Origin: a virus
Virus record (IMG/VR): IMGVR_UViG_3300032322_001765
Coordinates: 1 to 64,000 of that record
Strand: one strand, 5' to 3'
Length of the DNA: 64,000 nucleotides
Position numbers and translations under genes: made by a program. The notes under the pieces are model-generated. The model made no database searches, had not been told where the DNA came from, and saw only the letters and a list, made by a program, of their open reading frames with translations. This document shows positions 1 to 64,000 of this stretch, in pieces (the first letter of the stretch is position 1; every line of letters starts with the position of its first letter).

Positions 1-848
1 TACAATTTACTAACGGTAATTCAAATGTTACTATCAATGCCAACTCAAACACATGGACATTTGATAGTACTGGTAACTTGATTATCCCAGGATCATCGGG
101 CGGATTCATCAAAACAGTAGCAAATTCGTCAATAGGTATTGCGGCAGTTGATAATGGTACAAACAATCCAGCACAATTAATGTCCTTTAATGTTACTGCT
201 AATGCCCCGACTACTATCGTATCAGCGTATGCTACTAATGCGCTTATTCAAACTAATGCAACTGGTGCAATCAATACTTGGTCGTTTGATAGTGCAGGTA
301 ACTTAACATTACCAGGCAACACTTTTGCAGTCAAATATGCAAATGGTACGCAGGTGTCCTTAGCTGGAAGTAGTATTAGTAACGGTAACAGCAATGTCTC
401 TATCGCAACATCAAATGGCAATGTTGTTATAAACGCAGTCGGTAATGCTACGATGACAGTTACTGGTACAGGTGCTAATATTACTGGTACATTAACTTCA
501 ACTGGTAAGATTGGTTATGCATCAGGTGCTACAGTAACACAAACTACAAACAGAGGTCAAGGTGTTACTATAAACAGTTTATCAGGTACTGTCGTTACAA
601 CAAGTGCTGTTATGGTTCCAGATCAAGTAGATGCTATTGCGGTCAATAACAATCAAGTAGATCCTGCAACTGATATTGTATATGCTCAAGTAGTAAGTTA
701 TCACAATGGGTGTTATTTAGTTACGCCGTTGCCTACAAGCCTTGTGGGTAATGGATTTTATTTATACTTAAAAAATATAGATACATTTAGTACAGCCAAT
801 GAAGCAGTAACAATAAGATTTATAGTGCAAAAAGCACCTAACTCATAA
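1..848 (+). CDS. Phage fibre-like structural protein, 3' part only
   Basis: The reading frame is already open at base 3, so the gene begins outside the window; a TTG at 78 is not a convincing start. About 281 residues are visible, rich in Asn, Thr, Ser and Gly. A motif TWTFDSTGNL occurs near the start and again, slightly changed (NTWSFDSAGNLTLPG), around base 275. The C-terminal 110 residues carry GYASGATVTQTTNRGQGVTIN, close to a C-terminal domain I know from many phage fibre proteins (GY..GAGG.VTQ.T.K). The role as an adhesin or fibre tip is inferred from this likeness. It is the only plus-strand gene in the first 8 kb and ends in a strong terminator. Confidence 0.7.
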   Translation, partial: QFTNGNSNVTINANSNTWTFDSTGNLIIPGSSGGFIKTVANSSIGIAAVDNGTNNPAQLMSFNVTANAPTTIVSAYATNALIQTNATGAINTWSFDSAGNLTLPGNTFAVKYANGTQVSLAGSSISNGNSNVSIATSNGNVVINAVGNATMTVTGTGANITGTLTSTGKIGYASGATVTQTTNRGQGVTINSLSGTVVTTSAVMVPDQVDAIAVNNNQVDPATDIVYAQVVSYHNGCYLVTPLPTSLVGNGFYLYLKNIDTFSTANEAVTIRFIVQKAPNS

Positions 849-876
849 TAAAAAAGCCCCTTAAGGGGCTTTTTTA
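849..876. terminator. Bidirectional rho-independent terminator
   Basis: A perfect inverted repeat, AAAAAGCCCC-TTAA-GGGGCTTTTT, lies between converging genes. Runs of A on one side and T on the other let it stop transcription both ways. The TAA stop codon of the minus-strand gene sits in the loop. Confidence 0.93.
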
Positions 877-1094
877 TTGGCTAATTTAGATAGCATATGG
901 TCTGTATATTTGCTTTGACACATGGTTACTACATCTTGAAAGGGCCATTCTAAATGAAACGGACAACCACTTTTCCAGTTGCCATGTTTTTTAAAATAAC
1001 CTAACTCCTTCAAATCAGACATATCAGACGGATCAAAACGTTTACGTCTGTTTGCGTAATCACTAAGCAGTGTCCAATGTGGAGTGTTATTCAT
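861..1094 (-). CDS. Hypothetical protein, 77 aa
   Basis: I do not recognise this protein. It is basic, with a HWTLLSDYANRRKRFDPSD start and a Trp/His/Cys-containing middle. The frame could be extended upstream to 1184, but that would run through the preceding gene. I chose the ATG at 1094 because it follows that gene's TAA by one base (TAA-A-ATG), a typical coupled start. The stop codon lies in the loop of the terminator shared with the converging fibre gene. It is the last gene of the leftmost minus-strand run. Confidence 0.6.
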   Translation of the reverse strand: MNNTPHWTLLSDYANRRKRFDPSDMSDLKELGYFKKHGNWKSGCPFHLEWPFQDVVTMCQSKYTDHMLSKLANKKAP

Positions 1095-1095
1095 T

Positions 1096-1284
1096 TTAAT
1101 CACGTTCCATATGTGCTGCTTCTTGAATAATTTTAGTAACTTCATCCAAAGTTTGGCACATAATTTTTGCGGTAGCCCAATCACCGTCGTCGTTTCTACC
1201 TGAAACTTCTACCATATATCCGTTATCATACATATACACAGACAAGCTATCACTACATTTTGTAAGTTTGTCACTTAGATTCAT
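1096..1284 (-). CDS. Hypothetical protein, 62 aa
   Basis: Not recognised. A small acidic protein (MNLSDKLTKCSDSLSVYMYD start) with alternating beta-like and helical stretches. An AAGGAC ribosome binding site lies a few bases ahead of the ATG. The stop is directly followed by the next gene. Upstream lies the palindromic stem at 1308-1325, so expression may need readthrough or an unseen promoter. Confidence 0.6.
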   Translation of the reverse strand: MNLSDKLTKCSDSLSVYMYDNGYMVEVSGRNDDGDWATAKIMCQTLDEVTKIIQEAAHMERD

Positions 1285-1307
1285 ATTTGTCCTTTATAAA
1301 AATAGGT

Positions 1308-1325
1308 AGGGAGCAATTGCTCCCT
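1308..1325 (-). terminator. Palindromic stem, probable terminator
   Basis: AGGGAGCAATTGCTCCCT is a perfect 18-base palindrome placed just after the stop of the gene at 1332-1679. On the minus strand it is followed by ACCTATTTTTA, an imperfect T tract. It could instead be a protein-binding dyad. Confidence 0.6.
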
Positions 1326-1331
1326 TATCCC

Positions 1332-1679
1332 TTAAGCCGCAACTTCTTCTTTTTTACCACGCTCTTTGATTGCATCAAGACTAGGCTTAGTTGCTTTTGT
1401 TGCCTTAACCTTGACTGTACCCTTAGGCGCCTTTTCACGATCAGCAATTGCATCACCAATCAATGCCTGATCATCTCCGCCTTGATAATCTGCATGTGCT
1501 TGCAGATACTTAAGTGCATCAAGTTTAGTCATTGCACTAGGCAATTCAATCAAATCGATGCGAGTTGCACCACCTTTAGTAAACTGTTTTACACGGCGAA
1601 TCAAATCGTCAGTAAAACGAACTTTGCTGTTACCGTTGTGAGTAGTGATACCTGCTACTTTGAACAATTGTTCAGACAT
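1332..1679 (-). CDS. Hypothetical basic protein, 115 aa
   Basis: Unrecognised. The N-terminal 75 residues look folded (MSEQLFKVAGITTHNGNSKV start, then FTDDLIRRVKQF). The last 35 residues are a Lys/Ala/Thr-rich tail (KVKATKATKPSLDAIKERGKK) of the kind seen in nucleic-acid-binding proteins. An AGAGG ribosome binding site precedes the ATG, and a near-consensus sigma70 promoter lies at 1732-1760, so it probably heads its own transcript. It ends at a palindromic stem. Nucleic-acid binding is a guess from composition. Confidence 0.65.
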   Translation of the reverse strand: MSEQLFKVAGITTHNGNSKVRFTDDLIRRVKQFTKGGATRIDLIELPSAMTKLDALKYLQAHADYQGGDDQALIGDAIADREKAPKGTVKVKATKATKPSLDAIKERGKKEEVAA

Positions 1680-1731
1680 AATTACCTCTTAAGGTTGTTA
1701 ATAAAAAAGATGTGTTTTACACACAGATATA

Positions 1732-1760
1732 ATGATAACACCGATCAAGTTTATTGTCAA
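1732..1760 (-). promoter_or_regulatory. Sigma70-type early promoter
   Basis: On the minus strand TTGACA, 17 bases, then TATCAT. It points to the 115-aa gene that starts at 1679. Confidence 0.8.
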
Positions 1761-1782
1761 GAACCGGTGTTACCAAAATTCT

Positions 1783-1926
1783 TTAGGCTTCGCCCAAAAG
1801 TTGAGCCTTCTTAATTGGGCTTTGACCCATACCCAACATTTGAGCCATCAACCAATTTTCGGCTGCGATAACGATATCAGCCCAATAACTTTCACTCATA
1901 TAAACTCGGACACGAAAATTACGCAT
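1783..1926 (-). CDS. Small hypothetical protein, 47 aa
   Basis: A short gene below 60 codons. A strong GGAGAAA ribosome binding site overlaps the end of the upstream gene, whose TAA lies two bases before this ATG, so translation is probably coupled. The product begins MRNFRVRVYMSESYWADI and ends in a helical Ala/Met/Leu segment. It resembles the short beta-strand-then-helix proteins common in phage early regions; no function is known to me. Confidence 0.6.
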   Translation of the reverse strand: MRNFRVRVYMSESYWADIVIAAENWLMAQMLGMGQSPIKKAQLLGEA

Positions 1927-1928
1927 GA

Positions 1929-2342
1929 TTATTTCTCCAAAGTGTAAGGTTTGTTCCAACGACCGATATTAACGTCTACATACCAGCCCACATCAAAGTA
2001 GTCAGTTTGAATATCCGAATTGTCGTGATTACCGTTGTTCATTGCAGTCAAAATTTCCTTGAGAAATTTTTTTGCAACACCGTCAAAATGATCCTGATAC
2101 CAAAACGGGTTAACATCAATGTAATCTACTGCAGGGCGAAAGCCACCGTAGTTTGCGTATCGTGGATCATCAACATTCACAGTATTGTAATTACCGATAA
2201 AATCAATTGCACCCGACTTAATGGTCAAGCACAATGTCATGTGATTACGGACACTCAGTGTACCCTTAACATTATACTTTTTCAGAATTGCCTTAACGAC
2301 TGGGGCGATACGTGCTTTCTTTTCTTGAGACATGTAAGCCAT
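1929..2342 (-). CDS. Hypothetical protein, 137 aa
   Basis: A mixed alpha/beta protein that I cannot name. The start resembles small phage proteins (MAYMSQEKKARIAPVVKAIL), followed by a basic segment and several aromatic stretches (VDYIDVNPFWYQDHF; YFDVGWYVDVNIGRWNKPY). It has an AAGGAG ribosome binding site and a consensus promoter at 2375-2403. It is followed two bases later by the 47-aa gene, so the two form a short operon. Confidence 0.65.
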   Translation of the reverse strand: MAYMSQEKKARIAPVVKAILKKYNVKGTLSVRNHMTLCLTIKSGAIDFIGNYNTVNVDDPRYANYGGFRPAVDYIDVNPFWYQDHFDGVAKKFLKEILTAMNNGNHDNSDIQTDYFDVGWYVDVNIGRWNKPYTLEK

Positions 2343-2374
2343 TTATTGCTCCTTGTTCATCAGTTAATATAGCT

Positions 2375-2403
2375 ATTATATAGCCAAACCCATTTAATGT
2401 CAA
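2375..2403 (-). promoter_or_regulatory. Consensus sigma70 early promoter
   Basis: Minus strand: TTGACA, 17-base spacer ending GTTTGGCTA, TATAAT. One of five closely related promoters; drives the 137-aa gene. Confidence 0.9.
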
Positions 2404-2405
2404 AT

Positions 2406-2558
2406 TTATTTTTGAGTTTTGTTATAAAGTTTCAAATATATTTCATATTTGACATTTTCATAAGTTGTATTATTGATAACATTATGTAACAAAATTGCAT
2501 CATTCTTGTGGGCACAGCCCACAAGAAATATTGCTAAAAAGACAATAAAATTTTTCAT
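2406..2558 (-). CDS. Small lipoprotein, 50 aa
   Basis: The protein begins MKNFIVFLAIFLVGC. A Lys, a hydrophobic run and the lipobox LVGC form a type II signal peptide, with Cys15 as the predicted lipidation site. The mature part is about 36 residues with several Asn and Tyr. No strong ribosome binding site is seen. The gene lies between the 99-aa gene and the next promoter. Small phage lipoproteins of this size include outer spanins and superinfection-exclusion proteins; no partner inner spanin is visible nearby, so the role is open. Confidence 0.65.
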   Translation of the reverse strand: MKNFIVFLAIFLVGCAHKNDAILLHNVINNTTYENVKYEIYLKLYNKTQK

Positions 2559-2573
2559 TTTTATGGTCAAAAA

Positions 2574-2873
2574 TCATGAAGACCAATAAGTTTCTGAGGA
2601 CGGACTGCAAAAGTAAGGAGTGTCATAACGCTCCTGAAACGTCATACCGTATTGCAGATTCTTACGTGTTACATAAGTTTCAAAAACTTCAACTACAAAA
2701 CCTAGTTGACGTTTTTGTTCCGCAACCGTTTCGATATAATCCTTAGTACACTCTGCAAAATCAATTGCAGTATAGAAACGTAGACCTGGCTTGCTCTTAC
2801 CATAACGGTCTGCTTTTTTAACTCGCTTGTCTGCTTTGTAAATTTCTAGGGTGTATTCAGTAAGTGTAGACAT
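2574..2873 (-). CDS. Hypothetical protein, 99 aa
   Basis: Not recognised. I chose the ATG at 2873 (MSTLTEYTLEIYKADKRVKK) because AAGGAG sits just ahead of it and a perfect promoter lies at 2904-2932. The longer open frame would translate the promoter itself. The first half is a charged helix/strand region and the end is Tyr/Ser rich. Its promoter and leader are a near copy of those of the next gene upstream. Confidence 0.65.
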   Translation of the reverse strand: MSTLTEYTLEIYKADKRVKKADRYGKSKPGLRFYTAIDFAECTKDYIETVAEQKRQLGFVVEVFETYVTRKNLQYGMTFQERYDTPYFCSPSSETYWSS

Positions 2874-2932
2874 TTGTTGCTCCTTGTTATTGACTATACC
2901 GTTATTATATGCCCAAAACGATTTATTGTCAA
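2871..2932 (-). repeat. Promoter-plus-leader repeat, copy 1
   Basis: About 60 bases from the -35 box to the start codon closely match 3127-3188. Shared blocks include TTGACAATAAATC and AACGGTATAGTCAATAACAA, followed by GGAG. Confidence 0.85.
2904..2932 (-). promoter_or_regulatory. Consensus sigma70 early promoter
   Basis: Minus strand: TTGACA-N17-TATAAT, a full match to consensus. The TGA stop of the upstream 66-aa gene lies inside the -35 box. Confidence 0.92.
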
Positions 2933-3129
2933 CCAAAAACTGCCTTATAAACCATCTCACGAACCATGGTGTCATTAGCTTCATGTAGACCACTCACCGT
3001 AGAGATATCTTCCATCATTTCAGTTATTTGGGCAACTGACCAATTAAGTTCTTTTGCAGCGATTACAAGACCGTCGATGACCCTGTTGCCATATTCTGTG
3101 AACATACCGTAATGTTGGACTTGAAACAT
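2929..3129 (-). CDS. Hypothetical protein, 66 aa
   Basis: Not recognised. The start at 3129 (MFQVQHYGMFTEYGNRVIDG) follows an AAGGAG site and a promoter at 3160-3188; the longer frame would translate the promoter. The rest is largely helical (VIAAKELNWSVAQITEMMED). Its stop codon is within the -35 element of the next gene's promoter. Confidence 0.62.
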   Translation of the reverse strand: MFQVQHYGMFTEYGNRVIDGLVIAAKELNWSVAQITEMMEDISTVSGLHEANDTMVREMVYKAVFG

Positions 3130-3188
3130 TTGAATCTCCTTGTTATTGACTATACCGTTAGTATATAGCCAAACGGATTTATTGTCAA
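3127..3188 (-). repeat. Promoter-plus-leader repeat, copy 2
   Basis: Partner of 2871-2932. The two blocks differ mainly in the spacer and in the last bases before the ATG. Confidence 0.85.
3160..3188 (-). promoter_or_regulatory. Sigma70 early promoter
   Basis: Minus strand: TTGACA-N17-TATACT, spacer ending GTTTGGCTA. The TGA of the 51-aa gene lies inside the -35 box. Confidence 0.88.
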
Positions 3189-3340
3189 GTTTCGGGTAAA
3201 GATTTTTTATGTTTTTGTTGTCTTTTGTACAACATTTTGCTTTTGACAACTTTTGGCTTGAAGGGCAGATCGTTGTCAAAAAGAACACGGTGTGCCCTAG
3301 GTTTGACTTGTGTTGTAAAACTGATAACTTCTCGTTTCAT
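3185..3340 (-). CDS. Small basic protein, 51 aa
   Basis: Begins MKREVISFTTQVKPRAHRVL and continues with FDNDLPFKPKVVKSK and a Lys/Gln/Arg-rich end. Very basic, without a membrane segment. From memory, small basic proteins with a similar 'PFKPKVVK' core occur in several phages, with no assigned role. No clear ribosome binding site is visible; promoter 3377-3405 lies directly upstream. The stop lies inside the next promoter. Confidence 0.6.
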   Translation of the reverse strand: MKREVISFTTQVKPRAHRVLFDNDLPFKPKVVKSKMLYKRQQKHKKSLPET

Positions 3341-3376
3341 GATAGCAAAAATATAACAAAATATTAATTATACCTT

Positions 3377-3405
3377 ATTATATTGCCAAATCTATTTTTT
3401 GTCAA
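3377..3405 (-). promoter_or_regulatory. Consensus sigma70 early promoter
   Basis: Minus strand: TTGACA, 17-base spacer ending ATTTGGCAA, TATAAT. Drives the 51-aa gene. Confidence 0.9.
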
Positions 3406-3417
3406 ATATTTCTACGA

Positions 3418-3942
3418 TCATGAAGAAAGTTCTTTGAAAGACGATACTTCAAAGTTCCAAATGTCAACAGAGGTTGTTGCATTCGGTGTAAACTGAGGTT
3501 TACCACCAAACTTACTAAAAGGAATTCTTAGTGCAACTTCTCTACGTTTTTGTTTTTGCCCAACATAAAACTCAGGAGGTATTTTAAAATAAAAAACCTC
3601 ATTTACCATAGGATCAACAACAACTACTCTTAGTAAACCCTTTTTATTTTTTGTACTGAAGCCGGCGCCTCGTTTAGGTTTAGCAATTGTTCCTTGATTA
3701 ACCACTGTAACTTTTTTGGCATCACTACCATCATCAAAATCTCTACCAGGAATATTTACTCGTTGAATTTTACCCGTGCGTGATATAGCATTTTCTACAA
3801 GACTTTCCATTGCTAAATCACCACGTGTTGTGGCTTTTTGTAGAATTGGTAAATCTCTTTTTGTATATCCAGCAAAGCGATAAATTTTGTTAAGCAAAAT
3901 CAAATCGCTAGCAAAAACATCTAATGAATATTTACTTGCCAT
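3418..3942 (-). CDS. Hypothetical protein, 174 aa
   Basis: I do not recognise the family. The N-terminal half is helical (MASKYSLDVFASDLILLNKI); the C-terminal half looks like a beta-rich fold (LLRVVVVDPMVNEVFYFKIP, then a Lys/Arg-rich QKQKRREVALRIPF). No metal-binding or nuclease motif is certain. Its ATG overlaps the TAA of the 77-aa gene upstream (TAATG), so it is translated from a polycistronic message and is the last gene of that operon. Confidence 0.62.
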   Translation of the reverse strand: MASKYSLDVFASDLILLNKIYRFAGYTKRDLPILQKATTRGDLAMESLVENAISRTGKIQRVNIPGRDFDDGSDAKKVTVVNQGTIAKPKRGAGFSTKNKKGLLRVVVVDPMVNEVFYFKIPPEFYVGQKQKRREVALRIPFSKFGGKPQFTPNATTSVDIWNFEVSSFKELSS

Positions 3943-4175
3943 TATCGTTTAGTAGTAGTGTAATGAGTACCTTTAGGACCTTTGCTGATAAAAGTTCTTC
4001 CATATAACTCAGCTTGGTACTCATCACTTTTAACATTATATTTTAAAACAAGTTTAATTTTTCGCTCTAAACTAATGCTAAGTAGAACTTCCGGTTTAAA
4101 TTCTAAAATTTCTGCCATAACGGTTTCACCGTTGTCTACGCATGTTACTTTGGCAGTGTCTTCATACCGTATCAT
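3942..4175 (-). CDS. Hypothetical protein, 77 aa
   Basis: A small beta-rich protein (MIRYEDTAKVTCVDNGETVM start, ending GPKGTHYTTTKR). Both ends overlap the neighbours as TAATG, which indicates tight translational coupling between the AbrB-like gene and the 174-aa gene. Function unknown. Confidence 0.6.
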   Translation of the reverse strand: MIRYEDTAKVTCVDNGETVMAEILEFKPEVLLSISLERKIKLVLKYNVKSDEYQAELYGRTFISKGPKGTHYTTTKR

Positions 4176-4627
4176 TATAGTTCAGCCTTTTCACCAATTT
4201 TGGTAAATAGAGTATCAATCTTTTTTTCTCTTGTCCAACTATTTAGATATCGATTATCTACATTACAAATGTCAATCGCCTCATCCTCTGTAACCACACG
4301 ATGACTGACAATAATTTCATCCAAATGTTCTTGGCTAAACTCTTTTGCTTCTTTACATACAACAGTATCCAGTGCATATTCTTTTTTGCCTTTGGGTACT
4401 TGAACCATATAACGCATTCTAAACATACTTACGGCTTCAACTAAAACCCATTCAGTTTCGTCTGATGGTTCTATCTTAGAAAGACTGTAAGTCCCATCAT
4501 CGTTCTTTTTCCAATCTAAGGTATCACCTTCTTTCCAACCCAACTCTGCTAACATTTCTTCAGGTAGTGGAATGATAGGATCGCCATTTTCATCTTCTTC
4601 AACAGTAGCAATAAATTTTTTCATCAT
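4175..4627 (-). CDS. AbrB/SpoVT-like N-terminal domain protein, 150 aa
   Basis: Residues 1-55 look like a swapped-hairpin AbrB/MazE DNA-binding domain: PIIPLPEEMLAELGWKEGDT is the usual 'lP.e.le.Lg...Gd.l' signature, followed by a short strand pair. The rest (about 60-150) is an acidic domain with MFRMRYMVQVPKGKKEYALD and VVCKEAKEFSQEHLDE, which I have seen only in phage proteins. It could be a transcription regulator or an antitoxin-like protein without a toxin partner; no toxin is evident beside it. Starts at an ATGATG overlapping the TGA of the membrane-protein gene, with AAGGA upstream. Confidence 0.6.
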   Translation of the reverse strand: MMKKFIATVEEDENGDPIIPLPEEMLAELGWKEGDTLDWKKNDDGTYSLSKIEPSDETEWVLVEAVSMFRMRYMVQVPKGKKEYALDTVVCKEAKEFSQEHLDEIIVSHRVVTEDEAIDICNVDNRYLNSWTREKKIDTLFTKIGEKAEL

Positions 4628-4908
4628 AATATCCTTATTAAGCCTATAGTATCAATAACAACAATTAATAAATAATTTGCAATCATACCAAACGAACCTC
4701 TAGTGAATGCAGCCCATGCGTATAACGCACAACCTAAAATCCAAGCTGGATATAGAGCAAGCAGGGGAGGATTAGGTACAGTTAACGCCATGGTTAGCGA
4801 ACAACCAATACTTATTGCCCAAGCTAAAACTTCTATGAAAAACCTAAATGGATTAGTTTTATAGTCCTCTTTGATCCAAACAAGTACATTTATTAAAACA
4901 TTGTTCAT
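4624..4908 (-). CDS. Small membrane protein, 94 aa
   Basis: Three hydrophobic segments are visible: around residues 24-43 (IEVLAWAISIGCSLTMAL), 51-68 (LALYPAWILGCALYAWAAF) and 75-93 (MIANYLLIVVIDTIGLIRI). The N-terminus, including KEDYKTNPFRFF, is polar. Similar small membrane proteins with a KTNP motif occur in T4-like phages of aquatic bacteria, as far as I recall; the function is unknown. Overlaps both neighbouring genes by four bases. Confidence 0.65.
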   Translation of the reverse strand: MNNVLINVLVWIKEDYKTNPFRFFIEVLAWAISIGCSLTMALTVPNPPLLALYPAWILGCALYAWAAFTRGSFGMIANYLLIVVIDTIGLIRIL

Positions 4909-5138
4909 TCAATGACTTTAGGTTTACTCATTAATTTTCTACATTGTGTTACTACATATGATGGATACTGCTCCTCAGCACTTAGAACTTCTGGACAACT
5001 AAAAGTTATAGTAATAGTGTCCTCATCATCGAATCTGTTATTTTTTACTAATCCATATACAAAAAAGATAAGAAAAACAATTACCAATAAAGTTACTATT
5101 GGCATGAAGATGCCACCGATTCTGTCAGAGTTAATCAT
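4905..5138 (-). CDS. Single-pass membrane protein, 77 aa
   Basis: One membrane helix at residues 12-31 (MPIVTLLVIVFLIFFVYGLV), then a soluble acidic domain with two Cys (TFSCPEVLSAEEQ; VVTQCRKL). The ATG at Met12 could also be the start. Its end overlaps the next membrane protein by four bases (ATGA), so the two may act together at the inner membrane. Confidence 0.6.
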   Translation of the reverse strand: MINSDRIGGIFMPIVTLLVIVFLIFFVYGLVKNNRFDDEDTITITFSCPEVLSAEEQYPSYVVTQCRKLMSKPKVIE

Positions 5139-5147
5139 AATATTCTT

Positions 5148-5219
5148 TCAACAACATTTGTCTAAAGCATCAGATTTTGCAACACGGTAGGTATTGCCAC
5201 TTTTAAGAAAGTATGTCAT
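5148..5219 (-). CDS. Possible 23-aa peptide or gene remnant
   Basis: ATG to TGA, MTYFLKSGNTYRVAKSDALD then KCC. From memory the first 18 residues resemble the N-terminus of much longer phage proteins, so this may be a relic left by a deletion. A TATAAT box ends six bases before the ATG, so a transcript would begin at or near the start codon. No ribosome binding site. Confidence 0.35.
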   Translation of the reverse strand: MTYFLKSGNTYRVAKSDALDKCC

Positions 5220-5225
5220 GTTATG

Positions 5226-5254
5226 ATTATATATTAGGTTTCTTTAAATGCAAA
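5226..5254 (-). promoter_or_regulatory. Possible sigma70 promoter
   Basis: Minus strand: TTTGCA-N17-TATAAT. The -10 box is perfect, the -35 box is weak. It would transcribe the membrane-protein, AbrB-like and 174-aa operon. Confidence 0.5.
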
Positions 5255-5268
5255 TGTAATTGGGTAAA

Positions 5269-5469
5269 TTAATCTCTAACCCGAACAATCTGTTTGTGTT
5301 CCAAAATAACACGATCACGTACACTACCATATATAGTAATAGGGTCATCCAAAACTACAGTGTGTTTGACATCACCGCCGTATGCAACACGGCTTGATTC
5401 TACCCGACCTGTTACAGGAAACTCATTCATATATTCACCAAACACCTTCATACCTGTGTAATCCCACAT
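5269..5469 (-). CDS. Hypothetical protein, 66 aa
   Basis: Unrecognised, largely beta-strand in character (RVAYGGDVKHTVVLDDPITI; VRDRVILEHKQIVRV). A strong AAGGAG ribosome binding site lies ahead of the ATG (MWDYTGMKVFGEYMNEF). Follows the 67-aa gene by 16 bases in the same operon. Confidence 0.62.
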   Translation of the reverse strand: MWDYTGMKVFGEYMNEFPVTGRVESSRVAYGGDVKHTVVLDDPITIYGSVRDRVILEHKQIVRVRD

Positions 5470-5485
5470 AAAGACACTCCTTAAG

Positions 5486-5689
5486 TTATTTGGTAATCAA
5501 CTTTACAAGATAATTATGGATCATATTCATTTCCTCTTGATCCACGTAAAAATCAGTCAAAGGATCATAGTATTGACCCTCTTTTGGATCGTAGTACAGT
5601 ACACGACCATCAGCATAATAGAAGGGGCCTTCGAGACCTTTGCGAGGTTGCCATTTATTATTACGATCACAAATAACTGCATATCCCAT
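5486..5689 (-). CDS. Hypothetical protein, 67 aa
   Basis: Begins MGYAVICDRNNKWQPRKG and holds a Tyr/Asp-rich middle (PFYYADGRVLYYDPKEGQYY). The ATG overlaps the TAA of the upstream 78-aa gene. Family and function unknown to me. Confidence 0.6.
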   Translation of the reverse strand: MGYAVICDRNNKWQPRKGLEGPFYYADGRVLYYDPKEGQYYDPLTDFYVDQEEMNMIHNYLVKLITK

Positions 5690-5925
5690 TATTCAACTCC
5701 AAAATGTTCTTTAAGTTTCGCAACTCTATTATCTAACAATTCTAATCCTTCTAATCCGCCGACATAATCTTCTGCCCAAACTTCGTGATGTTCAGTGGGT
5801 TTAACTATGTCGATACACTCTCGCACAATCAACTCAGCTAGCATTTCCATACGGTGTTGGCAATCCTGGCTGATGTGTTTGTGCAAACCCTTACTTAAAA
5901 TTAATTCTTTAACTCGTTCATTCAT
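5689..5925 (-). CDS. Hypothetical phage early protein, 78 aa
   Basis: Starts MNERVKELILSKGLHKHIS and carries MLAELIVRECIDIV, a pattern I have often seen in short phage proteins that start 'MNERIkeLa.qAg...FaELIVrec' and have no assigned role. It ends in a possible coiled-coil segment (LELLDNRVAKLKEHFGVE). It overlaps the next gene by one base. Confidence 0.65.
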   Translation of the reverse strand: MNERVKELILSKGLHKHISQDCQHRMEMLAELIVRECIDIVKPTEHHEVWAEDYVGGLEGLELLDNRVAKLKEHFGVE

Positions 5926-5934
5926 GGGTTGTAA

Positions 5935-6123
5935 TCACCATTCACCTTCGGCACAACTTATCAAATATTGATATACTTTATTTGGTTCTGATTCAAATAC
6001 TATTTTTGGTATTTCACCATCGAAAGCTTTATTTGGAGTAAGCCACCATTCTTGAGCATACTTCTCGCCTAACATGCCTTTTAATAACATATTGCAACGA
6101 TTTTGAATTATGTCGATACTCAT
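5935..6123 (-). CDS. MbcA/ParS/Xre antitoxin C-terminal-like protein, 62 aa
   Basis: After about 20 residues the protein reads GEKYAQEWWLTPNKAFDGEI, then PKIVFESEPNKVYQYL. This fits the toxin-binding domain of Xre/MbcA/ParS antitoxins, whose signature is a Trp-Leu..Pro.. Gly..P...l pattern. The DNA-binding half of those antitoxins is missing; the whole protein is just this domain. Its ATG overlaps the TAA of the GIY-YIG gene. No RES-type toxin is seen nearby. It might block a host toxin, but that is inference, and the match was made by eye. Confidence 0.5.
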   Translation of the reverse strand: MSIDIIQNRCNMLLKGMLGEKYAQEWWLTPNKAFDGEIPKIVFESEPNKVYQYLISCAEGEW

Positions 6124-6458
6124 TACATGCCTCGCTTAAACGTATTTAAAGAGGGGTTGCATGTATTGATTAAAAAAGTTTCACGTGAATGAGCTAGTTT
6201 TTTGCCTCGTACAATTTCGAGAACGCCGTAAGAAAAATTGTCAGGACCATAATTACGTAAACTTTGGCACAATCCCCAATCTTTGTTTTCAGTTAATGAT
6301 CTCTGCAAATGCTTTTGCATACGACGATGTAACGTTTTTTTGACGTTGCCTTTGTATGCAATTGCAGTTATCCCAACATATTGCTCATTTGTAACAATAT
6401 TTGTTACACAATAAACAACATGATTCCGATCACTACGCTTTTTACGATTTTTTAGCAT
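6123..6458 (-). CDS. GIY-YIG endonuclease-like protein, 111 aa
   Basis: The N-terminal part has the two halves of the GIY-YIG core, HVVYCVTN (residues 13-20) and QYVGIT (about 26-31), then a conserved Arg in LHRRMQKH and a late Glu (SRETFLINTCNPSLN). This is the catalytic nuclease fold of homing endonucleases and UvrC. There is no DNA-binding extension, so it is a minimal single-domain nuclease. I placed the start at Met 6458; a longer frame would translate the promoter. That ATG falls six bases after the TATAAT box, so the mRNA may be leaderless. Could act in host DNA degradation or as a free-standing homing nuclease. Confidence 0.72.
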   Translation of the reverse strand: MLKNRKKRSDRNHVVYCVTNIVTNEQYVGITAIAYKGNVKKTLHRRMQKHLQRSLTENKDWGLCQSLRNYGPDNFSYGVLEIVRGKKLAHSRETFLINTCNPSLNTFKRGM

Positions 6459-6464
6459 GATGCT

Positions 6465-6493
6465 ATTATATAGCCAAATCGATTTATTGTCAA
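6465..6493 (-). promoter_or_regulatory. Consensus sigma70 early promoter
   Basis: Minus strand: TTGACA, 17-base spacer ending ATTTGGCTA, TATAAT. The start codon of the nuclease gene lies at the expected transcription start. Confidence 0.92.
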
Positions 6494-6495
6494 CC

Positions 6496-6528
6496 AAAAA
6501 GAAATGTTACCCTAAAGCAACATTTCTT
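6496..6528 (-). terminator. Rho-independent terminator
   Basis: Inverted repeat AAGAAATGTT / AACATTTCTT with a 10-base loop, followed on the minus strand by TTTT. It ends the 62-aa gene at 6534 just before the next promoter. Confidence 0.75.
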
Positions 6529-6533
6529 GTCAT

Positions 6534-6722
6534 TTAAGCAACTTGTGTGTATGTTGCTCTAAAGAAACAATCGGGGTCTCCGAAAAAATACCCTTCACAG
6601 AACCTTTTGGCTTCTTCCTCAGTAGTGAAAAACTTCTCACCCATATGCCGCTGACCGTAGCCTCGTTCGTATTCAGTCATTGTCACTTTGAAAAGTGTTG
6701 TTTTTATGTTAACTTCAGTCAT
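6534..6722 (-). CDS. Hypothetical protein, 62 aa
   Basis: Small protein with a strong AAAGGAG site (MTEVNIKTTLFKVTMTEYER start). The middle, EKFFTTEEEAKRFCEGYFFG, is typical of small phage proteins with a strand followed by an acidic helix. It ends FFRATYTQVA. Its ribosome binding site lies in the last codons of the 21-aa gene upstream, and a terminator follows. Function unknown. Confidence 0.62.
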   Translation of the reverse strand: MTEVNIKTTLFKVTMTEYERGYGQRHMGEKFFTTEEEAKRFCEGYFFGDPDCFFRATYTQVA

Positions 6723-6723
6723 A

Positions 6724-6789
6724 TTAGTCTCCTTTAGGGAGTGTTATTATCCAAATAAATATTAGCAAAAGTATAAGAAACCAGAACAT
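6724..6789 (-). CDS. Membrane microprotein, 21 aa
   Basis: MFWFLILLLIFIWIITL followed by a short polar end. Almost the whole peptide is one membrane helix. A strong AAAGGAG site precedes the ATG and a good promoter lies at 6820-6848, so this is very likely translated in spite of its length. Its TAA is one base before the ATG of the 62-aa gene (TAA-T-ATG). Confidence 0.65.
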   Translation of the reverse strand: MFWFLILLLIFIWIITLPKGD

Positions 6790-6819
6790 TAAGCTCTCCT
6801 TTTATTCTACTACAATCAT

Positions 6820-6848
6820 ATTGTAGCACCTAAATATTTATTTGTCAA
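6820..6848 (-). promoter_or_regulatory. Sigma70 promoter
   Basis: Minus strand: TTGACA-N17-TACAAT. It overlaps the end of the HEXXH gene and drives the microprotein and 62-aa gene. Its spacer lacks the GTTTGGC motif of the other early promoters. Confidence 0.85.
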
Positions 6849-7278
6849 TTTTTAAAAACTGTAGTGCTTTTGACAACACTTCTTGTTGTTTGCTGTACGC
6901 ATCATATTCCCATGGCAAATTGATGTACTCGTCATATGGCATAGATTCTGATAAGTTTTTAGTAATTAAAACCCCATGCCAATAAAACTCACCTTTTCTA
7001 GTTATTTTCAAAACTTTGGTAAATTTTTGATGGACATGAATTAGTTCGTGGACAAGAATCAATGGCACTGACTCAATAGGTAAATCATGATTTATGCCAA
7101 TTCGATTCATATGAATCATATCAATGCCACCGTATACAGACTTGCCTAAATCGTATATACAAACTTCTATAATAGGCGGCAGTTCAATGATATTTGATAC
7201 TGCAAGTGCTATTTTATCAACGATATTTTCATATCGCCAATTGTAGTTATTATTTTGATAAAAATATTTTACGTTCAC
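6838..7278 (-). CDS. HEXXH metallopeptidase-like protein, 146 aa
   Basis: The motif HELIHVHQ (residues 77-84) is a zinc-binding HEXXH on a helix, preceded by hydrophobic VPLILV as in zincin-type peptidases and SprT-like proteins. A third zinc ligand would be expected downstream; a Glu in LPWEYDAYSKQQEV is a candidate, as in many small phage zincins. It starts with GTG, overlapping the TGA of the D,D-peptidase gene (GTGA). No signal peptide is seen. It may process a protein or take part in wall degradation with its neighbour. Peptidase activity is inferred from the motif only. Confidence 0.62.
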   Translation of the reverse strand: MNVKYFYQNNNYNWRYENIVDKIALAVSNIIELPPIIEVCIYDLGKSVYGGIDMIHMNRIGINHDLPIESVPLILVHELIHVHQKFTKVLKITRKGEFYWHGVLITKNLSESMPYDEYINLPWEYDAYSKQQEVLSKALQFLKIDK

Positions 7279-8084
7279 ACGTGTTGAATAGTTGAAAAAC
7301 TTTTATCTAATATTTTTTGTCTTTCTTGTTTTGTTCTTGCGCCCAAAACAATAATGTTGTACAACTGGTTATTTGAAACAACTAACATAGTAATACAAAA
7401 TCCTGCTGCTCTCGTAAAACCAGTCTTAATTGTTATTACACCATTTTGACCAAAATAGTTACTTGTTGCTTTACTAGTCAACACGAAATTTTTTGGTTCA
7501 CGATTTTGTTTTCTTTTCTTTTTCACCTTTTTAATTTTTTTGGTAATGACGCCTTCGGGTGTAGTTATAACCTTTTGTGATTGTGCAGCACTTTTTACAA
7601 TGTCAAAAGTACTCACCGCATTTGTAAGTAAAATTAAATCGTTTACAGAACTATGATTCATTGGGCTTAGACCAGTTGGTTCTACAAATCCTGAATTATG
7701 CATCCCAAGGGTTCGTGCATAATCATTCATTTTGTTTATGAAAGAGGGTTGACCACCAGGGTAATGTTGAGACAAAGTAATTGCTGCTACATTGTCACTA
7801 CTAATAAGAGCCATGTTAACTAACTCTTTTCTAGTTAGAATCATACCTTTCTGTAATTTAGTATTAGGTGTTCTACTTGAGGTTACCTTTAATTTTTCAG
7901 TAAGGTCTTGTTTTTCTTTTAATACAGTATACACAGTTAACAACTTGCTAATGCTAGCAATACTAACCTGTTCTGAATTAAGTGATCCTTGAATGACTTC
8001 ACCGTTACTAACATTGTAAACAACACTAGTAGGTGCGGCAAAGCAAAAGCAAGGAACTAATAAAAGTAAAAATAATTTTCGCAT
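7275..8084 (-). CDS. D-alanyl-D-alanine carboxypeptidase/endopeptidase-like (S11 family)
   Basis: A penicillin-binding-protein fold. The signal peptide is MRKLFLLLLVPCFCFAA. The three catalytic motifs are SISK (Ser44-Lys47), SDN (96-98) and KTG (220-222), in the order and spacing of the S11 D,D-peptidases (PbpG/DacA type). About 269 residues, close to the catalytic domain alone, with no C-terminal anchor. A Lys/Arg-rich stretch (about 182-197) is inserted before the KTG motif. The enzyme would cut D-Ala-D-Ala or cross-bridges of peptidoglycan in the periplasm. The upstream Met at 8102 is possible, but the signal peptide favours 8084. Such genes are usually bacterial, so transfer from a host is likely. 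Confidence 0.82.
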   Translation of the reverse strand: MRKLFLLLLVPCFCFAAPTSVVYNVSNGEVIQGSLNSEQVSIASISKLLTVYTVLKEKQDLTEKLKVTSSRTPNTKLQKGMILTRKELVNMALISSDNVAAITLSQHYPGGQPSFINKMNDYARTLGMHNSGFVEPTGLSPMNHSSVNDLILLTNAVSTFDIVKSAAQSQKVITTPEGVITKKIKKVKKKRKQNREPKNFVLTSKATSNYFGQNGVITIKTGFTRAAGFCITMLVVSNNQLYNIIVLGARTKQERQKILDKSFSTIQHV

Positions 8085-8088
8085 ATAA

Positions 8089-8096
8089 TATTTATT
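8089..8096 (-). promoter_or_regulatory. T4-type late promoter candidate
   Basis: AATAAATA on the minus strand, ending four bases before the ATG of the D,D-peptidase. It overlaps a sigma70-like TATAAT (8094-8099), so either or both could be used. Confidence 0.45.
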
Positions 8097-8164
8097 ATAC
8101 ATTACAACAGTAGAAATATGAAGCTATAAAGGTAAGGTAAAAGGTGATAAGTAGCCACTCTTTT

Positions 8165-8172
8165 TATAAATA
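8165..8172 (+). promoter_or_regulatory. T4-type late promoter
   Basis: TATAAATA, an exact match to the T4 late consensus, ending five bases before the ATG at 8178. The message would start at the start codon. Confidence 0.6.
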
Positions 8173-8177
8173 TCGAG

Positions 8178-9305
8178 ATGACACTGGAAGAACTGGATGC
8201 TACAGCCAAACAAGCTTACTACAGTATGGATTTACCCACTGCTTTGCGCTGCTATGCTGAAGCATTTGTAAGATATCCTAAGTTGGCACTTGCCTACAAC
8301 AACTATGGAAATATTTTAAGAGAAACGGGTTATCCTGAAGAAGCATATGGGTTTTTGGAGACAGCCATGAAGCTTGACCCAACTGATAGAAATTTCCCAT
8401 TTAATTATGCTGTTGCTCATTTAGCAGCAGGAGATTTAGAAAAAGGGTGGGAACTTTTTGAGGCTCGATGGAGATTTAAACATCACGAACACACTTTAGA
8501 AGGATGGACTAAACCTAGATGGAATGGAGAATCGATAGCAGGCAAACGGTTACTTATCACCTGTGAAGAAGGTGACGGTGACAATATTCAATTTATAAGA
8601 TTTGTTGATCAACTAAGTGAACTTGATATTGAACCAATCATACAAACAGAAGTGCAATTAGAAAAATTATTTAAAAATAGTTTTCCTAAATTTACAGTAA
8701 TTAATAATACTCAAGAATTTGATGACTTTGATTATTGGACTCCTATTTTAAGTATTCCCAAATGTCTAAACATAACGTATGCTAATTTACCAAAAAGTAA
8801 AAAATATTTACAAGCATCAAACAAAAGTTTACAAAAATGGAAAAAAGTTATAGGCAAAAAAACTAAACCAATTATTGGATTATGTTGGAGCGGCACAAGC
8901 AAACGTTATCCGTTAGCTGAACTAATTAAATTATTGCCGGCTACAAAAGAATATGATTATGTTAATTTACAAATAAAATACACGGATGAAGAAAAAAGTA
9001 TTTTAGAAATTAATAATGTAAAGTGTTTTAAAGAAAATGTTAAGGATTGGGAAGATACGGCTGCATTAATTGATTACTGTGATATGGTTATAAGCATAGA
9101 CACAGGAATAGTACACTTAGCAGGATCGTTAAACAAACAAACAGTTTTGTTGTTAGACAAATACAAATCGTGTTGGCGTTGGTTATATGATAGTGAAAAG
9201 ACTTTATGGTATGATAGTTTAACCTTAATTAGACAAAGAGAACAGAATAATTATGATGAACAACTTTTTAGAGTATGGGAAACTATTAAACGTAACGGTC
9301 TGTAA
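8178..9305 (+). CDS. TPR / GT9-like glycosyltransferase, 375 aa
   Basis: Residues 1-100 are TPR helices (ALRCYAEAFVRYPKLALAYN; GYPEEAYGFLETAMKLDPTD). Residues 115-375 form a GT-B type glycosyltransferase like the heptosyltransferase family: GKRLLITCEEGDGDNIQFIR early, then PIIGLCWSGTSKRYP, and near the end DMVISIDTGIVHLAGSLNK, the nucleotide-sugar site. Proteins with this layout are frequent in bacteria and aquatic phages. It would transfer a sugar onto a surface glycan or protein; the substrate is unknown. It stands alone on the plus strand, converges with the 94-aa gene (20-base overlap), and has no ribosome binding site. Confidence 0.8.
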   Translation: MTLEELDATAKQAYYSMDLPTALRCYAEAFVRYPKLALAYNNYGNILRETGYPEEAYGFLETAMKLDPTDRNFPFNYAVAHLAAGDLEKGWELFEARWRFKHHEHTLEGWTKPRWNGESIAGKRLLITCEEGDGDNIQFIRFVDQLSELDIEPIIQTEVQLEKLFKNSFPKFTVINNTQEFDDFDYWTPILSIPKCLNITYANLPKSKKYLQASNKSLQKWKKVIGKKTKPIIGLCWSGTSKRYPLAELIKLLPATKEYDYVNLQIKYTDEEKSILEINNVKCFKENVKDWEDTAALIDYCDMVISIDTGIVHLAGSLNKQTVLLLDKYKSCWRWLYDSEKTLWYDSLTLIRQREQNNYDEQLFRVWETIKRNGL

Positions 9306-9570
9306 ATATTCCTCGTACTGTGCTTCTTGCTAGTAATCTTTGTTCTTTAATAGATTCATAAAATTCATAATTTCTTATGAACTCTGTATCTTTTTCGTAA
9401 TTATAATTTCTTAATAACCTGTGATATTCTTGCAAAGTTAATAGTTTACTTAGTTCTTCCCAATTAACTTCTCTATTTTTTTCCGCATGCCATCTTTGAA
9501 CTTGGTCATTTCTTATTGACCATTGTGATACTTCATTTAGTAGTGTGGATGATATTCTAGGAATAGTCAT
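9286..9570 (-). CDS. Hypothetical protein, 94 aa
   Basis: A charged, mostly helical protein (MTIPRISSTLLNEVSQWSIR; LLTLQEYHRLLRNYNYEKD). The C-terminal 7 codons overlap the end of the converging glycosyltransferase gene. It follows the 44-aa membrane gene by six bases. Small helical proteins with LLTLQEY-like segments occur near tail genes in T4-like phages of aquatic bacteria, but I cannot assign a role. Confidence 0.6.
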   Translation of the reverse strand: MTIPRISSTLLNEVSQWSIRNDQVQRWHAEKNREVNWEELSKLLTLQEYHRLLRNYNYEKDTEFIRNYEFYESIKEQRLLARSTVRGIFTDRYV

Positions 9571-9576
9571 TTGACA

Positions 9577-9711
9577 TTAATCGAACAAATCATCTTTTTT
9601 GTCAGGTTGAACCCATTCATTATATAATATAAAAAATGCTATACTAATTGCACCCATTAATAGGACACCAACTAAAAATCCGATTATAAAATACAATTGT
9701 TCAACACCCAT
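9577..9711 (-). CDS. Small single-pass membrane protein, 44 aa
   Basis: MGVEQLYFIIGFLVGVLLMG, then AISIAFFILYNEWVQ and an acidic tail KKDDLFD. One long hydrophobic helix is followed by a charged cytoplasmic-type tail. A CATAAATA late-promoter octamer (9718-9725) ends six bases before the ATG and there is no ribosome binding site. Lies nine bases after the stop of the Trp-repeat gene. Confidence 0.58.
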   Translation of the reverse strand: MGVEQLYFIIGFLVGVLLMGAISIAFFILYNEWVQPDKKDDLFD

Positions 9712-9717
9712 AATAAG

Positions 9718-9725
9718 TATTTATG
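9718..9725 (-). promoter_or_regulatory. T4-type late promoter candidate
   Basis: CATAAATA on the minus strand, six bases ahead of the 44-aa gene and overlapping the stop codon of the 793-aa gene. Confidence 0.45.
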
Positions 9726-12102
9726 ACTGTAAATTATTGGTATTAGTGTAATGATTATAGAGCCATTCCCAATCGTAACTTAATTTTAATTTATCAAATT
9801 CACCATTAACTGTTTCATAGTAATCTACCGCATCTTTTGCACCTTTTAAAGACCACTGACTAAATTGCCCATCAGCTACACTTAACCAAACATCTAATCT
9901 ATATCTACTTTGTTCATCAATTACATTTAAAGAATTATATTTTAACTTGATGACTTCTCTAAACGCAGTTCGCCAAGTATCCCATTCGCTAGTATTATAA
10001 ATACCTATTCCAGAATTTATATTGACTAAAGTATGAGGGCTATCTAATGTAAAATCTAGTCCTTTGCCAGTAGTTGATAGGGTAAGATTTTTGTTATTTA
10101 AAACAACAGCCATATGTCCATATTCTAACCCATTTAAAATATTTGTGGCAGTGAAGATATAATGTTTTGAAGTATGAGTTCGTTTTGGTTGATAACTAAA
10201 ATCAAAATTAGGACTGACCTTACACTTGCTGTTTATTAAAAAGTACCAAGGAGTTAAAGCAGCGTTTGCTGCTGCATGTTGACTCGCAACTCTTCCTTTA
10301 ACGTTACTAACTTTTATTACTCTATTCGGCAAATGTTTAGTTACTTCTAATAAATGTTCGTAGCGGTCATTTTCACCTTGTTCTCCGTTACTTAAAAATA
10401 TAATATCTAATGGTTCATGACGATACCCTAAATTATGATATTTGACATATGGATAATCTTCTAATTTATCGTACATCTTTACTTTTGCATTCTTAGGAAT
10501 CAAAGCTGCAACATCATCTACAATATGAACGTGTGGTATTGAGTCATCTGAAATTATATTAGAGAAATTAAGATTAATATTGCCTATATAGGTATATGTG
10601 GTTTCTTCTTTGTATTCATTTATTCTATCAAAAATACTATCAATATACTCTACTTCGTTTATTTTTAAATCACATTTAATCTCATTTATAAATTTATTAC
10701 TTTGTGCATTTTTTGATTTATAAATTACTGTTGGCATATTTTCGCTAGAATGATACTGGTTACCAAACACGTAATTATATTTTTCTTCTGTATCATCTGG
10801 ATGCCAACTAAAATCAAAACTATCAATGTTAATTGGTTCAACAACTCTAAAATTACGTATATTTGGTAATTTGATTACTCGTTGATCCGAACAATATTTT
10901 TTTATAGCTACACTAGATTCAACATATATAGGACCGCCGGTTTTTTGCCATTGAGTTCCAAATTCATAATTCATCAACGGATCATGTGGATTAGGCACCC
11001 AGCCGTAATCGAACATTCTGTCATCAATATCATTAGGTATTTTCCAGTTTTCTTTATTTGGTAATAAAACTGCTTTTATATCTTTGATATATTTTTTATC
11101 AGTCGCATCTTTAACTCTATATTGGTAGGTTGGCATAGTTTCACCATCATACCATTGATTACCAAAAACATAGATGTAGGGAGGGTCGTGCGGGTTCGGC
11201 ACCCAACTTTGATCTATTACTGCATTATTAACTAATGGGCGCCAGCATCTACTATCAACATCAGGTAACAAAGTTGCTAACAAATCATGTACATATTTCT
11301 TTTCAATAGCTCCTTTTACCTTATACTGATAAGTAGGCATTGTTTTACTATCATACCATTGATTACCAAAAACATAAATGTACGGCGGCTCCGTTTCGTC
11401 TGGGTGCCATGAAAAATCAATTGTGCTGTTGCTAACTAAAGGTCTCCAACATCTATCATTACTGTCAGGTAATTTTTTTACTTTTTGAAAGTCAACATAC
11501 TTAACACCATGTGCATTTTCATTTATGTACGTAGGTCCTCCTGTCTTCTGCCATTGAGTTCCGAACTGCCAATTTAAGGGAGGTTCGTATGGATTAGGGC
11601 ACCAACTATAATCAAAGTTACTATCATCAATATTATCAGGAATTTGCCACTTATCTTTGTTTGATAATAAAGTAGCTTTTACATTGTATACATATTTCTT
11701 ATCTGTTGCACCTTTAACTCTATATTGGTATGTGGGCATTGTTTCACTATCATGCCATTGATTACCAAATACATAGATAAAGGGAGGGTCAGTATCGTCA
11801 GGATGCCAACTGTAATCAATAGTTGCATTGGCAATGAGAGGTCTCCAACATCGATTATTAGAATCAGGCAATCTTATTGCGTGTTGAAGATTTTGATATT
11901 TTATTCCTTCATGCTGCGGCACGATGAATTTAGGTCCGCCTGTCTTCTGCCACTGAGTTCCAAATTGATGTATGTAGGGTCTTTCGTAGATATAAGGGCG
12001 CCAATTAAAATCAAAGTTACTTGTATCTAATCCTTCTGGTATCTCCCAATAACCTTGTTCATTTAATTTTTTTCTGCGTTCTAGTTCTTCTTCACTATAC
12101 AT
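9721..12102 (-). CDS. Seven-repeat Trp-rich protein with glycosyltransferase-like C-terminal domain, 793 aa
   Basis: Residues 27-480 hold seven units of about 60-72 residues. Each has a (D/S)(F/I)D.SW.P core, a hydrophobic strand and an FG(N/T)QW motif. Two types alternate: type A ends FGTQWQKTGGP, type B ends FGNQW.DS.TMPT.QY; the order is A-B-A-B-B-A-B. Residues 510-793 match the 315-aa protein at 19771-20718 by eye (shared '.V..VKG..A.H.AA..A' and a later W..AFRE or W.AGFRE). Where that protein has LIDGDN, this one has FLINSKC, so the DxD-like metal site is lost. Similar repeats occur, from memory, in glycan-related phage proteins. Its ATG overlaps the stop of the carbamoyltransferase (TAATG). 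Confidence 0.65.
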   Translation of the reverse strand: MYSEEELERRKKLNEQGYWEIPEGLDTSNFDFNWRPYIYERPYIHQFGTQWQKTGGPKFIVPQHEGIKYQNLQHAIRLPDSNNRCWRPLIANATIDYSWHPDDTDPPFIYVFGNQWHDSETMPTYQYRVKGATDKKYVYNVKATLLSNKDKWQIPDNIDDSNFDYSWCPNPYEPPLNWQFGTQWQKTGGPTYINENAHGVKYVDFQKVKKLPDSNDRCWRPLVSNSTIDFSWHPDETEPPYIYVFGNQWYDSKTMPTYQYKVKGAIEKKYVHDLLATLLPDVDSRCWRPLVNNAVIDQSWVPNPHDPPYIYVFGNQWYDGETMPTYQYRVKDATDKKYIKDIKAVLLPNKENWKIPNDIDDRMFDYGWVPNPHDPLMNYEFGTQWQKTGGPIYVESSVAIKKYCSDQRVIKLPNIRNFRVVEPINIDSFDFSWHPDDTEEKYNYVFGNQYHSSENMPTVIYKSKNAQSNKFINEIKCDLKINEVEYIDSIFDRINEYKEETTYTYIGNINLNFSNIISDDSIPHVHIVDDVAALIPKNAKVKMYDKLEDYPYVKYHNLGYRHEPLDIIFLSNGEQGENDRYEHLLEVTKHLPNRVIKVSNVKGRVASQHAAANAALTPWYFLINSKCKVSPNFDFSYQPKRTHTSKHYIFTATNILNGLEYGHMAVVLNNKNLTLSTTGKGLDFTLDSPHTLVNINSGIGIYNTSEWDTWRTAFREVIKLKYNSLNVIDEQSRYRLDVWLSVADGQFSQWSLKGAKDAVDYYETVNGEFDKLKLSYDWEWLYNHYTNTNNLQS
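10663..12024 (-). repeat. Seven tandem coding repeats (Trp-rich units)
   Basis: DNA for the seven units of the 793-aa protein. Units differ in sequence but keep SWHPD / SWVPNP / NWRP and FGNQW or FGTQW blocks, so this is an old, diverged tandem duplication. Confidence 0.85.
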
Positions 12103-13586
12103 TAGCTACACACTTTTACACCATACAACGTTTCAAATCTATCTGCGTCACTTCTATCATTGACCATAGGTTCGCCTCGTATGTTTAATGATGTATTTAA
12201 GAGCATAGGACAACCAGTCATAATATACCATTTTTCTAGCAATTCTCTGATTCCCGAACCATCTTTTTTAACTGTCTGTACTCGACTGGTGCCGTCAACA
12301 TGGCATATAGCAGGAAAAGAATCAGGAAACTTACAATTAGCGATTGATTGCATATAAGGGCTATGATCCCACCCATTACAGAAATCAAAATACTGGTCAG
12401 CCATTTCATAAAGTATGACAGGGGCGAAGGGTCTAAATTGTTGTCTACGCTTAATTTCATTCACTTTGCCTTTTATATCAATTTGTCTAGGATCAGCCAG
12501 TAAACTTCTATTGCCCAATGCTCTAGGACCAAACTCTGCTTTTCCTGATGCAACACCAACTATTTTATTTTTAAGTAATTCATCTAATATATTATTAACA
12601 GGATACTTACCTTTTATATCATATCCTAAATATGCAGTGTTCCAATTAATAGCCATCCCATATGCAAGCGCAGCAGCACCTAAACTACTACCTGCATCAC
12701 CTGGATTAGGCATTATCCAAATATTATCAAAGTAATGTCCTAAATTTCTATTTGCTAAACAATTTAAGGCAACGCCGCCCATATAAACTAAATTACTACT
12801 AAAATTAAAATCCTTTGCTCTACGCATCACATTATAGATTAAATTTTCTGCTAAGTCTTGCGCACCTCTTGCAATTATAAATTCATCCATTGTGTCAAAC
12901 TCTTTATCATTTAATCCTAAATGTAAATTTTCTTTAAACTGAATTTCCCACTCATCGTTAATAAAATAATCTTTAAGTTGGTTTTTAAAAAGTTCACTAC
13001 TTACGCCATACGCACTCATACCCATTAAAATATATTCTTCTTCCATAGGTTCTAATCCGGCTTTTTGTGTCATTGCACTATAAAATAAACCTATACTATT
13101 TGGATAACCTTGACGCCATAACAACTTATATTTTGCAGCTCCCATATGGTTATACTCAGCAGCCCATATACTTATAGTGTCAAACTCTCCGATAGCGTCT
13201 ATTACAACTACAGTAGCTCTTTGAAAGGGGCTAGTTTGAAATCCGGCTGCGGCGTGACTTAAATGATGGTTATACGAAACAATTTTTTGATTAGATTTAA
13301 GTAATGGTTTAATTTGATCATTTAATACTTGTTTAGTTGTCAATTTATTAATTTGTAAACCTTCACCAGAATACAAACGTCTTAATTGTTTTTTAAAAGG
13401 ATTCTCATAATAAGCAATCGTGCTGATATTATAGTTTTGTACTTCTTGAATTAAATTTTCACAAATATTTTTATCATTTTTTATTTTACTATAACGCTCA
13501 CTATGCCCAGCAAAAACTATGCCACCTGTATTATTAATGACTGTTAATGCTGCATCATGAAAACCTGCACTAATACCAAGTATCAT
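12102..13586 (-). CDS. Carbamoyltransferase (NodU/CmcH family), 494 aa
   Basis: The N-terminal part is the Kae1-like domain: MILGISAGFHDAALTVIN, the metal-binding HHLSHAA (residues 106-112), and VVIDAIGEFDTISIW. GGVALNCLANR and GDAGSSLGAAALAYG follow. The C-terminal YrdC-like part has SGKAEFGPRALGNRSLLADP and ends with LNTSLNIRGEPMV, all hallmarks of NodU/CmcH/TobZ O-carbamoyltransferases. These use carbamoyl phosphate and ATP to carbamoylate a sugar or antibiotic hydroxyl. Length is close to the bacterial family. Within a glycosyltransferase operon it would carbamoylate a glycan; the acceptor is unknown. Start overlaps the TGA of the 34-aa gene (ATGA). Confidence 0.9.
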   Translation of the reverse strand: MILGISAGFHDAALTVINNTGGIVFAGHSERYSKIKNDKNICENLIQEVQNYNISTIAYYENPFKKQLRRLYSGEGLQINKLTTKQVLNDQIKPLLKSNQKIVSYNHHLSHAAAGFQTSPFQRATVVVIDAIGEFDTISIWAAEYNHMGAAKYKLLWRQGYPNSIGLFYSAMTQKAGLEPMEEEYILMGMSAYGVSSELFKNQLKDYFINDEWEIQFKENLHLGLNDKEFDTMDEFIIARGAQDLAENLIYNVMRRAKDFNFSSNLVYMGGVALNCLANRNLGHYFDNIWIMPNPGDAGSSLGAAALAYGMAINWNTAYLGYDIKGKYPVNNILDELLKNKIVGVASGKAEFGPRALGNRSLLADPRQIDIKGKVNEIKRRQQFRPFAPVILYEMADQYFDFCNGWDHSPYMQSIANCKFPDSFPAICHVDGTSRVQTVKKDGSGIRELLEKWYIMTGCPMLLNTSLNIRGEPMVNDRSDADRFETLYGVKVCS

Positions 13587-13687
13587 TTGTATATGAAGGG
13601 ATCTCTTTTTCGTAATTCTTTGAGTTTTTTTCGATATTTATATTCACGAATTACAAAATAGTACAATTCAATAATTTTTTTAATCAT
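13583..13687 (-). CDS. 34-aa basic linker gene
   Basis: MIKKIIELYYFVIREYKYRK then a basic stretch ending RDPFIYK. The ATG overlaps the TAA of the SGNH-like gene (ATGATTAA) and the TGA overlaps the ATG of the carbamoyltransferase (ATGA). Such double coupling argues that it is translated. An octamer TATAAATA (13635-13642) lies within it, but it encodes EYKYR and may not be a promoter. Confidence 0.62.
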   Translation of the reverse strand: MIKKIIELYYFVIREYKYRKKLKELRKRDPFIYK

Positions 13688-14540
13688 TTTTTATCCAATT
13701 AATCACCGTCTCCGCTACTTGCTTATTAAAATAAATACCCGGATGCGATCCATTGCCTTTTTTATCTTTTTGATTAAGTATATTTAGATCAATATCTCTA
13801 GCAGAATATTTGTTTATAAAATCCATGTCAAAAACTTTGGTTTTTACTATTGGTATTTGAAACTGTTCTAACGGTATATGTGTAATTTTTTTATGGTCTT
13901 TTAAAAATTGATCTAAATTACTTTGGTAAGTCGTAAATTCAAAAATTTTAATATTTAAAGACTTGCAAAGCAAGGAAATTGTCTTTCTATAAAAAGCAAA
14001 CCTATTATTAATATGTGAATTTTCTAGAAGAAAGCAGGTATATGCAGGTTTCCAAAATGGCGCCATAGGATTATTAACCAAATAAAACTCTAGTTTATCA
14101 TTAGTCCAGTAACAATTTCTTGTTAATTCAGGCCAATTTATAATAATTGCTTTAGGCCTACATTCATCATTTGATAGCATTTCTATAATATTTAAAAAAC
14201 TAAAATCAACTGATGCCCCACCTATTGCCCCGTTTACATAATCTAATCTCAAAGCTTTGCTAGTAATATAAGAAAATGTTTCTTCTAATGGTAATCCTGT
14301 GCCAGTTGTAAAACTGCAACCAAAAAATGCTATATAATTAGATAAATTTACTTCATCTAATTCTTTTTCCATTCTATATCCATAAGAATTAAACTTGTAT
14401 AGAATTTTACGATTAGACCATATCCATTTATCACCAAATTTTTCTTTATTTTTTACAAATTTTTCTTCCGGATCACCGGGATAAAATTCAGCAGATAAAT
14501 TTAATTCATTTTCATACGGAGATTTCAGTAAATAAGTCAT
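13680..14540 (-). CDS. SGNH/GDSL hydrolase-like protein, 286 aa
   Basis: AFFGCSFTTGTGLP near residue 72 is a block-I type nucleophile motif (G.S/C.S.t.G). GNGSHPGIYFNKQ near the C-terminus fits the late His of block V (D..HP in typical members; here S precedes HP). Such enzymes remove or move acyl or acetyl groups on glycans and lipids. The start at 14540 (MTYLLKSPYENELN) overlaps the upstream radical SAM gene by 29 bases; the Met at 14597 would overlap more. A family of such proteins lies in glycan operons of marine phages. The catalytic Asp is not certain. Confidence 0.55.
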   Translation of the reverse strand: MTYLLKSPYENELNLSAEFYPGDPEEKFVKNKEKFGDKWIWSNRKILYKFNSYGYRMEKELDEVNLSNYIAFFGCSFTTGTGLPLEETFSYITSKALRLDYVNGAIGGASVDFSFLNIIEMLSNDECRPKAIIINWPELTRNCYWTNDKLEFYLVNNPMAPFWKPAYTCFLLENSHINNRFAFYRKTISLLCKSLNIKIFEFTTYQSNLDQFLKDHKKITHIPLEQFQIPIVKTKVFDMDFINKYSARDIDLNILNQKDKKGNGSHPGIYFNKQVAETVINWIKND

Positions 14541-15684
14541 GTAATATTTTATAAAATTCAGAAAAAGTATTTTGATAGGTTTCGTTTCTTGATTCATCTA
14601 ACCATTTATTATATTTAATTCCTTGTTTAAACATTTCAACATTTTCATCTTTAGACACATGACTCAATAAATGCTGATAATTTTTAAGTTTATCAGTTAA
14701 TTTGTATTTTAGGGTTTCGGGTAAAATTCTTACGCTATAAAATTTTGGGTCATAAACAATATTTGATTGAACCTTAATATTTAAATTATTAAAATATTCC
14801 ATAAACTCAGGAACATAATAAATGTTCATCCAACTTATAGTCTGTGTTACACTTGTGTTTATCCAACTATTTTCTTTAAGTTTTTGTAAATTATATTCTA
14901 CATCATCCCATTTAGTTCCTTTTCTGATATAGTCGTTACGCTTACCTAAATCGTCAATACTACAATGTACTTCTACTTCTTTAAAGTTTTTCCAAATGTC
15001 TAATAATTGATTTGGTAGGTTAGACATATTAATACTATACCATAATTTTATTTGTTTGTTTAATCCATGTTCGATAAGTCTTTCTAAATAATTCCAATGT
15101 TTCTCTACTAAAGTAGGTTCACCCCCGTTTATATAAATTAACTCAACATCTTGACTGTGTGATAACAAGTCATTCCAAAATTCATCTGATTGTGTCCAAT
15201 TTGAATTAATCTTATTATCGTAAATTGTAACAAAATTTAATTCAGATTGAAGTTTATTGTACTCACTTATCCATTGAGTACTTGATGCCGGATTACATGT
15301 TCTACATTTTGCATTGCATAAGTTCCCTAACCTTAATTCAATAAACTTAAAATTAGGTTTTATAATTCCGTTTATATCATCATAGTCAGTGCCATATCGA
15401 GAAAGTTCTAATTTTCTTTTACTTTGTAAATTTAAATCTTCTTCTTGGTAACATCTTAAACATGCTTGTGGTTTTATTCCATTGCGCATTTCGTTACGTG
15501 TCTGTACAAAAAAATCGCTATTAACTATTTCTATAACCTTATTTTGATTTAAATTTAATTTTTTTCCGTTGGTTCTAGCAAAACTCATACTGTTAGTATG
15601 ATCACTAATGCAACATAATGAACTAGTTCCTTCAGGATGTGTTGCTAAATGCATCCATGGCAATGGACAAAAAGTGTCGGTCAT
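14512..15684 (-). CDS. Radical SAM protein with N-terminal Cys cluster (type A), 390 aa
   Basis: The radical SAM motif CNAKCRTC (Cys123, 127, 130) binds the 4Fe-4S cluster that cleaves S-adenosylmethionine. YINGGEPTL (GGEP motif) follows, as in SPASM/twitch proteins. The N-terminal Cys set is FCPLPW (C6), LCC (C24/25) and CLRC (C75, C78), likely a second Fe-S site placed before, not after, the radical domain. Proteins annotated 'twitch domain radical SAM' in aquatic phages look like this. Reaction unknown; candidates are peptide, sugar or lipid modification. Its ATG overlaps the stop of the next upstream gene (ATGA). Confidence 0.82.
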   Translation of the reverse strand: MTDTFCPLPWMHLATHPEGTSSLCCISDHTNSMSFARTNGKKLNLNQNKVIEIVNSDFFVQTRNEMRNGIKPQACLRCYQEEDLNLQSKRKLELSRYGTDYDDINGIIKPNFKFIELRLGNLCNAKCRTCNPASSTQWISEYNKLQSELNFVTIYDNKINSNWTQSDEFWNDLLSHSQDVELIYINGGEPTLVEKHWNYLERLIEHGLNKQIKLWYSINMSNLPNQLLDIWKNFKEVEVHCSIDDLGKRNDYIRKGTKWDDVEYNLQKLKENSWINTSVTQTISWMNIYYVPEFMEYFNNLNIKVQSNIVYDPKFYSVRILPETLKYKLTDKLKNYQHLLSHVSKDENVEMFKQGIKYNKWLDESRNETYQNTFSEFYKILHDLFTEISV

Positions 15685-16988
15685 ATATTTTTATACCAAA
15701 TTAAAATATCTTTGTTTCTTGATAATATTGAAAGTAACATATCATTTTCGTTTCTGTGTAAGTCGATTTTGTTAAACCTACGCTTTCCAGCTTTTAAACC
15801 ATTTACATGGTCGCTATACTTTTCGTCAAATGTTTGCCGATACTTCATATCATTAAATGTTTCACTATAAACCTTTGTTAAATGGTTACCTTTTATATTT
15901 TCGTATTCTATAAGGTCATCTAACATCGGGTCTAAAATTCTATGGGGCACACACATGGGACTCATTAATACACTTGATTCAAAATCGAAAGTTATTTTTA
16001 CATAAGATTTTACATTAAGTTGAACCGCTAAATCAATCATGTTTTTCATATCTAGCATTCCAGGGAGGGTCAATGTCACATCTAACACCATTGCATCCAT
16101 ACCATATATGTCATTTAAAAATAATCCCTTTTTAAAATTAGTTAACCATTCATTATATTTTAGACCAGATCGAATATACTCCGCAACTTCACCCGTAGCA
16201 TCCATACTAGCACATATATTAACTTTTTTGAAATTAGGAAGTAAATCATATAGGTTTTGATTTTTGTATGATACACGACTTAGATTAGTATTATATCTAA
16301 CAACAACGTTTTTACTATGTCCTGATTCAACCAAATATTTCATAACTTCCCAATGTATATCATACATTAGTGGCTCTCCACCGACCCAATAAATTTCTTC
16401 AATAGTATTATTTTTTACAGCTTCCCATAGTTCACTTTCAACGACTGTAGTTTGAAAATTTTCAATTTGATTTTTATTTTCATGTACCATCCATCTGTCG
16501 ACCGACGGGTTCCACATGTTTAAAATTCTTTTTTCACTTTCCCAAGAACTTGACAATTGCTCCCCACACATTCTGCATTTAAAATTACAAAGGTTATGTA
16601 TTCTATAATCAAACGAAATTGGTTTCATTGTGGTATGACCAGTTTCATCTGTTGAACTTAATATTTCATCAATTTTATGTGGGAATAAATTTTCGGTAAA
16701 ATACTGTCGATAGGTATATAAATTCAATATATTATTATTACAGACTTGACATTCAGGAATGTTTTCTCCATTAAGTATTCTACGACGAACACTACGCATA
16801 TGTTCGCTATTCCAATGTTCTTCCAGTGTCGTTGGTTTATACTCGTTACTATCAGAACCTTCGCTATCAATATATTGTTTTTGCCAACTAGCCTGTTCAC
16901 GACTAGCACAGCATAATCTACGTTCGCTTTGTGGGCTTATGTAAGTATGTGTCCATGGTGCAACACAAAATGTCTTTTTATCAATCAT
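15681..16988 (-). CDS. Radical SAM protein with N-terminal Cys cluster (type A), 435 aa
   Basis: Closest to the 390-aa protein: FCVAPWTH (C8), LCC (C26/27), CQVC (C80, C83), then CNFKCRMC (C134, 138, 141) and YWVGGEPLM. The region about 145-180 has a longer insert. SMDATGEVAEYIRSGLKYNEW is a segment shared in changed form with the other three. Like its neighbours it lacks a C-terminal SPASM Cys set. Overlaps both neighbours by 4-8 bases, so the four genes are one translational unit. Confidence 0.82.
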   Translation of the reverse strand: MIDKKTFCVAPWTHTYISPQSERRLCCASREQASWQKQYIDSEGSDSNEYKPTTLEEHWNSEHMRSVRRRILNGENIPECQVCNNNILNLYTYRQYFTENLFPHKIDEILSSTDETGHTTMKPISFDYRIHNLCNFKCRMCGEQLSSSWESEKRILNMWNPSVDRWMVHENKNQIENFQTTVVESELWEAVKNNTIEEIYWVGGEPLMYDIHWEVMKYLVESGHSKNVVVRYNTNLSRVSYKNQNLYDLLPNFKKVNICASMDATGEVAEYIRSGLKYNEWLTNFKKGLFLNDIYGMDAMVLDVTLTLPGMLDMKNMIDLAVQLNVKSYVKITFDFESSVLMSPMCVPHRILDPMLDDLIEYENIKGNHLTKVYSETFNDMKYRQTFDEKYSDHVNGLKAGKRRFNKIDLHRNENDMLLSILSRNKDILIWYKNI

Positions 16989-18408
16989 ATGTTGCTAATG
17001 GCTCATCTATATTTGTACCATCACCGCTATTCAATGGTTGGTAGGGTAATACTGTGGTTTCAATTGATTCTATCCAATCTGTTAAAATTTTAGGAAACAC
17101 ACTTAACGATTTGTTTCTACGTTGGTCGTATTCGGCGTAGAATGTTTTAAAATCTTTCCATAATAACTCTTTATTACTTGTCCTACGATGTGGGGCGTCA
17201 ACAACTTCTAAATAGTCTATCAAACGCTCTATGCTAGCTTTTTCACTCTCATGCCACAGTGGTTTGTTTTTTGCATTTTCATACCAATTACTTAAATTAT
17301 TTCTAACGTAATCTTTAATGTGATCAGGTAATGCTAATGGACTTTGAAAGCTCGGAAAACGCAATAGATTTAAGCTAACCGTGGGGCTCTTACAGTTTGG
17401 ATCTTCTTTAAGTTCATATATCTCGTCCAAGAAGTGATGAATACTGAATAAACATAAACTGTTTATTGTCATCATAACGTGAAGGCCTTCGAGATTTGCC
17501 TCAGATGCAATACGTTTAAAATTTTTCTTCCATAGTTTATATTCTAATCCATCACGAATATATTCAGCATGTTTACCCGTAGCTTCGCATGAAGTATACA
17601 AATGAAACCTTTTTATATTTTTTGTTTTTAAAATTAATTTGTCAATGATATCCTCTTTTGCAATTAAATTACTATTAACCGCAAAGCGCATATTACTATC
17701 CTGTTTCTCGAACCAATCGAACAACTTCCAAGTATTACCGGACATGAGTGGTTCGCCACCTGTAATACGTAGTTCTTCTAAACTTTCATTAAGACCATTA
17801 TCCCACCATTCCCAAAATGCTTGCACATAAGGATTTTCACTATCATCTTTGTAAGGCTGTGCCCATGATCCGTCTTGTTGAAAGGCGCCGGCGCCATCGC
17901 TAACTAAGTTTTGATAAGGTCCTTTTTTCTTTATGTCATTCGCCCAAGTTGTACTAAAACTTGCATTGCAATAACTACAAGCCAAATTACACACTCTATC
18001 AAAACTAATTTCAAAGGTTTTCAATAATACATCATGATCCCAAGGAGTCTGATTTGTTTTTGATATATCTTCATCACTATAGATAATTGTTTTAAATGTT
18101 CTATCAGAAACTTGGTCACCACCTATATCTTCAATTTTCCAACAATATTCACACTCTCTAGGTCTTTCACCTTCGAGCATCATTTTACGCATTAATTTTT
18201 TATGGTTAGTATTGTGTATAGCCGAAACATTTACTTTAACTTCTTCTATAGGAATTCTGTGAGCCGGCGGGTGATGACAGCTTGCAGTTGTACCAGACCC
18301 CAACCAAGTAGTTGCATTGTACCATTTTGCTGCACAATAACTTGGACTAATTTTATTGATTACTCTATTTCTATAGTCTGTCAAACTCTCATCAGGTTTT
18401 TTAGGCAT
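16981..18408 (-). CDS. Radical SAM protein with N-terminal Cys cluster (type B), 475 aa
   Basis: Motifs: YCAAKW (C25), SCHHPPAHRI (C44), ECEYCW (C86, C89), radical SAM CNLACSYC (C140, 144, 147) and LRITGGEPLMSGNTWKLFDW. The His-rich SCHHP motif is specific to this and the next protein, setting them apart from the two type A proteins. SCEATGKHAEYIRDGLEY matches the equivalent segment of all four. Similar proteins occur in phage and bacterial glycan clusters. Substrate unknown. Start codon lies 8 bases inside the end of the upstream gene. Confidence 0.82.
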   Translation of the reverse strand: MPKKPDESLTDYRNRVINKISPSYCAAKWYNATTWLGSGTTASCHHPPAHRIPIEEVKVNVSAIHNTNHKKLMRKMMLEGERPRECEYCWKIEDIGGDQVSDRTFKTIIYSDEDISKTNQTPWDHDVLLKTFEISFDRVCNLACSYCNASFSTTWANDIKKKGPYQNLVSDGAGAFQQDGSWAQPYKDDSENPYVQAFWEWWDNGLNESLEELRITGGEPLMSGNTWKLFDWFEKQDSNMRFAVNSNLIAKEDIIDKLILKTKNIKRFHLYTSCEATGKHAEYIRDGLEYKLWKKNFKRIASEANLEGLHVMMTINSLCLFSIHHFLDEIYELKEDPNCKSPTVSLNLLRFPSFQSPLALPDHIKDYVRNNLSNWYENAKNKPLWHESEKASIERLIDYLEVVDAPHRRTSNKELLWKDFKTFYAEYDQRRNKSLSVFPKILTDWIESIETTVLPYQPLNSGDGTNIDEPLATYD

Positions 18409-19771
18409 TTAATTCTTTCCAAAAGTTTTCATATTGGGGAAACGTACTTATAAAGTCTGTACCTCTCCGTAAATCGTATTCATTTATAAACTTCACAAAA
18501 TCTTCTTGTAAATCTATTCTTGTTTCATTGTTTGTAAGGTAATCGCAAAATCTTTTGATTTGATCCCATTCCTCAAGATACAGTCTTGCGTGTTCAGCTT
18601 TGATATAGTATTTTAGTAATAATTCTGACTTTGCTAAAATATCTTTGGCAAAATGCTCTCTTACATCTTTCGGAAGAATAAGGACATTTAAATGGGGAGG
18701 CCAACGTAGATAATTTATACTTACAGGAACTCTATTATTTGCACTCGTTAAATTAAATTCTTTTCGTAATTCAATAACCAAATCTAAAAAATCAGTAGTA
18801 GTTGGTAAACTTAGCACATTCATTGTGGTCATAATACTCACTGTAGAATCTGTATTACTTAAAATTTTTCTAACGTTATCTATCCATTTGTTGTAATTTA
18901 ATCCATATCTGCTGTATTCTGCTTGTTCACCTATCGATTCCAAACTTGTATAAATATCCACTCGTTTAACAGAATTGGATAGTTTATTAATTGTTTCTAT
19001 AAAATTATCTATCAATTTATCGTCTACACATAAATTAGAATTAATTGCTAATTCTAAGTTTGGTTTGGGATTATCGATAAGGTACGATAAAGTTTTTTGT
19101 ACATCTTTACTTAACAGCGGTTCACCACCTGTAATTCTAAACACTCGTAAATCGTCAATAATAGTAGGAAAATATTTATGGAAAGTATTTACATATGGAT
19201 TATCGTCACTATGCTTGTAAGGAAAACGTCCTACTTGTTTTAACCAATCTAGATTATGATTACTATTAAATGTAGGATAGGGCCCATGTCTTTCAATTTC
19301 TTCCATCCACTTGCTCGACACCTCAGGACTGCAATAACTACATTTAAAATTACACACATTACTGAATGAAACTTCTAAATAAGCAGGATTTATATCAGCA
19401 TATGGATCGCTACGTGCGACTTCATCTATTCTGTCCCACGCCCAATAATCTGCTGTTTTATAATGTCTATCACTAAAGTAAGATTTATCCAAATCTTCTA
19501 CGTTCCAACAATAGTCGCATTCTTGAGGTCGTTCGCCTTTTAACATTTTAACACGTTGTTCTTTTTTATAAGAACTGTTATGCAAGCTTGCTGGATTTTG
19601 TAATTCGCTTAATTGAATTTTATGTGGGCTGGGATGATGACAACTATGGTTATAACCATTTTGTAAATTTAAAGTTGTTTGCAACCACTTGGCACTACAA
19701 AAACTAGAACTAATATTGTTAATTTTTATAACTTTTTGTTTTAATTCCTCAATTCTCTGTTCGTTGCTCAT
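18401..19771 (-). CDS. Radical SAM protein with N-terminal Cys cluster (type B), 456 aa
   Basis: Paralogue of the 475-aa protein: FCSAKWLQTT (C25), SCHHPSPHKI (C44), ECDYCWN (C85, C88), CNFKCSYC (C140, 144, 147) and FRITGGEPLLSKD. The spacing of all seven Cys is nearly identical to its neighbour, so one arose by duplication of the other. I placed the start at the ATG (MSNEQRIEEL) that overlaps the TAA of the 315-aa gene (TAATG), not the GTG two codons upstream. Confidence 0.82.
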   Translation of the reverse strand: MSNEQRIEELKQKVIKINNISSSFCSAKWLQTTLNLQNGYNHSCHHPSPHKIQLSELQNPASLHNSSYKKEQRVKMLKGERPQECDYCWNVEDLDKSYFSDRHYKTADYWAWDRIDEVARSDPYADINPAYLEVSFSNVCNFKCSYCSPEVSSKWMEEIERHGPYPTFNSNHNLDWLKQVGRFPYKHSDDNPYVNTFHKYFPTIIDDLRVFRITGGEPLLSKDVQKTLSYLIDNPKPNLELAINSNLCVDDKLIDNFIETINKLSNSVKRVDIYTSLESIGEQAEYSRYGLNYNKWIDNVRKILSNTDSTVSIMTTMNVLSLPTTTDFLDLVIELRKEFNLTSANNRVPVSINYLRWPPHLNVLILPKDVREHFAKDILAKSELLLKYYIKAEHARLYLEEWDQIKRFCDYLTNNETRIDLQEDFVKFINEYDLRRGTDFISTFPQYENFWKELNA

Positions 19772-20718
19772 TACCACCCTTCTATTTTTCTGATTACATC
19801 TATCTCTTTTACTAATGGTCCTAAATTATGTCTATCACTTTTATAATGCCTTTTAAAAAATTTACTTTGTTCAGAACTTAACATACATATTGGTAATCCT
19901 AATTTAGTATCAAGTAAATTTCCTATTCTGTCAATTTCATCTAATAAATTAACTTTTTCATGTTCTTCCCAAAGCTTTTCAAAATTATCAAACCATTGTA
20001 CTTCATTTGAATTCCAATCAGTGAGCATAGTCATGTACGTTCCTAATCTTGCACCATAAATACCCCATAAACCATTCTCAACGTCTGCACCTACATTATG
20101 CCAAATAGTTAAGTTATCAAGGTTTCTACTTACTACGCTTCGTTGAAAATCGTTTATGTTTGGTTTTGTTCCATTAATTAAACACATTTTCACTCCTTCT
20201 CTGAAACCTGCACGCCAAGCCTGAAATGGTCTGTAGTTAGGATAAGTAGTGCTATAACAATCGTTCATGCTCCAGTATAACCCATTTGTATAATCTAAAC
20301 AAAAATCTACTGTAGTGATATTATTGCCGTCACTTGCCTCATGAGTTTTCATATTTTCTACATAGGTTTTAGTCCAACTACTTATACCGCCGTTTCCATA
20401 TTGTAAGCCATTGATTATATTTTTTGCTTTCCAACGATACTGTGCTTTTTGATAACTTTCATCTTTGTCTGTAAAATCTAGTGTTAAATTAAAAAACTCA
20501 AAATTAGGTAAATTATCTCCGTCAATTAATATAAAACGTTCAGTATCACTTTCTTCTGCTGCGGCTTTATGTGCTGCGTCACTTCCTTTAACACCGTCTA
20601 CTCTACGTGCCCATGGTACCATGTTTTTAATTTTAACCCAAAATTCTTCTTTTTGTGGCTCATCATAACTTAAATAAATGCAATCTAAGTCTGCTATATC
20701 AACTTTATCATAACTCAT
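19771..20718 (-). CDS. Glycosyltransferase-like protein, 315 aa
   Basis: Residues about 40-85 read VDGVKGSDAAHKAAAEESDT then ERFILIDGDNLPNFEF, which suggests a GT-A like nucleotide-sugar fold with a DGD (DxD) metal site. A long C-terminal part has WRAGFREGVKMCL and an acidic end. The same domain, without the DGD, forms the C-terminus of the 793-aa protein. The family occurs in other T4-like phages of aquatic hosts, where it is annotated only loosely. Overlaps the 96-aa gene by 11 bases. Confidence 0.6.
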   Translation of the reverse strand: MSYDKVDIADLDCIYLSYDEPQKEEFWVKIKNMVPWARRVDGVKGSDAAHKAAAEESDTERFILIDGDNLPNFEFFNLTLDFTDKDESYQKAQYRWKAKNIINGLQYGNGGISSWTKTYVENMKTHEASDGNNITTVDFCLDYTNGLYWSMNDCYSTTYPNYRPFQAWRAGFREGVKMCLINGTKPNINDFQRSVVSRNLDNLTIWHNVGADVENGLWGIYGARLGTYMTMLTDWNSNEVQWFDNFEKLWEEHEKVNLLDEIDRIGNLLDTKLGLPICMLSSEQSKFFKRHYKSDRHNLGPLVKEIDVIRKIEGW

Positions 20719-20998
20719 ATATTTTTGCTTCCCATCTACAAACTTTACCTAAATAATCTTCATCCACAAGTATTGCATTATCTTCATATGCGCATCTTAC
20801 ACCATTGACATTTGGTACTACTTTAATAAAATTTATTTTACCTGCAAGCTTGACTATTTTTTGTTCGACGATTCGTATATCAAATCTACACTCTGCATAA
20901 GTTTGAGCATCGACCACTATATAATTTCCAGGCAAATCCTCACAAGTATAGAATAATACATCTCCGTTTTCATCGTAATATAATCTAAACTCTACCAT
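20708..20998 (-). CDS. Hypothetical protein, 96 aa
   Basis: Starts MVEFRLYYDENGDVLFYTCE and is beta-rich (NYIVVDAQTYAECRFDIRIV). Proteins with this 'YYDe.G.vl.Yt.e..pG.Yi.v....y' pattern are widespread in phages of aquatic bacteria near glycosyltransferase genes. Function unknown. It overlaps both neighbouring genes. Confidence 0.62.
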   Translation of the reverse strand: MVEFRLYYDENGDVLFYTCEDLPGNYIVVDAQTYAECRFDIRIVEQKIVKLAGKINFIKVVPNVNGVRCAYEDNAILVDEDYLGKVCRWEAKIYEL

Positions 20999-21785
20999 AT
21001 TCTTCCTTTACAATCTTAGCAAAATCTTTATTATGATAGTGGAAAATATAAGTCTGTGGTATTTTTTGAATTCGAATTGGGTGAGTTAATTCATAAACTA
21101 ACTCTCGCTTCCAATCATCAGTAATCAAATTATTTACATATTGTTTCATATGAACGAAACTAAATCCATCGACGCAGGGCATAGTTGTATTTTCTACTCC
21201 CATAATATGACAAACTATACTATAAACCCAATCCGTAGTTGGTAACTCATCTACATTGCATTTAAATTTTTTAATTATATCATACCAATTTTCAAAAACA
21301 AACCGCACATTCTTAAAAAATAGTTCAGCAAATGGTGACTTTTTAAAATATGTTACTGCATTATAAACGTCGGGCAAATTATTATCATCAATAAACTTTC
21401 TGTAAAATCTTACATCACTTATTTGTTGTTTATAATCTCTTATGGTTGTACAAACACAAACATCCTTTAAACTCAACACATCAAATAGATAATCAATATC
21501 AGTGTTGACTATCATATCCGCTTCTAGTTTTATTGTATGATCATATGGGCTGGCTTCATAGACCTGCCAATCATTAACCAACTTCCATGCACTATTTGGT
21601 TCTAAGTCCCCGTATGGCAATTCGATAACATTGTCAAATGCAGCACACATACTTACGTCATTACTTAATAATGTTATGTTTGCTTTTGGATTTGCTTTTT
21701 TTAAACTCAAAGCAAGTGCGTCTGCACAATCAATATAATTTGTTTCTTTCGTATTTTGTGCTAAAACAAGATAACCTTTCGTCAT
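20985..21785 (-). CDS. Glycosyltransferase-like protein (GT8-like), 266 aa
   Basis: The start MTKGYLVLAQNTKETNYIDC fits the first strand of a GT-A fold. SPYDHTIKLEADMIVNTDID follows at about residue 80; ADMI occupies the place of the DxD. YNAVTYFKKSPFAELFF is the usual following segment of GT8-like phage proteins. Late residues include FHYHNKDF, perhaps the C-terminal metal His. It probably moves a sugar from a nucleotide donor. A sister gene of the same type lies immediately upstream and overlaps by four bases. Confidence 0.62.
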   Translation of the reverse strand: MTKGYLVLAQNTKETNYIDCADALALSLKKANPKANITLLSNDVSMCAAFDNVIELPYGDLEPNSAWKLVNDWQVYEASPYDHTIKLEADMIVNTDIDYLFDVLSLKDVCVCTTIRDYKQQISDVRFYRKFIDDNNLPDVYNAVTYFKKSPFAELFFKNVRFVFENWYDIIKKFKCNVDELPTTDWVYSIVCHIMGVENTTMPCVDGFSFVHMKQYVNNLITDDWKRELVYELTHPIRIQKIPQTYIFHYHNKDFAKIVKEEYGRV

Positions 21786-22579
21786 ACTATTTCCATAAAG
21801 TTTTGTTTATTAAGACAATGAAAATCCATATCTTTAACTATGATATAATTCTTTTTTATTTTTTCTTTATGAATTTTTTCTCTGTATATTTTATATTCTG
21901 TATTGTAAAGCTCTTGTCCAACTCTTTCGATTTTTAATTCTTTGTCTACATGTACAAGATTCCATGGCATATGGCATTCGGGATCATCTAAATGTCCATT
22001 AATAATTCTGTGCGCAATAGTTAGTGCATAGTCATTTCGATACATAAGACTGTACATTCCATATAATTCCGCATAATATCTATAGTTATGTTGAATCATT
22101 TTAATACATTCAAATAACTGTTTTGTTTTGTTCGTTTTTTTGAAAACAATAATTGTAGCCCACATCGTAGGGTAAGATATTGGGCTAATTAATTCATTTT
22201 CTATATTCTCCATTAAAAATTTTATGTTATTCGGAACGACATAATCAGTGCATATATTAAACAGTAAGTTAAGCGAATCACTATTAATTAAATAATCTGT
22301 ATCTAATAATAATGTTTCATCATACGGCGTTAAGTCGTATGCTTGATATCTACCTTTGTTAATCCAAACCGTTTTATTCTTTTTATTACTTTTATCAGAA
22401 TCAACTATAAAAACATTATCAAATTTATAATCATATTTCGCTATATCAGTATTAATATCTGTAACTACACTAGATTTTAAACCTAAAAAATGTTCCGCAC
22501 GTTTTGCGGTTGCGATAGCCATTTTAAAATAGTCAACACTATCAGTGTTGAACGCAAATAATAGAATGCCTCTGCTCAT
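21782..22579 (-). CDS. Glycosyltransferase-like protein (GT8-like), 265 aa
   Basis: Paralogue of the 266-aa protein. MSRGILLFAFNTDSVDYFKM begins the fold; DETLLLDTDYLINSD gives a clear DxD motif; YPTMWATIIVFKKTNKT matches the same place in the sister. The C-terminus is basic (KIYREKIHKEKIKKNY). Overlaps the ends of both neighbours by four bases. Substrate unknown. Confidence 0.62.
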   Translation of the reverse strand: MSRGILLFAFNTDSVDYFKMAIATAKRAEHFLGLKSSVVTDINTDIAKYDYKFDNVFIVDSDKSNKKNKTVWINKGRYQAYDLTPYDETLLLDTDYLINSDSLNLLFNICTDYVVPNNIKFLMENIENELISPISYPTMWATIIVFKKTNKTKQLFECIKMIQHNYRYYAELYGMYSLMYRNDYALTIAHRIINGHLDDPECHMPWNLVHVDKELKIERVGQELYNTEYKIYREKIHKEKIKKNYIIVKDMDFHCLNKQNFMEIV

Positions 22580-22881
22580 CTATTATTTTTTAATAATGAA
22601 TGTTCTTCATACCATTGAGTAATTATATTGTTATAATTCTCTTTTGCTTTATCTAAGAGTTGTTTCCTGTTTACTTTAATTGGGTTTTCATAATTATCTA
22701 ATAAAATAATTGTCTCCTCATCGATTCCATTAAGTTCAGAAATAAAATTTAAAGAACTTACCCATAATCCTCCTTGGTCAGCAAAAATCATCTTGCTTTG
22801 ATATTTTTCTTTGAGTTGATTTTTTTGAGAAATAAAATCGAATCTAATCTTAGACTCAACCAAAAGATTTTCCACGTTCAT
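22576..22881 (-). CDS. Hypothetical protein, 101 aa
   Basis: Begins MNVENLLVESKIRFDFISQK and is helical and charged, with ETIILLDNYENPIKVNR in the middle. TAGGAGAG lies seven bases ahead of the ATG at 22881, so I did not use the GTG two codons upstream. Proteins ending 'W..E.....' like this one (QWYEEHSLLKNNR) often follow structural genes in aquatic T4-like phages. First gene after the fibre cluster. Unknown role. Confidence 0.62.
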   Translation of the reverse strand: MNVENLLVESKIRFDFISQKNQLKEKYQSKMIFADQGGLWVSSLNFISELNGIDEETIILLDNYENPIKVNRKQLLDKAKENYNNIITQWYEEHSLLKNNR

Positions 22882-22924
22882 AAACACTCTCCTAAGAGTA
22901 TTTACTAGGTATAATTTTGTTTAT

Positions 22925-23935
22925 TTAATTTCCGACAACTAAAGATTGGACATTAACAGAACCCCAAGTATTTGTTAACACACCACCTGAGGCTACGCTC
23001 TTAGGGTATCTAACAACTAAGGTTGTTGTTGAATTATTGACTGGACCCGTATTGTTTCCTGCTGCTATACTAAAACTGTTAGGATCTTGATCCCACACAC
23101 ATGTTACAGTTAATATAGAACCTATGTCACCATTAGTACCTTGAGTGCCGTTTGTTTTAGCAAACACCGAAATATTGGTTCCTGAATAAAACCCGATATC
23201 TGATACAATACCTGTAATAGTTGGATACATTCTAAATAATTGCCTATCTGATGTTGATAAACTATAGTATCCAATTGATGTATTAAGAATTTGTGGGGTT
23301 CCGGTACCACCTATTCTTGTAAAACCGTTGTATGTTGTTCCGGCAATTTTAGCTGTAGAAGTTCCTGTAGGGGCACTTAAAACCAAAGTTCCAATAGAAT
23401 TAGCTAAAGAATTAAATAGGATATCTGCTTTTGATGTTGTTGCTGCGTGGGTGAAATTTAATACTATCTGTCCGCCCGCATTAAAAAAATATCTAGCTTT
23501 ATCACCTGATTCAAATGTGCAAATAAAGGTAAAGGTGATTTTGTCACTCCAATTTGATGTTGTAAATCGTGTTGTAGTTGTTTCTGTTATGCCCTGAGCC
23601 AAAGCATAGTGTTTATTGTTTTCTATTTGTGCTAAGCCTGTTGTTACTGCACTAAGATATGTGATAACATTGTTATCGACCGGTGGGGTAAGAGGATTAA
23701 CTAAAGACACTCCTTGATGCGAGGCTATGGTATTAATATTGTTTATTAAATTAGCCCAATTTTCACTTTCAATTAGAACGTTTTGATTTACTGATGTAAG
23801 TGCAGGTTGACCGTAACCCGAATCACGCAAACCTGTCGCAAAAATTTCGTTTAAATTAGGATTGGTAGTTGCTTGTGTGCCAATTAAGGTGTTGTAATCA
23901 ATGGCTTGTATTAAGCCACCAGCTTGATAAGTCAT
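22925..23935 (-). CDS. Fibre/structural protein, 336 aa
   Basis: Paralogue of the 317-aa gene just upstream. Both begin MTY..(G)GLI.A.D.NT.(I/V)G and share W.NLINN..T.ASHQG, ARYFFNAGGQI.L.F.H and a C-terminal T(N/S)TWGS(V/I).V. The protein is Thr/Asn/Gly rich with no signal peptide. The ARYFFNAGGQI segment is frequent in phage tail and fibre proteins of aquatic phages. Its two-base spacing from the next gene shows co-translation. Likely a virion surface protein; exact part unknown. Confidence 0.62.
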   Translation of the reverse strand: MTYQAGGLIQAIDYNTLIGTQATTNPNLNEIFATGLRDSGYGQPALTSVNQNVLIESENWANLINNINTIASHQGVSLVNPLTPPVDNNVITYLSAVTTGLAQIENNKHYALAQGITETTTTRFTTSNWSDKITFTFICTFESGDKARYFFNAGGQIVLNFTHAATTSKADILFNSLANSIGTLVLSAPTGTSTAKIAGTTYNGFTRIGGTGTPQILNTSIGYYSLSTSDRQLFRMYPTITGIVSDIGFYSGTNISVFAKTNGTQGTNGDIGSILTVTCVWDQDPNSFSIAAGNNTGPVNNSTTTLVVRYPKSVASGGVLTNTWGSVNVQSLVVGN

Positions 23936-23936
23936 A

Positions 23937-24890
23937 TTAACTACCCGTTACTGAACCTGTTACAGAAATACTTCCCCAAGTGTTAGATAAGTAGCTTATT
24001 GACGGAGGTCTTATAGTACAAGTTGTGGTTGAACCTGACGTTAACCCAAGAGTTGAGCCTCCGTTAGGATCTTCATCCCACAATGTTGTAATTGTTAATA
24101 CACTGCCGGATCCTGGAAGGGCATTTAGTCTTAAATTTACAGAAATAAATGTTCCTGTATATGCTGACGGTGTTCCTGTTCCTAGCTGTCTGTACACTTC
24201 TTGGTTAGTAGTTGTCAATGCATAAAAACCGGTATTCGCCGACAACGTGGCCGGTGTTCCAGAGCCACCAATTTTAGTAATACCATTATAAGTTGTACCT
24301 GCAATTGTGCAGCTGCCCGAATTTATACCACTAATAACCAATGTACCCATTGCAGTTGCTAAATTACTTAGTAAAGCATTTACACCTGTTCCAGTAGGAT
24401 GAGCGAAAGTTAATGCTATTTGTCCTCCTGCATTGAAAAAATACCTAGCTTCCGCCGCACCAGCAAACGTTACTGAATGAGTAAAAGTTATCGCTGAACT
24501 CCAAGCTGTTGAATTGGTTGTTGCAGTTGGAGAAGATGTTCCTTGTGCAACAGCACTAAATCTAGAATTGTAAATATTTTGTAGATTTGTAGATATTGCA
24601 TTAATTACCTCTATTCTATCTCCTTGGCTAGGGGCAGTAATTGAAGTAATTGCTGTTCCTTGGTGACTGGCTACAGTTTGTGTAGTATTAATTAAATTTG
24701 CCCAATCCGTATGTGAGACCAAAGTGAAGGCCTCTACGTTAGGGACACCAGTTTGTCCATAGCCGGCGTTGCCTATCCCTAAACCCCATACAGTATTTAA
24801 AGTATTAGTTGTTGAAATTCCACTGGTAGCATTACCGACAAACGTATTAAAATCTGCTGCTTCAATCAGCCCAAAGCTAGAATATGTCAT
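23937..24890 (-). CDS. Fibre/structural protein, 317 aa
   Basis: See the 336-aa paralogue. Here the matching segments are GLIEAADFNTFVG, WANLINTTQTVASHQG and ARYFFNAGGQIALTF. The two genes are tandem, one base apart, so they come from a duplication and have since diverged over most of their length. TSGSTTTCTIRPPSISY near the C-terminus differs most. Probably a fibre or head/tail decoration protein. Confidence 0.62.
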   Translation of the reverse strand: MTYSSFGLIEAADFNTFVGNATSGISTTNTLNTVWGLGIGNAGYGQTGVPNVEAFTLVSHTDWANLINTTQTVASHQGTAITSITAPSQGDRIEVINAISTNLQNIYNSRFSAVAQGTSSPTATTNSTAWSSAITFTHSVTFAGAAEARYFFNAGGQIALTFAHPTGTGVNALLSNLATAMGTLVISGINSGSCTIAGTTYNGITKIGGSGTPATLSANTGFYALTTTNQEVYRQLGTGTPSAYTGTFISVNLRLNALPGSGSVLTITTLWDEDPNGGSTLGLTSGSTTTCTIRPPSISYLSNTWGSISVTGSVTGS

Positions 24891-24899
24891 ATGTCACCT

Positions 24900-26111
24900 T
24901 TAACTAATTATAACAACTGCTTCGATGACACCTTCACCATCATCATTTTTGTCGGTCAACGCTCTACCAATTGTGTTAAATGGCGTTATTTCGTCCTTTG
25001 CTCCTGCTCTTGCTAACCCATTGCCTGCACTCACTAGTCTGTCGCCTTTAGTAATCTTACCAATAACATTGACAGTAACACGACCAGCTAAAGCTACTGC
25101 AGGGTGAGTAGAATCATCACCTGCCATACTATTCATCAAATACGCGGCGCTGTTACTAATTACACCAAAAACATGTTCACTCAAGTCTTCCTTAACTGCG
25201 GTAATTTCTTTTTCACCACCTAATTCAACTACGGTTCCTACGCCATATGGTTGATCCGATTCATATCTTTCTGCTAAGTCAGCATAAGTTGCTTGTATTC
25301 TTGCACCGGAAGCCAATGTCCAAACGTTTGCAATAGTGCCGCCGCCCGCAATATATGTTGTCGTTACTCTTGTTGGGGCAATATTTCCTGTAAACTGAGA
25401 AACACTATTAGCTCCGGTTAAGTAATCAGAAACATTAGCATTAGTATATGTACCGCTCGGATTAAATGGTGCTCCGTTACCAAGCATATAATTATCACAT
25501 TTAATACCAAAAGTAGCTGAACTAAATGCAATATTTCCGTTTCCTAAAACAATACCATTTGCACTTGTATTACCATTAACCGTCCAAACACCCGTTAAAG
25601 TACCAGCAGTTGTTGAGCTTCCTGTAGTTATTACTTGAGTTCTTAGTGTTGCAATATTAGCAGTGGTGCTTACGTTTGCATTTGCTGTTGTTAGATTTGC
25701 TGCGATTGTTGCAAAATTTACTGTTATGGAGTTACCAGAAATAGCATTGTTTACTGATAAATTATTTGCGAGTACATTACCTGTGACATTAACATTTCCT
25801 AAAGTAGTATCACCTGCACTTGTAGCTGATGTTAAAATAACCCAGTTGCTAGCAGTTGTTGTGTTATCCGCAGGACAAACTCTTAATGTTCCGTCAGTTG
25901 TATTGTACCATAGCTGACCTCTAATGGGGTTCGCAGGAACGCTGTCATCAGCAAAATTTTCTAGCATCCTAACAAAGTTAGTATCTAAAATTTGTCCATA
26001 ACTAGCTTGATTTCTGCCGGGTAGGCTCAAACTAGTACTCGTTGTATTAACAGTACCATCTTGAATGGTAGTTAATACACTTCCGTCGCTTCTAATAATT
26101 GTATATGCCAT
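24900..26111 (-). CDS. Fibre protein with Peptidase_G2-like C-terminal domain, 403 aa
   Basis: The N-terminus (MAYTIIRSDGSVLTTIQDGT, then NQASYGQILDTNFVRMLENF and IRGQLWYNTTDG) is the usual start of fibre proteins in aquatic T4-like phages. A repeated Asn/Thr/Ala-rich shaft (about 100-230) follows. From about residue 275, YADLAERYESDQPYG to the end resembles the Peptidase_G2 / intramolecular chaperone-type domain (VFGVISNSAAYLMNS; GRVTVNVIGKI..GD). That domain often trims itself after trimerisation; I cannot point to the cleavage site. Late promoter 26132-26139 lies directly upstream. Confidence 0.7.
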   Translation of the reverse strand: MAYTIIRSDGSVLTTIQDGTVNTTSTSLSLPGRNQASYGQILDTNFVRMLENFADDSVPANPIRGQLWYNTTDGTLRVCPADNTTTASNWVILTSATSAGDTTLGNVNVTGNVLANNLSVNNAISGNSITVNFATIAANLTTANANVSTTANIATLRTQVITTGSSTTAGTLTGVWTVNGNTSANGIVLGNGNIAFSSATFGIKCDNYMLGNGAPFNPSGTYTNANVSDYLTGANSVSQFTGNIAPTRVTTTYIAGGGTIANVWTLASGARIQATYADLAERYESDQPYGVGTVVELGGEKEITAVKEDLSEHVFGVISNSAAYLMNSMAGDDSTHPAVALAGRVTVNVIGKITKGDRLVSAGNGLARAGAKDEITPFNTIGRALTDKNDDGEGVIEAVVIIS

Positions 26112-26131
26112 AAGTTACTCCAGTAATATAT

Positions 26132-26139
26132 TATTTATC
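26132..26139 (-). promoter_or_regulatory. T4-type late promoter
   Basis: GATAAATA on the minus strand, followed by ATATATTAC and the fibre gene ATG about 20 bases on. It lies at the end of the 206-aa gene. Confidence 0.6.
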
Positions 26140-26760
26140 TTACACTGTGACCAGGTTAGTTAAGCTTTGGATTCGGACAGTATAATCTATCTGTATTTGT
26201 CTGTTTAAGCTTTTCTGTACAGGGTGAAAAATCACATGTGTAATTAACTTCGTTAGTTCATTACCAAAAGTGTCGGTTCCGTCGTAGGCCAATAGTCCTA
26301 GTTCATCAAAAACATAAGCACTTTCAGTTTGTGTTCCATTATCAAATGCTAGCTGACCCGGTGGCTCACCATAATCTAATAGACATTGGACAATAATATC
26401 TGTATAAACTTTACCTGAAGTATGATTAATAGTAATCTTATTTCTTGCAGGATTTAAATTTAAGATATTAGTGTCGTCTACTACTTTTGCATAAGTTTGA
26501 TTGTAGAGACTAGCATTTTGTCCTGTGGTGTTGGGCGGTAAATATGTTATAATTCCGGTTTCATCAACACTTGCACCCCCGTTTCCAAAAGCCATTTTAT
26601 ATATAGTGCCCAATCCCTTGTTACTTAGTGATTCCGCAATAGCTATACTTATATTTTCATAATGAATAGCATTGTGCTTATCCACAAAAACTTCGTCATT
26701 ATTGGGATCATATATTTTTAAAAACCCGTCAATTTTAATAGGAATCGTGTAGTGTGACAT
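26140..26760 (-). CDS. Structural protein, 206 aa
   Basis: Starts MSHYTIPIKIDGFLKIYDPN and continues with NDEVFVDKHNAIHYENISI, which recalls T4-like baseplate or fibre-attachment proteins seen in aquatic phages. The middle (IYKMAFGNGGASVDETGIIT) and end (FHPVQKSLNRQIQIDYTVRI) look beta-rich. The ATG overlaps the TAA of the 50-aa gene (TAATG). It shares a short 'KI.DPN..EV.V' motif with that upstream gene. I place it in the virion but not more precisely. Confidence 0.6.
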   Translation of the reverse strand: MSHYTIPIKIDGFLKIYDPNNDEVFVDKHNAIHYENISIAIAESLSNKGLGTIYKMAFGNGGASVDETGIITYLPPNTTGQNASLYNQTYAKVVDDTNILNLNPARNKITINHTSGKVYTDIIVQCLLDYGEPPGQLAFDNGTQTESAYVFDELGLLAYDGTDTFGNELTKLITHVIFHPVQKSLNRQIQIDYTVRIQSLTNLVTV

Positions 26761-26912
26761 TAGTTATCGCCTCGTATTTGCACTAACACCTCATTCGTGT
26801 TAGGGTCGTGAATTTTTATAGCAGAACTGAAATAAAAGCCCGAATATTCGTTTAAAGAATCTCTTTTTTCTGCTTCAACCTGCTTTTCTATCTTCTCTGA
26901 TTTTTCCATCAT
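26760..26912 (-). CDS. Small protein upstream of the 206-aa structural gene, 50 aa
   Basis: Begins with two Met, then EKSEKIEKQVEAEKRDS, an acidic/basic helix, and ends AIKIHDPNTNEVLVQIRGDN. The final part resembles the start of the next gene (KIYDPNNDEVFVDKHN). A GATAAATA late promoter lies just upstream (26920-26927). Its stop overlaps the next ATG. Unknown role; a helix-plus-strand linker between the giant baseplate protein and its neighbours is possible. Confidence 0.55.
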   Translation of the reverse strand: MMEKSEKIEKQVEAEKRDSLNEYSGFYFSSAIKIHDPNTNEVLVQIRGDN

Positions 26913-26919
26913 AATTTCT

Positions 26920-26927
26920 TATTTATC
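26920..26927 (-). promoter_or_regulatory. T4-type late promoter
   Basis: GATAAATA on the minus strand, seven bases before the ATG of the 50-aa gene. It lies just past the stop of the giant gene's 3' end. Confidence 0.55.
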
Positions 26928-26928
26928 T

Positions 26929-29900
26929 CTAAAAAGGAGCGTTATTTTGTAAAAATACTGCTGTGTCAGTAACGCTGATTTGTAATGGATCACCATTACT
27001 AGTAATTGTTTCACTATTCCAAGTATCAGCATATTCGGCATCCGTAATTCTTCTAGCAGGATTAATTCCATATCCTATAGAATATTTGCTATGCGTATCA
27101 GCCGTACTCGTTCCTTGCACGCCTCTGGTCAATCCTGTTAGGGTATTTGTTTCAGTATTGATTACATCAAACCTTATTCTTTCACCATTAATTTCTACAA
27201 CATTTCCAATCGTTATAGTAACCGTTACTAAATCACCTACTGATACTCCTGAACTGAATATTACTGCCGGTTTTCCATTGAATAATGTTAATCCATATTG
27301 GCTAGATGCAAGTGTTGAGATTGTAGTTTTATTATAAACTTGAACTCCTTTAACCTCATTAATATCACATTGTACATATGTATAAATTGTTCCTGATTCG
27401 TCATTAACTATTAAATCAGTTGAAATTGGTTCAACTAGATTACTTACATTATAAAAATACATAGTAGTATCAGTTGATATAAAATCCTGTGTTAACCAAG
27501 AACCATCAGTAGAATTAGTTCTTGTCACAAACCCATTGCCATATTTATTGACAGTAATATTGAATGACATTGGATTAGGACTTTCTCCTGTAACCATACT
27601 CGTTATTAGTATATAATCATCTACATTCGTATCAGTAAATAATGATAATCTATTATCATATTCCGTATTCATTTCAACAGAACTAACTGTTTGGCTATTA
27701 TTAACTTCATAAGTTCCTATTCCACCAAAGCCTGATATGTACGCAGTAATTACAGTTCCCGATGCTATGTTTCCTCCAAATATTTCTTGACCTATATTTA
27801 AAACTCCCTTATCAATATTTGCTACTGTTAATGTTGTTCCTAATATTGAGCCAGTAAATAATGCGCTAGTACTATAGTTAGTCAATGTTGGCAACAATCT
27901 AACTCCATTAGATCCCAATGGTGCGCTATTTTCTATTATTGTAATCCAATTTCTATTACCCTCATCATATGTCATATTTGGCATAGTTCCTGGCACAGTT
28001 GGATAAGGAATAATGATAGTTTCTGAATCTAACCAAGCGTATCCTCCTGAAACAAAGCCAGTTAAATTAGGACCAATTACTGGGTATCCCAAACTACTAT
28101 CTTTAAATAGTTCATACGTTGTTGCAGAAACCTTATTAATATAAAAGGTCATTTGATTAAGTTCGGTTGTGCCTTGAACACCATCAATTCGGATTAGATC
28201 ATTAGTTGCAAATCCAGGATCACTATTAAAGGTTAATAACACAGGAGTTTTACTTATATCAACAAAAGATATACCAGTGCATTTTATTCCGTCAGACATT
28301 CCATTGAATAGATTTGTCGTTAAGTATTGTCTACTTGTATCATAGAAGGTAGTTACTGCAATAGTGTCGCTTCCTGAACCACCTACCGATATAAAAAGAT
28401 GCAAATACCATGTTCCGCCTATGTTTTGAAACTCATAATCAGCTCCTGGTACACCTGCAGGAAATAATCTTTCACCATTTTTTTCTACAATACTATTATT
28501 GACGTTATTACCTGACAACGTAGTAAGTTCTAAATTTAATTGAAAGCTAGAAGTTACCCCTGTTGTTACAAAAACTTCAGTTTCAGGTATCGAATAACCA
28601 TATTGAACTGACCCAAATACTGAAGTACTGTCTCCTAATATTGAAAACACAATGTAATCCGTCGCAGAATCATACGTATCAGTAATAAAAAGAATTTTAG
28701 TAAAGCCTAAAATATCTGGTATTACTAAGTAGTCTACATTATATTCTAGTTTGGTTAAAGGTCCACCAGAAACACTAACACAAACTAATGGTTCATTGAT
28801 GACCGGAGTGAATTCAATATTAAAATCAAAATATGATTGTCCGGTATCCTCATCCTGTTTTAATGGATAATATTTAGAATTGTTTCTAATTAATTCTTTT
28901 CCATTACCAATTTCATATACTTCAATCAAAATGTAAGTACCTGCAGGAATAGATTGATTTAATGTTATCGTTTCTTCCATCCAATCTACAGTATAACTGT
29001 AAGGTAAGTTAGCTGAAGATTGATTCTCGTAAATGCGACGACCCCTATCCGATACTCTTTCACCAATAATGAATACTGACAATCTAGCCGGATTTACAAC
29101 AAGATTAGCAAAACTAAGTTTTAAGTTATAATTTGGAACACCTGTTTTAGTTTGCATATTAAATCCTGTATGCTTATACCAAATTGGTGAATTAAAATCT
29201 ATATCCCAATATGCACCCGGCGCAGTATTTACATACATAGATAATGTGTCCGTTACTACTCCTGCTACTAATTCTTCTGGTCCATATCCATATAAGAAAT
29301 CGTTTCCTTGTACTACATAATAAGGATCATCAACAGATATAGAAGAAACATCTGTCCATGAACTACCGTTCGTTGACCTCAAGAAGGTATCATTTTCACC
29401 AACTGCATAAAAGAAATTATCTGCAAAATATACGTAAGTTAAATTTTCAGTTGTAATATATTGACTTGAAATTTGCGTCCAAGTTATTCCGTTTACAGAT
29501 GTGAGAATTAAACCAGGATCACTAGTTCCATTACCTGTTTTATCTCCTACTGCAACAAAAATAGAATTACCATAAACTACTGATTTAATATTAGTAGTAA
29601 TTGGGCTCCCTGATATTGAAGCCTGAACCCAGTTACTTGCGTTAGAGCTATAGTAAATTACCCCTGCGTCACCAACAATAACAATTCTATTCAAACTTAC
29701 CGAAGATGTTACTGAGTTAAATCCGTTTGTAGTTAACGAAGGCGTTATTGTACTCCATACTGTGCCATTAATGCTAGTTAAAATAGCAGATTGTGTAGAA
29801 ACTGTAGGAGCCGATGTACCTGATCCTGAGGTTACTTGATAAGTTAAACCAACCACTATAAAACCAACGAAAGTGGTATTGTTTACATATGCAATATCAT

Positions 29901-32900
29901 TTAAATTATTTTGAAACGTTGGGCTTGTAAAATCATACACTTGATCCCAAGTTATGCCGGTACTGCTTCTTAAAATTTTACCACCAACTGCATAAAATAC
30001 CCCATTCACATTTATGACAGAGCTTAATGAAACATTACCCACTCCTATTTGTGAAGTATCGAATGTTCCTTGATCGTATCCAAGAATGTCAAATCCTGTA
30101 ACACTACCTGTAGACACCCAATCTGATTTATCAAAGCTTAAATATATTGGACTTGCAGTAGTTGTTGTAACTACAATATATGCACCGCCTGAATATATAA
30201 TATCTGTTATACCTAAAGTTATCGATGCTATTTCATAACTAGACCAAGCACCAGTTTGCGTAAGCGTAAGAATAAAACTTGCTTCGCTACTTTCACCTGC
30301 CGCTACGAAAGTAGTACCATCATATGTTATAGCCTTGATATCTATTCCTGTAGGATAGAAAGGCAAGCTTTGTACAACAGTATCTATAGGGAATTCATCT
30401 TCTGGTGCAAAAGAATTTCCATAATAAACATTATTAGGATAGGTAATACCTTTTACTAGTTGTTGGGCATCTTTGCCAGGCATACCAACAGTTGGCTGAT
30501 AATAAGCTTCAATTCTATCCAATGCATTTATTGCATTATCACTACTTAATAATGGATACCATTTAGAAGGATTAAATTCTTGATCATTGTTAGCCTCTAT
30601 ACATTGCCAAATAAAACCTTGGTATATTACTAGTGAACTAGTGTTATAATTATAGTTATAATTATTAACTATTGGTTCTGGTAAATATCCGTAATTATTA
30701 CCAGAACCATTCCAAATAAATGATGAGTAACTTACTGGTACGGTTAACAATGTATTTTCAAAAACTCCTATTGTTCCTGTTTGTGTAGAACTATCATAAT
30801 CTAGTGCCTTTACATAGTACTGACTGAATTCACCTATTGATAGCCCTTCAATTGTAGCATTAAAAATACTATTTGATTCAGAAACAATATCTATAGTAAT
30901 TTTAGCATCATTAACAAGAGGTGCACCACCTAATAAAGCGCCTGATATAATAATTGTATTGCCGGCATTGTATATAAACCCGGGATTAAGAATTTCCATA
31001 TAATACAAATTGTTAATATTATCTGGATTAAACTTGGGTCTACTAATTCTAATTAATGCACCGCCTCCTGTGTACATTTGTGAAGTAGTGACAGTTTGTA
31101 CAGATGATACAGTATAAGTTCCTGCGCCACCCGAACCAGTTCCGAATGCAGTTATTTCACATGACCCAATAATATTCGGATTATATACTTTATCTCCTAC
31201 AACCAAAGATTCACCATCTTCTATAACATCAACCGTAAGTGTAGTACCTGTTATACTCCCCACAAAGTTTTTACCGGTATCATCGTAAATGTAGCTACTG
31301 TGAATTTTATAAAAATACATGTAAGACCCGTTAATCTGTCCGGGCTTCAAATCACTGTAACTATAGTCTAGTGTAACTACCGCTTGACCGTCAACATCGT
31401 CTAAATCTAATATTGGTAATACTGCTCCTTGTAGACTGCTTAAACTTGCATCGTTAGAAACGCCATATACTGAAATTTCCGTAATTCCGCCATTTCCATC
31501 TATATCTTCTACCACAATTAAACAATTATTAGGAATATTTCCAGTTAAGAAAAGAAGAGGACCTGTACCTGATTCAGTGGCAGGCTCACTTATCATAATG
31601 TTGTTATTGGTTGTTTTGCTTTTAACTACAGCCCCATATGGTATACCAAATCCGGTAACATAATCACCGATACTAATACCAGTTGTATTTACCATTTCAA
31701 TAATAGAAGAACCTTCAACAGTTGTACCTTCTAATTGTTCTGTCGCATTAGCCCCGCCTAAAGAAGTACCTTGAACAGTTAACACATCTCCTGTAACATA
31801 ATCTTCACCTATAGTTACAATGTCGGCGTAGTATGTTCCACCCAGTAATACATTAAAGATGTTGAATTCAGCTCCATTACCTGAACCGCCGGTTGGTGCT
31901 CTTTCGCCTGAATCTACTGATGCAAAAAGTTTAGTAGTATTACTTGAATCGTTGCCTATGCTTAGATACGGGCTTGAATAGAAAGTATTCGGCATCCATT
32001 CAGTTATTGAACTTCTATAACTGGTCCTATCAAATTTTAATATTGGTTTGATACTTCTTACTTTTTCGCTCACCATTGTAGGAATAGCTTTTGCAGTAAG
32101 AGAAATTCTATGTGTATATGTAGGTTCTAATAAAGTTTGATTAATAAACGGTACTGGATTGTTACCAGTCAAAGCGTCATCGTATGTTCTATGTAATGTC
32201 ACAACCGCTGCATTTATAAGAGAAAATGCAACTACGGTTCTTGTTGTAAATATATCAATATTATGGATATAGTAATATCCATCCGGAACTAATTTATAAC
32301 CATTTGTTGTGATGCCGGTAGAATAAATTAAATCTCCGCTTATTAGGTTAGTAGTCAAATACTGAATAGAAAAACCAACAAAATTTATTCTTTCAATAGA
32401 AGATTCATAAGATACACTAGGCTCAAAAACGATTTCAGGAGGCACTACATAACCTTCACCGGCATCAATTATGTTTATTGATACAACTTTATCGCCACTT
32501 AGATTAGATGTAAGCAGTGCTTGACGTTTTGGCGCAGGATATTTTGTTGTATCAATAAACGCCGTAACAGTTGGAGGAGTAACATAATCTCTACTTCCAT
32601 TAAATACGCTTACTGCCGGCATATTAATATAAATTGGTGTTCCGGCAAAATGTGATTCTGCCTGAGAATCGTTAATAGCTCGACTAATGCCTAATATTAT
32701 TCCCCTCTGTCTATCAACACTTGTATAACCGATAAACTCATTGTTAATTTTTAATGTCCCTGTAACAGGCAATCCTTCGGCATTGTCTACAATTATTTGC
32801 AAATCAGTATTGCTTATAAAACTACCAACATTACATATGATTACATTATCTATTACTCCTAAACTCAATCCATAATTATTATACCATTCAGTATATTTAG

Positions 32901-35900
32901 GATCATTCCAAATATCGCTGTTTGTTGTAAACTGATCAGGATAACTTGGATAAACAGGATTTGTTGCAGAATAACTACTTCCGTAAAGCAGTTGAGGAGT
33001 AATAAATCTGCCCTCTGCGTCATCATAAATTGCTGGCAAATCATAATCAGTTATATTAGCGTTATATGGTTCATTTCTTGTATAGCGTAAATAAAAATCT
33101 TTAAACACAACATGATAAGGCTTCATCTCTGTTATATAACCTTCTAACAAAGATTGATTATCACGTTGAAATTTTTGATTAGTGGTTAATTCTCTTACAG
33201 TATAACCAACATCCGCAAAACTTGTTTTAGTTAACCAAGGTAAATAATTTTGTCCCTCTATATTTTCACTTTGAATATATTCAAATAATTTAGTTAAACT
33301 TACATTTCTATCCTTAAATAAAGGTCCTAAATAAATTTGTTCATTTAATGCACGGATTATATAGCGTGTTTCAGTTGAAGGGAATGCGTCGAACCCATTA
33401 CTATCAAAGCCTGTGCCAAACCCAGTGCCATATTTTTCATAATCCCATAAACTATCTAAAAAATGTATGGTGCCGTTTTGTAGACCTATTCTCACCCATT
33501 CAGAATTTTGATATATGTATACTTCTCTATTTCCCTGACTATTGCTTGCAACACCTACTATCATACCTTCAGTGGTAGGTAGTGTTAATAAATCCGTATA
33601 TATTGAAACTTCTAGTTCGGCTCTAGTGCTATCATCATATCCTTCGGCCCACCAATAAATGTTCGCCCAATAATTAGAAGTGTTTACAAAATCCCCTTGT
33701 ATACTTAAGAATGTAGTGTTACCAAATTCATTTACTGGATAAGCCTTTACTACAGTGTTAGCGTACTGTAGATATGTTTTTAACGCAGACAGTCTGTTTA
33801 CAAAAAAGCTTTGGCGAGGTCTTACGTTTATACCAGTTTGTAAAAGTTTAGGTACGGAATAATCAGGAACACTTGCACCTGTTTCATCCAATCCAGCAAA
33901 ACTATCTAACATTCTATCGTAAAGCCCAGTAGGGGTATTAAAACCTTTGTCAACATTTGGGAATCCTGGCAAAAAATCGTCTGGATAATTTGTTCTAATT
34001 AATTTGAAATCTAAATGACCAGTTGGACCATTTGCATTAGCACTATATCCTAAATGTAGATTAGTTGATGTGTCATTAATATATTCACTTGCATTGTAAA
34101 AAGCATAAACATTAGGTTCTAGTGATGCAAAAAATGCTACACCGGAATCTTTTGGATTAGCGATATATTGCTCTACAATTGTATCACTTAATGTTTTACC
34201 TATATTAGTTGAAATTATATTTGTATTTCTAACCCAATAATAATATTTTGCAACTAGATTATTGTTACTATCTGTGGTATACGCGGTAGAGTATTTTGCA
34301 GGATCATATGGTGTCCCATTTCCTGCATAGAAGAAAGGTAGTACATCACTTTCAATCCAAGTGTAAACTGTAACATCGCTTCCTTCAAATACTGTTCCCC
34401 AGTACTTACTATTATATTGATTATCATTTTGATGATAATTCATAAATCGTGATGAAGAAGGATTATACCATAATTTTCCAATATGACTATCAGTCCAAAC
34501 TATATTACCCACAGTATTATCAGGCGAATTGTATCCGGCAGGATCTGTAGGTGTTATGTAATCTATGTTTTCTGCGACAACACCCAATAATTTTCCTTGT
34601 AGAGGATCTATAAAATCTAATCCAGTTAAGGTTTCATTGTTTCTGTTATCATATAAAGAAACTTTTTGTATTTTTTCTACGTCAACTACAGGATTAGATT
34701 GTCTATATAAATGCCAATTAGATATCTGTGTTGAATTTTCAAAAACAAGTACTTTACCACCTAACGTTGTTGGTTGAAAGTTGGGGGAGCCTATAATTAC
34801 TACACCGTTATTAAACGACAATGCAGTTCCATATAAAGGTTGTGACCCGTAATTCTGATCTATATCATTCAATGACTGCGCATAAGCATATTTTCCAATA
34901 TTGGTTAAACTTTCATCATATGATTGAATATAATCATACATGTATGCGGCACCAGCATTACTGTTAGTATCTTCAAAAATAGTTAGATTGTTGTCAAATA
35001 CTGTATCATTATGTATGTTATTGTCATTTGAAAAATCAAAAGTAGTATTAATATATCTAATAGCGACCGGTGCACTTACAACAAAACTATTTTCTTCATT
35101 GTATCTTACTGCATAGCCAAATTGTGTTCTTGTTTGCTTGTGACTATCCTGAATTATTTGAGATTTGATATAATCAGTGAACCCCATCTCATATAAATAA
35201 TTCCCATTAAAAACACTAATGTTGAGTTTATTATTCATTGGTCCTAAATTAATATCTCTTAATCTAATAATTAAACGACCATCTTCTGTTGCATAAGCAA
35301 AAACGTTTGTTACACCTGCGCTGTTAATTGCACCAGCTAACGTAGCTGCGTTTCCAGCTGGCATATACACACGATAACCATTTATTAAAAGGTAAGTATC
35401 AGCAGTAAGATTAGCCGCAAGTAAACCAGTCATTGTGCCAAAACGCTTACCCTCATTAGTAAATCTATATACTGCACCTTCTGTTTGCACATTATTGATT
35501 ACATCAAATGGTGCACCAACTAATAATTCACTGCCAAAAGTGTTTGTATCGACCGAGAATCCAAACAACTCACCCTGTCTTAAGTCACCAGTATTATCGA
35601 ACCCGTATATTTGTTGTGTTAACACAAACTGGGCGCTGCTTATTGTAATGATATCTCCTGCAAATAAACCTATCGTACCTATAACAATAATGTTTACAAT
35701 TACAACATAATTGCTTGTTGACAGTAACTTCCCATTTACATATATTCGTGTTTGATTTGTAGGTTCGAAGGCTAATACGATAAGTAGCGGATCAGTAGGA
35801 CGTTGATCATATTGTACTTCAATATTTTCAATTAATCTGTCATACATATACACTACACCGGTATTTGTGAGTGTTATATCATAATCTGTATAAGGAGCAC

Positions 35901-38900
35901 CTACAAATAATTTACTACCGTCGTGATTTGTTGCTACGCTGAAACCAAATTTGTCTCCTATCTCTGCCATTGGGGGACTAATAGATCCAACTAAACTGAA
36001 ATTAACACTAGCAATAAAAATGTTTGAACCTGTAGTTGCTGTGTACTGAATTTGTTCTATCGTATAAAAAGTAGTTGTATTTGCAGAAACGTTATAAGTA
36101 CCAGTTATTACGGTTACTGAAGCATCATCACTAAATGTTACGGTGTAAATTGGTGATCCAGCTGCAATTGTACTATAAATCATTTCAACGGTATAGAACG
36201 TTGTTCTGTTAGTGCCTGGATCATATGCCTCATTGGCAATAGTATATAATCTAGAACTAATTGGTCCTGTGTTAGAAAATGCAACTTTATCACCGTGTGC
36301 TAACTTACTACGCTGGTCTCCTGAACATCTAAACAAATAAGTACCTTCTACTACAGTGAATAATGTTGTTGCGCCAATAGCACTATATGAAGTAACAAAA
36401 TTTACCATTTGTCCTTCGTTAATATAACTTAAGCGATTTCCTGATACAGTAAATTGTCTTTGATTTACAACGGTAGCTGTTGATAACGAAATACCTGCAC
36501 TTGAATATGTTAGAGTTTTATCTCTTTGAAATGCTAAAACTGTTTCGTCATTTTGTGCACCTAAATATAACAAGTTACTGTCACCTGAAATATCCATTGC
36601 ATCACCAACTCTACCTCCTGTGATAGATATGACTTGCTCTTGAATAATACTGTTTATTGTTCCGTTAGGTGGTATTCTATAAACAAAAATTTGGCTTATG
36701 ATATTATTTGGTTTAGAAACAATTAACAAATCATTACTGTAGACTATAGTTTTACCAAACTCCCCGCCGTTATTAATTGTATTCTTTAAGAAAAATACAC
36801 CATTAGGAGAAATATCATAGTGATATACTTTACCATCTCCTGAATCACCTATAAAATACCCAACGTTAGGTACATAAGCAACGCCTGAACCAAATGTGTT
36901 TGCGTCTAGTAATCCAGAATTTAAATTATTAAGTATATAGTTATTTGTTTTCTCATAAACTGCCCAGCTCCCGTCTACACCCCGATCTACCCAAACTTTA
37001 TTAACTGCATATTCTGCATTTAATAGTGGTAATGAATCGATATCACGGGCAGTATTTAATCTTTGGCTTTGCAGTAAATAAACTAATCCGTTTCCAAATA
37101 AGACATTAATTTGGCTATTTAAGTCTAGTGAAACTCTTATAGATTCTAATGATAATACATCTTCTACTTTATAAAAACCATTAACTACTACCTCAAAATT
37201 TAAAACAGCTATGAGTTGATTTTTCAGTAATCCATGTGGTTTTTGAAATACGAAGGTAACATTACCGTCTAAATTGTTATAGACTATGCGCAATTCTGAT
37301 TGAATTGACAACGGCGTATAAATTTGCCACGTGTTGTCTTTATCTGCTACCCAAATATAATCATTTTTGTAAATGTCTTGTAAGTCAATCGCTGCCAACC
37401 CTGCAATATTATAGGATTGTCCTCTAGTATCATCAATGTTTACATAACCTGCGCTGGCTAATTTTTCAGTATAACTATTTGATATTACCGGCAATATATC
37501 TGTTGATACCACCGATCTTCCATAATTTTTAAGATTATATAATGGAATGTTTTGTTGTATACCATTTGGCGCTACATTATCTGTGATACCTAAAATGCTT
37601 GGATTTCCTGTCAAATCATATTCATTGAGAGTTACCTCAATAAAATTCTGATTCATTAGTCCACCATATTCTCCTGTTTTTATAGCCCAGTTTTCATAAA
37701 TTTCATAATTTAATTGATTCTGTTGAATATTAACGCCCTGTAACTTAGTGACACTATCTACCGTACCCTTAGAAGTTATCATATTTTTATACAGGTTAAT
37801 TTGAGTACCGTCTGTAAAATTAGCGTCAGCGAAATACTGTCTTGGTCTAAATCCTATCAATGATGCACTTAATAAATCACCGTCATTCTCTAAATTTGGA
37901 TTAACAGTATTGTAGAACAAGGTGGCTTCATATGACCGTGTACTTGAATTTGGTAATAACCCTTTTTGAATATTATCATATGATGTCTTAGACCACTCAT
38001 TATAATCAAATTCGTTCTTTGGTAAAATAGTAACTTTATTCGCAATATAATAATCATTCTTGAATATGACTATCATACCTTTTACATACTTTACATTAGA
38101 TTGCCATTCTTGAATATTATCTTGATTTAAAATAAAACCGGCGGCATTTACCGTACCATTCCATTCCGCAGATTTTGTACCGGATACAAAAATTCTTTGT
38201 TGTCTTAGTCCTGTAATTAAGTTATAAATTACATCATTAAACACTGTGACGTTATCAAAAACGACAACATGTTCGATAGTACTAAGATTAGCAGTCATAA
38301 ATGCTATTGCGTCACCTTCGTTAAGTGCTTTGACACTAAACTCAGTTCCGTTTCTATAAACGAAAAGGTCTGTCAACGAAATAGGAATTAAGTTTTGATT
38401 TAAAACAAAATTGTCTTTAGTAAATGTAAGTGGTTGGACAATTGAATTTTCTTTGTTGATAACGACTGCTCTAGCATTAGGGTTAATATTAATCGTGCTT
38501 CCAAATTCCCAACCAGTGTCTACCCAATATAATAATTCATATATTATTTGGTCCCAGTTTAACTCTAACCCATTCTCAACGTTTTCAAATTTTACACCTT
38601 GTTCTTGTAAATATAATCCATATCCTCTTATAAAAGCACACAAATCATCTAATGTAGTATATTCATATCCGTAAGGTGTAGTTATTTTAATGTTAGTATA
38701 ATTTTTTGGAATTTTAACTACAGTTGTATCAATTTGAAACGTATCTAAAACACCATTATTATTTGGGGCAAAAGAAATAAAATAATTTTTATTTTGGCTG
38801 TTACCAAAAATTTTATATCCTTTAATAGTTTTTTGTACAATTATAGACCCATACGTAATTGTATCGATTGATTGATTTTCATATAATAATACACCAAAGC

Positions 38901-41900
38901 TTTCATCCGGAATTAATAAAGAATTATTTTTGCTGTTAGTAGATCCTTTTTCGACATAAAATTTAAGTAAGTCTTTATCACTAAATCCTGCTAATCTGTA
39001 TGACAATCTAACATCTAAATTTTGTACTAAATCAGTGATCGTAGTAGTTCCATCTACTCCAAATTGATATAGATAATCAACGATCCAGTTCACGTAACTG
39101 TGAGTTGCATTTCCATTACCATATACAGTTAGATTTGCTAAAGTTGTTCTAAATCTATTATTGTATAGGTACTGTTTAAATTCTTCATTATACTTGTACT
39201 TGTCTACATCAATTCCCAAACCAAACAGTTGCGCAGGTTTTAATAAAGCTGCGATACGTATTAAATCGAAGGGCCAATTTGAACTCTTTAAATATGCGTA
39301 TTCAGCAGGACCAACATCACCTGTAGCCCATAGCTTACCAAAATTACTTACATCATATGAACCTAATAAAAACTCAAAAGGATTTTTTAATTTTCCTAAA
39401 GTATCAACTGGTATAATATCTAATAAAGCAGGTCTAATTGCATTCTCATTGATATATGGATCACCGTTATTATAAACGTATCCAGCTGCAAGATCAGCCC
39501 ACAGGTAAGTATTATCGCTTGTATATGGTGCTACACCATACCGTTGTATCCACCAATCGGGTTGTTCGGAAAAACCTAACATTTCCCATGGTCTTGTATC
39601 TGGATTTGAAGTGTCATACAACCATAAATAAATCCCTCTCCAATTACCTTTTTGAATTTTTTTATTATTAAAATTAAAAGTGCTATCTTTATAATTATAC
39701 GTAAAGGGCTTTAAAGGATCATATAAATGTTCTTCATAATCAATTCTGTTTATTCCGACCCAATTCAAAAATTGATAGTTATAAATGGCTTGATATTCCT
39801 CATAGCTTATACCTATATTTCTAAACGCACCTGGCGTAACATCAAATTGAGTAATCGGGAGTTGAGAACTTATCTTTAAATTATTATAGATTCTTAATTC
39901 AAATTCCAATAATACTCTGTCACGATAATCACTTAGAACATTGTTATTGTAATTACCATAAAGTTTATTATAAGAACCGTCATGACCTACTAAGAAATAA
40001 GTAGGTGTAGAGTATGTGTTATCTAAAACTATTTTTGGAACACTGCTTGGGTATAGACCTAATTTAGTTGGCGTATTGGGAACATAACTTCCATAAGTTT
40101 GATAATATTCTTTAATCGTAATTATATCATCATTTTGTAAATCTTTAGTAATAGTTAAATTGGGTTCAGTTGGAGAAACTACATAATCAATATTTTTTAT
40201 TAATTGAAATGTTTCTACCTGATTAACGCTGTTGCGTCTTGTTAAATAAACCAAAACTCCATAGTAATTAGCACTGGTATAATCATAAACTCTACTTAAA
40301 TTGAAAATACTTGTATATAATTCAGTTTTGAATACATAATTGTTTGTGATATATGCATTTTTTGATGGCAACATATCAGACCAAAAGAATGGACTAGTAT
40401 CAACCTTTGAAATAGACAACTGATCTAATACATCATCTAAAATAAATGCTGGGGTTTGTAAAGGTGTATACTCGCCGTTGGTCAAAGTTTGTATCATTAA
40501 TCCTTTAAATTTACTGTACTCTAAAGAATTATAATTTAATGCATCAAAAAAATTATTATTAGTATTACGCAAGAATGTGGCGCAATTTACCAAAGAAGAA
40601 CTGTTTTGAATAATACGTGTACCGTATGGTACTATATTACCTAAATCCCTATAATTATTTGCTCCAAATGCAGGTCCTTGCAAATTAGGCACATTATTAC
40701 AAATACTCTTATAATGTCCTCTAACATCACCAAGGTTGATTGTAGTGATATTATCATTAAATGGATTATGGTCTAAATTCAAAGGTATTTGATAGTAACC
40801 TATTTTTGAAACTTGGTCACTATATAACATAATTGTTATTTGTTCCCCTAAAATTGGCTGCTCATTAAAAGTTACAGAGGTTGTAGTATTTGTTGTAGTA
40901 ACTGTATAGCCGGATGCCGACACTCTTTCATTATTTTTATATACAACAATTACAGGCCATTTAGTTGTTGCTTGATCTTTTACCTTAATATCGCATGTGA
41001 TTGCAGGATTCGCTGTTGTTCCGGTATATGTCGAATCAAATACTTGATATTGAAAACTATCTTCTATAGCTGTTTGCCATCCTATTAACCTGTCATATAA
41101 TACATTAGTTTTATATTGGTAAATATAACCATCAGAAACAGATTTAGTGACAACTTGTTGATTTTCAACATATGTAAAGTTTTGAGAGTTTAAAGAAACA
41201 TTAAATTGAATATCACTATAGTTACTATCCGAACTGTATTTTATAGGAAATAGTAGAACAGGATCATCCGCTCCTGTACCAATTGAGTATTCAAAAAGTG
41301 TACAGCCTGCAAAATCACTACCGTAGTAGAAGTCGTTGTCGCCGTAACTTATTCCATTTTTATCAAATAAATCAAACAACGGTGGTTGATTTACACGTGT
41401 TTTTAGTTGTGCTTCATGCCAATTATTTCCATCAAAATAGAAAGTCGTACCTGTATAATTTTCACCTAATGAAAATACTGTTTGTTCATTAATTAGTACC
41501 TCACCACCAGGTGCAATACTAAGTGTTATAACCGGTGTGCTAGTTCCTGTAACGGATTCAAGTTGTACTCTCCAAATTTTATTTCTAACCTCTAAATTTT
41601 CATCACCTGCAAATACTATAGTTGCACCATCGAATAATGCAGAGGTAGGACCGTCTGGAGCAAAACTTGTTTGTCCTGCTACCTGTGTAAAGGCATCTGT
41701 AACCGAAAAATTAATATAGTTAGTAGAAGTCCTTGCTATTGATCCTGAATTATATAATTTTAAGTTAGGGTAAAATTCAATAATAGGTCGCTTTGCTCTA
41801 TTATTGGGATTATTTAATGCTTCAACACTTATGGTACTTACTGGAGAATTAGCAATAACAGTGTTTAGTACGTCGATGTGGAACCAGCGATTTCCTCTAC

Positions 41901-44013
41901 TCCAGGAGTTTTTATCCAAACTGTTTCTAGCAATTACGATGTAATCTTGTTCCGATGGGTAAAAAAGTGTGTCACCAAAAGGATAAGTATCGTAGGGATT
42001 GGCATCATATGGTGTAGTTAATGGGGTACCAAATAGTTCAGGTGTTTGAAATTCGCTGTCTGGTATTAATTGAATACCTAAACCCACATTTTCAACATAG
42101 TATTGATCAGCTTTATATTTTTCAGGTACAATGTTTCCACTGAATATAACTTTTAATCCATTCGTAAAAGTAATTCCATTTGGGCTAGTATATTCTAACT
42201 TCCCTAAAATATCTTTTTCTACATCAATAAAATTATATTGAGGATTATCGACTAATTTAATTACACCCACACGCTGTGGATTAGTACCATCTTGATAGTA
42301 CAATGTATCGAGTGCCGCAGTTAATATAGGAACTAAGAATATTTCAGCATAAGAATTTTTTACAAAATTTCTACCTATATATGTAGCACCGTAGTTTATT
42401 GTAATTTTAGTGTTATCAGGTAATGCTCCTGCTTCTGTTAATCTTATTATAAAATCGTTATTACCTGCATTTATTAAATTTATTCTATAATAATTTTTAT
42501 TAATTTCAGTAGCTACTTGTTGTTCAAATAAACCTTGATCTATTGTTGCTGCCATTGAACCACTAGCTGTGACTAGTTGAACTTCGCTGCCGTTTGGTTC
42601 AGTGGAAATAGTAAATGCAGTATTACTAAGTATTTCTCTCACATAGTACATACCACCATAAAATGCAGCAGAGATTGTAGTTGCTGTATTAGCAGTAATG
42701 TCAACTTCTGGACCGCCCGGGGTCGCAGAAATTGTAAATTGCGTACTACTTACTACATTTTTTATATAGTATTGGGTTCTAGCCGTTATACCAGCAATAG
42801 TAGAACCAAAAGAAAGTGGCTGATTTGCAGAAAAACCCGTTGTATCAGAGGTTGTTAATCTATTGTTAGCTGCTGTTGTTGCAGAGACTATGAATGTTCT
42901 ACCATTGGTAACACCACCAAATACCGGTCCTGAAAAGTTAATACCTTCATTAACACGTAAGTTTGCTGTAGAGGCACAGATTAGCTCATTCTCTGTGGTG
43001 CTAGTATTAGTAGCCGTAATTGTAATTGTAGAGCTAGGTGTTAATGTAGGATTGTTTATATCATAATTTGTTGAGTCATAAAATTGACCAACGTAACCCA
43101 AACTGCTAGGTGTTGAACCATAGAATAGCAAAGTTTTATTATTTAAATTTGCTATACCATCAATACCTTTTAAATTAGATAATAACGCTCCGTTAATTTG
43201 ACTGAACGATTTGTCAGTAACTAAATCTATATCAAGATTACCTGGGTATAACCAATCGTTTTGTTCGTTCGCATATGGCACTTCAAACGTCATTATGCCT
43301 GATGATGTACCATTAAAATCTACACCATATATTTCACGTGTGCTTAAGTTGGGTCTTGCTGAATTTTTTCCGCTTATTCCTGGTTCAGTTTGAATCCAAA
43401 AAGGTGACTTACCATTTAGTACAAAACTATATGTGCCGCCTCTTATGAGTGTTAGTATTGGATTATCACCTTCTACAGGAATGCTGTCTGTTATAAAATT
43501 ATAACTAAAATTAAATAAAGACTCATCACCAACTTCTACATCATACGTGACGTTATTTCGTAGGGGCGCAGTAGTAACATTTAGTACATCAGGACCATTA
43601 GGAAGCCAAAAATATTGCGCATAGTTAACTAACTTATCTAAATTGCAAAAACTATCCCACGAATAGAATTGATTAGAAAAAAGATTATTGTTATTATCAA
43701 CACTGCCGTTTTGTAATTTTAACGCATCTAAAATTCCTGGATAAGTTATTAAGTCTACGGCTCTCGCTGTATCTTTTTTCTTAAAAACAACCGCAGGTTC
43801 TAGTTGATAGTCTCTACGAATTTTTGAGGTTTCAGCAAGATAGCTATCTCTAGATGAGATGCCATATCCAAATTTGCTACCTATATAACCTTCAATTCTT
43901 GTAAAATTAGGTTGTTGTACAAGTTGATCTAACGTAGCATCAAGAAATTGTTGATTAGTTTTTGTTTTGAAGACTTCAGGTAAGAAATCAATTGTTCTAA
44001 CTTTTGTTACCAT
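26929..44013 (-). CDS. Giant baseplate/fibre structural protein, 5,694 aa
   Basis: A single uninterrupted frame of 17.1 kb, over a quarter of the window. It follows the gp6-like gene directly, so it stands where T4 has gp7 to gp12. The start (MVTKVRTIDFLPEVFKTKTN) has no signal peptide and resembles a large structural protein found in aquatic T4-like phages. Around residues 2470-3090 there are FG-GAP-like repeats (EIGDKFGFSVATNHDGSKLF; GELFGFSVDTNTFGSELLVG; TQFGYAVRYNEENSFVV), as in beta-propellers. Around 4560-4890 there are BNR-like units (ILTSVNGITWTQIS; FLRSTNGSSWTDVS). The rest is Asn/Thr/Tyr rich. T4 baseplate proteins are at most 1,300 aa, so this may fuse or replace several. ATG preceded by AGG. 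Confidence 0.78.
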   Translation of the reverse strand: MVTKVRTIDFLPEVFKTKTNQQFLDATLDQLVQQPNFTRIEGYIGSKFGYGISSRDSYLAETSKIRRDYQLEPAVVFKKKDTARAVDLITYPGILDALKLQNGSVDNNNNLFSNQFYSWDSFCNLDKLVNYAQYFWLPNGPDVLNVTTAPLRNNVTYDVEVGDESLFNFSYNFITDSIPVEGDNPILTLIRGGTYSFVLNGKSPFWIQTEPGISGKNSARPNLSTREIYGVDFNGTSSGIMTFEVPYANEQNDWLYPGNLDIDLVTDKSFSQINGALLSNLKGIDGIANLNNKTLLFYGSTPSSLGYVGQFYDSTNYDINNPTLTPSSTITITATNTSTTENELICASTANLRVNEGINFSGPVFGGVTNGRTFIVSATTAANNRLTTSDTTGFSANQPLSFGSTIAGITARTQYYIKNVVSSTQFTISATPGGPEVDITANTATTISAAFYGGMYYVREILSNTAFTISTEPNGSEVQLVTASGSMAATIDQGLFEQQVATEINKNYYRINLINAGNNDFIIRLTEAGALPDNTKITINYGATYIGRNFVKNSYAEIFLVPILTAALDTLYYQDGTNPQRVGVIKLVDNPQYNFIDVEKDILGKLEYTSPNGITFTNGLKVIFSGNIVPEKYKADQYYVENVGLGIQLIPDSEFQTPELFGTPLTTPYDANPYDTYPFGDTLFYPSEQDYIVIARNSLDKNSWSRGNRWFHIDVLNTVIANSPVSTISVEALNNPNNRAKRPIIEFYPNLKLYNSGSIARTSTNYINFSVTDAFTQVAGQTSFAPDGPTSALFDGATIVFAGDENLEVRNKIWRVQLESVTGTSTPVITLSIAPGGEVLINEQTVFSLGENYTGTTFYFDGNNWHEAQLKTRVNQPPLFDLFDKNGISYGDNDFYYGSDFAGCTLFEYSIGTGADDPVLLFPIKYSSDSNYSDIQFNVSLNSQNFTYVENQQVVTKSVSDGYIYQYKTNVLYDRLIGWQTAIEDSFQYQVFDSTYTGTTANPAITCDIKVKDQATTKWPVIVVYKNNERVSASGYTVTTTNTTTSVTFNEQPILGEQITIMLYSDQVSKIGYYQIPLNLDHNPFNDNITTINLGDVRGHYKSICNNVPNLQGPAFGANNYRDLGNIVPYGTRIIQNSSSLVNCATFLRNTNNNFFDALNYNSLEYSKFKGLMIQTLTNGEYTPLQTPAFILDDVLDQLSISKVDTSPFFWSDMLPSKNAYITNNYVFKTELYTSIFNLSRVYDYTSANYYGVLVYLTRRNSVNQVETFQLIKNIDYVVSPTEPNLTITKDLQNDDIITIKEYYQTYGSYVPNTPTKLGLYPSSVPKIVLDNTYSTPTYFLVGHDGSYNKLYGNYNNNVLSDYRDRVLLEFELRIYNNLKISSQLPITQFDVTPGAFRNIGISYEEYQAIYNYQFLNWVGINRIDYEEHLYDPLKPFTYNYKDSTFNFNNKKIQKGNWRGIYLWLYDTSNPDTRPWEMLGFSEQPDWWIQRYGVAPYTSDNTYLWADLAAGYVYNNGDPYINENAIRPALLDIIPVDTLGKLKNPFEFLLGSYDVSNFGKLWATGDVGPAEYAYLKSSNWPFDLIRIAALLKPAQLFGLGIDVDKYKYNEEFKQYLYNNRFRTTLANLTVYGNGNATHSYVNWIVDYLYQFGVDGTTTITDLVQNLDVRLSYRLAGFSDKDLLKFYVEKGSTNSKNNSLLIPDESFGVLLYENQSIDTITYGSIIVQKTIKGYKIFGNSQNKNYFISFAPNNNGVLDTFQIDTTVVKIPKNYTNIKITTPYGYEYTTLDDLCAFIRGYGLYLQEQGVKFENVENGLELNWDQIIYELLYWVDTGWEFGSTININPNARAVVINKENSIVQPLTFTKDNFVLNQNLIPISLTDLFVYRNGTEFSVKALNEGDAIAFMTANLSTIEHVVVFDNVTVFNDVIYNLITGLRQQRIFVSGTKSAEWNGTVNAAGFILNQDNIQEWQSNVKYVKGMIVIFKNDYYIANKVTILPKNEFDYNEWSKTSYDNIQKGLLPNSSTRSYEATLFYNTVNPNLENDGDLLSASLIGFRPRQYFADANFTDGTQINLYKNMITSKGTVDSVTKLQGVNIQQNQLNYEIYENWAIKTGEYGGLMNQNFIEVTLNEYDLTGNPSILGITDNVAPNGIQQNIPLYNLKNYGRSVVSTDILPVISNSYTEKLASAGYVNIDDTRGQSYNIAGLAAIDLQDIYKNDYIWVADKDNTWQIYTPLSIQSELRIVYNNLDGNVTFVFQKPHGLLKNQLIAVLNFEVVVNGFYKVEDVLSLESIRVSLDLNSQINVLFGNGLVYLLQSQRLNTARDIDSLPLLNAEYAVNKVWVDRGVDGSWAVYEKTNNYILNNLNSGLLDANTFGSGVAYVPNVGYFIGDSGDGKVYHYDISPNGVFFLKNTINNGGEFGKTIVYSNDLLIVSKPNNIISQIFVYRIPPNGTINSIIQEQVISITGGRVGDAMDISGDSNLLYLGAQNDETVLAFQRDKTLTYSSAGISLSTATVVNQRQFTVSGNRLSYINEGQMVNFVTSYSAIGATTLFTVVEGTYLFRCSGDQRSKLAHGDKVAFSNTGPISSRLYTIANEAYDPGTNRTTFYTVEMIYSTIAAGSPIYTVTFSDDASVTVITGTYNVSANTTTFYTIEQIQYTATTGSNIFIASVNFSLVGSISPPMAEIGDKFGFSVATNHDGSKLFVGAPYTDYDITLTNTGVVYMYDRLIENIEVQYDQRPTDPLLIVLAFEPTNQTRIYVNGKLLSTSNYVVIVNIIVIGTIGLFAGDIITISSAQFVLTQQIYGFDNTGDLRQGELFGFSVDTNTFGSELLVGAPFDVINNVQTEGAVYRFTNEGKRFGTMTGLLAANLTADTYLLINGYRVYMPAGNAATLAGAINSAGVTNVFAYATEDGRLIIRLRDINLGPMNNKLNISVFNGNYLYEMGFTDYIKSQIIQDSHKQTRTQFGYAVRYNEENSFVVSAPVAIRYINTTFDFSNDNNIHNDTVFDNNLTIFEDTNSNAGAAYMYDYIQSYDESLTNIGKYAYAQSLNDIDQNYGSQPLYGTALSFNNGVVIIGSPNFQPTTLGGKVLVFENSTQISNWHLYRQSNPVVDVEKIQKVSLYDNRNNETLTGLDFIDPLQGKLLGVVAENIDYITPTDPAGYNSPDNTVGNIVWTDSHIGKLWYNPSSSRFMNYHQNDNQYNSKYWGTVFEGSDVTVYTWIESDVLPFFYAGNGTPYDPAKYSTAYTTDSNNNLVAKYYYWVRNTNIISTNIGKTLSDTIVEQYIANPKDSGVAFFASLEPNVYAFYNASEYINDTSTNLHLGYSANANGPTGHLDFKLIRTNYPDDFLPGFPNVDKGFNTPTGLYDRMLDSFAGLDETGASVPDYSVPKLLQTGINVRPRQSFFVNRLSALKTYLQYANTVVKAYPVNEFGNTTFLSIQGDFVNTSNYWANIYWWAEGYDDSTRAELEVSIYTDLLTLPTTEGMIVGVASNSQGNREVYIYQNSEWVRIGLQNGTIHFLDSLWDYEKYGTGFGTGFDSNGFDAFPSTETRYIIRALNEQIYLGPLFKDRNVSLTKLFEYIQSENIEGQNYLPWLTKTSFADVGYTVRELTTNQKFQRDNQSLLEGYITEMKPYHVVFKDFYLRYTRNEPYNANITDYDLPAIYDDAEGRFITPQLLYGSSYSATNPVYPSYPDQFTTNSDIWNDPKYTEWYNNYGLSLGVIDNVIICNVGSFISNTDLQIIVDNAEGLPVTGTLKINNEFIGYTSVDRQRGIILGISRAINDSQAESHFAGTPIYINMPAVSVFNGSRDYVTPPTVTAFIDTTKYPAPKRQALLTSNLSGDKVVSINIIDAGEGYVVPPEIVFEPSVSYESSIERINFVGFSIQYLTTNLISGDLIYSTGITTNGYKLVPDGYYYIHNIDIFTTRTVVAFSLINAAVVTLHRTYDDALTGNNPVPFINQTLLEPTYTHRISLTAKAIPTMVSEKVRSIKPILKFDRTSYRSSITEWMPNTFYSSPYLSIGNDSSNTTKLFASVDSGERAPTGGSGNGAEFNIFNVLLGGTYYADIVTIGEDYVTGDVLTVQGTSLGGANATEQLEGTTVEGSSIIEMVNTTGISIGDYVTGFGIPYGAVVKSKTTNNNIMISEPATESGTGPLLFLTGNIPNNCLIVVEDIDGNGGITEISVYGVSNDASLSSLQGAVLPILDLDDVDGQAVVTLDYSYSDLKPGQINGSYMYFYKIHSSYIYDDTGKNFVGSITGTTLTVDVIEDGESLVVGDKVYNPNIIGSCEITAFGTGSGGAGTYTVSSVQTVTTSQMYTGGGALIRISRPKFNPDNINNLYYMEILNPGFIYNAGNTIIISGALLGGAPLVNDAKITIDIVSESNSIFNATIEGLSIGEFSQYYVKALDYDSSTQTGTIGVFENTLLTVPVSYSSFIWNGSGNNYGYLPEPIVNNYNYNYNTSSLVIYQGFIWQCIEANNDQEFNPSKWYPLLSSDNAINALDRIEAYYQPTVGMPGKDAQQLVKGITYPNNVYYGNSFAPEDEFPIDTVVQSLPFYPTGIDIKAITYDGTTFVAAGESSEASFILTLTQTGAWSSYEIASITLGITDIIYSGGAYIVVTTTTASPIYLSFDKSDWVSTGSVTGFDILGYDQGTFDTSQIGVGNVSLSSVINVNGVFYAVGGKILRSSTGITWDQVYDFTSPTFQNNLNDIAYVNNTTFVGFIVVGLTYQVTSGSGTSAPTVSTQSAILTSINGTVWSTITPSLTTNGFNSVTSSVSLNRIVIVGDAGVIYYSSNASNWVQASISGSPITTNIKSVVYGNSIFVAVGDKTGNGTSDPGLILTSVNGITWTQISSQYITTENLTYVYFADNFFYAVGENDTFLRSTNGSSWTDVSSISVDDPYYVVQGNDFLYGYGPEELVAGVVTDTLSMYVNTAPGAYWDIDFNSPIWYKHTGFNMQTKTGVPNYNLKLSFANLVVNPARLSVFIIGERVSDRGRRIYENQSSANLPYSYTVDWMEETITLNQSIPAGTYILIEVYEIGNGKELIRNNSKYYPLKQDEDTGQSYFDFNIEFTPVINEPLVCVSVSGGPLTKLEYNVDYLVIPDILGFTKILFITDTYDSATDYIVFSILGDSTSVFGSVQYGYSIPETEVFVTTGVTSSFQLNLELTTLSGNNVNNSIVEKNGERLFPAGVPGADYEFQNIGGTWYLHLFISVGGSGSDTIAVTTFYDTSRQYLTTNLFNGMSDGIKCTGISFVDISKTPVLLTFNSDPGFATNDLIRIDGVQGTTELNQMTFYINKVSATTYELFKDSSLGYPVIGPNLTGFVSGGYAWLDSETIIIPYPTVPGTMPNMTYDEGNRNWITIIENSAPLGSNGVRLLPTLTNYSTSALFTGSILGTTLTVANIDKGVLNIGQEIFGGNIASGTVITAYISGFGGIGTYEVNNSQTVSSVEMNTEYDNRLSLFTDTNVDDYILITSMVTGESPNPMSFNITVNKYGNGFVTRTNSTDGSWLTQDFISTDTTMYFYNVSNLVEPISTDLIVNDESGTIYTYVQCDINEVKGVQVYNKTTISTLASSQYGLTLFNGKPAVIFSSGVSVGDLVTVTITIGNVVEINGERIRFDVINTETNTLTGLTRGVQGTSTADTHSKYSIGYGINPARRITDAEYADTWNSETITSNGDPLQISVTDTAVFLQNNAPF

Positions 44014-44030
44014 GTAAATTTACCTATTAA

Positions 44031-47000
44031 TTATACTGTAATTGTTTGCAATTCATTTGGAGTTAATGCAGAAATCACAACTATATCCGTTGCTTGTGCT
44101 GCATTTACAAAAATTTCATAAGGTGCACTTCTTATTTCATACAAATCACCAAACGTCATGTTAGGATTATTCGGCACTAAAACAGCCGAACTTATTAAAT
44201 CACCCAACTCAGAATGTAAGTAGGCGCTTAATTCGCTGAAATAAAATGTATCGCCAAACGTCCATGTATCAATGCTAAAATATGTATTCATAGCAGAAAG
44301 AACCGCTGAACGTATTTCACTCACACTGGCTGTTGTGGCTGATGATTTTATAACCTTTATTGTAGCTCTTAAATTTGGTTCTGCTTTTGCACCAAACAAA
44401 GGTTTAAATCTTGCGCTATTCATAATAACACTATCTGATAGCATCTTATATTCTGAAATTTGACTAAATTGACTTGTTAGTTCATTTATGGTTGGTCTTG
44501 CTGGCTCAGGTACCGTGCCAGTTGTATCTTTAATCCAATTTTGATATTGAGTATAATAACTTTGTGTTAGTAAGTACAAATCAATAATGTTAGTTGTACC
44601 GGGATCAACTCTAGTTGTTTCTCCTGATATATGTTTATATTGGAAGTATAATCCTTGTCTACCTGTTTTGACCAAATAATCTGAAAGTAATTCTAAGTTT
44701 ACAATATTAGCCGATGTATTATCGTTAACAGTTCTATAAAATTTACTTTCTATTACTGCATAAAAAACTTGACCCACTGGATATTCGTATTTTACAATTG
44801 CGATATCCGCTTGTGTTCCATATGCATAAACAATTGAACTAGAAGGCACCATCTCATACCTTGTCAATAAGTTAGCATCGATTACTCTACGGAAAAAGAC
44901 AAAGTTTGTATAATTTCTTGTTCCCGGCACATATCCAGTTACGTCAATAAAGAAATCAGGATTTTTATAGGATCCAACAGTAGTTAAATCTGCCGCACTT
45001 ACTTCAACAGCAAAATCGTCTACATATCCGTCATTCTGAATAGTTTGTCCTGTAACGTTTAATGTAACATCTCTAGGGAAGGGAAAATTATAGTTAGGTA
45101 AGGTATTGCATTTTAATATGCTTATAAAATCTTGTAATAGTTTACCTGTGCTAGGATCATATACTATTTTATCTCTGTCAAATGTAAATCTTACATCGTA
45201 TACACTTCCAAAATAATATGCGACACTACGCCATGTTACCAAATATCTACCATAGCCCAAACTTTGAAATCTAACAAAATATGAGGTATTATTATATGTG
45301 CTTGTCGCCCAACGTTCTTGATTTGCTAATAATGCGTTGTTAAAAATTAAACTGAAATTTTGATTTAATCTTATTTTAGTCACACACTCTGAAACCAGTG
45401 CTGCTCCTAAAACATTCGTTAAACTAGGAATGACTACACTTAACACAGCGCCATCAGGAATAGAATTAGTTAATCTAACTGGACCTAATCCGTTATCTAA
45501 ATTACCATCACCTCCGTTACTGCCATCACCTACAACAAGTGATACACTTGTCCATATGGATGTTTGATCGCTGGGTAAAGGTAATCCTGCTACTAGTCTA
45601 TTGTCGCTTCCAAAATAATATCCGGGTGGCGCAGTAAATCCTAATAATGCTCCTTGAGTAATGTACTTTACATTTCCTGTTGTAAATACACCGACACTGA
45701 TTGGTGCGCCACCTGATGTAAAGAATCCGGTACTCTCTCCATTTATATTATTAGTTTGACTCCATAATATTACATTATCAGTTGTAAGATATCTAGGGTA
45801 TGCTTGCGTGTAATATTGATACGCTCTTTCACCACCTAATATATTTGGAATATTTTCAGTTAAGAAATTAATAATATCATTAGTAGTATTAGCAGTAAAA
45901 ATAGTAAAACCATCATTCAAATCTTCATACAGCCCGCCGTCATCCGCAAAATCATTTGTACTCGAATACTTTGCACTAGGATCTACTAAATCAAAATTTC
46001 TACTAGTACCTACACTTGTTCTATTAATCGCCTTACTTTTAATAATTGAATTATACAAGGTGAATGGAAAATTGTTATAATCTTCTCCGTTTACCATACG
46101 ATTTTGTGTATAGTATCTTTGTGGTGCTCTTATTTTAATGTCAGCTAATGTTTCACGTGCTTGTGCATTACTAACAGGTAACTGTAAATTCATTGTTATA
46201 GTTAGTGTTTCTTGACGTCCTGTTCTACTAATGTAGGGAATGTTTATAGTAATGTTTTGAAACTCACTTGGATCAATCGTATACGTCAACCCGTTACTTG
46301 ATCTTACAAAACTCGAAAATGTTCCAATTGGTATCGCACTAAAAACACCATCTCCAAAAACATAAGTAACCTGATCATTTGTTCTTGAATTTACGCTAAA
46401 AACTTTTTTTTCTGAAGTTAATCTTTGCAGGTTTGAATTAGCAAAAACACTTTCTACTTGCTTCCATTCAATAAACTCGTTAGTTATTGAATTCAATTCG
46501 TATAACCATGTGTCAGTATTATTAATACCTTGAATATCAATGTTTATGGCTTGATTACTAATTTGTTCTTGAATAGTAAAATTATATGTTTGTAACTGCC
46601 CTTGCTTAAAGTAAATGAAAAATCCTGTGTTTGGACTACCGTAACCTAATTTGTCATTTCTATAAAGAATATTAAAAACACCGCTATCACCAGGTGGAAG
46701 TTCATATAATGTGTCACTATCAACACTAGTCATACTAGTGCCTTCAAATGACATAGCTATTCCATCTACTACGGTGCTGAAAGGCAAAACGGGGGTAAAT
46801 CCATCAGGTATTCTGATTCCGTATTCATCAGTTTTAATGTCTAACAATACTTTACTATTACCCGGTTTACCTACTTTTTGTGTATCAACAAATGTTGCAT
46901 TTAATATGGTATTGAATTGCTCTTGCCAATTAGGATTAGCAGGATCATTCCATAAGACTGTTATTCCACTCAAATTTAAATTGGTATAGTCACGTATTTG

Positions 47001-47381
47001 TTCTGTGGTACTTATTGATGTTACTTTTGCGAAGCCTTGACCAGCAATATTTCTTTTAGGAGTATAGCCAACTAAGTTTGCCAACTTAATTACGCTATCT
47101 CGTCTTTCTGCCGTATCAATAAAATTTTCTCTAGTGTTGAGATCGTTTCTAAAACTTAAGGCCTGACCCATAAACGCAACAACATCCATTAATGCGCTAA
47201 ACTCACTACTTTCGATGTAGTCGTTAAATGTTTCAGGGTAGTATAAACGTAAATAATCTACAAAAGTTTTACGTATTGTCTCAAAATCATAGCTTTGAAA
47301 ATCTGCTTGACTATACGTTTTGTAGATTGATTTCCAATCGTTTACACCAAATACACTAGATTGTCTTGAACTTGTAGCCAT
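44031..47381 (-). CDS. 6: Baseplate wedge protein, gp6-like (Baseplate_J), 1,116 aa
   Basis: The N-terminus, MATSSRQSSVFGVNDWKSIY with YPETFNDYIESSEFSALMDV and ALSFRNDLNTRENFIDTAE, is characteristic of T4 gp6, which forms the dimeric wedge clamp around the hub. It is longer than T4 gp6 (about 660 aa) but similar to its counterparts in cyanophages and other aquatic T4-like phages. ETLADIKIRAPQRYYTQNRM is the Baseplate_J region, and the C-terminus (ELGDLISSAVLVPNNP) is also typical. Late promoter at 47400-47407. The giant gene follows after 17 bases. Confidence 0.88.
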   Translation of the reverse strand: MATSSRQSSVFGVNDWKSIYKTYSQADFQSYDFETIRKTFVDYLRLYYPETFNDYIESSEFSALMDVVAFMGQALSFRNDLNTRENFIDTAERRDSVIKLANLVGYTPKRNIAGQGFAKVTSISTTEQIRDYTNLNLSGITVLWNDPANPNWQEQFNTILNATFVDTQKVGKPGNSKVLLDIKTDEYGIRIPDGFTPVLPFSTVVDGIAMSFEGTSMTSVDSDTLYELPPGDSGVFNILYRNDKLGYGSPNTGFFIYFKQGQLQTYNFTIQEQISNQAINIDIQGINNTDTWLYELNSITNEFIEWKQVESVFANSNLQRLTSEKKVFSVNSRTNDQVTYVFGDGVFSAIPIGTFSSFVRSSNGLTYTIDPSEFQNITINIPYISRTGRQETLTITMNLQLPVSNAQARETLADIKIRAPQRYYTQNRMVNGEDYNNFPFTLYNSIIKSKAINRTSVGTSRNFDLVDPSAKYSSTNDFADDGGLYEDLNDGFTIFTANTTNDIINFLTENIPNILGGERAYQYYTQAYPRYLTTDNVILWSQTNNINGESTGFFTSGGAPISVGVFTTGNVKYITQGALLGFTAPPGYYFGSDNRLVAGLPLPSDQTSIWTSVSLVVGDGSNGGDGNLDNGLGPVRLTNSIPDGAVLSVVIPSLTNVLGAALVSECVTKIRLNQNFSLIFNNALLANQERWATSTYNNTSYFVRFQSLGYGRYLVTWRSVAYYFGSVYDVRFTFDRDKIVYDPSTGKLLQDFISILKCNTLPNYNFPFPRDVTLNVTGQTIQNDGYVDDFAVEVSAADLTTVGSYKNPDFFIDVTGYVPGTRNYTNFVFFRRVIDANLLTRYEMVPSSSIVYAYGTQADIAIVKYEYPVGQVFYAVIESKFYRTVNDNTSANIVNLELLSDYLVKTGRQGLYFQYKHISGETTRVDPGTTNIIDLYLLTQSYYTQYQNWIKDTTGTVPEPARPTINELTSQFSQISEYKMLSDSVIMNSARFKPLFGAKAEPNLRATIKVIKSSATTASVSEIRSAVLSAMNTYFSIDTWTFGDTFYFSELSAYLHSELGDLISSAVLVPNNPNMTFGDLYEIRSAPYEIFVNAAQATDIVVISALTPNELQTITV

Positions 47382-47399
47382 AGTAATATCTCTTTGTAG

Positions 47400-47407
47400 T
47401 ATTTATC
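47400..47407 (-). promoter_or_regulatory. T4-type late promoter
   Basis: GATAAATA on the minus strand, about 18 bases ahead of the gp6-like ATG. Confidence 0.6.
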
Positions 47408-47427
47408 AATACTAAAAATGGCGATTT

Positions 47428-47919
47428 TTACCGTGATACGCCGGGCATTAACATAGATGCGCCGCCAGTTCCAGCTGGACTTGCACGACCTGTTTGCTGA
47501 TCAAAATTGACTGCTAAGGTTTGAACAAAGTTGAAGGGGCTTACTGCTATTTCTACTTCTATTAAAACTCCGTTTTCATACGGATAAACAATTACACTAT
47601 TCACAAGAAGTCTAGGATCAAGATTCGCCATTCTTCTTATTTCAGACTCTACTGCGACTTGTAAATCTATGGTGTTCGGTTCAAATACAAAATCCCAAAG
47701 AGTAGTACCATAGTCTGGTCTACCTGGTTTAGAACCCTGTGGAATGTTTAATGAATTTAAAAAATCTTGCAAAACTAGTTCAGTATCAACCATTCTAAAT
47801 TTTTTATTTAAAACAACAGGATTAGTGATTGAACCGGATCCACCGTCTGCACCGGATGCTATGTTAGTTTTTCTAACCTGATCTAATTGTAGTGTACTGA
47901 AACCGATGTAAGTTGGCAT
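47428..47919 (-). CDS. 25: Baseplate wedge protein, gp25-like (GPW/gp25), 163 aa
   Basis: Contains the GPW/gp25 signature: GRPDYGTTLWDFVFEPN followed by VAVESEIRRMANLDPRLLVN and IEVEIAVSPFN. This wedge protein sits at the start of the sheath in T4 and in type VI secretion (TssE). Length is near the usual 130-160. Late promoter TATAAATA lies 18 bases upstream at 47938-47945. Confidence 0.9.
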   Translation of the reverse strand: MPTYIGFSTLQLDQVRKTNIASGADGGSGSITNPVVLNKKFRMVDTELVLQDFLNSLNIPQGSKPGRPDYGTTLWDFVFEPNTIDLQVAVESEIRRMANLDPRLLVNSVIVYPYENGVLIEVEIAVSPFNFVQTLAVNFDQQTGRASPAGTGGASMLMPGVSR

Positions 47920-47937
47920 GTGATTTTCCTAATATAT

Positions 47938-47945
47938 TATTTATA
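47938..47945 (-). promoter_or_regulatory. T4-type late promoter
   Basis: TATAAATA on the minus strand, an exact T4 late consensus, just before the gp25-like gene. Confidence 0.75.
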
Positions 47946-47946
47946 A

Positions 47947-50900
47947 TTAATCTAAAGGCAGATTTGATCCCAAAGAGTTATAGTACTTTTGTCGGGCTTT
48001 TTCTGCATCATCTATGGCTGAATAAAAATCCTTTTCTATCTTTAACAATTGATCTTTAGATAAAGTTCCATTATTAAATGCTTCTTGCGCATTTTTATAA
48101 GCTTCTTTTTTAGCATTTACAACATTTTGAGCAGAGTTTGCACTCGACAATGTTGATGCGTTAGGTTGCGGTGAACTATTTTTGTTTGTTGATGCTACTG
48201 TTGATTTAACAGGTGAAGGTATCTTACTATTGCCTAATAAACTCTTACTTTGATTCGCTAATCCTTGATTATTAAATGTATTATTTGCTACAGTTGGTGC
48301 TTTTATATCGATTGCACCAGGTGTTCCTGCTGAGGCTAACTGAGATTCAAACTCTTGAATTTCAGTATCAGATAACCCTGTTGTCGCTAAAGCATTAACC
48401 GATCCACTGTTTTTTGCCAAATCTGTAGATAATTCATTGACTTCGGCTTTAACTCCCTGTTTACCTTTAAATAAATTAGAAGCAACATTTTTAATCTTAT
48501 CCCCTAATTTTCCTATCGTTAATGGTTCTTGTCCCTTATCTAATATTTTTGCTGTTATTGCTAAACCACCGGCAACCTTAGCTAAGTTAGAAGCCGAAGC
48601 TGCCGGGCCACCGGCAAGTAAGCTAGTTGTCATTAACGCATCTGCAACACTAACATTACTTAAACTATTTTTCACTTTATCAGTAAAATTAGATTTATTT
48701 TGTTGTTCTGCCCCCAACGCATCACTAGATGTTTGTTTTGGTTTCTCTGCTGTACTATTTGCCGCATCTAAATTTTGTGGTTTATTGGCTGTGAGTTTTT
48801 TCAATGATCCTGTTATTTTACTCCAAACACTAGCCGCTGCTCCTTGTACGCTGCTACCTACTTTTTTAAGTAGACCGCCTAATCCTGTATTTTGTTTGTC
48901 TGCTAAATTAGCCGCTGCATTACCTCCGGCAATTAATTTAGTTGGATCATTGTTAGATGCTGATAATTTTGATGTTCCTATATTCGCAAAGTTTGACCCA
49001 CTGCCTATAGCAGAGGCTTTTAAAACATCAAGTGTTGGTCCTACCCCTACTGTAGCACCTGCTAATACTAAACCGCCTATTTGTCCTGAACTTTCTTTAC
49101 CTGTTATTGCACCTGCTTGTATGAGTGCTTGTTCGCTATTGCCTAATACATCAGCCGCCGCAACAGATTGAGCGGATGCGTTGTTTATTAAATCACCACT
49201 CTGTGCTATACCATTCTTTCCAGTAAAGACATTTGGAGGCATTGCTTGCTCTATTGTTTTGCCATTACTTATTGCTGTGTTAACCGCTACCGAACTACCT
49301 GGTTTCAAATAACCTGCTTCTTCTAGTTGAGTTGGTGTTAGTGCTAAAGAACCAATACTTGCTACTTTTTGACCGTTAATATCAACTACTCCTGCTGAAC
49401 TGCGTACTGCATTTGCGCTTGGTCCATTAGCTGCATCTACTGCCATTTGAGAAACTAGGGCAGTAGTAGTCACTTTATCCAGAGGATTGCCAACTGGATT
49501 CAAATTAGGAACAGTGGCCATTACCGCCGGTGACGTTACTGGAGTAGGAGTTCCAACTACAGATTGGTTTAGTTGTTGGACATTTTCACTTGGTGGGGAA
49601 GGAAAGTTTGCACTAGCCGACATATTGACCTTTACATCGACGCCTTGGTTTCCATTAGCCCATGGTTGATGTGCAGGTGCTCTGCTAACAATACTTGATA
49701 ATTTACCGGGAGCAGGTAAATAACCTTTTGAATCATCATATAAAGTATCGGTGTGAGCTATGATAGGCAACTGTTTAACTTCTTCGGGCACTAGTGAACT
49801 TGCTCCTGTGTTTAAATGAACATTAGGTCCACCATTTAGGTAGTTTGTTTTATCACTTTTTATACTACTATCATCTTTACTATATAAACTCATTTTTGAG
49901 TTTACTTTTAATGTATAATTATTTTTAACAAAGCCTTTATAATCGGTTCCAACAAACTGTGAAGTGGCCTGTAAACTTTCCATATTAATATTTTCTGCAC
50001 TAATATTCAAATTCTTTTTAGCATTTACGTTAATGTTATTGTCCGCATGTAAATTCAAGTCACCCTGTGTTCTGATATTAACGCTATTGGTAGCGTACAT
50101 ATCTATTGTGCCTTCTTTACCTAATTCTACCCATGACTGACCATTAGCGTGTATTATGAATAACGTTTCAGCAGAATCATTCATTAATAACATGTGACCC
50201 TGTGATGTTCGTAATCTAAGCAATTTATTATTGCCATCATAATCACCATCATCTAATATTAAACTGTGTCCACCGGTTCTTCCAATAACAGCAAATTGCT
50301 CATCAGGAATGCTACTATCATTTATTGCTTCACTTAATGTTTTACTACCCGAACCGTTAAAACCACCTGCATAAATAGGGCTGCCGGGTGTGCTTAGTCC
50401 GAACACATGACTAGGGCTTTCTCGCATTGCACTACTCGAAATAGTACCTCGTACGGTGTCTCTAATCAATCCCTGTACATTTAAAATAGCAGCTTGATAA
50501 CTATGAATTGGTCTAGCAATTTTAGGAAGTTCGGGAGTATTTTCATATTCAGCGTTAGCGTCATTTAATTCTGTTACCGGTAAGCTTGTGGCGCCACCGT
50601 AACTATCAGCTTCACCCTCATTTGGTATAATATTTTTACTTGATCCTATTCCAGGCACCATGTGTATAAGTGCAGGAGGAGGAATAGATGCTATGTAATA
50701 ACCTAAATCAGGTTGACCATTGATGAAAAAACAAATTACTTGAGTATTAATATCAGGTGGCGTGGCCCAAAAACCATAACTGTTTCTGTTACCTACAAAC
50801 GTTCCATCACCATTATTACTTGCTGTATTTTGTGTGTATCCAAAGAAGGGGCTGGCATAATTGACCCAAGTCCAGTTATCAGGATCATCTTGATCGGGCC

Positions 50901-51063
50901 CATTTAGTCTGTCCAAATAAACTTGGATTTTTCCTGATCGCAAAGGATCAATATTGTTTTTTACAATGCCTATAATAGGATGATCGTATGTGACGCTACC
51001 GCCACGATTATCCTTAAAAATATTAAATACACCCCGTTGCTTTATAAGGTCTTCATTTGCCAT
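47947..51063 (-). CDS. 5: Tail spike (gp5/VgrG-like), 1,038 aa
   Basis: N-terminal OB-fold part, residues about 20-130: YDHPIIGIVKNNIDPLRSGK then a VYLDRLNGPDQDDPDNWTWV stretch, as in gp5. Residues about 260-390 contain SLILDDGDYDGNNKLLRLRT, GHMLLMNDSAETLFIIHANG and a run of short NI.(V/I).(A/T)... strands typical of the gp5/VgrG triple beta-helix needle. I see no lysozyme domain between these parts, unlike T4 gp5. From about 430 the sequence becomes Ala/Ser/Asn/Lys-rich and low in complexity to the end, about 600 residues absent from T4. The trimer would pierce the outer membrane. Its ATG lies two bases after the previous stop. Confidence 0.8.
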   Translation of the reverse strand: MANEDLIKQRGVFNIFKDNRGGSVTYDHPIIGIVKNNIDPLRSGKIQVYLDRLNGPDQDDPDNWTWVNYASPFFGYTQNTASNNGDGTFVGNRNSYGFWATPPDINTQVICFFINGQPDLGYYIASIPPPALIHMVPGIGSSKNIIPNEGEADSYGGATSLPVTELNDANAEYENTPELPKIARPIHSYQAAILNVQGLIRDTVRGTISSSAMRESPSHVFGLSTPGSPIYAGGFNGSGSKTLSEAINDSSIPDEQFAVIGRTGGHSLILDDGDYDGNNKLLRLRTSQGHMLLMNDSAETLFIIHANGQSWVELGKEGTIDMYATNSVNIRTQGDLNLHADNNINVNAKKNLNISAENINMESLQATSQFVGTDYKGFVKNNYTLKVNSKMSLYSKDDSSIKSDKTNYLNGGPNVHLNTGASSLVPEEVKQLPIIAHTDTLYDDSKGYLPAPGKLSSIVSRAPAHQPWANGNQGVDVKVNMSASANFPSPPSENVQQLNQSVVGTPTPVTSPAVMATVPNLNPVGNPLDKVTTTALVSQMAVDAANGPSANAVRSSAGVVDINGQKVASIGSLALTPTQLEEAGYLKPGSSVAVNTAISNGKTIEQAMPPNVFTGKNGIAQSGDLINNASAQSVAAADVLGNSEQALIQAGAITGKESSGQIGGLVLAGATVGVGPTLDVLKASAIGSGSNFANIGTSKLSASNNDPTKLIAGGNAAANLADKQNTGLGGLLKKVGSSVQGAAASVWSKITGSLKKLTANKPQNLDAANSTAEKPKQTSSDALGAEQQNKSNFTDKVKNSLSNVSVADALMTTSLLAGGPAASASNLAKVAGGLAITAKILDKGQEPLTIGKLGDKIKNVASNLFKGKQGVKAEVNELSTDLAKNSGSVNALATTGLSDTEIQEFESQLASAGTPGAIDIKAPTVANNTFNNQGLANQSKSLLGNSKIPSPVKSTVASTNKNSSPQPNASTLSSANSAQNVVNAKKEAYKNAQEAFNNGTLSKDQLLKIEKDFYSAIDDAEKARQKYYNSLGSNLPLD

Positions 51064-51065
51064 AA

Positions 51066-53513
51066 TTAAAATCTAATATTAAGAATTTCTACTTGTCCTT
51101 GATAACTGTCATCATCAGCAGTTACATTTGTTCTTCCTGCGCCACCTGCATTATTAGCGTTACCGGCAGCAACATTTGTTAATTCAACCGTGTTGTTGTT
51201 ATTTGTAGGTGATACTGGATTATTCTGAATAGAGGCTAATATATTAGCTCTTGTTTGTTCTGCGGTTGAAGCCTGTCCCCTAGCAGTAAAGACTTCTCTT
51301 TGAGGCTCTGCAACTGGCGGTGGTGCATTTTGGCTTGAATTAGTAAAGCCCGGTGAAGCATTTGATGTGTTTACGGATACTGCATTTTTCTGAATTGTTG
51401 ATACAATATTTGCCTTCTTTTCTTCTGCTGTTGAAACTTTTTCTCTTGCTGTCTTATTAGTAGATGAAGGGTTCTTTGTTTTTGCGAAATCAGGTAACAC
51501 TGATTTTAAATCTTGTGTGAATACGCCATTGTTAAATTTACTGGAAACCCGTGTTACCATGTATATCATTCTGCCTTCAGATTGTACCTCAATATCAGGA
51601 GTATAGTTCCAAAACTTTACATTATTTTTTGGTTCTAATAATCCAGACTGTATGTTATAATCTTGAACTTCATTAAATCCTATTTCGATAAACACTTGAC
51701 CAGTATTAGCATTAATAGAATAATCTGGTCCATACCATTTGTTTAATGCATCTGATAAACTACCGGCTTCCACTGGCATTAAAAAATCAGGATCACCCAA
51801 TATTTTAATGTTTGCTTTTAATTGATCCGCTGGGCTATATAAAAAGGTTTTAACTGTATTTTGTAACTCATTAGTGCCAGGAAGTTTTCCCATTGGATTA
51901 CTATTTGTAGCTGGTAATACCGCGTTTGGTGCACTGTCACTATTTTCTTCAATTAGTCCACCTTCACTACTTAAAACTTGTGTATTAAAATACAAAAGAT
52001 TATAGGACATTTCATAAGCTAATACTTCTGTGTTTTGTCCAGTATACCAATATTTGTATACCTTACTTGGTCCATAATATCCTGTTTGCAATTGTAGGGC
52101 TAAAGAACGCAAATAAGGAACGCTGTAGGGTTGGATCAAATATGTTATTTCATATGCGTAATCGTTTCTTAAAGGATCAAAGTCGATTATTTTTACCTGA
52201 GGTTTTACGATATACCATTGAAATCCTTTTTTAGTATTTGCTCCTTCTTTTTTGGTATCTTCTAGTGTTGATTCTTCTGGTTTGGTTGGTGCTGTTTCTT
52301 CCTTGTCAAAGAATACCATACTATCTCTAAGATATGTACTTTGACCTATAATTTGATCAATCGCACCTAACACCGACAAACCAGTACCTAAATTTATTTG
52401 TCTTAATTCTTTTTTTATCGTCTGTGATTTAAAGTAAGCTGTTCTATCATTTACCGCTTGCACTTTATCCACTAAGGTTGTAGGAGTATAAGCTTTAGTA
52501 TAAAAATCTTCATTAACTATACTTGAAGATCCAATAGTGCTATTTGGTGCAAATACTACCTTATATACATCTGCGATTTTTTGCTTTGGTTTTCCTTTTT
52601 GAGGACTGACATGTTCTTTTTGTAAATTATTAAAGACATCAAATAAACCTTTTGTTTGTCCTGGTTTAGTGTCTTGACCTCCCAAAGCATTCGCTACCGT
52701 ATCGGCAACAATTGACATAGGTTTAGGTATCACTCCTCTTTTTAAAGAGTATCCAATTTGTTCATTTAACATTTTTGCTTCAATATCATAAACAGTTGCT
52801 TTATTTTCTAGTTTAAATGACATTTTAGTGAGGACAATAGGAAACGCACGTTCAAACGCTGCGGTACTGTCTGTTTTAGTATACGAAGGTGTTGCAGGTG
52901 CATCTATGGGTTTAGTGACTACATTTCCATTTTCGTCATAACCATAAAATCTTACAACAAGTAGGTAAGGACAAAGTAAAGCATCAGTTTGATTTTCTAT
53001 TGGTCTCTTAATTTTCGCTTTTTTCTGTGCTTCTTCTTGTGCGGCAACTAATCTGCTAGGAAAACTCATCGCATAAGGTTCAATTATTTGAAACTTAACG
53101 TTAGAAACATTACCAGCTACCATTGATTCTTTACCATTTGTCAATGTAGTTATTTCTAGATTATCTATAAAAAAATCTAAATCAAAAAATTTATTCTTAG
53201 GTGTAGAGGGAGAGTTTACTGGTGCACCTGCGCTTTGCACTAATAACTCCATATCTTTTAATAACCACTTACCATTAACAAAATAACTATTGTAACTGTC
53301 CGCGTTTAAAGCATACAAACTTATTCTATAAGTAACACTACTAAATTTACTTAAAGGATTGTATTGTCTTTTATTGGGCTTATCTAATTCAAAGCTTTCT
53401 GGACTAGCAGTAACAACTACATCAGGTAATCTGCCTTCTGTTTTTGTAGGATTATTGTTTGTTCTATTGAAGTTATTATCGTCTTGAGTCTGATTTTGAG
53501 AAACCTCTGCCAT
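51066..53513 (-). CDS. Putative baseplate hub protein, 815 aa
   Basis: It lies directly ahead of the spike gene, where a hub protein (T4 gp27) would be expected; the sequence match to gp27 is not visible to me. The N-terminus is polar (QNQTQDDNNFNRTNNNP). From about 45 (RRYNPLSKFSSVTYRIS-like start of a structured domain) to 650 the fold is unclear; TDALLCPYLLVVRFYGYDEN and QPYSVPYLRSLALQLQTGYY are notable. A C-terminal Asn/Thr-rich linker has two near repeats (REKVSTAEEKKANIVSTIQK; ARGQASTAEQTRANILASIQ). Hub assignment is by position. It starts 18 bases after the gp53-like stop. Confidence 0.55.
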   Translation of the reverse strand: MAEVSQNQTQDDNNFNRTNNNPTKTEGRLPDVVVTASPESFELDKPNKRQYNPLSKFSSVTYRISLYALNADSYNSYFVNGKWLLKDMELLVQSAGAPVNSPSTPKNKFFDLDFFIDNLEITTLTNGKESMVAGNVSNVKFQIIEPYAMSFPSRLVAAQEEAQKKAKIKRPIENQTDALLCPYLLVVRFYGYDENGNVVTKPIDAPATPSYTKTDSTAAFERAFPIVLTKMSFKLENKATVYDIEAKMLNEQIGYSLKRGVIPKPMSIVADTVANALGGQDTKPGQTKGLFDVFNNLQKEHVSPQKGKPKQKIADVYKVVFAPNSTIGSSSIVNEDFYTKAYTPTTLVDKVQAVNDRTAYFKSQTIKKELRQINLGTGLSVLGAIDQIIGQSTYLRDSMVFFDKEETAPTKPEESTLEDTKKEGANTKKGFQWYIVKPQVKIIDFDPLRNDYAYEITYLIQPYSVPYLRSLALQLQTGYYGPSKVYKYWYTGQNTEVLAYEMSYNLLYFNTQVLSSEGGLIEENSDSAPNAVLPATNSNPMGKLPGTNELQNTVKTFLYSPADQLKANIKILGDPDFLMPVEAGSLSDALNKWYGPDYSINANTGQVFIEIGFNEVQDYNIQSGLLEPKNNVKFWNYTPDIEVQSEGRMIYMVTRVSSKFNNGVFTQDLKSVLPDFAKTKNPSSTNKTAREKVSTAEEKKANIVSTIQKNAVSVNTSNASPGFTNSSQNAPPPVAEPQREVFTARGQASTAEQTRANILASIQNNPVSPTNNNNTVELTNVAAGNANNAGGAGRTNVTADDDSYQGQVEILNIRF

Positions 53514-53531
53514 AAGTTTATTCCATTAAAA

Positions 53532-53831
53532 TTAAAAACCTAAAGCCGCTTTCAGATTTGGCAATTGCGGAATATAGATGTACTTTCCTGCAACAAAATC
53601 AAATAAAGGATCTTTAAGCGTATTGGGATTTCTTTGAGAAAATACCCACCACAATTCACTGTCGCCATACAAATCATATGCCAATAAATCAGGTCTTAAA
53701 TTATAAGTTTGATTTATTTGCCAATAGCTATCTTGAGGATCAACCGGAATAGGTCGATTTACCATAACATCAAGAAATTGCCTATTAAAAACTTGTGTCA
53801 AATAATACGGACTTGTTTGCGGATAAGACAT
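53532..53831 (-). CDS. 53: Baseplate wedge protein, gp53-like, 99 aa
   Basis: MSYPQTSPYYLTQVFNRQFL followed by DLLAYDLYGDSELWWVFSQR and FDFVAGKYIYIPQ. The Y.LYGD..LWW.....N and (G)..IYIP blocks are the LysM-like gp53 signature of T4-type phages. T4 gp53 is longer (196 aa); this is close to the short form in aquatic relatives. The ATG overlaps the TAA of the tube-cap gene (TAATG), so I dropped the two codons ahead of it. Confidence 0.82.
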   Translation of the reverse strand: MSYPQTSPYYLTQVFNRQFLDVMVNRPIPVDPQDSYWQINQTYNLRPDLLAYDLYGDSELWWVFSQRNPNTLKDPLFDFVAGKYIYIPQLPNLKAALGF

Positions 53832-55528
53832 TACCAAAAACCTCCTCTATAGAGTGTACCTTTTGCATAGTTAGCAACACTAAATTTTTGAGAAGTGTTA
53901 TATCTAGTGACAATAGGTATACATGTCAATGAAATAGTTAATTTAGTTGGAACATAAGTTACATCTTTGTTTGATAAATGTCCGCTAAAAGTAGGTTCTT
54001 CAGAAATGCCGCCCGGCGTTAACCCACTATTTCTTACCCTAAACCAACTTTTTATTGTACCAGAAAACGAAGTTGGTTTAGGTTCTTTTGTCTTTTTGGG
54101 TATATAAAATGCGTTACTCTGACCTTCATATAAATTAGGGTTTCCAGCACGAATATAATCTACATCGTTCGGTAATGTATAAGAAAATTGACTAACTAAT
54201 AAAGGATGATCTTTGTATTGATCGGGTCCATATCCAAACAAATAACAAAGTGGCGGTGGATTACCTGCTGCAGGACCAATAGTGCCGTTAGGATCTTGAC
54301 CATAAAACATTTTAGTAACCGTTCTAAAAAAATGTATCATAGCTAAAACATAATTTGCTTCACCTGTACTTTGTGCAGTAAAATCTGCTGTAATTTGTAT
54401 TTCATCTACAGAACTATTTTTGTAAAAATACTGTTTGTAATTACTATGTATTATATCTACTGATTCATAATTTGCTCGATATGAATTTGTAATTTGAGGT
54501 GTGTATGGAAAAACAACACCGTCTGTATCTCTTAATGGATATAAGATATCGCCGGGTTCTGCTAAATTATATAGATATGTTGCGTTTGATGCCAATGATA
54601 ATCTAACACGCCAATCCAATCCTTGGTACAACGCTTCTCTTGCTATAACACCACCGGTTGCTCTTGCTGCATCCACGCTTGCAGCAGTTGGTGCAGGTAA
54701 TGTTTCAGTAATTGTTCCGCCCTGAAAATCATTTCTAGTAACACGTTGAGTTCCATCAGCAAATGTTTCTATGATTGAACCATCTTCAAACGTTTCGGAT
54801 TTTACCGGTATTGGTGTAGGAGTTTGAATTTTGATTGCATTTAAAACACTTTGATTAGTTTGTGCAACATAACTTTCAGCCGGTGTCGGTGCTCCTATAG
54901 CACTCAATACGCTGGCGTTTGTTGCTTGATTAAATTGTGCCGATGGCACTTCAAGTCGTCCTACGACTGTCGGCTGAGTAACTATTGTTCCTAATACATT
55001 TTGATTTGTTTGTTGTACGTAGGCTTCACCTACGTTTGGTGCGCCAATAGATTTTAATACTTGATTATTCGTATTACGGTTATAACTCTCAGCAGTTTGT
55101 GAGTTAAAGTTTTGTACAGGGTTTGAAGTTAATGGAACTGAATCCGTTGGACTTTGACCCGGTGTATTAGTAGCGGGCGGCGGCACAGAGTTGTTAACCG
55201 CTTGTTGTCTAGCCTGTTGAGTAAGTGATGCTGAATACGCTCTTTCCGCTTGGGCAAGTTCTGCTTGTGATGCATCATATGCTGATCGATAATCTTGCTC
55301 CAGTTTTGCAGCATCATTAGTTGCTTGTCTTGCAGTCTCATATGCTTGTTGATTCGCTGGCGTGGGATTAGCAAAAAATGCTTCTTCTGCTCGGTCTTGT
55401 TTGTTTTGTAGTAATTCTTTTACATTAGTTGCAGACTGCAAGCCTTTCAAATTTTCTGCCGAATTGGTTTCGGCAGCAGCTAATTGATTTCTGTTATTTT
55501 GTACTGCAATGTCCCATTGATTAGCCAT
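53831..55528 (-). CDS. Baseplate tube-cap/initiator protein, gp48/gp54-like, 565 aa
   Basis: The C-terminal third (WRVRLSLASNATYLYNLA; YSYTLPNDVDYIRA-like; CYLFGYGPDQYKDHPLLVSQ; TLYRGGFW at the end) resembles the proteins that start the tail tube at the hub in T4-like phages (gp48 or gp54; I cannot tell which). Residues about 5-110 form a helical, Ala/Gln/Glu-rich coiled-coil-like arm. Residues about 150-235 have two near-copies of a 'N..VL..IGAP...E.YV.QTNQ.VL..I' unit. The start at 55528 (MANQWDIAVQNN) follows AAGGG; the earlier frame has no signal. Late promoter 55549-55556 lies upstream. Confidence 0.65.
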   Translation of the reverse strand: MANQWDIAVQNNRNQLAAAETNSAENLKGLQSATNVKELLQNKQDRAEEAFFANPTPANQQAYETARQATNDAAKLEQDYRSAYDASQAELAQAERAYSASLTQQARQQAVNNSVPPPATNTPGQSPTDSVPLTSNPVQNFNSQTAESYNRNTNNQVLKSIGAPNVGEAYVQQTNQNVLGTIVTQPTVVGRLEVPSAQFNQATNASVLSAIGAPTPAESYVAQTNQSVLNAIKIQTPTPIPVKSETFEDGSIIETFADGTQRVTRNDFQGGTITETLPAPTAASVDAARATGGVIAREALYQGLDWRVRLSLASNATYLYNLAEPGDILYPLRDTDGVVFPYTPQITNSYRANYESVDIIHSNYKQYFYKNSSVDEIQITADFTAQSTGEANYVLAMIHFFRTVTKMFYGQDPNGTIGPAAGNPPPLCYLFGYGPDQYKDHPLLVSQFSYTLPNDVDYIRAGNPNLYEGQSNAFYIPKKTKEPKPTSFSGTIKSWFRVRNSGLTPGGISEEPTFSGHLSNKDVTYVPTKLTISLTCIPIVTRYNTSQKFSVANYAKGTLYRGGFW

Positions 55529-55540
55529 TATTTTACCCTT

Positions 55541-55548
55541 GATAAATA
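55541..55548 (+). promoter_or_regulatory. Late-promoter octamer facing gp55
   Basis: GATAAATA on the plus strand, about 95 bases ahead of the gp55-like gene. It abuts the minus-strand octamer, so the pair could work as a divergent late promoter; this one may be a chance part of the palindrome. Confidence 0.35.
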
Positions 55549-55556
55549 TATTTATC
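55549..55556 (-). promoter_or_regulatory. T4-type late promoter
   Basis: GATAAATA on the minus strand, about 20 bases before the ATG of the tube-cap gene and ahead of the whole baseplate operon. Confidence 0.65.
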
Positions 55557-55588
55557 TGCACAAAAACACCCTATTTTTACCATAACCG

Positions 55589-55617
55589 TTGCAATTCTGT
55601 CAACGTTATACTATACT
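55589..55617 (+). promoter_or_regulatory. Sigma70 promoter of the gp55-like gene
   Basis: TTGCAA-N17-TATACT on the plus strand, about 25 bases ahead of the GGAG site and ATG. Confidence 0.6.
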
Positions 55618-55642
55618 TTTCACAACAAATTTACGGAGAACT

Positions 55643-56530
55643 ATGAGCCTCACACCAAAAAAACCTGTCAATTATTTGAATAATAAAGACATTTTAAAAG
55701 AGATACACTACAGTAAAAACACCTATTGTAGCTATAAAAACCCAGAAAAAGATCACAAATATGATTTAATAATCGATCACCCAAATGATCCATTGAAAAA
55801 ATGCTTTGATTTTTGTCTGAAGCGTGATGCTTTAAAACAGGCTAAAGAAAATCGGGCAGCTAGAATATTTGTAGAAACAGGGGAAAAAGTGGATATTAAA
55901 AATATCCCAGAAACTGATTTGGTGTTTAGAATCATGACCTGGGATCATATACCTGTGGCTCCTAAGCAACCTAGAAAGGTAGATAAAAAGAAAACTGCAA
56001 AGGATATATTCGATTTTGAAGATGATACTGAAACTTTTGAGGATTTAGAAGATGTATCCGGCGGCGATATCGACGATATGGTACATGTCAAAGTTAATTT
56101 TCCTCCGTTTCAACATTTTAGAATGGATAAAAATAGAACCTTTCGTTGTATAGGCAAAAGCCATTGGATGGGAAATATGACTGATGGTGAATTTAGCAAA
56201 GAACACGGAAACATCACTGACAAACTAGCACGTATGTACATTATGATGTGTGAAAAATATGCCATGAAATTTAATTGGCGTGGGTACACATATAATGATG
56301 AAATGCGTAATAGTGCTATTCTTCAATTAACCTACGTAGGGTTGCGATTTAACGAAGCCAAATCTCAAAACCCATTTGCATATTATACGGCAGCAATTAC
56401 CAATAGTTTTTGCCGTGTACTAAACAGTGAAAAACGTAATCAAAACATACGTGATGACATATTAGAAATAAATGGATTAAATCCTAGTTGGACTCGTCAA
56501 GGTCAAGTTAGCATGTCATACGAAGAATAA
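55643..56530 (+). CDS. 55: Late transcription sigma factor, gp55-like, 295 aa
   Basis: The C-terminal half has the gp55 pattern: DKLARMYIMMCEKYAMKFNW, MRNSAILQLTYVGLRFNEAK and NPFAYYTAAITNSFCRVLNS, the sigma region 2-like part that binds the beta' coiled coil. It replaces host sigma to read TATAAATA-type promoters, and such promoters occur before the structural genes in this window. It is longer than T4 gp55 (185 aa) because of an N-terminal extension with an acidic segment (DFEDDTETFEDLEDVSGGDI). The start at 55643 (MSLTPKKPVNYLNNK) has GGAG six bases upstream. First gene of the plus-strand operon. Confidence 0.85.
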   Translation: MSLTPKKPVNYLNNKDILKEIHYSKNTYCSYKNPEKDHKYDLIIDHPNDPLKKCFDFCLKRDALKQAKENRAARIFVETGEKVDIKNIPETDLVFRIMTWDHIPVAPKQPRKVDKKKTAKDIFDFEDDTETFEDLEDVSGGDIDDMVHVKVNFPPFQHFRMDKNRTFRCIGKSHWMGNMTDGEFSKEHGNITDKLARMYIMMCEKYAMKFNWRGYTYNDEMRNSAILQLTYVGLRFNEAKSQNPFAYYTAAITNSFCRVLNSEKRNQNIRDDILEINGLNPSWTRQGQVSMSYEE

Positions 56531-56574
56531 CCTTTTATATTGTCATTTTACAAAATTTAGATTAAACTTACTGG

Positions 56575-57588
56575 ATGAATAACCTTTTTAAAAAAGCAGC
56601 ACTGTTTACAGATATACATTTTGGTCTTAAGACAAATAGTTTACAACACAATCAAGATTGCGCCAATTTTATCGATTGGTTCATAAGTGAGGCTAAAAAA
56701 GAAAATTGTGAAACTTGTTTCTTTTTAGGAGACTGGCATCATCATAGAGCAAGTATTAATTTACATACTCTACAGTTTAGTTTAAATGCTATCGAGAAGT
56801 TAAGTCAAAATTTTGACAGGGTATTTTTTATACCAGGTAATCACGATTTATACTATCGTGACAGGCGAGACATACATTCAGTTGAGTGGGCTAAACATTT
56901 ACAAAACATAACTTTAGTAAATGATTGGTACACTCAAGGAGATGTCACTATTGCGCCATGGTTAGTACAAGACGATTACAAAAAACTGAAGAAATTAAAT
57001 GGCAAATATTTGTTTGGTCATTTTGAATTACCACACTTCTATATGAACGCTATGGTAGAGATGCCAGACCATGGTGAACTTAACGAATCTCACTTAGGCG
57101 GATTCGATAAAGTATTCAGTGGTCATTTTCACAAAAGACAAGCAAGAAAAAATATTTGGTATATGGGAAATGCTTTTCCACACAACTATGCTGATGCGGG
57201 TGATGATGCACGTGGTATGATGATATTAGAATGGGGTGAAGAACCAGTATTTAAATCATGGCCTAGACAACCATTGTATCGAGTGTATAAACTAAGTGAA
57301 GTATTAGAAAATCCAGAAGGCTTATTATTAATTGATAGTCACGTTCGTGTTCATTTAGATATCGATATTAGTTATGAAGAAGCTAATTTTATTAGAGAAA
57401 CACTTATACCAGAACATAAATTAAGAGAAATGACATTAATACCTATGAAGCTTGATCAAATTGAACAACAAGGATTTGAAGGATTGCAGTTTGAATCTGT
57501 GGATCAAATTGTTATTGATCAAATTAATGCGATAGAATCCGCAGCATTTGATAAGAAAATATTGTTGGACATTTATAATAATCTATGA
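56575..57588 (+). CDS. 47: Recombination endonuclease subunit, gp47 (Mre11-like), 337 aa
   Basis: Calcineurin-type phosphoesterase with its metal motifs in order: FTDIHFG (D12, H14), GDWHHH, IPGNHD and SGHFHKR. It is the nuclease partner of gp46, as SbcD/Mre11 is of SbcC/Rad50, and resects DNA ends for recombination-dependent replication. Length equals T4 gp47 (339). Its TGA overlaps the start of gp46 by four bases (ATGA). Confidence 0.93.
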   Translation: MNNLFKKAALFTDIHFGLKTNSLQHNQDCANFIDWFISEAKKENCETCFFLGDWHHHRASINLHTLQFSLNAIEKLSQNFDRVFFIPGNHDLYYRDRRDIHSVEWAKHLQNITLVNDWYTQGDVTIAPWLVQDDYKKLKKLNGKYLFGHFELPHFYMNAMVEMPDHGELNESHLGGFDKVFSGHFHKRQARKNIWYMGNAFPHNYADAGDDARGMMILEWGEEPVFKSWPRQPLYRVYKLSEVLENPEGLLLIDSHVRVHLDIDISYEEANFIRETLIPEHKLREMTLIPMKLDQIEQQGFEGLQFESVDQIVIDQINAIESAAFDKKILLDIYNNL

Positions 57589-59348
57589 TAACATTAAAAA
57601 ATATTACTCTCCGTAATTTTTTAAGTACGGGTCAAGTAACACAAGCAATAGATTTACATAAACAAGAACTAACACTAATACTAGGAGAAAATCTAGATTT
57701 AGGAGGTGACGGTGCCCGTAACGGCACTGGCAAAACCACATTGATACAGGGTCTTAGCTATGCGTTGTTCGGTGTTCCTATTAATGACATTCGCAAAGAC
57801 AATCTAGTTAACAGAACAAACAGTAAAGGAATGTTAGTTACATTAGAGTTTTCTGTTAACGGTATCGATTATAAAATAGAGCGCGGTAGAAAACCAAATA
57901 TATTAAAATTTTATGTAAACAACGATTTACAAAAAACGCAAGATGACACTCAAGGCGAAAATAAAGAAACACAACAAGCAATTGAAAAAGTAGTTCACAT
58001 GAGCAAGGATATGTTTACGCATATCATTGCGCTTAATACGTACACGCAACCTTTTCTAGCACTTAAGTCTAATGAGCAAAGAGATATTATCGAACAGCTT
58101 TTAGGTATAACCTTATTGTCAGAAAAAGCTGAAGTAATTAAATCATTAATAAAGGATACCAAAGACGAAATTCAACAAGAAGATTTTCGCATTAAAGCCG
58201 TCGAAGAGGCAAACAAACGTGTACAAGAACAGATAGAGGCATTAAAGCGCAGGCAGAAGTTGTGGAAAACAAAATATGATCAAGATGTTTTAGAACTTAA
58301 AACTAGCTTAGAAGAATTAAGTAAGATTGACATTGAAAATGAATTGTCAATGCATAAAAAATTAGCGGAGCATACTGAAATATACAAAAAGTATACCGAC
58401 TTAAACAAATTTATATCAAGAGCCGAATTGGATCTTGATAAAGAAACGAAAACAAACAATAAGCTTAAAAAAGAAATTGAATCTTTACAAAATCATAAAT
58501 GTTACGCATGTGGGCAAGATTTGCATGATAAGAAACACGACGAAGTTTTAAAATTAAAAGAATCTCAGTTAAGTGATTCTGGACTGATATGCTTGACTTT
58601 ATCTGGTGAGATCCTTGAACTACAAGAACAACTAAAAGTTATCGGTGAGCCAGGACCCGCACCTAAAACGTTTTATGATGCGGAAAGTGACGCAGTAGAA
58701 CATCGTAGTACAATGAACAATATATCTACTATGCTTGCTGCTAAACTAAAGGAAATAGATCCATATCAAGAACAAATAAATGATATGGAGAGTCAGGCGT
58801 TACAAGAAATAAGTTTTGATCAAATAAACAGGCTAACAAGAACTATGGAACATCAAAAATTTCTATTAGACTTGTTAACTAGCAAAGATAGCTTTGTTCG
58901 CAAAAAGATTATCGATCAAAATCTAAGTTATCTGAATGCAAGACTAACTCACTATCTTGACAAAATTGGATTGCCCCATCAGGTTGTATTTAAAAATGAT
59001 TTACAAGTAGAAATTACTGAATTGGGTAGAGAATTAGATTTCGACAATTTATCTAGAGGCGAGAGAAACAGATTAATATTAGGGTTAAGTTTCGCATTTC
59101 GTGATGTTTGGGAAAGTTTATACACACCGATCAATACGTTGTTTATCGACGAACTTATAGATTCTGGTTTAGATACTTTGGGAGTTGAAAACAGTATTGC
59201 TATTTTAAAAGATATGAGTAGACGTAGGCATAAATCTATATGGTTGGTATCACACAGAGAAGAATTAGCAGGTAGAGTTCCTAGCGTACTTAAGGTCATT
59301 AAAGAAAACGGGTTTACAACATACAACACAGCGATTGACATAGAATGA
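57585..59348 (+). CDS. 46: Recombination endonuclease subunit, gp46 (Rad50-like), 587 aa
   Basis: SMC/Rad50-type ATPase: Walker A GTGKTT at residues 47-52, a coiled coil with a central zinc hook CYACG (Cys306, Cys309), ABC signature LSRGERNRLILGL near 489 and Walker B TLFIDELIDSGLD near 518. It tethers DNA and drives gp47. Length is close to T4 gp46 (560). The following gene overlaps its TGA. Confidence 0.95.
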   Translation: MITLKNITLRNFLSTGQVTQAIDLHKQELTLILGENLDLGGDGARNGTGKTTLIQGLSYALFGVPINDIRKDNLVNRTNSKGMLVTLEFSVNGIDYKIERGRKPNILKFYVNNDLQKTQDDTQGENKETQQAIEKVVHMSKDMFTHIIALNTYTQPFLALKSNEQRDIIEQLLGITLLSEKAEVIKSLIKDTKDEIQQEDFRIKAVEEANKRVQEQIEALKRRQKLWKTKYDQDVLELKTSLEELSKIDIENELSMHKKLAEHTEIYKKYTDLNKFISRAELDLDKETKTNNKLKKEIESLQNHKCYACGQDLHDKKHDEVLKLKESQLSDSGLICLTLSGEILELQEQLKVIGEPGPAPKTFYDAESDAVEHRSTMNNISTMLAAKLKEIDPYQEQINDMESQALQEISFDQINRLTRTMEHQKFLLDLLTSKDSFVRKKIIDQNLSYLNARLTHYLDKIGLPHQVVFKNDLQVEITELGRELDFDNLSRGERNRLILGLSFAFRDVWESLYTPINTLFIDELIDSGLDTLGVENSIAILKDMSRRRHKSIWLVSHREELAGRVPSVLKVIKENGFTTYNTAIDIE

Positions 59349-59851
59349 ATACTTTATACCTTGATATGGACGGGGTTGTTGCAGATTTTGATGCTTATGC
59401 TTATAATACATTAGGTTTAGGTCCTTCAGAAGGTATATATCCAAATAGTGAATGGGAAAAGTTACGCAGCAATCCTAGACTCTACAGAGATTTAGAAAAA
59501 ACACCTTACGCAGATGAATTAGTGTTTCAATGTAGTGTTTTTGCAAAACGTAATAATTTTAATTTAAAGTTTTTAACAGCAGTACCAAAAGATAATGATT
59601 TACCTTGGGCTTTCTATGACAAGTTTAAATGGGTAGAAAAGAACGGTTTTAGTAATATTCCTATCATGTTTGGCCCTTATAGTAAAGACAAACATATGCA
59701 TTGTAAAACTGGTGATATCTTAATTGATGATAGAACTAGTAACATTGAAGAATGGATAGCAGCAGGTGGATATGGTATATTACATAGAACAAGTTATGAA
59801 CATACATTAGAGGAGTTATTCAATTATGAAAATATTATTAACAGGTCATAA
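59345..59851 (+). CDS. 5'(3')-deoxyribonucleotidase-like HAD phosphatase, 168 aa
   Basis: HAD motif I is LDMDGVVADFD (residues 5-15), with Asp as nucleophile. Motif IV is ILIDDRTSNIEEWIAAGG (about 130), and the C-terminal LHRTSYEHTLEEL is typical. The NT5C-type proteins dephosphorylate deoxynucleoside monophosphates. This short form without a cap is usual in phages. It would help recycle or adjust dNMP pools. Overlaps both neighbours. Confidence 0.8.
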   Translation: MNTLYLDMDGVVADFDAYAYNTLGLGPSEGIYPNSEWEKLRSNPRLYRDLEKTPYADELVFQCSVFAKRNNFNLKFLTAVPKDNDLPWAFYDKFKWVEKNGFSNIPIMFGPYSKDKHMHCKTGDILIDDRTSNIEEWIAAGGYGILHRTSYEHTLEELFNYENIINRS

Positions 59852-60647
59852 AGGTTTCATTGGTCAAAATATGCTTAAGTATCTCCAATCTAATACAGAT
59901 TGGTCTATTGATACATATGACATTAAAGATGAATTCCAAGGGGTCATGTCTTATGACTGGGTAATTCATTTAGGTGCAGTAACAAGTACAACCGAAAAAA
60001 ACTTAGATAAAGTTTTAACTCAAAATTATGAGTTTTCTAAAAATCTGTTTGACGAATGCAAAACGTTTGGGGTGAATTTACAATATGCTAGTTCTGCTAG
60101 TGTATATGGACAAAATTTAGAATTTACAGAAGAAAGTCCATTAGATCCAATAACTCCGTACGCATGGTCAAAATATCTTTTCGAGCGACACGCCTCAAAT
60201 AATATGGGAGGTAATATAGTTCAAGGGTTTAGGTATTTTAACGTTTATGGAAAGCACGAAGATCATAAAGAAGGTCAGTCCAGTCCTATTCATCAGTTTA
60301 CAAAACAAGCTAAAACAAACGGAAAAATAAAGATTTTTGATGATAGTCATAAAATGTTTAGAGATTTTATTTGTGTTGATGATGTTTGTAGAGTACAGAT
60401 TGAGTTTATTAAAAGCGTTAAAGAATCAGGCATTTGGAATTTAGGCACAGGTAGGCCGACTAGTTTTGAGAAAGTTGCCGAATATATCAAAGATATATAT
60501 GGCGGAAAGTTAAAGTATGCTATGATGCCAGATCAGTTACAGAGAAGTTATCAATATTATACATGCAGTGATAATACCAAATTAGAAAATACCATTGGCA
60601 AGCAGAGTTGGATAAAAATTAAAGATTTTTTAAAACAAGACAAGTAA
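59826..60647 (+). CDS. NAD-dependent sugar epimerase, HldD-like, 273 aa
   Basis: Extended short-chain dehydrogenase: TGHKGFIGQN (NAD-binding glycine motif, residues 6-15), catalytic SSASVYG and Y-AWSK (Y..xK). FRYFNVYGKHEDHKEGQSSP and IFDDSHKMFRDFICVDDV match ADP-L-glycero-D-manno-heptose 6-epimerase, where the RYFNVYG.re.HKg..aS..f and RDFIyV.DV blocks are diagnostic. The usual enzyme is about 310 residues; this one is shorter in its C-terminal lobe. Sugar specificity is inferred from these motifs. It may supply heptose or a related sugar to the glycosyltransferases at 8-22 kb. GGAG upstream of the ATG. Confidence 0.75.
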   Translation: MKILLTGHKGFIGQNMLKYLQSNTDWSIDTYDIKDEFQGVMSYDWVIHLGAVTSTTEKNLDKVLTQNYEFSKNLFDECKTFGVNLQYASSASVYGQNLEFTEESPLDPITPYAWSKYLFERHASNNMGGNIVQGFRYFNVYGKHEDHKEGQSSPIHQFTKQAKTNGKIKIFDDSHKMFRDFICVDDVCRVQIEFIKSVKESGIWNLGTGRPTSFEKVAEYIKDIYGGKLKYAMMPDQLQRSYQYYTCSDNTKLENTIGKQSWIKIKDFLKQDK

Positions 60648-60661
60648 AGATAAGTAGATTC

Positions 60662-61222
60662 ATGCCAAGTCCACAAAAAGCAAAAGGTTCAAGTTTTGAA
60701 AGAGAAATTGCGAAATTTCTTTCAGAATTATACGGAGAAAGTTTTATACGTGCCCCAGGGTCCGGAGCGTATGTGGGCGGTACAAATCAAAGCAGGAAGC
60801 AATTTTTACACGAAGGTCAAATTCGCAGTTTTAAGGGAGACATTGTTCCAGGACAAAGTTTTTCTAAATTTAATGCGGAGTGTAAGAGTTATAAAGACTT
60901 CCCATTTCACTTATTACTTACGGGTGAGAACAAACAATTTGACCAATGGATAGCACAAATGATAGAAGTATCAGACCAAGATGATTTTAATATTCTTTTT
61001 ATGAAGTTTAATCGCATTGGTAAGTTCGTAGCAGTACAACCAAAATTTACATGGGTGTTAGATAATTATACTTTTTATTCAAGTAAAACGGTTGGTGATT
61101 GGATACTTACAGAATTTGATAGCTTTTTCAAAAACAACAAAGACTTAGTTAAAAATTACTCAGGCTCAATAGACACAACGTCACAATCTCAAAATTTAAC
61201 GAATTTACAATTAGCCGACTGA
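60662..61222 (+). CDS. PDDEXK-like nuclease, 186 aa
   Basis: FEREIAKFLSELYGE, then FKGDIVPG and FNAECKSYKDF: a Glu, an Asp and an E.K pair in the order of the PDDEXK nuclease core (Holliday-junction resolvases and RecB-type nucleases). A Gly-rich loop, APGSGAYVGGTN, precedes the Asp. It follows recombination genes, so it may resolve or trim DNA branches. Its last codons overlap the first stem of the structured RNA element. Confidence 0.68.
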   Translation: MPSPQKAKGSSFEREIAKFLSELYGESFIRAPGSGAYVGGTNQSRKQFLHEGQIRSFKGDIVPGQSFSKFNAECKSYKDFPFHLLLTGENKQFDQWIAQMIEVSDQDDFNILFMKFNRIGKFVAVQPKFTWVLDNYTFYSSKTVGDWILTEFDSFFKNNKDLVKNYSGSIDTTSQSQNLTNLQLAD

Positions 61223-61680
61223 GTTGTCAGTCCTCCTTGAGGAAGTACAGGTAGTGCTGTGCCGACGGATCTGGAGTATACATGTCAGTAATGACATGGA
61301 ATGTCGAGAGGGCAATCTTTGTTAGGGAACCCTCAATGAGTTTGTATCTTACTCTGTTTTGCGGATACAAAACATGCGTTGCCGAAGAGCTAAATGAAAA
61401 AATAAGTTTAGTAGCTTCACTACAGTCCCATTATACTTACAGGGCAACCGACGGCGTATAGCAACTAAAAGTGTTAGCTATTCGGGGAATAAACAGCAAG
61501 TGGATGACGGGCATGGCAAGTTTCCAATTGGTAGTGCTGAATAGCACTACCATGGCTTCAAAGCGGCAATATATAAGCCCTAAAGAAAAGTTTTCGAAAG
61601 TTATAACAGTCAATAAAATTCCGAACAATGCGAACGTAGTGAGCATGTGAAGGAATTAGATGAACGAAGTTCATCTTTTA
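61217..61680 (+). ncRNA. Candidate large structured RNA, about 460 nt
   Basis: No frame longer than a few dozen codons is convincing here. Perfect stems: GACTGA/TCAGTC (61217-61232), CATGTCA/TGACATG with a GTAA loop (61281-61298), TTTGTATC/GATACAAA (61341-61371), a long-range GTTGCC/GGCAAC (61378-61448), ATAGCAAC/GTTAGCTAT with one bulge (61458-61481), nine base pairs at 61530-61551 with a GAAT loop, and AATTCC/GGAATT (61617-61657). It ends in GATGAAC-GAA-GTTCATC plus TTTT. A TACAAT box (61206-61211) lies just ahead of the first stem. Large ornate phage RNAs such as GOLLD and ROOL are known; whether this belongs to them cannot be told by eye. Confidence 0.72.
61659..61680 (+). terminator. Rho-independent terminator of the RNA element
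   Basis: Hairpin GATGAAC-GAA-GTTCATC followed by TTTTA. It closes the RNA element before the converging minus-strand gene. Confidence 0.75.
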
Positions 61681-61734
61681 ATAATTCTAATAATATTAAT
61701 GGTAATCCTAAGTTATGATAATGAATATCTACGG
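61681..61734. other. AT-rich intergenic spacer
   Basis: Fifty-four AT-rich bases between the RNA terminator and the 3' end of the gp51-like frame. I see no gene or clear signal here. Confidence 0.5.
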
Positions 61735-61971
61735 TTAGAAGAAAGGTAACTTTGTGTTCTTTGTTGTTTCTAAGTTTTCTTCTATTAAATTGCCGATGGC
61801 TTGTCTTTCCTTAAATGACATATTGAGTATGTCTATATAAGATGCCCCACCCCTCATATACCATGCCATTTTTAATGCATTGGCTTTAATGGCTTCACAA
61901 TCTTTTTCCATATCGTCTATTAACTTCTGAACCTCATCGGGGGCTAGGGCCAGAAGTCTTAGACGAAAAAA
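61735..61971 (-). CDS. 51: gp51-like extension reached by -1 frameshift
   Basis: An open frame of 78 codons lies in the -1 frame just past the gp26-like stop, with no start codon before Met at 61911. It includes APDEVQKLIDDMEKDCEAIK and WYMRGGASYIDILNMSFKER, and ends TKLPFF. The frame is joined to the upstream gene at the slippery site 61965-61971 (T TTT TTC), giving a fusion of about 349 residues (273 + 76). This is the same arrangement as the tail-assembly chaperone pair G/GT of lambda-like phages and lies beside the tape measure gene. Internal start at 61911 (58 aa) is an alternative. Name gp51 rests on position and order beside gp26 in T4-like phages. Confidence 0.65.
   Translation of the reverse strand, partial: FFRLRLLALAPDEVQKLIDDMEKDCEAIKANALKMAWYMRGGASYIDILNMSFKERQAIGNLIEENLETTKNTKLPFF
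61923..61971 (-). promoter_or_regulatory. Programmed -1 frameshift site with stem-loop
   Basis: On the minus strand, T TTT TTC in frame with the gp26-like gene, seven bases (GTCTAAG), then a seven-base-pair stem ACTTCTG / CAGAAGT around a 21-base loop. The zero-frame TAA lies within the seven-base spacer. Confidence 0.68.
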
Positions 61972-62783
61972 TCAGATATGTTTAGATCAAATGGTTGTTC
62001 GTAATTGTGGCTACAACTTGGACAAGTAAATGCTAAAGGTTTAGCTTCAGTTGTTTTTCTTAGATTAATACTTTGGTCTTTGATGTTATCATATTCTTTC
62101 TTTGGTATATTTTCTAAGAACTCTTTTATGTACTCTTTTTCAATGACTACGCTTTCAGGAGTTTTGACATATTCTACAATTTCTAATATCAATTCTGTTG
62201 CAATCTCATTCATTTCTTTTACCAACTCAGACATTTTATTTTCTTTGTCAGCACCTTCTTCCATTTTTGATATTATTCCATATGCTCTTTGTAAGTCAAA
62301 TTGTTTTTGACTGTTCTCATTTACTTTTGTATATGTCAATGGTTTAAATTTTATTTGCACATCGTTGTACACTGGATAAAGTTTGTTATAATCCCCTGGA
62401 CTGAATTCATTAAGCATTCCAGTTAAATTTACATCGTATTTGGCGTCGTGATTGCAATTTGGGCATACAGTTAAAATTTCCATAGTAGACCCATTAGTTG
62501 CAATTTTAATTGCTAGAAGAATAGGATCTAAATCAATTTGTAGTAATTGCCATGGGTCTTTGATATTTGGTGCGCAACTGTGAATAATTTCAACTACTGC
62601 TTGGCCATTAAAAAGTGCATCTGGTGTGCGTGTGGTAATTTCGTCTAATGCAGTCATGGGAAAAATTGGTATCTCCCCTGACTCCGGTAAATCAATGGCA
62701 TTTTCTTTATATCCTATGCCTTTGCTAGGTAATTTCAAATATAATGCAGGTTTACGAAAATAACTTTTTAGTGGGTTAGACAT
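61959..62783 (-). CDS. 26: Baseplate/tail assembly protein, gp26-like, 274 aa
   Basis: LPSKGIGYKENAIDLPESGE, IPIFPMTALDEITTRTPDAL and QVVEIIHSCAPNIKDPW-like segments match the T4-like baseplate hub/assembly family called gp26 in related phages. Two CxxC pairs (Cys107/110 in CPNCNHDAKYDV; Cys254/257 in CPSCSHNYEQPFDL) suggest a zinc ribbon. The start at 62783 (MSNPLKSYFRKP) has GGAGAAA upstream. It ends with a slippery site leading into the gp51-like frame. Late promoter TATAAATA at 62828-62835. Confidence 0.78.
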   Translation of the reverse strand: MSNPLKSYFRKPALYLKLPSKGIGYKENAIDLPESGEIPIFPMTALDEITTRTPDALFNGQAVVEIIHSCAPNIKDPWQLLQIDLDPILLAIKIATNGSTMEILTVCPNCNHDAKYDVNLTGMLNEFSPGDYNKLYPVYNDVQIKFKPLTYTKVNENSQKQFDLQRAYGIISKMEEGADKENKMSELVKEMNEIATELILEIVEYVKTPESVVIEKEYIKEFLENIPKKEYDNIKDQSINLRKTTEAKPLAFTCPSCSHNYEQPFDLNISDFFV

Positions 62784-62797
62784 TTTTTCTCCAAAAT

Positions 62798-62826
62798 TTG
62801 ACAGTAATTTTTCAACTAAATACAAG
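62798..62826 (+). promoter_or_regulatory. Possible sigma70 promoter of the tape-measure-like gene
   Basis: TTGACA-N17-TACAAG on the plus strand; strong -35, imperfect -10. The ATG lies 20 bases on. Confidence 0.4.
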
Positions 62827-62827
62827 A

Positions 62828-62835
62828 TATTTATA
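62828..62835 (-). promoter_or_regulatory. T4-type late promoter
   Basis: TATAAATA on the minus strand, about 45 bases ahead of the gp26-like ATG. Confidence 0.65.
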
Positions 62836-62846
62836 GGTAAAATATT

Positions 62847-64000
62847 ATGGCTGAAATTAACGACGAAAGACTAGAACGGTTCTTCGAACTCATTGGAGAT
62901 ATCAATGAAGCCCTTACAGTTGAGGAGCGTGAAAAGAAACGTTTACAGAAAGAAGCGGATGAGCGAAGGGCAAAAGTAGTTACTTTGTTCAAGGGATTGG
63001 GAGATAGTCTTTCTAATTTTGGTAAAGCAATTTCAAATTCAGACCAAGGATTTTCAAAATTTAGTGGCAGCGTTAATGCAACTACGGATGCAGTAGCAGG
63101 ATTCGCCTCAAATATGGGACCAGCTGGAAAGGCTGTTGCGGCATTAACTAAAGTTATTGGCGGGTTAGTAACTTTAAGTTTTGAGCAAAATGACAAATTG
63201 CTTAAAGCTTACCAAGGCTTGAGTAGAATGGGTAGTGTAACTACTGGGGGATTAGAAGAACTTCAAAGTAGGATGAATAAAATGGGTTACACAAGTGAAA
63301 AGGATTATGAAAAATTCCTTGAAGTGCTGAAACCTGTTACCAAAGAAATGGCATTGCTTGGTGGGTCTGTAACATTTGGTCGAGATAAACTAGAGCAAAT
63401 TTTTCAAGGTTTTATATCATCAGATAATCAACGTGAAGCTGCCTTAAAAAGATTAGGATATACAACAGAAGAATATCAAGCCGGTATCGCAGAATACCTA
63501 CAACTGCAAACACGATTAGGTATTGCACAAACTAAAACGGTTAAAGATTTAGATAAAGAAGCATTTAAATATCTTAGAACAATTAAAGATTTAGAAGAAA
63601 TTACAGGTTTAACACGTGATGAACAAGCTAAGGCAAGAGAAAAACTTATGTCTGATGCACGTGCGGATCTATATTATACAAAACTTCAACAAGAAAATAG
63701 AGGCAAAGAAGCAGACAACTTTATGAACTTTATGGTATCTTTCAATGAAAGATACGGCGATGAAGCTGCTCAAGGTCTGCAAGACCTATTAATGAATCAA
63801 GGCAGAATAACAACTGATGCCGCCGCCGCAATATTCCAAGCAGCCCCTAATGCTTATCAAGAAGCACTTAAGGCGATGGATAAAGGTTCAGATTATTTTA
63901 ATGTTGCTATGAAAAATATCGGTCAGTCCGGTATGAATAGAGTTAAGCAACTTGAAGGCACGTTTATGCTTCAAGAAAATGTCTTAAAAGATATGGGGTT
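62847..64000 (+). CDS. Tape-measure-like tail protein, 5' part (384+ codons)
   Basis: ATG at 62847 (MAEINDERLERFFELIGDIN), open to the window's end. The beginning is helical and charged, followed by a small hydrophobic stretch (AVAALTKVIGGLVTL near residue 95-110), then long helical, Glu/Lys-rich repeats. Long helical proteins with a central hydrophobic segment and a place beside the chaperone pair are typical of tape measure proteins, here the counterpart of T4 gp29. A long minus-strand frame at 62831-63196 is only a shadow. The rest of the gene lies outside. Confidence 0.62.
   Translation, partial: MAEINDERLERFFELIGDINEALTVEEREKKRLQKEADERRAKVVTLFKGLGDSLSNFGKAISNSDQGFSKFSGSVNATTDAVAGFASNMGPAGKAVAALTKVIGGLVTLSFEQNDKLLKAYQGLSRMGSVTTGGLEELQSRMNKMGYTSEKDYEKFLEVLKPVTKEMALLGGSVTFGRDKLEQIFQGFISSDNQREAALKRLGYTTEEYQAGIAEYLQLQTRLGIAQTKTVKDLDKEAFKYLRTIKDLEEITGLTRDEQAKAREKLMSDARADLYYTKLQQENRGKEADNFMNFMVSFNERYGDEAAQGLQDLLMNQGRITTDAAAAIFQAAPNAYQEALKAMDKGSDYFNVAMKNIGQSGMNRVKQLEGTFMLQENVLKDMG

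Follow-up and report, generated by a model that had tools for sequence, protein, structure and literature searches.

Between the gene for a RusA-like nuclease and the convergent 58-aa gene downstream of it, a T4-like phage has some 460 bases that a preliminary description, working from the letters alone, had proposed to lack a credible gene and to form a large structured noncoding RNA, which raises the question of whether such an RNA exists and, if so, what it might do. The window analysed here is a stretch of 64,000 nucleotides, positions 1-64,000 of a virus record of 220,867 bases (IMGVR_UViG_3300032322_001765), and the genes near the segment are T4-like, namely those for an SbcC/gp46-like nuclease subunit, the RusA-like nuclease and a baseplate hub. 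We find that a structured noncoding RNA, about 460 nt long, is encoded at 61217-61676 on the plus strand (Table 1), and there is hardly any doubt that this structured RNA is a functional one. As proposed, no credible gene lies between the nuclease stop codon (61220-61222) and the 58-aa gene. The RNA does not, however, start in intergenic sequence, as had been thought, its first hairpin beginning within the last two codons of the nuclease gene; the TACAAT box suggested as its start lies inside the same coding end and is no conserved promoter.

The homologues described below were also checked for a conserved protein frame, and none was found: their lengths fall in all three residues modulo 3, and in each of the six frames the median longest open run is between 38 and 50 aa, an outcome that favours an RNA. 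Folded as a single sequence, the segment reaches -134.2 kcal/mol (z -3.1), a value that none of 100 shuffles equalled; for the reverse strand z is -3.3, so that single-sequence energy leaves the strand undecided. That the RNA strand is plus follows from the G-U variants, which are as expected, from the U run of the terminator-like hairpin, which lies on that strand, and from the co-oriented genes that precede the RNA. The Rfam/Infernal search recommended at the outset, which included GOLLD, ROOL, group I introns and tmRNA, gave no covariance-model match in the window: no family reached its gathering score anywhere in it, the models for GOLLD, ROOL, OLE, tmRNA, group I/II introns, RNase P, 6S and HEARO all went unmatched, and the segment itself returned only chance matches (E 3-10) against 4227 Rfam families at E <= 10. 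ARAGORN reported 0 tRNA or tmRNA genes in the window, and blastn of the segment against named phages gave chance matches only, of about 50 bases.

A scan of IMG/VR with the nuclease yielded 80 loci, and in 24 distinct loci among them the segment is conserved downstream of the nuclease, with nhmmer E values of 1e-28 to 1e-116 when the identical L001 is set aside. Independently, a protein-blind DNA-pattern scan on the core motif of the RNA yielded at least 120 loci, all of which carry the homologous RNA at E 1e-59 or better and, where the contig reaches, have the co-oriented nuclease before the RNA and/or, after it, the 58-aa and hub genes on the opposite strand. These scans show that the RNA, which we call type A, is kept at one locus in a large and diverse clade of T4-like freshwater phages, with more than 100 relatives. 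Among the matches listed, 98 distinct full-length sequences entered the type-A alignment, 80 of them below 95% identity, with a mean pairwise identity of 56%. In PA5oct, SCTP-2 and Phosso, the named relatives by nuclease, a coding gene adjoins the nuclease and no such RNA was recognised.

Table 1 Features of the RNA locus, in window positions
Feature	Position	Strand	Evidence or remark
Upstream gene, RusA-like / PDDEXK_15 nuclease	60662-61222	+	phrog_244 E 1e-20; PF24608 E 2e-25
Type-A RNA, whole	61217-61676	+	First hairpin (overlaps nuclease stop codon) to terminator-like hairpin; nhmmer homologues over entire length at 24 distinct loci; at least 120 pattern-scan loci; covariation
5' module common to type B (H0, H1 and H2)		+	A-to-B match E 3e-11
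H0, 5' hairpin GACUGA/UCAGUC	61217-61232	+	6/6 pairs with double-sided changes; 92% paired
H1, CUCC/GGAG	61233-61236/61273-61276	+	100% paired
H2, enclosed by H1	61245-61250/61257-61262	+	6/6 pairs covary
H3, 7-bp hairpin, GUAA loop in window	61281-61298	+	Two parts 89% and 55% paired
Core junction, whole	61302-61453	+	Closing helix 61302-61306 x 61449-61453, H4-H7
H4, core junction	61308-61312/61330-61334	+	
H5, core junction	61336-61348/61364-61375	+	99% paired; 10/11 pairs covary
H6, core junction, GUUGCC/GGCAAC	61378-61383/61443-61448	+	
H7, core junction	61384-61394/61407-61418	+	
PK1, H5 loop CUGUUU x AAACAG	61354-61359 x 61491-61496	+	97% paired
PK2, UCCC x GGGA	61426-61429 x 61485-61488	+	100% paired; 61426 x 61488 E 0.00
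H9, long hairpin	61455-61484	+	11/11 pairs with double-sided changes
Twin motif, copy 1, GCAUGGCAA	61511-61519	+	61511 covaries by identity with 61563
H10, 9-bp hairpin GGUAGUGCU/AGCACUACC, between twin motifs	61530-61538/61543-61551	+	Hardly varies, most of its pairs being invariant; 100% paired
Twin motif, copy 2, GCGGCAA	61563-61569	+	Identity covariation with copy 1
H11, small hairpin GCGAAC-GUA-GUGAGC	61630-61644	+	Tandem G-A mismatches; 96% paired; 61634 x 61640 E 0.00
H12, terminator-like 8-bp hairpin, then UUUUA	61658-61665/61669-61676	+	99% paired; three pairs E <= 0.1
58-aa gene, downstream, convergent, kept beside RNA	61735-61911	-	tblastn in most loci; product without Pfam match
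Baseplate hub gene, convergent	61959-62825	-	phrog_150 E 4e-20

Covariation across the homologues was positive both when the fold was counted and in a phylogeny-aware test. On a standard-tool alignment of 42 sequences, including that of the window, the 98 stated pairs make 3978 cells, and the stated fold with its two pseudoknots leaves 92.4% of these paired against 76.7% in shuffles; 687 cells have changed on both sides (214 +/- 14 in shuffles), and double-sided change is seen in 75 of the 98 pairs. Controls slid by 1-3 columns paired at 34-41%, a comparison that leans toward the stated structure as it is drawn from the same sequences, whereas the phylogeny-aware test does not. The latter is a self-written, R-scape-like G-test with APC on a FastTree phylogeny, its null being 50 alignments in which the substitutions of each branch are replayed at random columns. 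Against this null more than 20 Watson-Crick pairs stand at E <= 0.05, among them pairs of both pseudoknots, which are invisible to nested folding; for PK1, 45 cells show double-sided changes and three pairs reach E <= 0.04. None of the 50 null alignments reached 23 of the pairs, 19 of which pair by Watson-Crick or G-U rules; the other four comprise three one-column neighbours in 61337-61338 x 61373-61374 and a single non-pairing identity couple, 61511 x 61563, taken up below. RNAalifold gave -177 kcal/mol on the 98 distinct type-A sequences and, on the 42-sequence alignment, recovered most helices unaided, together with the helix that closes the core junction.

The stems that first drew attention to the segment are all present, namely the 9-bp hairpin (H10), the 8-bp hairpin with its T tract at the end (H12), the 7-bp stem with a GNRA-type GTAA loop (H3) and the long-range GTTGCC/GGCAAC pair (H6). 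With covariation found, a conserved frame absent and no Rfam match, the proposal that this T4-like phage has a large noncoding RNA with structure is supported. The data show a compact RNA that comprises a multi-helix junction and two pseudoknots and closes with a terminator-like hairpin, and thus a large covarying structure with pseudoknots in phages, as in GOLLD and ROOL. H3 is highly variable in length and sequence among homologues, and the alignment is gap-rich there. H11 may be a protein-binding or kink-turn-like element; a similar form, GAGCG-AGCGAA, recurs in other RNA types.

In more distant phages other RNAs, here named B, C, D and E, occupy the same spot. A pattern scan for B and C found at least 59 loci of each, and each of these types covaries when taken alone. 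Profile comparison revealed that A and B have their 5' 70 nt in common (E 3e-11) and B and C their 3' 200 nt (E 1e-34), from which it follows that a related 3' part can carry one 5' module or another; the direct link between A and C is weak and confined to the terminator region. The front of type C is the 141-nt Polynucleobacter-1 motif (RF01718), with scores of 118 bits in L046 and 120 bits in L056, against a gathering cut-off of 37 bits, and at the same syntenic locus. Type C and the bacterial copies described below exceed this cut-off, whereas the window RNA has no match to RF01718 even at E <= 10; it is homologous, through type B, to the longer RNA whose 5' end is RF01718 and which sits in the same gene neighbourhood. 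Together, these comparisons show a modular superfamily of variable 5' modules and a related 3' part, which includes Polynucleobacter-1. The latter is merely the front third of a longer RNA, the Rfam model ending there, and is linked to the window RNA via B and C. Types A and B fall outside Rfam, and of type C the first third alone was known; in the open-licence literature we found no longer RNA described. In the table of Weinberg et al. 2010 (PMC2864571), whose columns are given here as we interpret them, Polynucleobacter-1 is marked 'y' as an RNA, 'y' as cis-regulatory and '?' as a riboswitch, and its sources are Burkholderiales and fresh water.

Full-length relatives also occur in a few bacterial genomes. 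Among 399 genomes sampled from the order to which L365 belongs, 3 contain an RF01718 match that exceeds the cut-off, as do 3 of 201 from the order of L346, the orders being inferred from the records (Alcaligenaceae, hence Burkholderiales, and Methylococcaceae, hence Methylococcales). A pattern scan of genome contigs gave mostly chance matches, with 3 of 117 loci real. The copies in L445-L448 and L450 are about 430-500 nt long and follow the plan seen in phages, with an RF01718-like start, a core, a twin-flanked hairpin and a terminator; some bacterial contigs come from MAGs, so that phage contamination is possible for individual copies. Two copies lie beside tyrosine recombinases (L452, 490-12390, and L453, 7730-18947; genomes G373 and G046). 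In L453 there is also a type I Zorya system (ZorA-D); in L452, a cytosine methyltransferase and PDC-M33A/B, a candidate defence pair. In Burkholderiales-type copies a small divergent phrog_31551 gene adjoins the RNA (L452 9184-9621, minus strand; L453 9873-10340, plus strand), and a different protein family (MRINELL...) holds its place in those of Methylococcales type. We also considered whether the proteins beside the bacterial copies that begin with MRFYEF or MRINEL bear capsid-targeting signals and so mark satellites, but dropped the idea: among 179 ORFs of the window phage only four have an N-terminus of loose similarity, and none is a homologue.

The genes around the RNA bear on how it is transcribed. 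Directly upstream of it lies the PDDEXK_15/RusA-like nuclease in 133 of the 135 type-A loci with enough upstream sequence; for types B and C this nuclease or a SegE-like GIY-YIG nuclease (PF19835, E 2e-33), which takes its place in some loci, does so in 48 of 74 and 51 of 62 loci, respectively. Extra genes intervene between nuclease and RNA in some B and C loci, and at others no nuclease adjoins the RNA. The change of upstream gene may stem from nucleases of the homing type that settled next to a locus that is itself conserved. Throughout the homologue loci the RNA starts at most about 20 nt from the stop codon of whichever coding gene precedes it, and the late-promoter motif TATAAATA is absent upstream in 290 of 291 homologues and present in one. 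The missing conserved promoter alone suggests that the RNA arises by read-through from the upstream gene and not from an independent start at the TACAAT box. On the other side there is no constant co-oriented gene of the kind that a cis-regulatory element precedes, the downstream gene being convergent. Insertions of about 600-750 bp separate the RNA from the 58-aa gene in L109, L111, L129, L132, L138, L146, L185, L197 and L200, and the downstream neighbour is therefore not fixed. Examples of the SegE-like nuclease directly upstream of the RNA are found at L214 1489-1965 and L277 7831-8259; its best PHROG, phrog_447, bears the name 'NAD synthetase', which looks like a misannotation. L066, L074, L075 and L076 have the nuclease without a detectable type A-E RNA, so that nuclease and RNA are separable.

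The identity couple noted above belongs to a pair of short motifs flanking the 3' hairpin. Type A has copies of the form NCAUGGCAN and NCGGCAN, in which the first N matches between copies: positions 61511/61563 read GG in 45, UU in 15, CC in 14 and AA in 2 of 80 sequences, with six same-branch changes. In types B and C the hairpin is flanked by ACUC-NNAUNAN and AAUCU-NNAUNAN, and the variable positions are again equal in both copies (GG31/AA17, GG35/AA14 and UU24/AA23/GG2 in type C; AA39/GG19 and GG40/AA20 in type B), with identity covariation at every one of them (E 0.00-0.07). Of 127 RNAs belonging to types B-E, 120 have identical 7-mers, a count for which the most similar pair was taken wherever there was more than one candidate, the identity-covariation and branch tests being unbiased in this respect. 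On the trees of A, B and C, the same change befell both copies on 41 branches and one copy on 11, while random column pairs of like variability averaged 0.05-0.13 joint changes. The bacterial twins differ entirely and match all the same (AACAAAA, AGCGAAA, GGCGAAA, AGAUGAA and ACUUAAA, each twice). The two 7-8-nt copies are thus shown to change jointly, in every type, and to arrive at one new sequence. Inside the RNA the motif has no complementary partner, and no third column there tracks it significantly. A search of the flanks, about 1.06 Mb, for an external partner found none, with no enrichment of the motif or its reverse complement (p 0.32 and 0.81), and in the window phage the 9-mer GCATGGCAA is found twice and its reverse complement never. 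A reading of the twins as a target-site duplication is contradicted by the repeated joint changes.

Large structured phage RNAs are few; we know of no established function for GOLLD or ROOL, nor, to our knowledge, has a twin identity motif been described for ROOL. OLE occurs mainly in extremophilic bacteria. GOLLD is a large, pseudoknotted RNA of phages and prophages with a conserved 3' and a variable 5' part (PMC12286853); the window RNA is likewise large, pseudoknotted and phage-borne, and its superfamily likewise keeps the 3' part and varies the 5' part, but it has about half the length of GOLLD, no covariance-model match and no nearby tRNA genes. It shares large size, phage location and several pseudoknots with ROOL, which occurs in phages and prophages and is not known to have a protein partner (PMC12286853), but is shorter and again matches no covariance model. 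OLE is a large bacterial RNA in which two chains meet in a conserved symmetric A-A contact (PMC12286853); the window RNA does not match it and has a different gene context. Judged by sequence, the relative of the window RNA is Polynucleobacter-1, reached via the intermediate types, and GOLLD and ROOL are fair analogues.

As to function, a cis-acting element, be it a riboswitch or 3'-UTR element on the nuclease mRNA or a 5' leader, would sit well with an RNA that starts at the upstream gene's stop codon, and Polynucleobacter-1 figures in Weinberg et al. as a possible cis-regulator (PMC2864571). The next gene, however, is convergent, which leaves no 5' leader, the bacterial copies have a divergent neighbour, and the RNA is far larger than usual leaders. 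Upstream genes vary between and within types, with others intervening, and this variation, the lack of a common promoter and the convergent downstream gene argue against control of one neighbouring gene. The tabulated cis-regulatory role of Polynucleobacter-1 is likewise unlikely, at least as a 5' leader in phages, because RF01718 is the front third of a longer RNA with a convergent downstream neighbour. We accordingly regard a cis-acting element as quite improbable, and the RNA probably acts in trans. The two small nucleases that directly precede most copies in types A, B and C might be thought to use it as an omega-RNA-like guide, but they are of unrelated folds, PDDEXK_15 and SegE GIY-YIG, that would need one and the same RNA; each of the two partners, RNA and nuclease, is found without the other, no such nuclease gene lies beside the bacterial copies examined, and no described guide RNA in Rfam matches, all of which makes a guide very improbable. 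The lowest probability of all goes to a DNA-level recombination or replication signal, or to chance stems. Direct repeats around a hairpin do resemble target-site duplications, and in two islands bacterial copies lie beside tyrosine recombinases; the compensatory changes, however, extend across helices and include G-U pairs, and the twins keep co-changing at a fixed homologous place between conserved flanks, unlike inherited duplications.

The twin motif is most simply read as two contacts with one and the same outside partner, and we lean guardedly towards such binding. Its main rival is a symmetric self-contact of the copies, which could yield an equal identity signal: the RNA would then be an ornate one of the GOLLD/ROOL/OLE kind, mainly homo-oligomerising, with the twins as symmetric contacts within or between copies. 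Size class, pseudoknots and location in phages and islands are alike, the conserved 3' and exchangeable 5' parts recall GOLLD, and the conserved symmetric A-A interface of OLE is a precedent for an identity-type constraint (PMC12286853). Identity covariation, too, fits symmetric pairing. Set against this are the occurrence of G, A, U and C at one twin position and strings like GGCGAAA and ACUUAAA, neither of which a simple homo-pair helix would favour; moreover, GOLLD and ROOL are often near tRNA islands, whereas the window holds no tRNA. We consider homo-oligomerisation unlikely, and on balance the best explanation overall appears to be a phage RNA that acts in trans and uses its twin motif to recognise a single partner outside itself. 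Such an RNA would be made when transcription reads through from the upstream operon's last gene, would stop at its own terminator and would then be released or used in trans; its rigid core would present the two identical motifs, and both would bind the same partner, perhaps a phage or host RNA reached by base pairing or a dimeric protein, which would probably be sequestered or scaffolded during infection. More tentatively, one may picture a double-headed device, in a new superfamily common to T4-like phages and bacterial islands, whose twin 7-mers bind one nucleic acid or dimeric protein and are re-programmed in lockstep as that partner changes.

The type-A RNA, its structure supported base pair by base pair, adds a family of large RNAs kept at one locus through a very diverse phage clade, and the orphan Rfam motif Polynucleobacter-1 is explained as a fragment of a superfamily RNA. 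The joint change of the twin 7-mers is an evolutionary fingerprint that makes a search for the partner testable, and the presence of relatives near defence genes in bacterial islands points to a possible role in phage-host or mobile-element conflict. Finally, Pseudomonas phage PA5oct (NC_071039) has, near its RusA-like gene, a stretch of about 1.5 kb (L439 978-2490) with only the tiny annotated ORFs gp338-gp341, no Rfam match and several perfect hairpins, for example CATCTACCCC-TTTT-CGGGGTAGATG, which may be another large noncoding RNA.
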